This document shows, piece by piece, positions 1 through 39,090 of a stretch of DNA of 39,090 bases. The stretch covers positions 1 to 39,090 of the forward strand of contig JAFGMY010000174.1 of assembly GCA_016927325.1 (NCBI GenBank). The letters run 5' to 3'. A program made the translations under genes and the position numbers. Under the pieces are notes generated by a model that saw nothing but the letters and a program-made list of their open reading frames with translations, searched no databases and was not told where the DNA came from. Numbering within the stretch: position 1 is the stretch's first letter; each line of letters begins with the position of its first letter. The stretch comes from Actinomycetota bacterium (GTDB lineage: Bacteria; Actinomycetota; Geothermincolia; Fen-727; Anoxymicrobiaceae).

Positions 1-21
1 AAGGATTTGCGTGAGGCAGCT

Positions 22-60
22 AGAAATCAAGAGGCAAAAGCCTCTTGATTTCTTTTTTTT
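22..60 (+). terminator. Rho-independent terminator in front of the first gene
   Basis: A perfect 14-bp stem (22-35 with 40-53) with an AAAA loop is followed by seven T residues (54-60). It is a textbook intrinsic terminator for a gene lying left of the window. The T tract ends one base before the ribosome site of the next gene (GGAG at 61-64), so no promoter fits between them. It may therefore act as an attenuator for the downstream gene. Confidence 0.9.
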
Positions 61-69
61 GGAGAAAAA

Positions 70-1395
70 GTGCGAACTGTAAGAAGAACCGTCATCATAA
101 CACTGTTTCTGTCACTGCTTCTCGTGCTTTTTCCAACGTCGCAAACGACCGCCCAGGACGCTTTCAACATCAAGATATTTCCCGCCAAGTCAGAACTTCT
201 GGCCGTTCCGGGTTCATCGTTTGAATTCTTTGTTAACGTCCACAACCTCGGAGCCGAGACGGAGAACCTCAAGATCTACTTCATGGACTACTATATCAAG
301 GAGAACAACGAGTTCGTGTTCGAGGAACCGGGACACTACTCTTATTCATGCGCTTCATGGATGAGATCGGCGGAAAACGAGATAAGCGTTCCGCCGGGTG
401 TCATATACAGATCCAAGTTCAGTATGACGGTACCTCCCGATGCCGAGCCGGGTGGGCACTACGCCGTTATATTTTTCGAGCAGATGCCGACTCCGGGAGC
501 CCCGCCGGTGAAAACAAGACCCAGGATAGGTGCGCTTGTTCTCGCCACCGTTCCAGGGGAGATAGTCCGCGAGGGTGTAATAGAGTCGGTGGAGGTCACA
601 AGTACCTGGTGGTGGCCCACAAAGAAGATTCCATTGTTTCCCCAGAAGAAACTGGTTGCGAGGATAGTCTTTAATAACAAGGGAAACGTCCACATTACCG
701 TCAGGGGGAAATTGACCTTTTCTCCCACGTTCGGCTGGAACTCCGGCACGGTGTTTTTCGAGGAGATAACGGTGCTCCCGGATACCAGAAGATACATGGA
801 GGCGGTGATCCCCGATCCCCCCTGGGTCGGGTCTTACGAGGCGAGGGCACAGGTCGAATACGGCCCAAGTCTGACTGAGTTCGACACCTCAAAGATGAAA
901 AAATCCACATTCAATATATATCCGTTTTCGCTGCTGCTAGCACTGCTTCTGCTGATAGCGATTATAGTAATACCGGCATGGTTATGGAGGCGCAGCAGGT
1001 ACGAATACTACTACGAGGATGAAGAAGGGTATCCACAGGGATACCCGCCCCAGGGTTACGGGCCCGGAGCACCAGGTCACAACCAGGGGCAGTATCCGCC
1101 CGGTGCGTACGATCAGTACGGCGGCGGTCAGGGAGCCGCATATCCTCCTCAAACCGGTTATCAGCAACCCGAAACCGGATACGATACCGGGCAACAGAAG
1201 CCGGAACCTGAGTACATGCCCGAGCAGCCCCAGCAGGAGCATCAGGAAGGCGTTACCGGCCAGACATACGATCAGGGTGTCCCTCCCCAGCCGTATACCG
1301 ACCAGACTTATGTTCCGCCGGAAGTTGAACCACCCGCACAGGGCGGCCACGAGCCCCCCGGGGGCGAGTTCATGGACGACGACCCGAACCGGTAG
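70..1395 (+). CDS. Membrane-anchored DUF916/WxL-interacting-like surface protein
   Basis: 441 residues. The GTG start at 70 has GGAG at 61-64, five bases upstream. A signal peptide covers roughly residues 1-28. It is followed by a beta-rich extracellular region whose opening (IFPAKSELLAVPGSSFEFFV, then conserved GGHYAVIFFEQ) resembles the peptidoglycan-binding domain of WxL-interacting proteins (DUF916). A second Ig-like segment lies at about 175-275. One membrane helix at about 286-306 ends in WLWRRSR, so the C-terminal 135 residues should be cytoplasmic. That tail is low complexity, rich in Gly, Pro, Tyr and Gln (YPPQGYGPG-type units), ending in an acidic stretch. Family members usually anchor or present surface proteins on the wall. 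The family call rests on the domain pattern; the exact function is inferred. Confidence 0.75.
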   Translation: MRTVRRTVIITLFLSLLLVLFPTSQTTAQDAFNIKIFPAKSELLAVPGSSFEFFVNVHNLGAETENLKIYFMDYYIKENNEFVFEEPGHYSYSCASWMRSAENEISVPPGVIYRSKFSMTVPPDAEPGGHYAVIFFEQMPTPGAPPVKTRPRIGALVLATVPGEIVREGVIESVEVTSTWWWPTKKIPLFPQKKLVARIVFNNKGNVHITVRGKLTFSPTFGWNSGTVFFEEITVLPDTRRYMEAVIPDPPWVGSYEARAQVEYGPSLTEFDTSKMKKSTFNIYPFSLLLALLLLIAIIVIPAWLWRRSRYEYYYEDEEGYPQGYPPQGYGPGAPGHNQGQYPPGAYDQYGGGQGAAYPPQTGYQQPETGYDTGQQKPEPEYMPEQPQQEHQEGVTGQTYDQGVPPQPYTDQTYVPPEVEPPAQGGHEPPGGEFMDDDPNR

Positions 1396-1621
1396 ACTGT
1401 TTCTTATTTGAATATCATTAATCGGTGCAGCGCAACAGTTATTGAGTTTAAGTTTGCAGCATTTTTTGTAAACTCTGTCAAGAAGCAGATCAGTCAAAAA
1501 CGGTAAAGAAATAACCGGGTTACAGAATCTGGTTATCATTATGTTTTGAGCGTGATACGGGACCGGGGGTGTTTGTATCCTGATCTGTCGTGATACGTAT
1601 CTGAAATCAGGATATTACTGT
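1396..1621. other. Intergenic, no gene seen
   Basis: This stretch lies between two convergent genes. No open frame with a ribosome site and no strong hairpin with a T tract was found on either strand. Confidence 0.5.
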
Positions 1622-1837
1622 CTAAGGGGAAATAAACGTAATAATATGACCGTTTATCTGCCTTAAAACATATGTGTTTGTGGGAACAATTTCCATATCG
1701 CTGACTTCAACAGCCGGGGCGATCGTGACTTCCACCGAGACCCCCGCCGAACCGGCGAAAACCACAGCGCCGGAAAGAACCATAACCGCAAGAACCATTA
1801 TGATAAGAATTCCGAGGAAAAGAATACGGCGACGCAC
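1622..1837 (-). CDS. Small secreted protein, 71 residues
   Basis: The GTG start at 1837 is preceded by a perfect AGGAGGT ribosome site (complement of 1842-1848), which supports translation. The protein begins with a basic MRRR and a long hydrophobic signal sequence ending near VVFAGSA. A short mature part (about 42 residues) opens with a VSVEVTIAPAVEVS strand. This opening resembles larger secreted beta-sandwich proteins in which a similar strand starts a domain of more than 100 residues, so the gene could be a shortened relative. It faces the DUF916-like gene at 70-1395, whose family commonly works with small secreted wall proteins. No family was recognised with confidence. Confidence 0.6.
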   Translation of the reverse strand: MRRRILFLGILIIMVLAVMVLSGAVVFAGSAGVSVEVTIAPAVEVSDMEIVPTNTYVLRQINGHIITFISP

Positions 1838-1839
1838 AA

Positions 1840-1893
1840 CTACCTCCTAACTGCCACCCTGGCCATACTTGCCACCCTAGCCTCTTTAGCCAT
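1840..1893 (-). CDS. Possible 17-codon leader ORF upstream of the small secreted protein
   Basis: On the minus strand an ATG at 1893 opens a 17-codon frame (MAKEARVASMARVAVRR). Its TAG stop (1842-1840) overlaps the last base of the AGGAGGT ribosome site of the next gene. Inside it the 9-base word AGGGTGGCA occurs twice, 18 bases apart (complement of 1852-1860 and 1870-1878), giving the repeated ARVA peptide. No ribosome site precedes its ATG, so translation is uncertain; if translated it would couple to the downstream gene. Confidence 0.25.
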   Translation of the reverse strand: MAKEARVASMARVAVRR

Positions 1894-2471
1894 CACTATA
1901 TAGATCGTCGCCGCGGGAGTGTTGAAACACTACTCATCCGCATGAATAACGACCGTGAACAGGGTTATAGCTCCAGCCATCGAAGGTATGAGAATATCAG
2001 TAAAGGGCAGGGGATGGAAGGTCACCCGGACGAATGACCGGAAAAATTATTCCGCGCTTGATTGTGTCTGGAATTTTTCTGATTCCGCCTTCCGTACCGC
2101 TTCCCTGAAAGGCCTGATAATTTGGTTAATCCAAGGGTTTTTCGTGCCGATATCATTAGCGAAGAGTAAAGAGAGTTAGATAAATATGATTTGGAGCAGA
2201 GAATATTATTGTTATTACACTTTTAACAGAGGGAATCTATTGGCACAGACTTACGAGAATATTAGCTGGTAAGCGAAGGATGTACTCAAGAAGAATAAAA
2301 TAAATAAACAGAGAAGATATAAGCATAAATCGGTGCAAAGACGGAATTATTACCAAAATGACCCGTTTCGTGCGCGATGTGGGCCGTTTCGTTCTTGTAT
2401 GCAAGCACAACACCGGCTTTTTGTGCGGTTCATTCGTTCTATATATTGATAATGAAAAAGGAGATATTTTA
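1894..2471. other. Long intergenic region upstream of the giant exoprotein
   Basis: About 580 bases without a convincing gene. A GTG-initiated 74-codon frame at 1955-2179 lacks a ribosome site and protein-like composition. The right half (2180-2350) is AT-rich. A 9-base word CCGTTTCGT recurs at about 2363 and 2385. Possible promoter elements for the next gene are TTGTGC (2421-2426) and TATATT (2442-2447), but their spacing is only 15. Confidence 0.4.
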
Positions 2472-5400
2472 TTGAACGCGGCTGGGCGGATATTCAAGAG
2501 TACTTATTATAGTTCCATTGCGGCGCGAAAATCGGCGGCCGTTGTTTCAGTGCTGGTTATTATTGCGGCAGCAGGTCTTATGTTGCCTCTGTCGCCGGAG
2601 GCACGGGCAGGCGGCGGCGGAGCCGGCGGATACGTGTGGATACAGCAGGCCCCAACGCCCCAAGGGCACACCATTAACAGCAGTTGTGTGCTTCCCGGAG
2701 CCGGTGTGGTTTCCGCGGGCGGCGGAGGTTCGGCCTTTTACTGGAACGGCACAACCCTGGCGGAGATGCCGACCGGCACATCAAACGATCTGTACGGTAT
2801 TACGGCTGTTGCGGGTCCGGCACGTGCCTGGGCGGTCGGGGAAGGCGCCGTTATCCGCTATTACAACGGAAGCGGCTGGGTTGGGCAGGCTAGCCCCGAC
2901 CTTGGGTACAGTTACGATCTGTACGGTATAACCGCTGTCCGGCTGGGACCGGCGGATACTGATTGCCGGGCCTGGGCGGTTGGTACTACTGATGGTTTTC
3001 ACAACGCCATAATACTTTACTATGACGGCTCAACATGGTCGCTCGATGAGAACTACGCTACCGGTCAATTTTGTGATATACAGTCGGTCCTCGACGGCTC
3101 CGACATCTACCTGTGGGCGGTGGGGACCGACACCGTGAACCACGGCAGGGTCATGTTTTCAACCGGTAACGGCACCTGGACCGCACGTAATACGGACTAT
3201 GCTCTTATGTCACTTACCGCAGCGGACACTACGAACATTTACGGGGTGGAGTGGGACGGCACCGTGCTGAGCTCGACGGATGGCGGCACCAGCTGGAACT
3301 CCATGTTCAGCGACTGGTGGCCTGCTGGAATCAGCGCGTCGGCGTCCAATAATGTATGGGTTGTCGGCTGGGAGGGCCAGGCGAGGTCCTGGGACGGGGC
3401 AACCTGGACCGACAGGTCTATCGGTGGCTCCGACCTCTACAACGCCGCGGCGGTGAGCCCGACGAGCGTGGTTGCAGGCGGGGAGGGAAGGTTCCTGACC
3501 TTCAACGGCACCAGCTGGGACTCCGCGGTCGGCGGCAGCACGATGCCGCAGTACGGCGTACACGGCTTCAAGCCGGGCGTAGATATTGTGGTGGTTGCGG
3601 CAGGGCAGTACGACCCAGTCTATGACAGCATCCAACTTACGACTGACGGCGGTATCACGTGGGCAAGTATGGCAAGCGGGGTCACAAATCCTATGTACGG
3701 TATCGATATTATTGACGCCAGCAATGCATGGGTCTGCGGAGACCGGTATGTTCTTCGCTGGAACGGATCAAGCTGGAGCACCCAGTACCACCCGAACGCC
3801 CCGGTTTACTGCATATCGATGGCCGCGACCAACCGGGGGTGGATCGGAACCAATACTACTATCAACTACTACAACGGATGGAACTGGAACAGCAGGTATA
3901 GAACAAACAACCCGGTTTACAGTGTTTTCGCACCCGATACCAACAACGTGTTTGCGGTCGGCGCCGGTGGAAGGATATGGCATGCCTCCACCGGGGGAAC
4001 GAGTTTCAGTTCTCAGACCAGCGGTACCGGTGAAAACCTCCGGTCGGTGACCGCCCCCAACTCGACTACAGCGTGGGCTGTCGGCGATAATGGAACGATA
4101 CTGTACACAACAGATTCCGGTGGAACCTGGAATCCCCAGACAAGCGGCGTATCTGTCACGCTTCGCGGGGTAAGCGCGCTCGACCCGACTACCGCGTGGG
4201 CGGTTGGTGATGGAGGCACAATACTCTATACCGATAATGCCGGTGCCACCTGGACGGCACAGACCAGCCCGACCACGGAGAACCTCAACGCTGTCTGGGC
4301 TTACGATGCAAATAATATCTGGGCGGTCGGCGACGCGGGCGTCGTCCTTTACGCGGACCCACCGTATGTGAAGGCGGTCTGCCCCCGCTACTCGCCTCCT
4401 GGGACTACACTCAACGACGCGGTCGTTCTGGGCGGCTACACCAGCTTCGACTGGCACACCAGTACGATTGACATGGGTGAAGGAGTAACAGCGGTTCCGG
4501 TGGACAACTTGAACAACTCCAACACCTGGATGGCGACCCGGATTACGGTCGACCCGGGTGCGGAGCTCGGCCCACGCACCGTTACGGTCACGACCGGTGA
4601 CGAGGTGGCGGTTCCCCTTGAGGGCGGCTTCGTGGTAGGAGATCAGCCGACCATTACAGCGGTATCACCTGAAAACGTGGCACGGGGAACAACCCTGGAC
4701 GTGATGGTGACAGGCAGTGCAACCGGGTTTGACGGCACAAGCATGGCCCGGCTCGGCTCTGGCGTGGATGTGAACTCGGTAACCTTCAAAGCTCCCGACA
4801 CGGTGGTAGCTAACGTTACGGTTGCCGATGACGCCGCTACAGGACCGCGCGATGTCAATGTAGTCACCGGTGCGGAGGTTCCGATGCCGCTTGAAGGAGG
4901 CTTGTCGGTGCTGCCTCAACCCCGGGTGACCGGTGTTTCACCGGCGGCCGGGAATCCCAGTGACATGGTGACGATTGAGGGAGCCGATTTCGGCAGTGAG
5001 CGATCATACGCCGGGGGCCGTGCGGTTTCAATCGTCGAGTTCGCCGGAGTTCCGGCGGACGAGTACCCCGTCTGGAACGACGACCGCATTGTCTGCAAAG
5101 CGCCCGGGAACGTGGAGACCGGCTCGGTGACGGTAAGAACTCCCGGTGGAACCTCTAATAACGATAAGACTTTTACCTTGAACCCTGACAGGTCGCTCTG
5201 GTACCTCGCGGAAGGGACGACGGCGTGGGGCTTTAATACATACATCACGTTAATGAACCCTGACAATGATGATGTGACCGCGAGGATCACTTATATGACT
5301 CCCGATGGCCCCATAGAAAGAGAACCTCTTGTCCTTCCGGCAGCTTCTCAAACGACGATCGCCCCGGCAAACGATCTCTCTTACGAGACTGACTTTTCCA

Positions 5401-6449
5401 CCAGGATACAGTGTGAGGAAGGCAAACAGATAGCGGTCGACAGGACGATGTGGTGGGAAGGAGAAGGCGCTCCTTCTCCCGACGGGCACTCGTCGATCGG
5501 AGTGAACACACCGGCCACATCATGGTACATGGCAGAGGGGTGCAGCGCTTATGGATTCGAAACATGGCTTTTGCTGCAGAACCCATACGCCGGTGAGGCG
5601 ACGTGCCTTGTGACATACATGATCGAGGGGGAGAACCCCCAGGTGTTTGAGAAGAAGGTGCCGGGCAACTCCAGGCGCTCCTACAGTATGGAGGCGGACA
5701 TCGGTGCAAAGAACGCCTCGATACAGGTTGAGTCTGATATCCCGGTTATTCCTGAAAGGTCGATGTATAGAAACAGCAGGCGGGAAGGGCACGACTCGAT
5801 AGGCGCTAACACTCCTTCAAATAACTTTTACCTTGCTGAGGGGACAACCGCCTGGGGCTTTACATCGTACATAATGGTACAGAACCCCAACGACACCGAA
5901 GCTAATGTGAATATGACCTATATGACCAGCGATGGCCCGGTACGAGCCGATCCGATAGATATGCCGGCCAACTCCCGCAAAACGATCAGGGTGAACGATG
6001 TTCTCCATGAGACCGACTTCTCAACGAGACTCCGGTCGGACAAGCCGATAGTGGCCGAAAGGTCCATGTACTGGGGAGAGGGGACGGCCCCTGGTGAGGC
6101 GTGCCACGGGACTATAGGTATAAGCACCCCACACTCGGTGCTTTTCTTCCCGGACGGCCAGAGCTCGGACGGAAGGGAAACCTACATACTGGTGCAGAAC
6201 CCCAACAACCGGGATGTGGAGGTGGAGGTCGCTTACTTGACACCGGATGGTGTAGAGAACAAGACCGTTACGCGTACAATTGCGGCGAACTCCCGCTCCA
6301 CTTTCAATATGGCCGAAACGGTGGAAAACGAAAGGGCCTCAGCGGTTGTTACGTCAAAGACGGAAGGTTTGAAGATCAACGCCGAGAGGTCGATGTACTG
6401 GAACTCGAGGGGTGCCGGGACCTGCACCATAGGCGCGTATTCCGATTGA
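2472..6449 (+). CDS. Secreted YCF48-like beta-propeller, IPT/TIG and LAEGTTAWGF-repeat protein
   Basis: 1325 residues from a TTG start at 2472, chosen because AAGGAG lies at 2458-2463 and a clean signal peptide follows (hydrophobic VVSVLVIIAAAGLML, ending at EARA near residue 47). The frame also extends back to an ATG at 2358, with no ribosome site. Residues about 55-630 are a series of propeller-like blades with recurring AWAVGDGGTILYT motifs, as in YCF48/BNR photosystem-assembly-like repeats. Residues about 632-905 are three IPT/TIG-type Ig domains (for example VTGVSPAAGNPSDMVTIEG). Residues 910-1325 hold four repeats of about 100-107 residues starting near 910, 1018, 1119 and 1224, each opening like WYLAEGTTAWGF and closing with AERSMYW and a SIGANTP-like motif. 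Such tails occur on exported proteins of deep actinobacterial lineages. No LPXTG or membrane anchor is seen, so it is secreted or non-covalently wall bound. Confidence 0.85.
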   Translation: MNAAGRIFKSTYYSSIAARKSAAVVSVLVIIAAAGLMLPLSPEARAGGGGAGGYVWIQQAPTPQGHTINSSCVLPGAGVVSAGGGGSAFYWNGTTLAEMPTGTSNDLYGITAVAGPARAWAVGEGAVIRYYNGSGWVGQASPDLGYSYDLYGITAVRLGPADTDCRAWAVGTTDGFHNAIILYYDGSTWSLDENYATGQFCDIQSVLDGSDIYLWAVGTDTVNHGRVMFSTGNGTWTARNTDYALMSLTAADTTNIYGVEWDGTVLSSTDGGTSWNSMFSDWWPAGISASASNNVWVVGWEGQARSWDGATWTDRSIGGSDLYNAAAVSPTSVVAGGEGRFLTFNGTSWDSAVGGSTMPQYGVHGFKPGVDIVVVAAGQYDPVYDSIQLTTDGGITWASMASGVTNPMYGIDIIDASNAWVCGDRYVLRWNGSSWSTQYHPNAPVYCISMAATNRGWIGTNTTINYYNGWNWNSRYRTNNPVYSVFAPDTNNVFAVGAGGRIWHASTGGTSFSSQTSGTGENLRSVTAPNSTTAWAVGDNGTILYTTDSGGTWNPQTSGVSVTLRGVSALDPTTAWAVGDGGTILYTDNAGATWTAQTSPTTENLNAVWAYDANNIWAVGDAGVVLYADPPYVKAVCPRYSPPGTTLNDAVVLGGYTSFDWHTSTIDMGEGVTAVPVDNLNNSNTWMATRITVDPGAELGPRTVTVTTGDEVAVPLEGGFVVGDQPTITAVSPENVARGTTLDVMVTGSATGFDGTSMARLGSGVDVNSVTFKAPDTVVANVTVADDAATGPRDVNVVTGAEVPMPLEGGLSVLPQPRVTGVSPAAGNPSDMVTIEGADFGSERSYAGGRAVSIVEFAGVPADEYPVWNDDRIVCKAPGNVETGSVTVRTPGGTSNNDKTFTLNPDRSLWYLAEGTTAWGFNTYITLMNPDNDDVTARITYMTPDGPIEREPLVLPAASQTTIAPANDLSYETDFSTRIQCEEGKQIAVDRTMWWEGEGAPSPDGHSSIGVNTPATSWYMAEGCSAYGFETWLLLQNPYAGEATCLVTYMIEGENPQVFEKKVPGNSRRSYSMEADIGAKNASIQVESDIPVIPERSMYRNSRREGHDSIGANTPSNNFYLAEGTTAWGFTSYIMVQNPNDTEANVNMTYMTSDGPVRADPIDMPANSRKTIRVNDVLHETDFSTRLRSDKPIVAERSMYWGEGTAPGEACHGTIGISTPHSVLFFPDGQSSDGRETYILVQNPNNRDVEVEVAYLTPDGVENKTVTRTIAANSRSTFNMAETVENERASAVVTSKTEGLKINAERSMYWNSRGAGTCTIGAYSD

Positions 6450-6561
6450 CCCGGCCTGTGCTCCTTTGAAAAGATCCGGGTATCTATTCAAACTTCCTGC
6501 TCTTAAGCCTTAGGTCTCTCACCTAAAACCCTTTAGACTCATCTCTCACCCAACCCCATTT

Positions 6562-6593
6562 AGACACGTCTCCCCCCTTTTTTGGGCGTGTCT
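6562..6593. repeat. Inverted repeat between convergent genes
   Basis: AGACACG (6562-6568) pairs with CGTGTCT (6587-6593), and the loop contains C6-T6-G3. It lies about 110 bases after the exoprotein stop. It may end transcription, but no T tract follows on either strand, so the terminator role is doubtful. Confidence 0.3.
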
Positions 6594-6731
6594 CTCAGGC
6601 GCGCATTGTCAATCCAGGGCAAGGAGTCCCGGTCTTGAATAAAAAAGGGAAGGCATACCGATGCTTATGATCTTTTCTCAATGAAAGAATAGTGTATTTG
6701 AATCAGAGACTGACTGATCCGTGGATAAAAC

Positions 6732-8132
6732 TCAGCTCTCGACGGAGTCCGGAGACTCGACAGCCGCTTCGTTCTTAGGTCTTGCGAAATAGTCGCGGTA
6801 CCGCTCTTTCTTCTCGCCGAGCGGTGCGATTGAAACCGAAGCGATCATTACTCCCGAAATAAGCAAAGCAAGAGAAACACCGTGAATGGTCCTGGTTATA
6901 CCGAAAATAGTGAACTCTCTTGTACTGACGAGCCATGCGATAGTGCCGGACAAGCCCGCTCCGAGGACGAGAAATATGCGTGAGATCGCGTGAAAAGCGG
7001 AAAAAGCTTTTCCCCTGTCCTCATCGGAGATCTTCTCCTGGACCATGGTGACAGCCACAAGGAACATGATGCCGAACGAGGCGCCGAAGAACGCCGCCAG
7101 CAGGTAAGCGAGAGGCAGCCACTCAATGAGGGACATGCCCACCATTATCCCGCCCATTGTCAGGAGTGCCATCCGGAGCATATACGGTTTTTCCGCGTGC
7201 TTCACAAGAAGCTGAAGAGCGATTACGCCTGTAATCATTCCTATTCCGAAAAGGGCTATGAGAAAACCGAACGCCACATCACTTTTAGCTCCAAGGACTT
7301 CCTTTACATAACCTATCCCAACCGCGTAAAGGCTCCCCCCTCCGATGCAGCCGACAGCGGCAGCCACCAGAAGCGAGCGCGCGAACGGGTTTTTCAAAGA
7401 AAACATTATTGAACTCTTAACATGCAGGCTGGCCTTCTCCGCTCCGGCCGCTTTCATGTGCGGCGACTTGAGATGCATTTGAGAGAATATCACCGCTGAC
7501 GTAAAGAAGGTCAGGGTGTCAAAAAGAAAAGCCAGGGCGGTCGGGTTGTCGGCGAGAAAACCGCCGCTGATGAAATGCCTTGTCACCGGGGAAGGCACCG
7601 CAAGGAGCGAGAAGAGCACGGCGGCCAGGGGTATCACCGCGTATGTCGTGATCATTGAAAGGGAGTTCGCCATTGTAAGCTCGTCTTTTTTGACCAGGTT
7701 CGGGATGCTTGCGTCACGCGCGGCGAGCCAGATGATCGATACGCCTTCAAGAAGGAAGAGAAGCGAGTACAGGCCCCACAGAAAATTGACGAGAGGGATG
7801 GCGAGAACGATTGTTCCCCTGATTATGTCGCAGGAGATGAGTATCGTTTTTCTATCCATCCTGTCGCTTATTACCGCGGCAACCGGGCCGCTCAGGAGGG
7901 CGGGGATGATTCTGAAAGCGAGCATCCCGCCGACGGCGAGCGACGAGTTGGTCATCTTATAGACCAGCGACATGAGGGCAAGGGTCGCGATCCAGTCGCC
8001 GGTGCTGGAGATCAACTGGCCCTGGAAAAGCTTCATGAAGTCTTTATTTTTTGTCAAAGACTTGAAGATGCTCTTTACATCGCCGACCTGTCCCAGCAGG
8101 CCGCCTCCATCTGTAACATCCGTTTCCGACAC
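6732..8132 (-). CDS. MFS transporter, drug/siderophore exporter-like
   Basis: About 466 residues with 10-12 membrane segments. The N-terminal half shows the MFS loop 2-3 signature (VAAVISDRMDRKTILISCD). The order SLTKNKDFMKLFQGQLISSTGDWIA at the start is typical of the EntS/MFS_3-type exporter group. The GTG start at 8132 is preferred because GGAGG (complement of 8137-8141) lies four bases upstream. An in-frame ATG at 8180 would add 16 residues but has no ribosome site. The C-terminus is charged and cytoplasmic. The gene stands alone, diverging from clpB. The substrate cannot be told from sequence. Confidence 0.8.
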   Translation of the reverse strand: MSETDVTDGGGLLGQVGDVKSIFKSLTKNKDFMKLFQGQLISSTGDWIATLALMSLVYKMTNSSLAVGGMLAFRIIPALLSGPVAAVISDRMDRKTILISCDIIRGTIVLAIPLVNFLWGLYSLLFLLEGVSIIWLAARDASIPNLVKKDELTMANSLSMITTYAVIPLAAVLFSLLAVPSPVTRHFISGGFLADNPTALAFLFDTLTFFTSAVIFSQMHLKSPHMKAAGAEKASLHVKSSIMFSLKNPFARSLLVAAAVGCIGGGSLYAVGIGYVKEVLGAKSDVAFGFLIALFGIGMITGVIALQLLVKHAEKPYMLRMALLTMGGIMVGMSLIEWLPLAYLLAAFFGASFGIMFLVAVTMVQEKISDEDRGKAFSAFHAISRIFLVLGAGLSGTIAWLVSTREFTIFGITRTIHGVSLALLISGVMIASVSIAPLGEKKERYRDYFARPKNEAAVESPDSVES

Positions 8133-8256
8133 AGTGCCTCCAGCCGAAGAGTATCCGTTCCGGCTCTTATTGTAATGCATTAGGCGGGTTGTCTGCTTAC
8201 TCTGCCGGTTTATTGTTTAAGATGGCACGCAGGACTGGTATCATCAACATGCAACT

Positions 8257-8262
8257 TATACT
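8257..8262 (+). promoter_or_regulatory. Possible -10 element of clpB
   Basis: TATACT at 8257-8262 lies 45 bases before the clpB start, with no good -35 upstream. Neither a CIRCE nor a complete HAIR (HspR) inverted repeat was found; only a half-like ACTCGAG at 8260-8266 is present. Confidence 0.3.
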
Positions 8263-8306
8263 CGAGGATTTAAGCTGAAAACGTCTGGGAAATGCGGAGG
8301 AATGAA

Positions 8307-10901
8307 ATGTTTAATCCCGAAAAATTGACGGTCAAAGCCAGGGAAGCACTCGGCCAGGCACAGACAATTGCCCTGTCCCTCGAACACCAGGAGATAGATG
8401 TCGAACATCTTCTTTTGTCCCTGGTGGTGCAGCCGGAGGGGGTTGTCGGTTCCCTGCTTCAGAAAGTCGGCGCGAACCTTTCGGTGATAGAGGAAAAGCT
8501 GACCGAAGAGTTGAACGGCCGTGCCAAGGTGCATGGGGATATCCGCCAGTTTTTCTCGAGCCGCCTGGACAAGGTGCTTCAGGAATCGGTGCGCATAGCT
8601 GATAACCTCAAGGACGAGTATGTCAGTACCGAGCATATACTGATGGCTGTCGTCGACGCGGGGGGGTTTGCGTCGAGACTGCTGGCCGAGCAGGGGATAA
8701 CCGGCAACAACCTGCTCCAGGCTCTGGTGGATATAAGGGGAACCCAGCGGATAACCGACGAGAACCCCGAAGAAAAATACCAGGCGCTGGAACGTTTCGC
8801 CCGCGACCTTACCGCGGAGGCTTCAAGGGGCAGGCTTGACCCTGTCATCGGAAGGGATGATGAGATCAGGAGGGTGATCCAGGTCCTTTCCAGGAGGACG
8901 AAAAACAACCCTGTCCTGATCGGAGACCCGGGGGTCGGGAAGACCGCGATCGTGGAAGGCCTCGCTATCCGCATCGTTGACGGCGACGTTCCGGAAGGTC
9001 TTAAAGATAAGCGTCTCCTCACGCTGGACATAGGCTCCCTTGTCGCCGGGTCGAAGTACCGGGGTGAGTTTGAAGACAGGTTGAAGGCGGTCCTTAAAGA
9101 GGTGGGCAAGTCGGAGGGGGAACTCGTTCTTTTCATCGATGAGCTTCACACCATTGTCGGGGCGGGTGCAGCCGAAGGCGCGGTTGACGCTTCTAATATG
9201 CTCAAGCCCGCTCTTGCCAGAGGGGAACTGCACTGTATCGGAGCCACTACGCTTGATGAGTACCGAAAGCATATCGAGAAAGACGCGGCGTTGGAGAGGA
9301 GGTTCCAGCCGGTCGTAGTGCGCGAGCCTTCGGTCGAGGACACCATCTCGATACTGCGTGGGCTCAAGGAGCGTTACGAAATACACCATGGCGTGCGTAT
9401 CCAGGACTCGGCACTGGTCGCCGCGGCGGTATTTTCCGACAGGTATATAACCGACCGCTACCTGCCCGACAAGGCGATAGACCTGATTGATGAGGCAGCC
9501 AGTAAGCTGCGCATCGAGATCGACAGTATGCCGGTCGAAGTTGACGAGGTCGAACGCAAGATGAAGCAGCTCGAAATCGAGCGGGAGGCGCTGAAAAAGG
9601 AGAAGGACGACGCAAGCCGCGAAAGGCTGGAGAAACTCGAGATGGAGCTTGCCAACCTCAAGGAGGACAGCAGGCACCTGCTCGCCCGCTGGCATAACGA
9701 AAAGGAAGCGATCTCAAAGATCAGGGCTTTGAAGGAGCGGATAGAAGAACTGAAGCTTGAGGAGCAGAAGGCCGAGCGTGAAGGCAACCTCGAAAAGGCC
9801 GCGGAAATAAAGTACAACTCGATCATACAGGCGGAAAAAGAGATGGACGAGGAAAACAGCCGTTTGATGGAGCTTCAAAAAGAGAGCAAGATGCTCAAGG
9901 AAGAAGTCGATGAGGAAGATGTCGCCGAGGTGGTGGCGAAATGGACTGGAATTCCGGTATCCCGCCTGATGGAGGGTGAGGTAGAAAAACTGGTCACCAT
10001 GGAGGACCGGCTCAGGAAGCGGGTTGTTGGCCAGGATGAGGCCATAAACACTGTCTCAAACGCTATCAGGAGAGCCCGCGCCGGGCTTCAGGACCCGAAC
10101 CGTCCGATCGGATCGTTCATCTTTCTCGGGCCTACCGGGGTGGGTAAGACTGAACTTGCGAGGGCGCTTGCGGAGTTCCTTTTTGACGACGAGAAGGCGA
10201 TGGTCCGCATGGATATGAGCGAGTACATGGAAAAGCACACCGTTTCCAGGCTTATCGGGGCGCCGCCGGGTTACGTTGGTTATGAAGAGGGAGGACAGCT
10301 TACCGAGGCTGTGCGGAGAAGGCCTTACACAGTTATATTGCTTGATGAGATAGAAAAGGCCCATGAAGATGTATTCAACATTTTACTTCAGATAATGGAT
10401 GAAGGCAGGCTCACCGACGGGCACGGCCGGACCGTCGATTTCAAGAACGCGGTCTTGATAATGACGTCAAACCTGGGAAGTCAGGCTTATAACCCGGGTG
10501 ATGAAAACGCGCGCGAGCAAATTGAGATGCGTGTTCAGGAGGCTCTTCAGCAGCGGTTCAGGCCGGAGTTCATAAACCGCGTGGATGAGATCCTGATCTT
10601 TAATCCGCTGAGCAGGGAAGATATACGAAAGATCGTGGATATCCAGATCGGGCTGCTGAGCAAGAGGCTGAAGGACCGAAAAATAGATATCCGGCTCACC
10701 GACGGGGCGAAGGAGCTCCTGGCCGGGAAGGGGTTTGATCCGGTCTACGGCGCGAGGCCGCTCAAGCGCGTAATCCAGAGGGACATCCAGGATGTGCTCG
10801 CCATGAAGATACTGGATGGTGAGGTAAAAGAGAGCGAAACGCTTGAAGTCGGCGCTGAAGATCGAGATCTGGAGTTTAAAGTCGTGGAGCAAGCTACCTG
10901 A
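8307..10901 (+). CDS. clpB: ATP-dependent disaggregase ClpB
   Basis: 864 residues, the usual size for ClpB. Start ATG 8307 has GGAGG at 8296-8300 with six bases between; in-frame ATG 8292 overlaps no ribosome site. Order of domains: Clp N-domain (1-145), AAA+ 1 with Walker A GDPGVGKT near 206 and Walker [11 protein letters not shown], an M-domain coiled coil (about 400-525, rich in E/K/L) that separates ClpB from ClpA, and AAA+ 2 with GPTGVGKT near 608 and [11 protein letters not shown]. The C-terminal D2-small domain ends [15 protein letters not shown]. It rescues aggregated proteins with DnaK/DnaJ, which are not in this window. Its stop overlaps the end of the convergent gene at 10894 by eight bases. 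Confidence 0.97.
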
Positions 10902-11367
10902 GGCGCCTGGTGATAAACGGCAGAAGCATTGTCAGACACATGTAGCCTGAAAGCAGAACCAGCGCCGAGATATGCAGAGGGATTACCCATCTGAAGCTCG
11001 GGATCAGGATAGTAATTCCGGTAGCCAGCGCAAAGATAAGCAGAAGGGCGGTTATCTGGTTGCGCCGCGTTTCCATCAGGTTACTGTTTCTGTCTGATGG
11101 ATAAGGGATAAACTCGTCGTCGCCTTTATTGTCGCTGGAATCAAAGGTTCCGTGCCGGACATAAGGCTCAGGATTTCTTTCCCCCGGCGGGCTGTAGTTA
11201 TAGCGCCCGGTTTTAAAATTATCGGTGCTGACAGCTAATGCCACCATCTCCTTATGAAAGTCCGAGATCGTGTTTATCGGGGAGTTTACCTCATAGTTTC
11301 TGATCAGTTCAGGTACAAACAGCCAGACTGCAATTACTGCTACCAGTAAAAGTAGAAAGAACTCCAT
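10894..11367 (-). CDS. Predicted membrane protein, function unknown
   Basis: 157 residues from ATG 11367 ([17 protein letters not shown]). A GTG at 11394 would add nine residues, but TATAGT (complement of 11393-11398) overlaps it and may be the -10 element, favouring the inner start. One N-terminal membrane helix is followed by a soluble, polar loop of about 85 residues ([23 protein letters not shown], then an acidic stretch), and then two membrane helices close to the C-terminus with a basic TRRLR end. I recognise no family. It converges on clpB with an eight-base overlap. Confidence 0.65.
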
Positions 11368-11394
11368 ACCGGCCCCCCGGCACCTCAGAGACAC

Positions 11395-11767
11395 TATATA
11401 TTGTTACTTTGGATATCCTAGCACACTATATAACGACCGGCAAGGGTTGTTTGGTAAAAAAAGGGCCTTTTGGAAGGCGTTGGAATTATGAAAACTTCGA
11501 AAAACCGTGTTGTTAAAAGGATCAAGTAGTGTTTCCCATGTTAATAATTACTATTAAATATTTTAAAAACTAGTAGTATTTAACATGTTAATATTAGTAA
11601 TTACAGTTTATATTGATAAATATGTTGTCCGGAAGGACTGTAAACATTTTTATGGTGTTTTTCGTCTTACAGTTTAAAGCCGAGCGAGCGAGTGCCAACG
11701 ACGGGCACCATGGCTTATCATGGCGCGCATGCCGGTGGCGAACATATAAAAGTAATAGAGGACACAA
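11395..11767. other. AT-rich intergenic region with inverted repeats
   Basis: The part at 11530-11640 is strongly AT-rich against a GC-balanced background. It contains TAATTACTA (11545-11553) with its inverse TAGTAATTA (11595-11603), and a perfect palindrome TTAACATGTTAA (11580-11591). No gene with a ribosome site was found; two overlapping minus-strand frames here lack one. Confidence 0.5.
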
Positions 11768-11899
11768 ATGAAGGGCAGGATTGAGCGCAAACCTGAATAT
11801 CCGGTATCGGGACTTGCGGTCGATATCATCTGCGGACTCGGAGAGAAACTCGAGCGGTCGGCGCAACTTACCTCCGGTAGAGAGGAAAAGAAGACGTGA
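11768..11899 (+). CDS. Small ORF, 43 residues
   Basis: ATG at 11768 is preceded by AGAGGA (11757-11762) at five bases. The frame reads MKGRIERKPEYPVSGL, a short hydrophobic-polar segment with one Cys, and a charged end GREEKKT before TGA at 11897. Codon choice (GCG, GTC, ATC, CTC, GAG) resembles neighbouring genes, unlike the AT-rich DNA to its left. It lies 76 bases before the GyrI-like gene on the same strand and may share its transcript. No family was recognised. Confidence 0.45.
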   Translation: MKGRIERKPEYPVSGLAVDIICGLGEKLERSAQLTSGREEKKT

Positions 11900-11975
11900 T
11901 TCAGTATAGAAATATTGGTAAATAACATTAAGCGGCAACTTGTAAGCTTGAATAGTCTCGACAGAGGTGAGATAA

Positions 11976-12455
11976 GTGGATAGGGGCATAACCATAAAAG
12001 AGCAGAACTACCAGCCGATCTTATGCGCAAGGTTCAAGGCTACATTGAGCGATATCGGTGAGAACCTGGGCTCAGCTTACAGTGATATTTTTTCAAGTCT
12101 TTCAAAGAGGGGCGAGTTTCCCAGCGGGCCGCCTTTCGCCCTCTATTTGACTGAGGAATTCGAGGAAAGAGACCTGAATGTTGAGGCTTGTGTGCCGACA
12201 GCGGGCATCCTTCCTGATGACGGGGAGCTCAAGGGAAAGGGCCTGAGTGGAGGACTGAGCGCTTCGATAGTACATATGGGGGCTTACGATACAATCGGTG
12301 ATTCTTATAAAGAACTTATAACCTGGATAGGTTCGCATGGATTCAAGTCCAGGGGCGAGTGGCGGGAAATTTACCTGGTCGGACCGAGTGACGTAAGCGA
12401 TCCCGGTGATTACCGTACGGAGATAGTCTGCAGGATAACCAAACCCGGCGCCTGA
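11976..12455 (+). CDS. GyrI-like / AraC-effector-binding domain protein
   Basis: 159 residues, GTG start at 11976 with GAGGTG (11964-11969) six bases upstream. The order of elements matches the SOUL/GyrI-like fold used to bind small aromatic or cationic ligands: an opening strand with the usual QPILCARFKAT, a helix around residues 25-45 that approaches the dimer axis, VEACVPTAG, SASIVHMGAYDTIGDSYKEL (a classic G-x-Y motif before a helix) and a closing EIVCRI strand. It is a stand-alone domain without DNA-binding helix. The family call is good; the ligand is unknown. Confidence 0.75.
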   Translation: MDRGITIKEQNYQPILCARFKATLSDIGENLGSAYSDIFSSLSKRGEFPSGPPFALYLTEEFEERDLNVEACVPTAGILPDDGELKGKGLSGGLSASIVHMGAYDTIGDSYKELITWIGSHGFKSRGEWREIYLVGPSDVSDPGDYRTEIVCRITKPGA

Positions 12456-12505
12456 AATCGTTGGTATTTGCTTTAAACGGAAGGGATCGCAGTGCGGAAG
12501 GAAAG

Positions 12506-12534
12506 TTGTAAGGGAATTCCGTAATGTTTATCAT
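12506..12534 (+). promoter_or_regulatory. Possible promoter of the first LCP gene
   Basis: TTGTAA (12506-12511) and TATCAT (12529-12534) are 17 bases apart, about 50 bases ahead of the start codon. This is a moderate match only. Confidence 0.3.
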
Positions 12535-12553
12535 ATAAATCTGTGTTGTTGTC

Positions 12554-12573
12554 AAATTTAGATAAATTTAGAT
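12554..12573 (+). repeat. Exact tandem decamer before the first LCP gene
   Basis: AAATTTAGAT occurs twice back to back (12554-12563, 12564-12573), ending two bases before the AGGTG ribosome site. One helical turn per copy would put both on the same face of DNA, as in a regulator site. It would also lie in the 5' leader of the mRNA. Confidence 0.5.
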
Positions 12574-12586
12574 ATAGGTGTGTGGC

Positions 12587-14074
12587 ATGGGAAAGCATTC
12601 CGCTAGAGGGGTTTCATATTGGGAGGCGAGAAGCCGAAGGAAAGATCTGCGAAACAGGTCTAAGGCACCCGGGAACAGTGGGCCGGTGAGATTGCGCTGG
12701 ATGGTGTTCGTGTTTGTCTTCGGTCTGGTTGCCGGAGCTTCTGTCGGTTATTTCTATAAGCCGATAGCAAAAGCAGGCGCAGAGTTGTACCTTTCTTTCA
12801 AGTCGCGGCAGTGGCAGGTTGATAAAAAAGAGAATAAAGAGGTTGAGGAAAGCCTTACCCCCGTTTCGGAAGATCCTGATAAAAGCGTCAATATACTGGT
12901 GCTCGGAAGTGATGAGGGCAGCAACAAGGGTGAAACAGGTTACTGCCGCAGTGATGTGATGATGCTTGTCTGCCTCCAGGAGCGTGACAAGAAAGCGGTT
13001 GTTATTTCTGTTCCGCGTGACACAAAGGTGAGCCTTTCCGGTCACGGCACCAACAAGATCAATGCGGCGCACTCCTACGACGGCCCGTCGGGCGCGATAG
13101 CCGCGGTCAGCAATCTTCTGGGCCTTGACGTTCACCATTATATAAGTATGAACTTTGAAGGGTTTCAGCAGATTGTGAACGCCCTTGGAGGTGTGCCGGT
13201 GCACCTCGAGAAACCGATTAACGACGAACACTCCGGTTATCTGCCGGCAGGGGACTTGCTTCTGGACGGCGAGCAGGCGCTGGTGATCGTAAGAAGCCGG
13301 AAACTGCCTGGTGGTGATATCGACCGCATAAAGAGCCAGCAGGGGTTCCTGAAAGCTCTTATTAACAAGGCCGCTGGAATGGCTGATGTATGGAAGGCCA
13401 AACAGATGGTGGACATCGTCGCATCAACATGCAAAATGGACTTCTCGGCGGGCCAGCTTCTGACTCTTGCAGAAGAGCTCAGAGGATTTACCCTCGAGAA
13501 CGTGCAGTTCATTACTGTTCCCGGCGTGGCGAAGAACATCGGAGGGGCAAGTTACTTTGTCGCGGACGAGGAGTTGATACCTTCGATCGCCCAGGAGGTA
13601 AACCTGACCAACCAGCTGTCCCCCGAGCTGATGGTGAAGATTAATAACGCGAGTATCCTCGATCCCAACAACGAGAGGGTGCAGACCCTTAATGCTCCCG
13701 ATGCCGACGTGATTACGGTACTTGGAACCGGGAAGAGCACTACTGCGGCAGTACCCACCGTCGCCGCTCAATTAAGGTTGCTGGGCCATACCGAGGTACA
13801 TGAAGGAAAGGCAAACAGCCCCCATGGGACGACGACGATCTACTTCAGGGGGGAAGCGAAGGATATGGCGGCCGACCTCAAGAACTCAATTCCTGAATTC
13901 AAGAACGCGGACCTGGTGCAGGACCATGAAGTAGCGGTGGATTATAACTCACCGATAGTCGTAGTGCTCGGGACCGCTTTCCAGGCACCGCCCCTTGTTT
14001 CAATATACGGCAGGGTCATGATACCTTCGGTAGATTTTGAGAATCTTGGAAAGAAAGTCAATTCGATAGGATAA
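12587..14074 (+). CDS. LytR-CpsA-Psr (LCP) family cell-wall glycopolymer ligase
   Basis: 495 residues from ATG 12587 (AGGTG six bases upstream; an in-frame GTG at 12578 overlaps that site). A basic cytoplasmic head precedes one membrane helix at about 38-58. The LCP domain then shows its signatures: NILVLGSDEG, CRSDVMMLV, VVISVPRDTKV and KINAAHSYDG, with the Asp and Arg residues that bind the pyrophosphate of the polyprenyl-linked substrate, followed by the DIDRIKSQQGFLKAL segment. A C-terminal LytR_C-type domain (about 385-480, with ITVLGTGKS and VVVLGTAFQ strands) is present. Such enzymes transfer teichoic-acid-like or arabinogalactan-like polymers from lipid carriers to peptidoglycan on the outer face of the membrane. 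A paralogue lies at 26748. Confidence 0.92.
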   Translation: MGKHSARGVSYWEARSRRKDLRNRSKAPGNSGPVRLRWMVFVFVFGLVAGASVGYFYKPIAKAGAELYLSFKSRQWQVDKKENKEVEESLTPVSEDPDKSVNILVLGSDEGSNKGETGYCRSDVMMLVCLQERDKKAVVISVPRDTKVSLSGHGTNKINAAHSYDGPSGAIAAVSNLLGLDVHHYISMNFEGFQQIVNALGGVPVHLEKPINDEHSGYLPAGDLLLDGEQALVIVRSRKLPGGDIDRIKSQQGFLKALINKAAGMADVWKAKQMVDIVASTCKMDFSAGQLLTLAEELRGFTLENVQFITVPGVAKNIGGASYFVADEELIPSIAQEVNLTNQLSPELMVKINNASILDPNNERVQTLNAPDADVITVLGTGKSTTAAVPTVAAQLRLLGHTEVHEGKANSPHGTTTIYFRGEAKDMAADLKNSIPEFKNADLVQDHEVAVDYNSPIVVVLGTAFQAPPLVSIYGRVMIPSVDFENLGKKVNSIG

Positions 14075-14129
14075 CTGGAATACGCCTGCTGCGTTGGTTT
14101 TCCATCGATCCTGCAAACAAGACAACCTA

Positions 14130-14807
14130 TTAATGTGCTTTTTTTTCACTTCCAAGAGGGCACAGGGAGATCGATATTTCACCTGTGTACTCCGCCAGCG
14201 CCAGAAGCTCTACTTCCCCGGGGGTTACAAGAAGGGTGATCTTATCGATAACACCCGCGCTTGAATCGTCGCTGATCATGGATACGGTGTCACCAACACT
14301 TATTACATACCGGTCATGCAGAATTGTCGTTGTTTGCGCGGGGTCGCCAGAGGTTGAGAGCACGTCAACCCTGTCTCCCGGCCGAAGGTCGGCAGCCGAC
14401 CCTGACGCCCGCCCCGGTTGGAGCGTATACGCCCGCAGTTCGGGCGGGATCTTTGAAGCAAGCGCGTTTGAACCTTCGCCGCCGGTTACGGACGAACTCA
14501 GGAAAGGCTCGCCTTTTCCGATAAAGCGAAGCGACCGCGCGCCCTCGATATCTCTGCTTGATTCCATACTTCCGGGGACCATATATTTCTCGGGAATCTT
14601 CTTCGCGGCTATGTCGCTTTTCTTTATAACTGCGCCCATTTCTATGTCTCTGGAGGCTACCGGTATGCGGAGTACGGGGCCCGAGTCATCACCGTTGAAA
14701 GCCCTGGATATATAACCGAGCAGAAGCAATCCGGCAAGAACAGCGAAGACGATTCCAAGCGCACTGTTCAATCCGGGATGTGACCCGAGGAACTCCCTGA
14801 TTCTCAA
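14130..14807 (-). CDS. CpaB/RcpC-like SAF-domain membrane protein
   Basis: 225 residues from a TTG start at 14807, fixed by GGGAGG (complement of 14812-14817) and by the promoter just upstream. An in-frame ATG at 14831 would lie about three bases from the predicted transcript start. One N-terminal membrane helix (LGIVFAVLAGLLLLGYI) is followed by a SAF domain (PVASRDIEMGAVIKKSDI, then IPEKYMVPGS) and a RcpC-like part (RAYTLQPGRASGSAADLRPGDRVDVL). CpaB proteins assemble Flp/Tad pili, but no other tad gene is here. The gene is monocistronic, convergent with the LCP gene. It may serve a tad locus elsewhere or have a separate wall role. Confidence 0.8.
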   Translation of the reverse strand: MRIREFLGSHPGLNSALGIVFAVLAGLLLLGYISRAFNGDDSGPVLRIPVASRDIEMGAVIKKSDIAAKKIPEKYMVPGSMESSRDIEGARSLRFIGKGEPFLSSSVTGGEGSNALASKIPPELRAYTLQPGRASGSAADLRPGDRVDVLSTSGDPAQTTTILHDRYVISVGDTVSMISDDSSAGVIDKITLLVTPGEVELLALAEYTGEISISLCPLGSEKKAH

Positions 14808-14840
14808 ACCGCCTCCCTTCCGGTTTACCATAGCAAGCAA

Positions 14841-14869
14841 ATTATAAAGCGAAGCAAGCTGACTGTCAA
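14841..14869 (-). promoter_or_regulatory. Perfect consensus sigma-A promoter of the cpaB-like gene
   Basis: On the minus strand TTGACA (14869-14864) and TATAAT (14846-14841) are separated by exactly 17 bases, an ideal housekeeping promoter. Transcription should begin near 14834, giving a leader of about 27 bases to the TTG start. Confidence 0.85.
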
Positions 14870-14912
14870 CTGATATTCGGGGTTGAAAAAAAGACCCGGG
14901 GAATCTAACTCC

Positions 14913-15208
14913 CCCCATCAGACGGGGTCTGTCAGGCCTCGTCTGATGGGGCAATCCCGGTCCTGGATAGAACCGGGCTGAATGGAGTAAATTACAAACT
15001 CCATGAAGATTGTGTCGGGACTCTCAGTCCCGCATGTGGTTTGGCTTAGTCCGCACCGGAGGGTACGGACCACAAAAAAAGGGGAGATCGGCTCGGGTAC
15101 GGACCTCCACAGAAAAGAAACCGTTTCGGCGCGACGCCCCCCTCCCTTTGTGGCGGGACTCTCAGTCCCGCAGGCCGAAAGCATGACCGGTGCCAGACGA
15201 AAGTCTGG
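14913..15208. repeat. Cluster of hairpins and short repeats
   Basis: About 300 bases hold a series of inverted repeats: a perfect 12-bp stem (14913-14924 with 14940-14951), CCCGGT/ACCGGG (14956-14977), ATGGAGT/ACTCCAT (14982-15004), CGGGACT-ctc-AGTCCCG (15016-15032), GTCCG/CGGAC (15049-15070), the same CGGGACT hairpin again (15154-15170) inside TTTCGGC/GCCGAAA (15124-15130, 15174-15180), and CCAGAC-GAAA-GTCTGG (15193-15208). GGGTACGGACC is a direct repeat (15061-15071, 15095-15105). Frames across it translate to repeated CGTESP or GLSVP words, a mark of repeat DNA rather than protein. It looks like a REP-like or miniature-element cluster, or a structured RNA. Confidence 0.7.
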
Positions 15209-15257
15209 GCGGGGCTAAACACCTTTTATGTCACAGGGTGCTGCTAATATCCTTCAT

Positions 15258-15461
15258 ATGAAACTATTGTTTAAAGTGTGTTCGCTTCTAATGTTCATAT
15301 CGGTAGCGGCGATCGAGTCGCCGGGGTTATGGTGGATTATAGCTTCAGGTATTTTCATCAGTTCCATGGCGGGAATCGCTTACTGGGCGGATAGACTCGA
15401 CTACTCCCCGGGTTCGGACAGAAGGATGAACTCAACGGTGAAGTCGTCGAGGTCCATGTAA
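15258..15461 (+). CDS. Possible small two-helix membrane protein
   Basis: 67 residues from ATG 15258. Two hydrophobic stretches (LLFKVCSLLMFISVAAI and WWIIASGIFISSMAGIAYW) flank a SPGL turn, and AYWADRLDYSPG follows. No ribosome site is visible, and the last 20 codons overlap the 3' end of the convergent ThiF-like gene, so those residues may be accidental. The membrane pattern and aromatic interface residues look protein-like, but support is modest. Confidence 0.35.
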   Translation: MKLLFKVCSLLMFISVAAIESPGLWWIIASGIFISSMAGIAYWADRLDYSPGSDRRMNSTVKSSRSM

Positions 15462-16282
15462 AGGAGCCTGCCCCGCAGTCCGGCGCCTTTTCCTGACAGA
15501 ATACCTACTGCCTCATGAACCTGTATCGACGCTACAATTGCCGGGGTGGTTGCCGGGTTGCCGGTCTCCAGTTCAATCCCTCTGGATTTGCCGACGCCGG
15601 CGGAGGGTCCCATGAAGCTCCCCAGTCCCGGATCGCCGGGGAAGACTGTGGTGGCTTGGAGGTAGTCGCCTGCGATGGCGCCATGAACCATCACCTTTCC
15701 GAGTTCGCCGCACAGGGCTTCCAGTTCAAGGCGATCGTCTATATTGTCGAGTGCGTCGATTACCAGGTCGGCTGATTTCACCGGTTCCCTCAAGTTATCC
15801 CGCCCTCCCTCGGCCCGAAGGGCGAAAGCTTCGACATCGCAGTTGATCTCCTCGAGCTTGTCGCGCACTACTTCCGCTTTCGGCTTACCAAGGGTTTTTT
15901 CGGACGCAAAGTCCTGGCGGTTAAGATTTGACGCGTCGAACACATCGGGATCGACAAGTGTGATTCTGCCTGCACCCATTCGTGCAAGCAACTCGGCGGC
16001 TCTGCCTCCGATTCCCCCGGCGCCTACGATCAGAACCGCCGAGTCGAGCAGGTTCGCCTGGCCTTCCGCTCCTATCGTACCGATATTTCTGGAATACCTG
16101 GCGGGAATGATTTCATTTCGCAGCGCTGTTATGCTTATCCGGGCGGTTGAGGTTTCATAAAAACGGGCGAGTTCCTTTATCGACTCGAGAGAAACGCAAA
16201 GGCATTCATGTGAGCCTGTTCTGCTCAAGACAGCCTTTTTCTTCAGTTCGGCGATGAGTTCTTCCTGAAATTTTTCTGTCAT
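15401..16282 (-). CDS. ThiF/MoeB/HesA-family E1-like adenylyltransferase
   Basis: 293 residues. A helical N-terminal part (1-60) precedes the E1 fold. This shows ARYSRNIGTIG, the nucleotide loop GAGGIGG (87-93), Asp111 in LVDPDVFD, and the NLNRQ motif with Arg122. DALDNIDDR follows. These bind ATP and adenylate the C-terminal Gly-Gly of a sulfur-carrier protein (ThiS, MoaD or similar). The paired CxxC zinc motifs of MoeB/ThiF are absent (the matching stretch is FPGDPGLGSFMG), so no structural zinc and possibly no catalytic Cys there. The ATG overlaps the stop of the M50 gene (ATGA, 16279-16282), indicating coupled translation. No ThiS/MoaD gene is adjacent, so the partner is unknown. Confidence 0.85.
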   Translation of the reverse strand: MTEKFQEELIAELKKKAVLSRTGSHECLCVSLESIKELARFYETSTARISITALRNEIIPARYSRNIGTIGAEGQANLLDSAVLIVGAGGIGGRAAELLARMGAGRITLVDPDVFDASNLNRQDFASEKTLGKPKAEVVRDKLEEINCDVEAFALRAEGGRDNLREPVKSADLVIDALDNIDDRLELEALCGELGKVMVHGAIAGDYLQATTVFPGDPGLGSFMGPSAGVGKSRGIELETGNPATTPAIVASIQVHEAVGILSGKGAGLRGRLLYMDLDDFTVEFILLSEPGE

Positions 16283-17433
16283 TTCTTCTGGAGCTTCATC
16301 CTCATGTCGAAGTAGTTCAGAAGTTCCTGCTTTGAGAGTATCCCCAATATATCATCTTCTTTTACGATAAGTATGAAATCGTTGAAACTTTTCATACTCT
16401 TCATGGCCTCGGTAAGGGGCGTGCCCGGCGGCACTGTCTTTTCAACCGGTATGGGTTTGGATATTCTTCCAGCGTTCAACAGGTCCCATTCCGCGGAGGC
16501 CACTCCTTCGAGGTCCTTTTCGGAGACTATACCCGTAACCGATCCGCCGACTGCAACCGGAAGGACTGGAAGCCTGTATGGCCCGAAATACTGGAGTCGA
16601 AGGTTGGTTAGGGTCGTTTCGGCATCCACGACCGGAACGTCGGTGAACATGATGTCGTCGACTTTCGTATCGGCGGCGGCAAGGTTGTAGAGGGTCTGCT
16701 TGTAACTGGCGTTCGCAAGCAGGTATAGAAAAACCCCGAGGAATATCAGCCATATTCCGGCCACTGTGAAATTCGCGAACAGAAGATACAGGCCACCGGC
16801 GGTCATGACGACAGCCAGTCCTTTGCCGACTATGGTGGATATTCTGGTGGACCTCTTGAGGTCACCGGTCTTTTTCCATATGATCGCGCGGAGAATCCTT
16901 CCACCGTCCATTGGAAAGCCGGGCAACAGGTTAAATATTCCGACCGCGATGTTCAACTCCACCAGGGAGCGCAGGGGAAGCAGTATTACGGTTGAAAGGT
17001 CAAGATAGCTGGCAAGGAACAGCAGGCCGAAAAAAAGCCCCGCGATTACAAAAGATGCACCGGGGCCGGCCGCCGCCATCTTAAACTCCGATCCGGGATC
17101 GGGAACTTCGCCGCTCATCTCCGCTACCCCGCCGAACAGAAATAGCGTGATGCGTTTAACTTCAACCCCGTGCCGCTTTGCGACCAGGCTGTGGGACAGT
17201 TCATGTGCTATCAGGCATACGAAGAACAGCGCTGCGGTTACGGTGCCAGCCGCCCAGGGCCAGATTCCGCCGGGAAATGGTTGATTGAAGCCGCCGGGAT
17301 CGGTGCTGTAAGTTCTGAACAGCTCACCGAAAGATATTGCGAGAAGAAAAAGGATGAGTACCCATGTAATATTAATAACTATGTCGATACCGAATATGCG
17401 GCCGATCTTGAAACCGGAAGATGGCAACGGCAC
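16279..17433 (-). CDS. Site-2-type M50 metalloprotease with CBS pair
   Basis: 384 residues. The GTG start at 17433 has AGGAG about five bases upstream. The membrane part carries the zinc motif HELSH (77-81) and the third ligand in NLLPGFPMDGG (Asp176), with about six membrane segments. A pair of CBS domains fills residues 255-380. This is the SpoIVFB/Rip-like group of intramembrane proteases, in which CBS domains are thought to sense nucleotides and gate cleavage of membrane-bound anti-sigma factors or similar substrates. It sits 15 bases after the PfkB stop and overlaps the ThiF-like gene, so it is part of the same transcript. The substrate is unknown. Confidence 0.9.
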   Translation of the reverse strand: MPLPSSGFKIGRIFGIDIVINITWVLILFLLAISFGELFRTYSTDPGGFNQPFPGGIWPWAAGTVTAALFFVCLIAHELSHSLVAKRHGVEVKRITLFLFGGVAEMSGEVPDPGSEFKMAAAGPGASFVIAGLFFGLLFLASYLDLSTVILLPLRSLVELNIAVGIFNLLPGFPMDGGRILRAIIWKKTGDLKRSTRISTIVGKGLAVVMTAGGLYLLFANFTVAGIWLIFLGVFLYLLANASYKQTLYNLAAADTKVDDIMFTDVPVVDAETTLTNLRLQYFGPYRLPVLPVAVGGSVTGIVSEKDLEGVASAEWDLLNAGRISKPIPVEKTVPPGTPLTEAMKSMKSFNDFILIVKEDDILGILSKQELLNYFDMRMKLQKK

Positions 17434-17448
17434 TATCTCCTGTCCTGG

Positions 17449-18351
17449 CTAGAAGCGAGTCAGTTCCTTCAGCTCTTCGTAACGCTTTTTTATCTCATCC
17501 CACGTGAGTGACGACATTCTTTCGACGCTGAACTGCTCCACGCAATATGAAGCCATCACAGTGCCGTACATAACGGCCTGCCTTACTGCGGACTCACCGG
17601 TCTCTCCCGATTTCGCCAGGTAACCCATGAAACCTCCTGCAAACGAGTCCCCCGCCCCGGTGGGGTCGAAAACCGATTCTAGGGGGTAGGCGGGTGCGCT
17701 GAAGACCTTTGCGCCGGTGAAAAGAAGGGCTCCATGCTCCCCTTTCTTCACGATTATGGAATCCGGCCCTCCCATTTCCCGTATTTTACGGGCGGCCTTG
17801 ATCAGGTTCGGCTCGCCGGCGAGTTCCCGGCACTCTGAATCGTTGAGCACCATAATGTCTACGCGGCTCATCATTTCGAGGAGCTCCACTCTTTTTCCCT
17901 CGATCCAGAAGTTCATGGTGTCGCAGGCGGTAAGCCGGGGGTTTTCGACCTGGTCAAGAACGGAGAGCTGCAGCATGGGGTCGATATTAGCGAGGAAAAC
18001 CAGTTCGGTGTTCGAAAGCCTTTCGGGAATCTTCGGGTCGAACTTCTCGAGTACGTTCAACCTGGTTTCGAGTGTTTCCCTTTCGTTGAGGTCATAGCCG
18101 TATTCACCGGACCACCTGAAGGTTTCACCATCGAGGATGGAAACCGCGGAGGTGTCGATGCCCCTTTCCTCGAGGTACTTAAGATGCCCGGGAGGGAAAT
18201 CCTGCCCGACCACCGCCACGATGGCGACATCAGTAAAAAATGACGCCGCCAGTGAAAAATAGGTGGCGGAGCCGCCGAGTGCATCCCTGGCTTCCCCGAA
18301 AGGAGTTTTTACATCGTCCAGTGCAACCGTTCCAACAACTATTATTCCCAC
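17449..18351 (-). CDS. PfkB-family carbohydrate/nucleoside kinase
   Basis: 300 residues from GTG 18351, which has GGGAGA six bases upstream and leaves a 20-base gap after mtnP. An ATG at 18390 would overlap mtnP and lacks a ribosome site. The N-terminus GIIVVGTVALDDVKTPFG with GGSATYFSLAASFF and the later DPTGAGDSFAGGF (catalytic Asp in GAGD) place it in PfkB, in the ribokinase-group-C type. Lying directly after mtnP, it may phosphorylate a sugar or nucleoside made in purine or methylthioadenosine salvage; that role is inference from position. Confidence 0.88.
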   Translation of the reverse strand: MGIIVVGTVALDDVKTPFGEARDALGGSATYFSLAASFFTDVAIVAVVGQDFPPGHLKYLEERGIDTSAVSILDGETFRWSGEYGYDLNERETLETRLNVLEKFDPKIPERLSNTELVFLANIDPMLQLSVLDQVENPRLTACDTMNFWIEGKRVELLEMMSRVDIMVLNDSECRELAGEPNLIKAARKIREMGGPDSIIVKKGEHGALLFTGAKVFSAPAYPLESVFDPTGAGDSFAGGFMGYLAKSGETGESAVRQAVMYGTVMASYCVEQFSVERMSSLTWDEIKKRYEELKELTRF

Positions 18352-18371
18352 TCGTTCTCTCCCAGTTCTAA

Positions 18372-19250
18372 TTATTCCGACGGAATCCATTTGTCTACTA
18401 ACACCCGGAGTTCCCGCAAGGTGCCCTCATTCATCATTTCTCTGGCGGTGACGATCGCACCTCCAAGCGCGTCTCTGCACATGCAGTTCCTTTCACGCGG
18501 TATCCTGGTTATTACATCTTTGACTATTTCCCTGGCCGCGTCCGCGTTCTTCATGAGGTTCTCGATGATCAGGTCGCCGGTGACGTCTTCCGCGTCCTCT
18601 TTCCAGACGTCGTAGTCGGTGACCAGGGCGAGGGACGCGTAACAGATCTCCGCTTCCCTGCACAGCTTGGCTTCGGTCGCGCCGGTCATGCCGATTATGT
18701 CGACACCCCAGCTTCTGTAGATTTTCGATTCCGCCCTTGTGGAGAACGCGGGGCCGTCGATACAGATATAGGTGCCCCCCATGTGGACCGTTACATCCGC
18801 TTTCCCGCAGCTTTCATGAAGCGCCTCGCTCAGGACCGGGCAGACGGGGTCCGCGAAGTTAACGTGTACCGCCGGGGAACCGGTGAAGAAACTGCAGGCC
18901 CTCCTCCGGGTATTATCATAAAACTGGTCGGGGATCACGATATCACGCGGGCGGTACTTCTCTTTCATGCTCCCCACGGCGCTGATAGAGATCAGGGTGT
19001 CAACGCCCAGGGCTTTAAAGCCGTAAATATTAGCCCTGAAGTTCACGCCGGGAGCGGGGTAACGGTGTCCCCGGCCGTGGCGCGGGTGGAAAATTACTTC
19101 AGTCCCTTCGAGAATTCCCCTGAAGTAGAGGTCGGACGGCTCCCCGAAGGGGGTCTCAACTGCTATTTCTTCAATTATATGAAGACCGGGGATTTCGTAG
19201 ATTCCCGTACCGCCTGTAATGCCGATAAATGTCTTATTCTCATTGTCCAT
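18372..19250 (-). CDS. mtnP: 5'-methylthioadenosine phosphorylase
   Basis: 292 residues, ATG start at 19250 with GGAGG about six bases upstream. It is a PNP/MTAP family enzyme with IGITGGTGIYEI (phosphate-binding start), HPRHGRGHRYPAPGVNFRANI, LISISAVGS, YICIDGPAFSTRAES and IIGMTGATEAKLCREAEICYA, close to the MTAP pattern in which MT(N/G) precedes the base-contact region. It splits methylthioadenosine, a by-product of polyamine or quorum-signal synthesis, to adenine and methylthioribose-1-phosphate. S-methyl-inosine phosphorylase activity cannot be excluded. It heads the cluster with PfkB, M50 and ThiF genes. Confidence 0.92.
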   Translation of the reverse strand: MDNENKTFIGITGGTGIYEIPGLHIIEEIAVETPFGEPSDLYFRGILEGTEVIFHPRHGRGHRYPAPGVNFRANIYGFKALGVDTLISISAVGSMKEKYRPRDIVIPDQFYDNTRRRACSFFTGSPAVHVNFADPVCPVLSEALHESCGKADVTVHMGGTYICIDGPAFSTRAESKIYRSWGVDIIGMTGATEAKLCREAEICYASLALVTDYDVWKEDAEDVTGDLIIENLMKNADAAREIVKDVITRIPRERNCMCRDALGGAIVTAREMMNEGTLRELRVLVDKWIPSE

Positions 19251-19357
19251 TTGAACCTCCAGAGCCAGTCACGAAACAAGGACGCGCGCGCATAGACTAT
19301 CTTAATGGAAAGTGGGCATAAACAGTGATTAATCTTGCCGCAATCAAGGGGAACGGG

Positions 19358-19678
19358 TCAAGATGCCTTTTTTGTGGGCTTATCCGATTTTTCGCCGGAG
19401 GCCTTTACGGGCTTGTCGCTTTTCTTGTCCTTCGGGGCCTCGTCGGACTTTTTCTCTTCCGGTTTCGTTTCCTTGGTCTGGGGCATCCTTGATTCGTTGC
19501 TGCTGTTCCTCGCGTCGGTAGCGTAGAATCCCGAACCCTTGAATACTATTCCCACAGGGTGAAACACCCGGCGCACCTCTCCGCCGCAGTATTTGCAAGA
19601 CTCCACCGAATCGTTGATACCGTGGGTCTCCTCGAAGCTCCTGTTGCATTTTTTACACTTGTATTCGTATCTCGGCAC
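19358..19678 (-). CDS. FmdB-family zinc-ribbon protein
   Basis: 106 residues, GTG start at 19678 with GAGAGG upstream. The first 60 residues are the FmdB ribbon: MPRYEYKCKKCNRSFEE, then SCKYCGGEVRRVFHPVGIVFKGSGFY, with four zinc cysteines in two CxxC pairs. The rest is a charged, low-complexity tail rich in Lys, Glu, Asp, Ser and Pro. The family is named from the formamidase regulator, but its general role is unknown. It lies 107 bases upstream of mtnP on the same strand. Confidence 0.9.
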   Translation of the reverse strand: MPRYEYKCKKCNRSFEETHGINDSVESCKYCGGEVRRVFHPVGIVFKGSGFYATDARNSSNESRMPQTKETKPEEKKSDEAPKDKKSDKPVKASGEKSDKPTKKAS

Positions 19679-19796
19679 GTCAATAACCTCTCACGTATTT
19701 TGATCGGAAAAAAGTGAAAAAACTAAAATTTCCTGGTCAATCGTGGCCCTTCCGGGAGCAGTAAAATAATACTACACAGTTTCTACCGGTTCAATG

Positions 19797-19815
19797 TCAT
19801 GCCCACACGGCATGA
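19797..19815. repeat. Short hairpin between divergent genes
   Basis: TCATGCC and GGCATGA pair around a 5-base loop. No T tract follows on either strand. It may be a protein-binding site between fmdB and the cyclase gene. Confidence 0.4.
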
Positions 19816-19831
19816 AAAATACAAGGCATTC

Positions 19832-19862
19832 TTGAACAGTATAAAGTAATATTAGTTATAGT
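19832..19862 (+). promoter_or_regulatory. Possible promoter of the diguanylate cyclase gene
   Basis: TTGAAC (19832-19837) and TATAGT (19857-19862) are 19 bases apart, about 60 bases before the start codon. The spacing is long but tolerable. Confidence 0.35.
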
Positions 19863-19922
19863 AAACAGCATTTATCGGGATCTCTTCAACAGAGAGGTCA
19901 GGCAGGGGAGCGGTGATACCTG

Positions 19923-21398
19923 GTGTCCCGGGGGAAAATACTGCTGGCGGATGATAACAAACTTGTAGTAAAGGTGACTTCCGCGATACTTGAAAGCGCC
20001 GACTATGAGGTTATCGTCGCGTGGGACGGCATGGAGGCGATCAACAAGGCCTACATCGAGCAGCCCGACCTCGTTATTCTCGACATAGAGATGCCCAAGA
20101 TAAACGGGTACCAGGTCTGCCGCTTGTTGAAGGACGACGAACTCACATGCGAAATCCCGATAATAATGCTTACCGGAAAAGACCATAAAGCTGACATGTT
20201 CTGGGGGATGAAGACCGGTGCGGACCGTTATATCACCAAAGGTTTCAAGCCCGAGCAGCTCTTATCAGCCATCAGCGAGCAGTTCGAGAAAATAAACGAG
20301 GAAGAACGTGAAACAAAGAAGAGCGATATCCCGGCCAAGATGATAAAGGAAGAGGGCGTGCTGAGCCGGACGATCGATCTCCTTGACTCCAAGCTTTTCG
20401 CGTCGACACTCTTAAATGAACTGAGCGGTCTCTTGAGTTCGCAGGAGGACTACAGGGAAACGATATGGTCGGCTATGGAGGTGCTGTCCCATGTGATCGA
20501 AAGCACCCTCGAAATTGTAGTCCTGTTTTCCGAGGGTGAGATGGTGGTGCGGGTCAACGGCAAGATTAACAGAGCGGCACTGGAGAACATCAAAAGCGAA
20601 GTGCTCGAACTCGCCGACAGCTACGGGCTGGAGCCGGAAACACACCGAAAGATATCGGTAACCGTACAGGGAGAAGACAGAATCATCGAAGACGGAGAGG
20701 GTGAAGAGCCGGACGGTTTTTCCACCGTGCATATACCGATGCTTTCCCGCAGGGCGGTGATCGGAGTGCTTGCCGTTTCAAACCCCAGAAGTTCGGTCTT
20801 TATAAGGGAAGCCGAGTCGATATTAAAGATGGTGCAGAACCAGGTTACGATTGTGATCGACAACGCGCGGCTTTATGAGGCCGCCCGGCAACTCGCCATC
20901 ACCGACGGGCTGACCAGGATCTATAACCACCGGTTTTTCCAGGAGCTTTTCGAGAAGGAGTTCAAGAGGGCCAACCGGTACAATACTATATTCAGTTTCA
21001 TCATGCTCGATATCGACCGTTTCAAGAGGATCAACGATACCTATGGACACCTGTGCGGCGATGAGATACTAAAAGACCTCGCCCGGCTTATAAAGCACTG
21101 CCTGCGGTCAGTCGATATCGTCGCGAGGTATGGCGGCGAGGAGTTCGCCATACTGTTGCCTGAGACCAATGCGCCGGAGGCTTTCCAGACCGCCGAGAGA
21201 ATACGCAGAGCGGTCGAAGAGTTTGTGTTCATGGGTAACGGCAATACCGAGAAAGGTCTTAAGATTACGGTCAGCCAGGGCGTCACCACCTATCCCTCCG
21301 GCGGGGTGGACGACCGTTTCGATGTGATCGCCAAAGCGGATGAAGCAATGTACAGGGCGAAGGACGCCGGCAGAAACAAGGTAATGGCCGCCGAATGA
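19923..21398 (+). CDS. Response regulator REC-GAF-GGDEF diguanylate cyclase
   Basis: 491 residues, GTG start at 19923 with a weak GGTGA site. A CheY-like receiver (5-122) has the acidic pair DD, phospho-acceptor Asp54 in VILDIEMPK, and Lys in ITKGF. A GAF-like middle (about 150-325) precedes the cyclase domain (330-491), with FIMLDIDRFKRINDTYGH and an intact active site RYGGEEF. An RxxD I-site (RSVD) lies exactly five residues before GGEEF, so product inhibition by c-di-GMP is expected. It should be an active, phosphorylation-controlled c-di-GMP synthase. No sensor kinase is next to it. Confidence 0.93.
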   Translation: MSRGKILLADDNKLVVKVTSAILESADYEVIVAWDGMEAINKAYIEQPDLVILDIEMPKINGYQVCRLLKDDELTCEIPIIMLTGKDHKADMFWGMKTGADRYITKGFKPEQLLSAISEQFEKINEEERETKKSDIPAKMIKEEGVLSRTIDLLDSKLFASTLLNELSGLLSSQEDYRETIWSAMEVLSHVIESTLEIVVLFSEGEMVVRVNGKINRAALENIKSEVLELADSYGLEPETHRKISVTVQGEDRIIEDGEGEEPDGFSTVHIPMLSRRAVIGVLAVSNPRSSVFIREAESILKMVQNQVTIVIDNARLYEAARQLAITDGLTRIYNHRFFQELFEKEFKRANRYNTIFSFIMLDIDRFKRINDTYGHLCGDEILKDLARLIKHCLRSVDIVARYGGEEFAILLPETNAPEAFQTAERIRRAVEEFVFMGNGNTEKGLKITVSQGVTTYPSGGVDDRFDVIAKADEAMYRAKDAGRNKVMAAE

Positions 21399-21582
21399 CG
21401 ATCCCCTGTCAGGCTCAACTTCTAAGCTTTACTTTAAGGGTATGCAAAAGCCCGGTTTCGAATTTCCCGCCTTGAAGTTTCAGGGAGGACTTTTTCGCTT
21501 TCAGCCGTAAAAGTCTAAGACCAAAGAGAAAAGGATAATAAGATAGTTGCGGCCTTAAGACGAACCTCCTGGGTTGAATAAA

Positions 21583-22860
21583 ATGAAGCTGAATAAGAGA
21601 GTTCCGATTATTGCGATAGTAGTAGTTTCAGTTATTTTGCCCTGGGCCGCGGCCGCTAATGCGTCATTCTTTTTAAAGCGGGACCGGGACATTATTATCC
21701 GATTAACCTGGGATTCCGATGTGGACCTGGATCTCCACGTTACGGGTCTTGATCCGGATGGTGAAAGGTTTCATATCTGCTACCGGAACAGGCTGGGGCA
21801 CGGTTGTGAGTATGAAAAGGACGCTGCCCGGGGTGGCAAAGCCGAAACGGTAATGATTGCGGACTGGAATCACGGGCCGTACCAGGTTTATGTGCACGAC
21901 TATTCCAGCAGAGAAATCGGAGGAAGCGAAGTTCTGGCCTGCTCCGGGGCGACGGTGAAGATATTTGAAGGCGCGGAACTCAAGCACGTCTTTGCCGTCC
22001 CTCAAGACCGTTATGGAAACCTCTGGGGTGTTTGCGCGCTTTACGGGGGTGTCGTTACGCTTATAAACGAAATGACTTTTGAGGACAAGCCCGGCCTGGT
22101 GGGAAGAGACCCCTTGAGCACTCTGCTGCCGGGGGATATTATAATGGGCACCCCGCCGGACACCAATATTCCAACCAGGTGGAGCCATGTTGCCATGTAT
22201 GTGGGAGATGGAAGGGTCGTCGAAGCTTACGGCACGTCCATCCCGGTCGAGTCTTTTTCCATTGAGGACTGGAAATATCCCGGAATGTCATACGCTTCCT
22301 ACTACAGGGTGACATCCGCGGACGACGGCATACGCGCGAAAGCCATCCGGTTTGTCGAGAGGCAGGTGAAAATGGAGGCGCCTTACGATATCGGGTTTCA
22401 TTCGAAGCAGGCTGATGGCGGTTCCTGGTACTGCACCGAACTTGTCTGGGCCGCGTATATGCACGCCAGCGACGGGGCTATAAACATTGAACAGTCGCCC
22501 GACCCTCTCGGGGTATATCCGTGGGAAATCGAACATAGCGGTGAGACCGCACTGGTCGGAGGCCATTACGAGGAATCACCGAACCGCAACTGGCTGCAGA
22601 TGGGTTACGTGGGTCTGAAAAGGCTCTTCCAGTATGTACTGGTGCCGGCGGGCGGAAAGTTGATCGTGTCCTTTGCGGATATTAGTGATAAACCCGCGTT
22701 TATCCTCTTTTTCTTCCTATGCTTCAGTGTGATATATGTTGAAAGAAAAAAGGGGCCTTTCGAAACTATCCCCGATGCCTTCGTATCATCGAGATACACA
22801 ATGGCGGGTTTTCGGTTCCGTAAATCGAAGTACGCGCCTTGCTCCACGGAAGAGGGTTAA
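21583..22860 (+). CDS. Secreted DUF2135-like plus YiiX/NlpC-P60-type papain-fold amidase
   Basis: 425 residues from ATG 21583 (a TTG nine bases upstream is also possible; neither has a clear ribosome site). A signal peptide ends near AAANAS. Residues about 35-130 resemble DUF2135/YfaP (DSDVDLDLHVTGLDPDGE). The second half is a permuted papain-like domain: LLPGDIIMGTPPD, WSHVAMYVGDGRVVEAYG with His202, and YCTELVWAAYMHA with the likely nucleophile Cys284. A hydrophobic segment near the C-terminus (PAFILFFFLCFSVIYVERKK) suggests a tail anchor, leaving a short basic cytoplasmic end. Relatives cut peptide or ester bonds in wall or lipid substrates. The fusion with a DUF2135-like domain is unusual. 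Confidence 0.8.
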   Translation: MKLNKRVPIIAIVVVSVILPWAAAANASFFLKRDRDIIIRLTWDSDVDLDLHVTGLDPDGERFHICYRNRLGHGCEYEKDAARGGKAETVMIADWNHGPYQVYVHDYSSREIGGSEVLACSGATVKIFEGAELKHVFAVPQDRYGNLWGVCALYGGVVTLINEMTFEDKPGLVGRDPLSTLLPGDIIMGTPPDTNIPTRWSHVAMYVGDGRVVEAYGTSIPVESFSIEDWKYPGMSYASYYRVTSADDGIRAKAIRFVERQVKMEAPYDIGFHSKQADGGSWYCTELVWAAYMHASDGAINIEQSPDPLGVYPWEIEHSGETALVGGHYEESPNRNWLQMGYVGLKRLFQYVLVPAGGKLIVSFADISDKPAFILFFFLCFSVIYVERKKGPFETIPDAFVSSRYTMAGFRFRKSKYAPCSTEEG

Positions 22861-22889
22861 CAGTCACAGTGTTGATTGAAGGCCGCGCG

Positions 22890-22901
22890 GGAAGATCTTC
22901 C
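22890..22901. promoter_or_regulatory. Palindromic operator candidate upstream of cysK
   Basis: GGAAGATCTTCC is a perfect 12-bp palindrome, flanked by GGCC on both sides (22881-22884, 22901-22904). It covers the -35 position of the promoter at 22919, as a repressor site would. Confidence 0.45.
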
Positions 22902-22916
22902 GGCCTATGCATTTCA

Positions 22917-22924
22917 TGTATAAT
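22917..22924 (+). promoter_or_regulatory. Extended -10 promoter of the cysteine synthase gene
   Basis: TGTATAAT (22917-22924) is a perfect extended -10 element with little -35 similarity. It predicts transcription from about 22931 and a leader of about 23 bases. Confidence 0.55.
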
Positions 22925-22953
22925 TCAACGCATATCAGTCGGAGGTACTTCTC

Positions 22954-23874
22954 TTGAAGAAAATATCAAAGGGCGCGCTTGAACTTATAGGCAATACTCC
23001 TCTCGTGGAGATAAAGAAGCTGAACCCCAATCCGGATGTGACGATACTGGCAAAGCTGGAAGGGTTCAATCCGTGCAGTTCCGTCAAGGACAGGATAGCC
23101 CTTTGCATGATAGAAGGCGCTGAGAGGCGGGGGGAGTTGACGCCGGGGAAAGTAATCCTTGAACCGACCAGCGGCAACACCGGGATCGGGCTCGCCATGG
23201 TCAGCTGTGTCAAGAGCTACGAACTGAAAATAGTAATGCCTGAAACCATGAGCGTCGAGCGCCGGCAGGTGCTGAAAGCATTTGGGGCGGAACTGGTGGT
23301 GACTCCCGGCGAAGAGGGAATGAACGGGGCGATTGAGGTGGCGCGGGCAATGGCCGAGGATGACAAGTATTACATGCCGGACCAGTTCGCCAATGAGGAC
23401 AACGTATTGGCGCACTACGAGGGTACCGGTCAGGAGATACTGGAGGCTACTGGCGGGGTGGACGTCTTCGTGGCGGGCATCGGCACCGGCGGGACGATAA
23501 TGGGGGTATCCAGAAAGCTTCGCGAAAGGGACCCCGGTCTCAAGGTTGTGGCTGTCGAACCTTTCCCGAACTCTCGGATACAGGGCCTCAGGAACCTTGG
23601 CGATTATGTTCCCCCTATAGTCGATATCTCCACTTTCAACGAGAAAGTAAATGTTGACGACAGGTCTTCGTTCAGGATGTCCAGGCAGCTTGTCAATGAG
23701 GAAGGCCTGTTTGTGGGAATATCGAGCGGGGCCGCAATGTGCGAGGCTTATCACCAGGCTTCAAAGCTGGAGGCCGGTACCATAGTGGTGGTGTTCCCCG
23801 ACAGGGGCGACCGGTACCTCTCGACCGAGTGTTTCAGCCATCAGCGCAACGACGTTCCTGTTCAGGATATATAA
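22954..23874 (+). CDS. cysK: Cysteine synthase (O-acetylserine sulfhydrylase type)
   Basis: 306 residues, TTG start at 22954 with GGAGGT (22941-22946) eight bases upstream. It is a fold-type II PLP enzyme: LIGNTPLVEIKKL, the PLP lysine Lys45 in SSVKDRI, the substrate loop EPTSGNTGIG, the phosphate loop GIGTGGT, and EGLFVGISSGAAM. It joins sulfide to O-acetylserine (or O-phosphoserine) to form cysteine. The start, motifs and length match CysK better than CysM, though close homologues also act on O-phosphoserine or as cystathionine synthase. It is single and has its own promoter. Confidence 0.9.
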   Translation: MKKISKGALELIGNTPLVEIKKLNPNPDVTILAKLEGFNPCSSVKDRIALCMIEGAERRGELTPGKVILEPTSGNTGIGLAMVSCVKSYELKIVMPETMSVERRQVLKAFGAELVVTPGEEGMNGAIEVARAMAEDDKYYMPDQFANEDNVLAHYEGTGQEILEATGGVDVFVAGIGTGGTIMGVSRKLRERDPGLKVVAVEPFPNSRIQGLRNLGDYVPPIVDISTFNEKVNVDDRSSFRMSRQLVNEEGLFVGISSGAAMCEAYHQASKLEAGTIVVVFPDRGDRYLSTECFSHQRNDVPVQDI

Positions 23875-23876
23875 AA

Positions 23877-23935
23877 CCGGCAGTGTCCCATGTTTCGTAA
23901 TACACCGGCATCATTGAAGACGGCACCGGTCAAAC
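23877..23935 (-). repeat. Diverged copy of the 70-bp dispersed repeat
   Basis: Read on the minus strand, this segment aligns with the tandem repeats at 32493-32632. It shares GTGTCCCATGT, TTCGTAAT and CCGGTCAAAC (plus-strand words), with two 2-base gaps. Its internal hairpin (23898-23903 with 23908-23913) keeps six pairs, two of them G-U. It begins directly after the cysK stop codon. Confidence 0.7.
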
Positions 23936-23995
23936 CATACTGATTCCAACTCCTGACTCCTGAATTCTAAATTCCTGTCCCCCTCCCATTTTCTC

Positions 23996-24024
23996 TTGAC
24001 GGTGTGCCTGCTTTGCTATATTAT
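23996..24024 (+). promoter_or_regulatory. Promoter of the pseudokinase gene
   Basis: TTGACG (23996-24001) and TATTAT (24019-24024) are 17 bases apart. Transcription would start near 24031, nine bases ahead of ATG 24040. It therefore rules out the GTG start at 24004. Confidence 0.6.
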
Positions 24025-24039
24025 TCAAGCAGAGCAACC

Positions 24040-24993
24040 ATGTATAACAAGGCAGATTACGGCAAGACGGAAACTTACGAACTTTCGGGCACCCTGTCGG
24101 CCGACGGCTGGGGTGAGCTTCATCATGCCAGGTACCTGCCGCACCAGCGGCAGCTGCTGGTGAGAATACTTACGGAGAAACTTTCCGCCGTTGCGGGTGC
24201 ATGGGAACTCCTGCGGGGTGAACTGCGTGCCTGGGCAAGGGTAAAACATTCCGGGATACTCCAGGTCCTGGACTGGGGGAAGATCGGCGAAAGGTACTAT
24301 TTTGCAACCGAGATGCCTGACGGAGACGCCCTGGAAACGTTAATAACCTGGGATAAGGGTGTTGATTATCCGGAACACGTATTCATAAACATACTCAAGA
24401 GTGTAGAGGCGGCAAGGAACTGGGGAGTACTGCACCTTGGCCTGAACCTGAATAACATCTGGCTGTCTGAGCAGGGCGGGATACAGGTGGGTGAATACGG
24501 TCTATGGTATGTAACGCGTGAATACCCGGGGATCGGCGAGGAGAACGGGTTGTTTATGGCTCCTGAGCAGAGAGGTGCGGGGCGGGTCAGTGCCGCGACG
24601 GACGTTTACTCTCTTGCCCTGGTATTCATTTCACTGAAGTACGGCATGGAAGTTACGCAAGAGGTGGCCGGCGGGGCGGCGCTTCCGGAAGATCTCGGCG
24701 ATTTAAAACCGGTTGTCACAAGGTGTCTCGATAAACAGCCGCTGGCGCGTTACAGGTCAGCCGGGGAACTGGCCGCTGAACTGGGACTCAACCCGGCCGA
24801 CTGGACAAGGGAAGAGTTCAGGGACTGCCCGATCTGCAGTCTGCGCGACGAGATAATGAATAAGCGAAGCCAGGGGAGCGACAGCCCGGCAGTTGAGCAG
24901 GAAGTACGGGGGAAGCTAGAGACTGTAATCTGGATAACCGTCGGGGTGATGGCCGCCGTAGTGGCGGTTCTCTGGCTACTCGCTGTCTGGTAG
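24040..24993 (+). CDS. Membrane-anchored protein kinase-like pseudokinase
   Basis: 317 residues from ATG 24040; the leader is only about nine bases and holds no ribosome site. The fold follows eukaryotic-like Ser/Thr kinases, but the catalytic residues are gone: the VAIK lysine is Arg in LLVRIL, HRDLKPxN reads HLGLNLNN, and DFG reads GEYG. The helix-C Glu, APE (FMAPEQRG) and the helix-F Asp (TDVYSLALVF) remain, so the fold should be intact. A CPIC pair follows near residue 265, and a C-terminal membrane helix (VIWITVGVMAAVVAVLWLL) anchors it with the kinase domain inside. It is likely a scaffold or ligand sensor. Its end overlaps the convergent PHP gene by 18 bases. Confidence 0.82.
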   Translation: MYNKADYGKTETYELSGTLSADGWGELHHARYLPHQRQLLVRILTEKLSAVAGAWELLRGELRAWARVKHSGILQVLDWGKIGERYYFATEMPDGDALETLITWDKGVDYPEHVFINILKSVEAARNWGVLHLGLNLNNIWLSEQGGIQVGEYGLWYVTREYPGIGEENGLFMAPEQRGAGRVSAATDVYSLALVFISLKYGMEVTQEVAGGAALPEDLGDLKPVVTRCLDKQPLARYRSAGELAAELGLNPADWTREEFRDCPICSLRDEIMNKRSQGSDSPAVEQEVRGKLETVIWITVGVMAAVVAVLWLLAVW

Positions 24994-25782
24994 AGGGTCG
25001 AAGCGGATGTTCCTTTGAGAAAAACAGGCAAGCTCGAGGTAACCCGATTTTCTCATGAGCTTAAAGGCTTCGTCCAGGTCGCGCCCTACGTCTTCAGGCC
25101 GGTGCGCGTCGGAACCGTACGTAACAGGCACGCCGAGTTCGGCGCCGATGCGGACGAAATCGGGCTCGGGATACATCTCGCGTACCTGCCACCGGAGCCC
25201 GGCGGTATTGATTTCGTAGCACATGCCCGCGTCCCTGATTTTACCGAGAAGATCCCTGTAATAGGGCTTCAGGTCTATCGTTGCGCGAATGTTGAACTTT
25301 TTGACGAGGTCGGGGTGGCTTACCACATTGAAGAGTCCGGTGTCGACCATCGACTCCTGGGTGCGGAAGTATTTTATGTAAAGTTCGTTGATGTCGACTT
25401 CATCGTACCGATCCATCTCTCCGGGGTCGTCGAAAATCCAGTCACCAAGAACATGAACCGAGCCGATCACATAGTCAAAGGGATACGCGTCTATCATTTC
25501 TGCGACCTTTTCAAGCGTAGAGGGGTGGTAATCAGCTTCGATTCCGAGCAGGATACCCAGGTCTTTTTTATAGCGTTCCCGGAGTCCGAGCACCTCGTCA
25601 ATATAGCGGGGCAGTTCATCTTCGCTCATCGAAAGGGAGGGATCGTCCCTGAACAGCATCGGGAGGTGGTCGGCGAAACCGATCCGTGAACAACCTTTCT
25701 CAATAGCTGATTCAACGTATTCCTTCATCGAGCCGCTGGCGTGCCCGCATAAATGTGTGTGTATATGGTAATCGACCTTCAT
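24976..25782 (-). CDS. PHP-domain phosphatase, histidinol-phosphatase (HisK/HisJ) type
   Basis: 268 residues, ATG start at 25782 directly after the TAG of the upstream gene, with GAGGGG about seven bases ahead. All metal motifs of the PHP fold are seen: HIHTHLCGHA, GFADHLP, GIEADYHP, GSVHVLGDW, SHPDLVKK and GSDAHRPEDVG. The sequence pattern is that of histidinol-phosphate phosphatase in Firmicutes-type histidine synthesis, dephosphorylating histidinol-phosphate with two or three bound metals. No other his genes are near, so a different phosphoester substrate is possible. Confidence 0.88.
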   Translation of the reverse strand: MKVDYHIHTHLCGHASGSMKEYVESAIEKGCSRIGFADHLPMLFRDDPSLSMSEDELPRYIDEVLGLRERYKKDLGILLGIEADYHPSTLEKVAEMIDAYPFDYVIGSVHVLGDWIFDDPGEMDRYDEVDINELYIKYFRTQESMVDTGLFNVVSHPDLVKKFNIRATIDLKPYYRDLLGKIRDAGMCYEINTAGLRWQVREMYPEPDFVRIGAELGVPVTYGSDAHRPEDVGRDLDEAFKLMRKSGYLELACFSQRNIRFDPLPDSE

Positions 25783-26496
25783 CTACTGCCCCTCGCCGAG
25801 TTTTTCCAGCAGGCTCGCTTTTGCTTTAAGAAACTCTTCCTCTGTAATAACCCCTTCCCTGTTGAGGTTTGCCAGACGCTCCAACTGGTTAACGATCTCC
25901 GAATAGAAAGGTTCCCTTTCCGGGGGAATCAACTCCAACTCTTTTGTGGGTTGGATCTTATTTATTTCCCTGGCTACCTCCTGGGCCAGGACTCCACGGG
26001 CCGCTTCGCCGGAGTCGGCTGCGCTAAGGTTGACCTGCTTCAGGATCTGCTTCTTGAGTTCCTCGGGCCGGGGCATATGAAAGAGTGGAAACCGCTCCCT
26101 GCTTACAAGTTCGATAATCAGATCTCCATATCCCAGGATGCGGTCGAAAATCAGCTGTGAAGTGGAAATGTCCGACACTTTCGACAGGGGTGTTTCCCGG
26201 GACTCCCTGTGAAGGAAACCCGACCTGTATATCAGGCGTTCGTTGGTCAGCACGAAATTAACCCTTGACCACGCCGCGATTCTGGCGAGCAGGACCAGCG
26301 CCAGTGCCGCAAGGAAGATCAGACATGCTATAACGGTCCAGGTCTCCCTGAAAAAAGATACCGAGCTGATAAGACCCACCCACAGGAGCAGAAAGAAGAG
26401 CAGCAGAAACCCCCGCCCGAAGAGAACAACGGGGTGGTGGTGGACGTCAAATATTATCAACTCGTCTTCAGAAAGCAGGGATTCCGGGTATTTCAT
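25783..26496 (-). CDS. Bacterial PH-domain (YdbS/bPH2-like) membrane protein with SHOCT tail
   Basis: 237 residues from ATG 26496, six bases after GGGAGG; an ATG at 26502 is too close to that site. Two adjacent membrane helices (about 28-75) precede a bacterial PH fold (NFVLTNERLIYRSGFLHRESRETPLSKVSDI, then GDLIIEL). The end is a SHOCT-like helical pair (EIVNQLERLANLNREGVITEEEFLKAKASLLEKL). Such proteins are membrane associated with unclear function. Its stop adjoins the PHP start without a gap, so the two are one operon. Confidence 0.85.
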   Translation of the reverse strand: MKYPESLLSEDELIIFDVHHHPVVLFGRGFLLLFFLLLWVGLISSVSFFRETWTVIACLIFLAALALVLLARIAAWSRVNFVLTNERLIYRSGFLHRESRETPLSKVSDISTSQLIFDRILGYGDLIIELVSRERFPLFHMPRPEELKKQILKQVNLSAADSGEAARGVLAQEVAREINKIQPTKELELIPPEREPFYSEIVNQLERLANLNREGVITEEEFLKAKASLLEKLGEGQ

Positions 26497-26502
26497 TTTC
26501 AT

Positions 26503-26747
26503 CCTCCCGTCTAAAAATGTTACCAGAAGACGGAGCTAAACGAAAAAGCAGAGCTGAAAGCAGGGTAATAAAACTGTTGCTGTCGAAAGATTAATGAGGT
26601 CGGGACGGGCCGTTGACCGGGTTCCGGTCAGCAACCTGGAGCTGTCATGAGTGCCGGTTTTTTGACCGGGTTTTTAAAGTCCTGCCAGTATCGTAAACTT
26701 GGAACGGCTGTTTCAACAGACAAATATTGGATTTGGTGGCTGAGAAG
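26503..26747. other. Divergent intergenic region, no gene
   Basis: It separates the PH-domain gene from the second LCP gene. It contains an imperfect hairpin at 26612-26635 (GTTGACCGG with CCGGT and CAAC). TTGACC words occur near 26613 and 26668 but without a properly spaced -10. Confidence 0.4.
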
Positions 26748-28070
26748 ATGATATGGAAAAGAAGAAATAGAAAATTATACCTCGATGGGGACAGGCCCAG
26801 GATACATCGCGGCCGAAAGAGCCGCTGGAAGACGGTCTTGAAGTGGGGATCCCTCGGTCTCGCGGTCTTGCTGTTTACTCTGTTCGTCGTGACGTTCATA
26901 TGGCTCAAGTCAAAAGAGTCAAGGATGAAAATTTCAGGTGTTGAGGACACTCTTGATAACAGAAAAAAAGGAGAGCCCGTGAACACGCTCGTGCTGGGTG
27001 TGGACAGGGGTAGCGTGCCGGGAGAGGACGAGGAAGCATGCCGGTCGGACATTATGATGCTGGTAAGCGTTGACTCCTCCAGCGGAAAGGCGGCGGTGAT
27101 ATCTATTCCAAGAGACACCCGGGTTACGGTTCCGGGAAAAGACGGCTACCAGAAGATTAACGCAGCGCATGCGATCGGCGGCCCGGAACTGGCGATAAAG
27201 ACGGTAAAAGAGTTTACCGGCCTCGACATCAACCATTACGCGATAATTGATTTTGAGGGCTTCAGGCATATCGTGGATGCCATCGGCGGGGTGCCGATGC
27301 ATATCGATGTCGCTATCCACGACAAGTACGCAGGCGACCTCGAGGCGGGAGACCGGCTCCTGGACGGAAACATGGCCTTGACACTGGTCAGGGCGCGCCA
27401 TGATGTAGACGCCGTGCCGGCAGGCGACTTGAGCCGGGTTCAGAACCAGAGGAAGTTCATTCAGGCCATGCTTTCAGAACTGGCGGGTGAGCGGAGCCCC
27501 TTCAAGATCAAGAAGATTATCGATGCGGCATCGGAAAACGTAAAGACCGACCTCTCCTTTTTGGAGATGCTGTCGTTGGGAAGACAGCTCCGGGGGGGCG
27601 AGGACCGGGTGCAGATGGCGACCGTTCCCGGCGAGCCCAAAACTATCAGCGGAGGGTGGTATTACATTGTGGATGAGGCCGCGTTCAAACAGCTTCTGGC
27701 TGATTTCAGGTCCAAGACGGAAGTGGAGGGCCATGAAGCCGAAAAGGACGACAACGCCTCGTTACTCAGGGGGGAAATAAACCTCGCGGTGTTGAACGGT
27801 TCGGGGGTTTCCAGGCTCGCGTCTTCGATCGCGGAAGAGCTTCAGAAGATCGGGTATTCCAGGATTGAGACAGGGAACTCAAAGAGCTTATATAATAAAA
27901 CTACGATATACTATTCAGGCACTGACAGCTCCAAAGCAGGTTTAGTTGCCGGGGATCTGGGAGGCATTGAAGAGCCGAAGCTCGAGAGCGGCAATGCCCT
28001 GACGGCCGACTATGGAGTTGATGTCCTTGTGGTCTTGGGCAAAGACTACGAACCCCCCGGCGATCTTTGA
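26748..28070 (+). CDS. LytR-CpsA-Psr (LCP) family cell-wall ligase, second copy
   Basis: 440 residues from ATG 26748; in-frame TTG 26727 and GTG 26736 are alternatives and none has a strong ribosome site. A basic head precedes a membrane helix (LGLAVLLFTLFVVTFIWL). The LCP domain shows NTLVLGVDRG, CRSDIMMLVSV, VISIPRDTRV, KINAAHAIGG and, after MALTLVRARHD, LSRVQNQRKFIQAML. The C-terminal LytR_C-type domain contains NLAVLNGSGVSRLASSIAEEL. It acts like the copy at 12587 in attaching glycopolymers to the wall; the two differ enough that they may use different polymers. Hsp20 and lon follow closely. Confidence 0.92.
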   Translation: MIWKRRNRKLYLDGDRPRIHRGRKSRWKTVLKWGSLGLAVLLFTLFVVTFIWLKSKESRMKISGVEDTLDNRKKGEPVNTLVLGVDRGSVPGEDEEACRSDIMMLVSVDSSSGKAAVISIPRDTRVTVPGKDGYQKINAAHAIGGPELAIKTVKEFTGLDINHYAIIDFEGFRHIVDAIGGVPMHIDVAIHDKYAGDLEAGDRLLDGNMALTLVRARHDVDAVPAGDLSRVQNQRKFIQAMLSELAGERSPFKIKKIIDAASENVKTDLSFLEMLSLGRQLRGGEDRVQMATVPGEPKTISGGWYYIVDEAAFKQLLADFRSKTEVEGHEAEKDDNASLLRGEINLAVLNGSGVSRLASSIAEELQKIGYSRIETGNSKSLYNKTTIYYSGTDSSKAGLVAGDLGGIEEPKLESGNALTADYGVDVLVVLGKDYEPPGDL

Positions 28071-28104
28071 TAATAGCGTTATTTCGGTGAAAGGCGGCGA
28101 CGCA

Positions 28105-28560
28105 ATGGAAGTGAAGGCTACAATCAGGACCCAGGGGCCGGAGGATATGAAAGGTGAGGTCGAGCGGTTTTTTGAGCACTTGGGCCGCTGGAAAAGACCA
28201 GTATTTTTCTTCGAAAAAGCGTGGAAGCCTCTCTGTGACGTAATGGAAACGGACACCGAAATAGTAGTAGTTGTGGAGCTTGCGGGAGTGTCCGCGGAGG
28301 ACGTGAGCATAGTGGCCCAGGGTTCTAACCTGGTAATCAGCGGGACGAGAAATCGCGGCAGGAGTTCCACGACAGCGAACAGCGATTACTACCAGATGGA
28401 AATAAGTTACGGAAGCTTTGAAAGGATAATTAACTTGCCGGTGAACATAGACGCCGAAGGCGCGACAGCGAATTACGACGAAGGTTTCCTGGAAGTAAGA
28501 CTTCCCAAAATGATCAGAAAATCACAAAGGGGGGCAGATATCTATGTCCCGAAACAATAA
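28105..28560 (+). CDS. Hsp20/alpha-crystallin small heat-shock protein
   Basis: 151 residues from ATG 28105, a normal Hsp20 length; a longer frame from 28012 lies inside the LCP gene. The alpha-crystallin domain spans about 45-140: PLCDVMETDTEIVVVVELAGVSAEDVSI, then NLVISGTR, YGSFERIINLP and the closing GFLEVRLPK. The C-terminal IYV can serve as the I-x-I/V oligomer anchor. It holds unfolding proteins for ClpB/DnaK or hands them to Lon. The lon ATG lies inside its last codons (17-base overlap), so they are translationally coupled. Confidence 0.88.
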   Translation: MEVKATIRTQGPEDMKGEVERFFEHLGRWKRPVFFFEKAWKPLCDVMETDTEIVVVVELAGVSAEDVSIVAQGSNLVISGTRNRGRSSTTANSDYYQMEISYGSFERIINLPVNIDAEGATANYDEGFLEVRLPKMIRKSQRGADIYVPKQ

Positions 28561-31009
28561 GGACTTCGAGAACGAAAACGAGAACAAAGAAACAGGCGAG
28601 GCTTCGAACACTGAAGACTCCGCGACCGTTATCAAGCCTTCCACCGGACCACAGAAGGAAAAAGATAAAGGGCTCGAAACTGCTCTCGAGGATATAACCA
28701 TCGCCGAGGAGCTGTCCATCCTTGCTCTTCCCGACACCGTAGTATACCCGCACATAGTTGCACCGCTGCTGGTTGCCGAGGAGAGTATGCTCAAGCTGGT
28801 GAACGACGCCTTGCAGGGTGACAGGATCGTCGGCCTTGTGACTCTGAAAGATCCTGAAAAGGAAGAGTCGACCGAAAACCTTTTTGACATCGGGTCGGCT
28901 GTGGCGATAGCAAGGATGTTCAAGCTTCCCGATGGCAAGATGCAGCTGCTGGTCCAGGGGGTAGCGAGAATAAGAATCGACGACTACACGCAAAGGGATC
29001 CTTACAGAAAGGCCAGTGTCGCCCGTCTCCAGGATGTAATAGAGGACACCGTTGAAGTTGAGGGGCTCGCCAGGAATGCCCTGAACCTTTTTAACCAGAT
29101 CGTGAATCTGGCTCCTTATCTTCCCGAGGAGATAGCGATGGCGGCCGCTAATATTCAGGAACCCAACGACCTGACCGATTTCCTTTCGGCCAACATAAAC
29201 CTGGACACGAATCAAAAGCAGGAGATTCTCGAGGAAACAAATGTAAAGGAACGCTTGAAGAAGCTTACGGTTTTCATGAACCACGAAATCGAGGTGCTCG
29301 AGGTAGGCACCAAGATCCAGAACCAGGTTCAGTCGGAGCTATCCAAAGGCCAGCGCGAGTTCTTCCTCCGGGAGCAGATGAAGGCGATTCAGAAAGAACT
29401 CGGGGAAATGGACGAGAAAACCTTGGAGATAAAGGAGCTCAAGGACCAGATCGATGAGTCCGGGATGCCGGAGGAGGCAAGGAAGGAGTCAGAGAGGGAA
29501 CTGGACCGACTGGCGAACATGCCCGCCGCAGCCGCGGAATACACGGTAGCGAGGACTTATCTGGACTGGATGGTCAACCTTCCATGGAGCAAGGGTACGG
29601 AGGACAACCTTGATGTAAAAAGGGCCGCGAGAATACTTGATGAAGACCATTATGACCTCGACAAGGTCAAGGAGAGAATCGTCGAGTACCTTGCCGTAAG
29701 GAACATCAAGAAGGACACCAAGGGGCCGATACTGTGCTTTGTTGGGCCTCCCGGAGTCGGCAAGACTTCGCTGGGACACTCGATCGCCAGGGCTCTCGGG
29801 CGTACATTCCACAGGATATCCCTTGGGGGAGTAAGGGATGAAGCGGAAATAAGGGGGCACAGAAGAACATATATCGGAGCCCTTCCAGGCAGGATCATCC
29901 AGGGTTTGAGAAAAGCCGGAACCAATAATCCGGTATTCATGCTGGATGAGGTGGACAAACTCGGCACCGACTTCAGGGGCGACCCTTCAGCAGCGCTTCT
30001 GGAAGTATTGGACCCCGAGCAGAACAATGCTTTCAGCGACCACTATCTGGACGCGCCGTTCGATCTTTCAAAGGTGATGTTCATTACTACCGCAAATATC
30101 CTGTTTACCATACCGCCCGCATTGCTGGATAGAATGGAAGTGCTGGAGCTTCCCGGTTATACCGAGCCCGAGAAGTTGAGCATCGCCAGACAGTTTCTCG
30201 TGCCGAGACAGATTGAGGAGCACGGCCTTGATAACATGAATGTCGATATTCAGGACAGCGCGGTGAATGGGATCATCCGGAACTATACCCGGGAGGCGGG
30301 GGTAAGAAACCTCGAGCGTGAGATAGCGGGAACCTGCAGAAAGGTTGCGCGCCGGGTCGCCGAAGGAGACAAGGGGCCCTTCAAGGTTAGCGAGGAAGAT
30401 CTCCACGATATGCTGGGCCCGATCAAGTTCAGGCAGGAGGTAATAGAAGAGGACGACGAGGTTGGCGTCTCGACCGGCCTTGCCTGGACCGAGGTGGGTG
30501 GTGACGTTCTTTTCGTCGAAGCCGAATCATACCCGGGTAAAGGCGCGCTGAGCCTCACCGGTAAACTTGGAGAGGTAATGCAGGAATCCGCGAAGGCCGC
30601 GCTGACTTATGCCAAGGCAAACGCCAAAAAGCTGGGCATACCTGAAAATTACTATGAGAAGAATGACATTCATATTCACGTTCCGGCGGGCGCGATTCCA
30701 AAAGACGGCCCTTCCGCGGGAATAACCATGGCTGTTGCCATAATATCCGACGCGACCGACAGGCCGGTCTTAAAAGACGTTGCGATGACCGGTGAAATTA
30801 CCCTCAGGGGAAAGGTGCTTCCGGTGGGCGGCATAGAGCAGAAGGTACTTGCGGCCCACAGGGCGGGGGTAAAGAAGATAATACTACCCAGGGAGAACGA
30901 GAAAGACATTGAAGAGGTGCCCGATTTCGTAAAAGACGAGTTGGAATTCTCATTTGTCGAGAACGCGGGTGAAGTGGTTAACCAGGTGTTGAAAGACAGG
31001 AACGGATAA
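28544..31009 (+). CDS. lon: ATP-dependent protease Lon
   Basis: 821 residues, ATG 28544 with a G-rich site about nine bases upstream. An acidic, low-complexity extension of about 45 residues precedes the LON N-domain (LSILALPDTVVYPHIVAPLLV). The AAA+ core has Walker A GPPGVGKT near 402, and Walker B is in VFMLDEVDKL. The S16 protease domain carries the dyad Ser724 (DGPSAG) and Lys767 (EQKVLAAHRAG), 43 residues apart as in E. coli Lon. It degrades damaged and regulatory proteins. Its company with hsp20 suggests a stress operon, though no HAIR or CIRCE element was found. The next gene starts 28 bases after its stop. Confidence 0.96.
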   Translation: MSRNNKDFENENENKETGEASNTEDSATVIKPSTGPQKEKDKGLETALEDITIAEELSILALPDTVVYPHIVAPLLVAEESMLKLVNDALQGDRIVGLVTLKDPEKEESTENLFDIGSAVAIARMFKLPDGKMQLLVQGVARIRIDDYTQRDPYRKASVARLQDVIEDTVEVEGLARNALNLFNQIVNLAPYLPEEIAMAAANIQEPNDLTDFLSANINLDTNQKQEILEETNVKERLKKLTVFMNHEIEVLEVGTKIQNQVQSELSKGQREFFLREQMKAIQKELGEMDEKTLEIKELKDQIDESGMPEEARKESERELDRLANMPAAAAEYTVARTYLDWMVNLPWSKGTEDNLDVKRAARILDEDHYDLDKVKERIVEYLAVRNIKKDTKGPILCFVGPPGVGKTSLGHSIARALGRTFHRISLGGVRDEAEIRGHRRTYIGALPGRIIQGLRKAGTNNPVFMLDEVDKLGTDFRGDPSAALLEVLDPEQNNAFSDHYLDAPFDLSKVMFITTANILFTIPPALLDRMEVLELPGYTEPEKLSIARQFLVPRQIEEHGLDNMNVDIQDSAVNGIIRNYTREAGVRNLEREIAGTCRKVARRVAEGDKGPFKVSEEDLHDMLGPIKFRQEVIEEDDEVGVSTGLAWTEVGGDVLFVEAESYPGKGALSLTGKLGEVMQESAKAALTYAKANAKKLGIPENYYEKNDIHIHVPAGAIPKDGPSAGITMAVAIISDATDRPVLKDVAMTGEITLRGKVLPVGGIEQKVLAAHRAGVKKIILPRENEKDIEEVPDFVKDELEFSFVENAGEVVNQVLKDRNG

Positions 31010-31037
31010 GTTCCCGGCGACAGGAAGGGAGACTCTT

Positions 31038-32468
31038 CTGAATCCGCTCGACCATGTATTTAAACCGCGTTCAATCGCTTTCTTTGGCGCTTCCAACAAC
31101 CCCATGACAATGGGGACCGGTCAGCTTTCTTCCCTGCTGCTGCAGGGATATGAGGGCAGGATCTACCCGATACACCCTGAAGAGGACACTGTTCTGGGGC
31201 TCAGGGCGTATCGGAAAGTGTCCGAACTCGAGGAACTCCCGGATCTTGCGGTAATCGTGCTTCCTACCAGGATCGTCAACCAGATACTGGAAGAGTGCGG
31301 TGGACTGGGCATAAAAGCCGCCGTGGTTATTTCGGGCGGGTTCCGCGAGGTGGGGGAGGCGGGTGCGAAGCTCGAAAAGGAGCTTCTGGAAATCGCCGTG
31401 AAGTACGGCATCACACTGGTCGGTCCGAACTGCATCGGTGTCAGCAACTTCCATATAGGGTTGAACACAACCTATTTCCCCTACGAACAGGAAGCGGGCA
31501 GTGTGGCAGTCATAAGCCAGAGCGGGACTTACAGCTGCCACATCTATACCTACGCCGAAAAGTCAGGGATAAAGCTGGGCCAGACCGTCAGCATCGGCAA
31601 CGCTACCGTCCTGGGAATCAGCGATTACTTGAAGTATTTTGCCGACGACCCGTCGATCAAGTCGATAGCGGTATATATCGAAGGCATATCGAACGGCCGT
31701 GAGTTCGTTGAAGCGGCGGAGTACGCAACCGCGAAAAAACCGGTTGTGGCCCTTTACGTGGGAGGCACCGGGTACGGTGCGCGGGCGGGAGGGTCGCACA
31801 CCGGTGCGCTTGCCGGACAGGACGAGCTTTATGAAGGCGTGTTCCACCAGAGCGGCATCATCAGGGCTAACACGGTTGAAGAACTGTTCGATTGGTCCTG
31901 GGCGTTGGCTACACAGCCCCTTCCGAGCTCCGACAGGGTGTGCGTGTTGACCAACTCGGGTGGTGCGGGGGCAAGCATGGCCGATGCCTGCGGCAGGGCG
32001 GGTCTTTCGCTGCCGAGGCTTTCAGAGGAAACCCAGGAGAAAATCAGGGAGCTCCTCCCGGGCACCGCCTCGACGATAAATCCTGTAGATATGACCTTTC
32101 ACCTCAACTTTGCGGACCTGCTTAAAACGGTCCCGGAGATTCTTTTCGAAAGCGGCGAAATCGATGGGATCGTGATGTACGGGATATTCGGAACTCATAT
32201 TTTCGAAGTTTTCAGGGACGGTCTCGGCGACCTGTTCAAGTTCCCGGTAGAAGATGCCAGGCCGATAATAAGAGGTCTGGTCGAAGGGTTTACCCGGTTC
32301 CCGGACGACACAGGCATCCCGGTCATAGTCTCAACTTTCATGGGTCCCGAAGACGAAGAGATCGCGTTCTTGAGAAGTAACGATATACCTGTGTCGCCCA
32401 GCCCCGAGAGGGCGGTAAACGCGATGGCGGCTCTGTGCCGCTATGCTGAGTACCGCCGTTCTTTGTGA
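31038..32468 (+). CDS. ADP-forming acyl/acetyl-CoA synthetase alpha subunit, CTG start
   Basis: 476 residues. The first ATG (31104) would cut away part of the CoA-binding Rossmann domain, since VFKPRSIAFFGASNNP lies upstream of it. The only start-like codon after the preceding in-frame stop is CTG at 31038, which has AAGGGAG (31025-31031) six bases ahead, so a CTG start is inferred. Domains: CoA-binding (1-125), succinyl-CoA-ligase-like flavodoxin part with VISQSGTY, and the phospho-His motif GGSHTGALAG. The C-terminal ligase part ends near 476. It conserves thioester energy as ATP from acetyl- or other acyl-CoA. The ATP-grasp beta subunit is not adjacent. Confidence 0.85.
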   Translation: MNPLDHVFKPRSIAFFGASNNPMTMGTGQLSSLLLQGYEGRIYPIHPEEDTVLGLRAYRKVSELEELPDLAVIVLPTRIVNQILEECGGLGIKAAVVISGGFREVGEAGAKLEKELLEIAVKYGITLVGPNCIGVSNFHIGLNTTYFPYEQEAGSVAVISQSGTYSCHIYTYAEKSGIKLGQTVSIGNATVLGISDYLKYFADDPSIKSIAVYIEGISNGREFVEAAEYATAKKPVVALYVGGTGYGARAGGSHTGALAGQDELYEGVFHQSGIIRANTVEELFDWSWALATQPLPSSDRVCVLTNSGGAGASMADACGRAGLSLPRLSEETQEKIRELLPGTASTINPVDMTFHLNFADLLKTVPEILFESGEIDGIVMYGIFGTHIFEVFRDGLGDLFKFPVEDARPIIRGLVEGFTRFPDDTGIPVIVSTFMGPEDEEIAFLRSNDIPVSPSPERAVNAMAALCRYAEYRRSL

Positions 32469-32492
32469 CAATTACAGTAGGGCACCAACATG

Positions 32493-32632
32493 GAAAGTCT
32501 GACCGGAGCCACATCTTTAATAATGTTGACGCATTACGAAAGACATGGGACACCGGGGTTAAGAAAGTTTGACCGTTGCCACGTCTTTAATAATGCTGAT
32601 GCATTACGAAAGACATGGGACACCGGGGTTAA
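32493..32632 (+). repeat. Tandem 70-bp repeat, two copies
   Basis: Units 32493-32562 and 32563-32632 are about 91% identical, with their last 32 bases identical. Each contains a hairpin: 32521-32536 (one G-U pair) and 32591-32606 (all Watson-Crick), so the stem is kept while bases vary. Unit 2 ends in TTAA, which supplies the stop codon of the serpin on the other strand. A third, diverged copy lies at 23877-23935. Confidence 0.9.
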
Positions 32633-33951
32633 ACACCAGAGTTGGGGTCGACTATCGAGCCGGTGAAAAGGTTGATGCCGCTTGGGTCATCCCTGATGAC
32701 AAAGTAGAATGGGTGGTCTACTGTCATCTCGAACCGCTGTTCCGGTTCCGGCACTGCGGTAAGCTCCATTTCAACGGAAGTCACTGCCGCGGCTTCGGTA
32801 CCTTTCTCATTGACGTCAACAAACGTCTTCTGTTTGACTGTCTTTATCCGGACAGGGTCAGTTGCCGTGCCGGCCTCGACCATCTTCCGGAAATCAGCCT
32901 GGTCTGTGAAAGCTATCCCCATCCCGAGAGCGGTAAGCGCGTCGTTCAAGGTCTTCTCATATTCGATCTTAAAGCGAGGCAACCTGATGTCTCCTTCCAT
33001 CCGGTTGAACTGCGTCATCCAGGTGTTCCATTCTTCCGCTTTTAAATTCCCGATAAAATTCTCTAGACTCTGAGTATCCCTGGGGAGAAAAACGTACATC
33101 GCAACATTTTCATCTCCATAAGGCAGTCTCACCGCCTGGAACTGTTCATTTTCCATGTATCCATACTCACCGGAGCCGAACATCATCGGGACTTCTTTTT
33201 CCCCGCTACCCGCTGTAGTGAACTTCATGTCTTTCGTTTGAGATTTGTCGAACTCCGATGTCCATGTACCCTTGAAGTAGATAGCGTTGAGAAGGAGGAG
33301 TATCGTCTGAGGGCTGATCGGTGGCTTTATGATCTCGGTTATTTTATCGTTGGTATTGTCACTTACCCACTTGTTGATCATTTTCGCGGCGGAGCCGCTC
33401 TGGAGGTCAAGGCTCCGGACCTCGGCACTGTAATATTCTCTATCCATGTCAAGGAACTCATCGCTGAAAGTTATGTCCTGTCTTCCCCACAAGGAATTCG
33501 CGATGTTGAGGGTTATCCCGGGATCCGTTTCCTCGAGCCAGTTTATCAGGTCTTTATTGAGTCGGTTTATCTCTTCGGCGGACAAACCGTTTAACTGGAG
33601 CGCGTTTTCCATCGCGGTCCGTGTTTCGCCTTCCGCACCGTTCATGGTCATGGCAAGCGCCATTTCCAGGCTCACCGGGGAAAGGAAGATGTTCTTAAGA
33701 CCATCTTCGGAGGCGACCTGTTTATGGAACTCGATAGACAGCCGGTCCAGGCTTTGCGGCAACGTACCAAGTGCCGGAGGTGCCGCGCCTCCGCCTCCGT
33801 TCTGATCTTCTCCCTGCGGCGGCTTGCACCCCGCAACACCGCCGGCGAGCAAAGACAAGACAAAGACGCAGGATACGACAAAGGCGAGGAACGTTCTAGA
33901 GATGGGCCGCTTCCGAAAAGTTTCCTCTGGTGTTCTATTATTGCATGACAT
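32629..33951 (-). CDS. Serpin-family lipoprotein (putative secreted protease inhibitor)
   Basis: 440 residues from ATG 33951, which has AAGGGGG six bases ahead; a longer frame to 33993 lacks support. A lipoprotein signal ends at a lipobox GVAGC (Cys42), followed by a Gly/Pro spacer, so the inhibitor sits on the outer membrane face. The serpin fold runs from about residue 65: NIFLSPVSLEMALAMTMNGAEGET, LLLLNAIYFKGTWTSEFD, and FVDVNEKGTEAAAVTSVE. The last is the inhibitory hinge: Thr at P14 and small residues at P12-P9. By counting from the hinge, P1-P1' is about Thr-Ala in ELTAVPEP, suggesting elastase- or subtilisin-like targets. Bacterial serpins are sporadic, and the repeats at both ends support acquisition or shuffling. 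Confidence 0.9.
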   Translation of the reverse strand: MSCNNRTPEETFRKRPISRTFLAFVVSCVFVLSLLAGGVAGCKPPQGEDQNGGGGAAPPALGTLPQSLDRLSIEFHKQVASEDGLKNIFLSPVSLEMALAMTMNGAEGETRTAMENALQLNGLSAEEINRLNKDLINWLEETDPGITLNIANSLWGRQDITFSDEFLDMDREYYSAEVRSLDLQSGSAAKMINKWVSDNTNDKITEIIKPPISPQTILLLLNAIYFKGTWTSEFDKSQTKDMKFTTAGSGEKEVPMMFGSGEYGYMENEQFQAVRLPYGDENVAMYVFLPRDTQSLENFIGNLKAEEWNTWMTQFNRMEGDIRLPRFKIEYEKTLNDALTALGMGIAFTDQADFRKMVEAGTATDPVRIKTVKQKTFVDVNEKGTEAAAVTSVEMELTAVPEPEQRFEMTVDHPFYFVIRDDPSGINLFTGSIVDPNSGV

Positions 33952-33962
33952 ACCGAACCCCC

Positions 33963-33979
33963 TTAACCCCCGGTGTCCC
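33963..33979 (-). repeat. Inverted partial copy of the repeat end at the serpin 5' side
   Basis: TTAACCCCCGGTGTCCC is the inverse of the repeat end GGGACACCGGGGTTAA (32617-32632) with one extra C. It lies directly before the serpin ribosome site, so the gene is bracketed by matching ends in opposite orientation. Confidence 0.55.
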
Positions 33980-34030
33980 GGTGCGTTCTCCAAACGGGAA
34001 AACGAACGCCCTGACTCTGTTAAAACTTTA

Positions 34031-34059
34031 TTATAAGACGATAAATACCGCTAATTAGT
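34031..34059 (-). promoter_or_regulatory. Promoter of the serpin gene
   Basis: A perfect TATAAT lies on the minus strand (34036-34031), and 17 bases upstream is a weak -35 (CTAATT). Transcription would start near 34024 with a leader of about 70 bases. Confidence 0.5.
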
Positions 34060-34075
34060 TCGCGGTACTCTATCT

Positions 34076-34148
34076 GGTGCCTGGCACCAAGTGATGCAAA
34101 ATGTCGCATTTGGTGCCAGGCACCAAATGCGGCACCAAATGCGGCATA
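34076..34148. repeat. REP-like palindromic element
   Basis: A perfect 15-bp inverted repeat (34076-34090 with 34110-34124), whose arms are themselves near-palindromic (GGTGCCTGGCACC), encloses a small ATGC/GCAT stem. Next to it the word AAATGCGGCA is repeated in tandem (34125-34134, 34137-34146). It resembles REP elements moved by Y1 (RAYT) transposases. None is in the window. Confidence 0.75.
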
Positions 34149-34152
34149 AATG

Positions 34153-34180
34153 AAAAAACGGGGCTGTTGCGCCCCGTTTT
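34153..34180 (-). terminator. Terminator of the HEAT-repeat gene
   Basis: A 10-bp stem (34155-34164 with 34171-34180, AAAACGGGGC type) is followed on the minus strand by TTTTTT. It lies 27 bases past the stop of the HEAT gene. Confidence 0.8.
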
Positions 34181-34206
34181 AGATCTTTTTGATTATGTGT
34201 GGCTGC

Positions 34207-34941
34207 TTACTGTGGCCCGCCGCCGCCGGGTTGCTGTTCCATAGCTTTTCTCATCTTGAACTCCTGGAGAATAGAAGCGGCCATCTGTCCCATCTGGTCG
34301 TCCTCTTTCTTCAGTTTTGCAAGTGGAATCGCCGCGCGATCGTCGCCAATTATTCCCAGCGCTTCAATGGCGGCCATCTTCAAACCATAATGGCCCCGTT
34401 CCAGGCACTTGATGAGCGGTTCCACCGCGCGCGGGTCCCCGATCTTTCCGAGAGCCACAGCAGACGCACCGGACACCATAGGCTCATCCTCTTCAAGGAG
34501 TTCGATAAGGATATCTACAGTCTGGTCGTCACCGATCTCACCCAGCGCATACGCGATGCTCATCCGGACACAATCGTTATCGTCACTGAGGGAATCGACG
34601 AGGCAACTCACCGCTTTTCCGTCACCGATGTCGCCCAATGCTCTGGCGGTAAACTCACGCACACGCCAATCGTCGTCACCGAGGCACTTCGCTATCGGGT
34701 CGACCGCTTTAGGGTCGCCGAGTTTTCCCAGGCTGAAGATGGCCGAAGTTCTTATGTATTCGTCCTCATCTTCCACCTGGGGAATCAGCGAATCGACCGC
34801 CTTGGTATCTCCCAGCTTGCCAAGAGCTATCGCGGCCTTGATACGCACACTATTATTCTTGTGGTTCAAAGCTTCGATCAACTCGTCAACATCTTTGTTT
34901 TTTTTCAACCTGTCTGTGGCAGGCCTACCAGAGGAACCCAT
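34207..34941 (-). CDS. HEAT-repeat (PBS-lyase-like) protein, copy 1
   Basis: 244 residues, ATG 34941 with GGGAGG eight bases ahead. After a short polar head (MGSSGRPATDRLKKNKDVD), six or seven HEAT repeats of about 31 residues follow, each like KAVDSLIPQVEDEDEYIRTSA plus ALGKLGDP. The end is Met/Gln/Gly/Pro-rich (QQPGGGGPQ). Such solenoids bind proteins; the phycobilisome-lyase relationship is only by repeat type. No enzyme site is seen. It is the last gene of a three-gene minus-strand set ending at the terminator 34153-34180. Confidence 0.88.
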   Translation of the reverse strand: MGSSGRPATDRLKKNKDVDELIEALNHKNNSVRIKAAIALGKLGDTKAVDSLIPQVEDEDEYIRTSAIFSLGKLGDPKAVDPIAKCLGDDDWRVREFTARALGDIGDGKAVSCLVDSLSDDNDCVRMSIAYALGEIGDDQTVDILIELLEEDEPMVSGASAVALGKIGDPRAVEPLIKCLERGHYGLKMAAIEALGIIGDDRAAIPLAKLKKEDDQMGQMAASILQEFKMRKAMEQQPGGGGPQ

Positions 34942-35112
34942 TATCTACGCCTCCCTTGACTTACGAATAAAGGTTACTAAAGAAAGGTAACGGTCAAATG
35001 CTATTCAATAGCGATACAGTCTTCAGGGTACCAGTATCTAATTATATCCTTAGTGTGGGCATGAAGTTAAGGTTTTTTTGTCGGTTGGCGTACGAAGCCT
35101 GTATTCAAACTG

Positions 35113-35826
35113 TCAGTCAGCAAGCTCGAAACCTTTTGCTTTCAGCTCTTCAAGCCCGGTCAGGGCGAAGCTGCGAACGTTCGCGTTATCGCTTTTGAGT
35201 GCTCTTTCAAGCGGCCTGAGGGAGGGTTCGCCGATCATCACCAGGGCGCTCGTCGCGGTTCTCCGGACGGCGTTTTCGCTGTCGCCAAGAAGCAGTACCA
35301 ACGGCCCGACCGCTTTCGGGTCGCCGATTTCTCCCAGGGCGTAAGCCGCGTGCTTTCGCACGCGCCAGTCTTCGTCATTCAGGCTGGTGCAAAGCGGCCC
35401 AACCGCCCTTGGATCTTTAATTTTTCCCAGTGCCTGGGCGACCGCCTTCCGCACCCAGATATCGTCGTCCTGAAGACGACCTGTCAGAGGTTCGACGGCG
35501 ACCGGTTCACCAAACTCTCCTAAAGCGTGTGCGGCATATTTTCGCACGCGCCAGTCCTTATCGTTGAGACAGAAGGAAATTGGCTCAGCGGCCGAGGAGT
35601 CACCTATCCCCTCAAGAGCTTCGGCGGCGGCTATCTTTATAAAAGCGTCTTCTTCCTGAAGAAGCCGTACCAGTTCGGGGACAGCCGGTGAATAGCCGAT
35701 TTTCCCAAGCGCGGCCGCAGCCTGGATGCGGACACTGTTGTTGTCGTGCCGCAAAAACCCAACCAGTTCCTCGAAACTGGTTGATTTCTTTATCCTTTCG
35801 ATATCAGGCCTGCTGCCCTCGCCCAT
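35113..35826 (-). CDS. HEAT-repeat (PBS-lyase-like) protein, copy 2
   Basis: 237 residues, ATG 35826 with GGAG four bases ahead. It is a paralogue of the next gene: the head (MGEGSRPDIERIKKSTSFEELV) and repeat order are alike, with units such as PRAVGPLCTSLNDEDWRVR and HAAYALGEIGDP. It lacks the Gly/Pro/Gln tail. The gap to copy 1 is 171 bases and to the upstream repeat protein 101 bases. A tandem duplication with divergence is the simplest reading. Confidence 0.88.
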   Translation of the reverse strand: MGEGSRPDIERIKKSTSFEELVGFLRHDNNSVRIQAAAALGKIGYSPAVPELVRLLQEEDAFIKIAAAEALEGIGDSSAAEPISFCLNDKDWRVRKYAAHALGEFGEPVAVEPLTGRLQDDDIWVRKAVAQALGKIKDPRAVGPLCTSLNDEDWRVRKHAAYALGEIGDPKAVGPLVLLLGDSENAVRRTATSALVMIGEPSLRPLERALKSDNANVRSFALTGLEELKAKGFELAD

Positions 35827-35927
35827 ATTTCTCCGTAGATCAACTGGATGCCGGTGCCGGGCATCAAAAAGCTTTCCTCTGCTCTTACATAACCGTCAAT
35901 TGATTTCTAATCCGCGCCGCGGGTTAT

Positions 35928-36953
35928 TCAGGCGGACGGCGGCTGCTGCGGCTGCCGCTTCGCGCCGGCGCCAGGGAACATGTTCTGCCACATCGAAAGA
36001 GCGAGACTTATCATTTCAGTCATCAGCGCGGGATTGTCCCTGACGATGGTCATCATATTCTGGGTCATGTCCTGGATCGTCTTCTTTATGATCGAGTCCG
36101 GCTTCTGAAGCTCGGTGTTAACCCAGGACAGCGCCAGAGAGGTCATTTTAAGCCCGAACTGCACTATGCGGTTGAAATAGTCCTCCGGAGTGGTTCCATG
36201 GGCCGCGAAAGCCTCTCTATACCCTTCAACCGTATCCTTGCCAAGCCCCCCCATTGTCTCGGCGACAGCCGGATTGGAGTCGGCCATATTCAATATATCG
36301 GTCAGTAGAATTTGGCCCATGCCAAGGCTTTCACCGACTGTCTTGGCGTCTATGCCCTTTACTATTTTTGATACGGACTCGATAAATGCCGGGGTCTCCA
36401 GCTGTGATGAGTTCTGTAGAAGCCCCTTGTAAGCCTTGATTGCCATATTCACTATAACTGCGGGATTAAAATACTCTGTAGGAGTTGTTCCACGGGCAGC
36501 GAACGCGTGCTTGTACCCTTCAATAGCGCCTTTACCCAGTTTGCCTATCGTCTCTGCGACATCCGGGTTGGAATTTGCCATGTTTACTATGTCGGCCAGC
36601 AACATCTGGCCGATGCCGACGCTCTCGCCGATCGTCTTGACGTCTATGCGCTTTGCTATGCTTGATATGGTCTCGATCAGTACCGGTGCCTGGAACTGCG
36701 ATATATTTCTTATGAGTTCACAGTAGACCTCGATGAGTATGTTGATTACAGCGGAAGTGGTGTCTATCATCTGGAGGAAAAAATCAGGGTCTTCCCATAT
36801 CAGCGTATGAATGAGGCTCGGAATGTTTTCGGGATCGAGCTCATTCAGGATGAGCTGGATCTGCTTTTTGAACATGGGAGTGTTGATCAATTCCCGGGAC
36901 ACCTTGGCCATCGCCCCTATCGGACCGTTCTGTTCTCTGATCTCTTCTTCCAT
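35928..36953 (-). CDS. Unrecognised protein with a 98-residue tandem repeat
   Basis: 341 residues, ATG 36953 with AGGAGG five bases ahead. Residues 68-163 and 166-261 are two copies of one all-helical unit: SQFQAPVLIETISSIAKRID against SQLETPAFIESVSKIVKGID, then IGESVGIGQMLLADIVNMANSNP against VGESLGMGQILLTDILNMADSNP, and HAFAARGTTPTEYFN against EAFAAHGTTPEDYFN. A helical head (1-67) and tail (262-330) flank them, and the end is Gln/Pro-rich. No signal peptide or clear membrane helix, and no catalytic motif, were seen. It precedes two HEAT scaffolds on the same strand and may work with them. I recognise no family. Confidence 0.8.
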   Translation of the reverse strand: MEEEIREQNGPIGAMAKVSRELINTPMFKKQIQLILNELDPENIPSLIHTLIWEDPDFFLQMIDTTSAVINILIEVYCELIRNISQFQAPVLIETISSIAKRIDVKTIGESVGIGQMLLADIVNMANSNPDVAETIGKLGKGAIEGYKHAFAARGTTPTEYFNPAVIVNMAIKAYKGLLQNSSQLETPAFIESVSKIVKGIDAKTVGESLGMGQILLTDILNMADSNPAVAETMGGLGKDTVEGYREAFAAHGTTPEDYFNRIVQFGLKMTSLALSWVNTELQKPDSIIKKTIQDMTQNMMTIVRDNPALMTEMISLALSMWQNMFPGAGAKRQPQQPPSA

Positions 36954-36984
36954 TTCTACCTCCTGTTTGTTCTCCGGTTAACGT

Positions 36985-36990
36985 ATTATA
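36985..36990 (-). promoter_or_regulatory. -10 element of the repeat-protein/HEAT gene set
   Basis: A perfect TATAAT on the minus strand (36990-36985) lies about 32 bases ahead of ATG 36953. The -35 match is weak (GGTCAG). It would drive the 341-residue protein and perhaps both HEAT genes. Confidence 0.5.
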
Positions 36991-37091
36991 TATCGCTGTT
37001 CCGAAAACTGACCCGGGTTATTGTGGATTTCCAAAAAAAACGTTCAATACGGGGAAAAATACGGGTATTCTCTTTTAACTTCCCGCCGCTG

Positions 37092-37577
37092 TCAACCGGG
37101 CATGTCCGTTCCGGCGGGCTTTGTCCGTCTTTTTCCCGGAGGACTGTACCAGAGCGGCTTTTCTTTTGCCCACTCATCGATTCCGACCCTGTTAATCTTT
37201 CGCATGTTTTTCTTGTGGGCTTCCCCATGGACAGCTTCAAGAAACTGAAGCTTCTTGCAGGTTGTGAACTCACCGCACTCCCAGCAGCCGCGGTAACCTT
37301 TCCGGGTTGCGCACTCGGCGATATTGCAGAAACGGGACCTGGTGCCTGTCCTGCAGCCTTTGCACCTTAACTTTACAAGGGCGCCCAGCACTTCATAACA
37401 GTCGCTGTATTTTTCAAACTCCTTAAAGGGGATGGTTTCCGCTACTTTGTCAAACCTGCAGGACCTCAACTCTTTTCTCAGGTCTCTTGCGAGGTCCGGA
37501 ATGGTGCCTGTGCCAAAGGGGCAGTCCGCACAGTACAGACCACAGTAGGATGTTGCACTTAAGCAGTCTTTGTTCAT
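37092..37577 (-). CDS. DUF3795 cysteine-rich protein
   Basis: 161 residues, ATG 37577 with GGGAGG about seven bases ahead. The cysteine pattern is the DUF3795 signature: YCGLYCADCP at the start, CKGCRTGT, CNIAECATRKG, CWECGEFTTCKKL. These likely bind a metal or iron-sulfur centre. The C-terminus GIDEWAKEKPLW follows the family pattern. The role is unknown; family members are common in anaerobes. It lies upstream of the 341-residue gene on the same strand, separated by that gene's own promoter. Confidence 0.87.
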   Translation of the reverse strand: MNKDCLSATSYCGLYCADCPFGTGTIPDLARDLRKELRSCRFDKVAETIPFKEFEKYSDCYEVLGALVKLRCKGCRTGTRSRFCNIAECATRKGYRGCWECGEFTTCKKLQFLEAVHGEAHKKNMRKINRVGIDEWAKEKPLWYSPPGKRRTKPAGTDMPG

Positions 37578-37868
37578 ATCGATCCTCCCTACCGCTGGAG
37601 AATATAGAAAAATTTCGGGTATAGGCTGACAGCACCGACGATCCTGAGTTCACGAAACAAGGTCTATCTTACAGCACCGGGCCGCGCTCCGGAAATTTTA
37701 CAGCCGCCATTTTCAAATCGGGAAGGCTTGGGGCGGTGTTTCTTTAAATATTACAGGTGAGGGTATAGGTACGGGAGAACAAAATAGTAACAGGAGTACC
37801 CCGCGGAGTATCCGGCGCGAAAACGCCGCGGTGAGACGTCTGGGGCCTACAGGCAAAAAATGAGATGA
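37578..37868. other. Intergenic region with a GC-rich foldable leader
   Basis: No gene is seen. The right half (37754-37856) can fold: GGTAC (37768-37772) with GTACC (37796-37800), CCGC (37801-37804) with GCGG (37828-37831) around GGCG-cgaaaa-CGCC (37814-37827), and TAGG (37766-37769) with CCTA (37846-37849). It matches no riboswitch class I know. ACAGCACCG occurs twice (about 37629 and 37671). Confidence 0.4.
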
Positions 37869-37931
37869 AAAGGGGTTTTCAGAATTTTCGGTGAAGCAGT
37901 AAGAGCGTTTTTCAGGATAATTATTGTCTCG

Positions 37932-38831
37932 GTGCCGTTCCTGGCGGCCGGGGTGATTGTGTCATCCGTCGCGACGGTTCTTATAGACAGAAGCATTATC
38001 GAAAAGGCTTTCGGCGGAGGGTTTCTGAAGAGCACCTGTGCGGCGGTTCTGCTGGCCTTCATGGTGCCGGTCTGCGAAACAGGGGAAGCGCCTGTCGCCA
38101 GAGCCCTTCTGGCCAATGGAGCTTCGCCGGGTCCTGTCGTTACCTATATACTATCCGCTTCTTCCTTCAATCCACTGATAATCGCCATGACGGTGATGGC
38201 GTTTCCGGATAACCACGGTATGGCCTGGTCCAGGGTAGCGGTTACGCTGGTGATAGCGGTAGGCGCAGGCGCCCTGTTCAGAGCGCTCCCGAACCGGTTC
38301 TCACTTCGTGGGGATTCGTCTTTTTACGCTTTTTCATGGGGGGAGAAACTGTTCGATACTAAATACGCTTCCGCCGATGCGGGCCATGCCGAAGGAAACT
38401 CAAAGGGGTCCAGCGCAAGGTTTTCGGAAAAGCTTCTCGTTGCCCTTGAAATAGCCCGGGACGAACTGTTTTACCTTTTAAGATTTCTTATCGCCGGAGC
38501 GGCAGCCTCCGCCTTTATCAGGCTGTTTGTAACCCAGAAGCAGATTCTTGGCATGTCAGGGGGCACGGGCGCTGCAATTTTCGCGTTTATGGTTCTGGGG
38601 ATCTTCCTGTGTCTGAACAGTAATATCGACTCTTCGTATGCGGCGGCGATTCCGGGAGCATATGCCGGAGAGGCCGTGCTCGGGTTTCTGGTGGCCGGGT
38701 CAATGATGGATTTGAAGTCCATGTCGATGCTGCTCTCGGTGTTCAGGGCAAGAGCGGTTGCCGTGATGGCGGCAATCGTTTATGCATCTACGTTCATACT
38801 ATGTGTTATCTCAAAGTACATCTTTTTCTGA
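37932..38831 (+). CDS. YraQ/YcgR-type permease (COG0701), disturbed 5' end
   Basis: 299 residues from GTG 37932, with about eight membrane segments. Family motifs are MVPVCETGEAPVARAL, NGASPGPVVTYILSASSFNP and, in the second half, SNIDSSYAAAIPGAYAGEAVL. The same frame is clearly coding upstream to 37869 (VFRIFGEAVRAFFRIIIVSV, part of the first helix), but it holds no usual start there. An ATG at 37860 is stopped after one codon by TGA (37866), and ATG 37865 is one frame off. A single-base change in the AAAAGGGGTTTT run (37868-37879) would give MKRVFRIFGEAV. ATT at 37884 with AGGGG upstream is another option. The transported substrate is unknown; the partner gene follows. Confidence 0.75.
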   Translation: MPFLAAGVIVSSVATVLIDRSIIEKAFGGGFLKSTCAAVLLAFMVPVCETGEAPVARALLANGASPGPVVTYILSASSFNPLIIAMTVMAFPDNHGMAWSRVAVTLVIAVGAGALFRALPNRFSLRGDSSFYAFSWGEKLFDTKYASADAGHAEGNSKGSSARFSEKLLVALEIARDELFYLLRFLIAGAAASAFIRLFVTQKQILGMSGGTGAAIFAFMVLGIFLCLNSNIDSSYAAAIPGAYAGEAVLGFLVAGSMMDLKSMSMLLSVFRARAVAVMAAIVYASTFILCVISKYIFF

Positions 38832-38840
38832 GGTGACGAA

Positions 38841-39090
38841 TTGGAAAAAAGCAAGGTCAAGTGGCATTTAATAGCGGGAAAGATCGAAGCTGTCTGGCTG
38901 ATTATCTTCGGTACAGTGATTTTAGGTTATGTCAGGAGCGGAGAATTAAAGCTGTTTCTTGAGGCTGGATGGATCAAATTCACGGAAGTCTTTGGTTTTT
39001 TTCTAGCGGTTGGAGGAGCGGCGATACTATTGTTCTGCAGGGACAACGAAAGAGACAATTCACTGTATCGCGTTCAGAATACCGGAAAAG
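38841..39090 (+). CDS. YcgQ/DUF1980 (TIGR03943-like) membrane protein, partial
   Basis: TTG start at 38841 with GAGGTG (38830-38835) five bases upstream and overlapping the permease stop region. 83 residues are present before the window edge. Two membrane segments are visible (VWLIIFGTVILGYV and VFGFFLAVGGAAILLF). The order permease then this protein matches the ycgR-ycgQ pair of Bacillus subtilis and relatives, thought to form a transport unit with an extracellular domain further on. The C-terminal part lies outside the window. Confidence 0.7.
   Translation, partial: MEKSKVKWHLIAGKIEAVWLIIFGTVILGYVRSGELKLFLEAGWIKFTEVFGFFLAVGGAAILLFCRDNERDNSLYRVQNTGK

Follow-up and report, generated by a model that had tools for sequence, protein, structure and literature searches.

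The closest described systems are the TIR repeats of TIRYT elements (Di Nocera et al. 2013, PMC3733652; tnpAREP subclass 2.1, Quentin et al. 2018, PMC6006769), palindromes that are present in tens of copies per genome, form dimers or clusters and share homology with the inverted ends of Y1 genes. These properties recur in a hairpin repeat family, hereafter the main family, to which a 70-bp tandem repeat in the window belongs; the window is the whole 39,090-nucleotide stretch analysed here, contig C61 of a 2.47 Mb genome in 178 contigs that is 82% complete. The main family differs from TIRYT repeats in its imperfect, covarying stems, its two tip forms and its nested copies, in that no enclosed transposase gene was found, and in its diverged ends: the published motif GGGGWSAS, which the TIR of a sister genome (GGGGTCAG) fits, is replaced by GGTGCC and GGGACACC, with TGGGACAC one mismatch off. 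Since GGGGWSAS holds for most but not all TIRYT repeats, we describe the family as working like, or derived from, such repeats and do not claim strict membership.

GTAG- and CGTC-tagged REPs, REPINs and BIMEs are likewise short intergenic palindromes located mostly downstream of genes, and GTAG REPs reportedly provide a TAG stop codon through their termini (PMC3733652). The main family is a REP in the broad sense of many extragenic palindromes per genome (76 copies, with 0 of 59 analysed loci inside a gene), but the stop it supplies is TAA, and the unpaired GTAG or CGTC tag at the hairpin foot is absent; the conserved feet are AAAGTTTGACC and ATGGTGTTYAACC, and CGTC occurs only inside some long tips. 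Its clusters are direct tandems or nests of a single orientation, unlike the head-to-head pairs of REPINs and BIMEs. Rickettsia palindromic elements are also mobile palindromes that overlap coding ends, but they lie in frame inside coding sequences, where none of the 59 main-family loci was found. Integron attC sites share the imperfect hairpin, a GTTRRRY-like end and the location at gene ends; they differ in that we found no intI, no cassette arrays and no match to the R″ box for the main family.

Copies in the window and across the genome

Tandem Repeats Finder called a direct tandem at 32493-32632 (period 70, 2.0 copies, zero indels), and its two copies are 91% identical, with 6 differences, much as an earlier note made from the sequence alone had described them. 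The tip stem singled out there survives in both, as TAATGT/GCATTA with a U-G end in copy 1 and TAATGC/GCATTA with a C-G end in copy 2. The window contains two further copies, and the features concerned are as follows.

15178..15223, plus strand: fourth copy, short type, GCATGACCGGTGCCAGACGAAAGTCTGG...GGGGCTAAACACC, overlooked by the earlier note
22954..23874, plus strand: gene for a PLP-dependent enzyme (PALP fold), whose end adjoins the third copy
23876..23936, minus strand: third copy, diverged, its right end facing the stop of the 22954-23874 gene
31104..32468, plus strand: acyl-CoA synthetase gene (CoA-binding / succinyl-CoA ligase-like), which stops 24 nt ahead of copy 1
32493..32562, plus strand: copy 1, long type, orientation GAAAGTCTGACC...GGGGTTAA, matching the long-type (R2) model at 72 bits
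32563..32637, plus strand: long-type copy 2, carrying the conserved right end GGGGTTAAACACC and matching the R2 model at 86.5 bits, the best in the genome
32629..33852, minus strand: serpin gene, its 3′ end overlapping copy 2
32629..32631, minus strand: TAA stop of the serpin gene, within the right end of copy 2 (minus-strand reading GGT GTT TAA)

Each tandem copy forms a long imperfect hairpin that is more stable than its shuffles on both strands (z -2.4 and -3.5 on the plus strand, -4.2 and -5.6 on the minus strand), and the pair folded together reaches z -4.9. The third copy is inverted relative to the tandem. In the alignment its tip retains six pairs (two of them G-U), but the entire copy folds no better than shuffles (z +1.0 and +0.05), so the claim that it also pairs is weak here.

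The repeat is by no means unique to this locus. BLAST returned 41 matches of the unit in the host genome, and covariance models built from 23 short copies and from 22 long copies (R2) matched 56 (E <= 0.01) and 64 places, respectively. Merged, these matches amount to 76 distinct places on 48 contigs, an approximate count in that one locus may be represented twice, at the ends of contigs C8 and C113. Many copies lie near contig ends, as expected because assembly breaks at repeats. Beyond the host genome, the short-type pattern was found in none of 147-148 other relatives and in neither a scan of 84,980 species nor viral contigs; four viral pattern matches were dismissed as chance, the hairpin element itself being absent there. 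The window copies matched no phage or plasmid, and the repeat had no structured-RNA match in Rfam up to E = 1. Among 30 other genomes of the class, the short-type model gave one borderline match, in G004, which proved to be an unrelated perfect palindrome.

All members have the form of an imperfect hairpin whose ends, AAAGTTTGACCGGTGCC ... GGGACACCGGGGTTRAACACCAT, are conserved. In the direction used by the earlier note the layout is AAA-GTTTGACCGGTGCC-[tip]-GGGACACCGGGGTTRAACACC-AT, with a base stem CCGGTG/CACCGG followed by a short or a long tip, and conservation begins abruptly at AT|GGTGTTYAACC. The short tip is CCAGTCTRAAGGCTGG, which gives an element of 47 nt in all, whereas the long form measures about 70 nt and has many tip sequences (TTTTGC..GCAAAA, AATGC..GCATT, TTTTCCC..GGGAAAA, TTTTCA..TGAAAA). 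Across the 22 long copies, 84.7% of cells are paired, and in 15 of 28 pairs both partners have changed. Double-change cells number 51, whereas shuffles gave 19.7 +/- 3.1 and slid controls no more than 29, and the covariation score is 0.295, compared with 0.142 +/- 0.013 in shuffles and at most 0.094 in every slid control. The covarying hairpin first proposed from the copies in the window is thus strongly borne out. The short type points in the same direction and is too uniform to decide the matter. Selection, enzyme recognition or arm-to-arm copying (template correction) could each have produced such covariation.

Copies are also found within copies. At seven places (N1-N4, N7-N9), both outer arms match un-nested copies above all 300 shuffles, and three further places give weaker evidence of nesting; the inner copy has the orientation of the outer one in 10 of 10 cases (two-sided p 0.002, with C8 and C113 counted once). 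Concentric shells are seen in contig C14, where one inner copy is enclosed by two complete outer left halves and by three repeated right halves. The tandems in C61, C104, C122 and C168 are all direct, and no head-to-head pairs were seen in the main family. At the unlinked loci L056, L052, L048/L014 and L122, short-type copies are nested in long-type tips, possibly a record of successive insertion waves.

Homology to the terminal inverted repeats of Y1 transposases

In relatives, the R2 model found near-perfect palindromes (GGGGTCAGGTCTTTCATTTTGC...), which were rejected as main-family members; it was because these matches proved to be different palindromes that the link to TIRs was found. In the same class, Y1 (HUH tyrosine) transposases are bounded by terminal inverted repeats, GGGGTCAGGTCTTTCATTTTGC, and it is these that the long arms of the main family match. 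Most of the 30 Y1 loci scanned, 28 of them in relatives, have inverted GGGGTCAGG ends around the gene, and ends of this type are the motif published for TIRYT elements (PMC3733652, PMC6006769). The left arm of a copy in contig C89 matches the GGGGTCAGGTCTTTCATTTTGCATACC TIR at 18 of 21 positions, a score reached by 0 of 300 shuffles, and two other copies match the TIR of sister genome G023 at 15 of 17 positions (0 of 300 shuffles each). This homology spans about 20 nt and is confined to a minority of the copies: the majority of arms score no higher than shuffles, and most other copies have drifted too far for the likeness to show.

G023 carries a complete 1,186-bp element whose TIR ends enclose exactly one gene, Y1_Tnp, and the same genome also contains palindromic derivatives of 91-133 bp and of 56 bp. 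It is through this sister genome, and not through the host genome, that the main family is homologous to the inverted ends of a Y1 gene, and on the strength of the arm matches to the G023 TIR we therefore read the main family as a TIR-derived, non-autonomous Y1-type element. Counting against this reading, the host's own two Y1_Tnp genes are flanked by other hairpin families (GGTGCCTGGCACC and GGCGGGCCTTTCAGGCCCGC), and no main-family copy lies in the roughly 3 kb read around either in this assembly of 178 contigs and 82% completeness. Mobilisation by the two resident genes was accordingly rejected, each being flanked by its own repeats. Nor did the intervals between close main-family copies yield a transposase, only housekeeping-type genes. 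A text search of papers for the TIR letters returned unrelated matches only.

Several other palindromes were seen alongside the main family. Positions 34074-34135 of the window hold a different, near-perfect palindrome, CTGGTGCCTGGCACCAAGTGATGCAAAATGTCGCATTTGGTGCCAGGCACCA, identical to the repeats that flank the Y1 gene in contig C4, and likely a resident Y1/REPIN-type family. The repeats GGCGGGCCTTTCAGGCCCGC and GGGGCTGAAAGCCCC, which flank the second Y1 gene (L036 1000-1960), make up a further resident palindrome family. Another hairpin family, in which the CTCTCAG loop is conserved while the stems change (GGCGCGTCTCTCAGGCGCGC; GGCGGGACTCTCAGTCCCGC), lies at 6581-6605, 15010-15034 and 15148-15172 of the window; the loci read have about ten such hairpins, frequently beside main-family copies.

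Position relative to stop codons and tRNA ends

Genes in the host genome were predicted with a purpose-written codon-usage caller, so single gene-to-element distances may be wrong; the pattern is strong nonetheless. At 41 of 51 sites the right end of the element faces the 3′ end of the neighbouring gene or tRNA, where random intergenic placement would give 46% (p 6e-7), and at 27 of the 51 it lies -12 to +7 nt from the stop codon or tRNA end, where 3.3% would be expected (p 9e-27). The earlier observation that copies lie next to stop codons therefore holds with far greater exactness than was claimed. Eleven genes use the TAA inside the element as their stop, and where the right end is intact most of them read ...GGT GTT TAA; a twelfth ends on a neighbouring TAA, and in five genes a TAA or TGA is completed by the first base of ATGGTG. 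RNA genes follow suit. Six tRNA genes have a copy 4-7 nt past the CCA end and two more at 26 and 58 nt, and the tmRNA gene is followed by a copy after 5 nt (L098 1501-1736); at several tRNAs, these six included, and at the tmRNA the right end points toward the 3′ end of the RNA gene. The serpin gene of the window illustrates the outcome. Its homologues in other genera end in GSIVDPS-stop, compared with GSIVDPNSGV-stop here, and since they stop at the same residue, the element was inserted at the native end and the gene is not truncated. The serpin itself (Pfam PF00079, E 1e-113) directly abuts the repeat, and homologues are present in 6 of 29 other class genomes sampled.

The related elements of G023 are likewise precise in position. 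At least one end falls precisely on a stop codon in 11 of 13 complete elements, and 15 of 26 ends do so, 14 at -1, where TA is joined to the first G of the TIR (TA|G), and one at 0. Of the TAs available, 2.7% belong to stop codons (p 4e-16); the null weights every intergenic TA equally, which favours the effect if 5′ regions are closed to insertion. Orthologous sites come from the congeners G017 and G028, and at 5 of 5 interpretable ones the congener without the G023 element has a native stop at the same codon (TAG, TAG, TAA, TAG and TGA; a sixth site, L195, was unreadable). These empty sites concern the related elements of G023 and not the main family, for which none can be read because the host genome has no congener in the set. 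Three of the sites lie between convergent genes, and the element is touched by both stop codons. At two of the five, G028 has a different sequence at the same stop codon, starting GGGGGTCAG or GGGGGTCGTG, and these may be independent insertions; the one that was folded forms an imperfect hairpin, which as a whole is no better than shuffles. Among the orthologous sites of G017 and G028 (L205-L233), different palindrome-like sequences were seen on the same stop codons, which suggests that the same landing sites are used repeatedly by different families.

It is conceivable, though in our judgement improbable, that the hairpins are primarily RNA elements, terminators or 3′-end stabilisers kept by selection after stops and tRNA ends, and owe their similarity to past copying. 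The conserved stem pairing, the orientation that 41 of 51 copies share relative to the upstream gene and the right ends facing the 3′ ends of tRNAs and the tmRNA (six tRNAs and the tmRNA at 4-7 nt) would all fit such a role, and translation can be influenced by REPs that lie no more than 15 nt from a stop codon (PMC12306157). The stems are, however, followed by only about three T (A makes up 60-67% at three flanking positions), a terminator scan found no terminator-like site, and the sense strand folds better in just 24 of 45 cases, so there is no consistent strand preference. Moreover, selection for a 3′ hairpin does not need the exact fusion to stop codons seen in G023. Judging by position, an RNA role as terminator or stabiliser could have been added later.

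Considerably less probable is that the family is a MITE in the classical sense, derived from a DDE transposon with TA target duplication (IS630/mariner-like); the Y1 genes of G023 would then be unrelated passengers. In 8 of the 13 G023 elements TA lies on both sides, and insertion at a TA would agree with several of the empty sites. This counts against a Y1 enzyme, because a TA-duplicating DDE element would look the same; the flanking TAs may be a 2-bp duplication, or the TA may be part of the element. Y1 enzymes are neither known nor expected to make target duplications (PMC2817692). Against a DDE origin, the TIRs of G023 enclose exactly one gene and that gene is Y1_Tnp, inverted GGGGTCAGG ends flank most of the Y1 genes sampled in the class, and main-family copies are flanked by AAA or AT and not by TA on both sides.

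That the copies are attC sites of integrons, where recombination takes place at cassette gene ends, is barely credible: one end (GTTAAAC/GTTGAAC) fits the R′ box GTTRRRY and extrahelical bases lie on one arm of a hairpin at gene ends, but the copies are singly dispersed beside housekeeping and tRNA genes with no cassette arrays, Xer-type partial matches omit profile positions 181-246, the site of the integron-integrase extra segment, and the attachment-like sequence entertained by the earlier note is unsupported because no integron integrase scored above cut-off in this 82% complete genome (TIGR02249 fell below) and the left box, mostly GTTAGAC or GTTTGAC, departs from the R″ consensus RYYYAAC.

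Proposed mechanism and its meaning

Collectively, we favour, with a probability of roughly two in three, the reading that the main family is a non-autonomous TIR-derived palindrome (MITE/REP-like) of the kind moved by TIR-flanked Y1 HUH transposases (TIRYT/RAYT branch). The suggestion that the unit is a mobile repeat is upheld by its 76 dispersed copies, by the nested and tandem arrangements and by the homology to the TIRs of Y1 transposases. The transposase would be missing from the genome, or would have escaped recovery in the draft. It would take the hairpin, in single-stranded form, as its substrate and insert it in a single orientation; both the identity of the enzyme and the single-strand pasting are what we infer. 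Surviving insertions would be those at gene 3′ ends, with the element end fused to the stop codon, TAA in the main family and TAG in the related GGGGTCAGG elements of G023, and by virtue of this fusion the upstream protein would be essentially unchanged. New copies would enter the tips of older ones in the same orientation, producing nested hairpins, and some would duplicate in tandem. The position at stop codons may reflect either target choice by the enzyme or selection that removed other insertions.

More tentatively, and with the odds against it, Y1/TIR palindromes in general might aim at stop codons, including the overlapping stops of convergent genes, with different families obeying the same rule and each bringing a base that completes the stop (TAG with GGGGTCAGG ends, TAA in the main family, TAG in GTAG REPs). 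A single insertion would then leave both neighbouring proteins intact. The location of REPs downstream of genes and the frequent supply of a TAG stop by GTAG REPs are already published (PMC3733652); as far as the searched literature shows, the main family, its nested architecture and the base-exact insertion at stop codons with empty sites are new. REP-like palindromes are common in bacteria and their route to gene ends is unsettled. The base-exact position, together with empty sites that retain a native stop, turns a vague downstream bias into a testable rule, be it one of target choice or of selection, and a safe landing site that spares both neighbouring proteins would be relevant to the design of gene-insertion tools.
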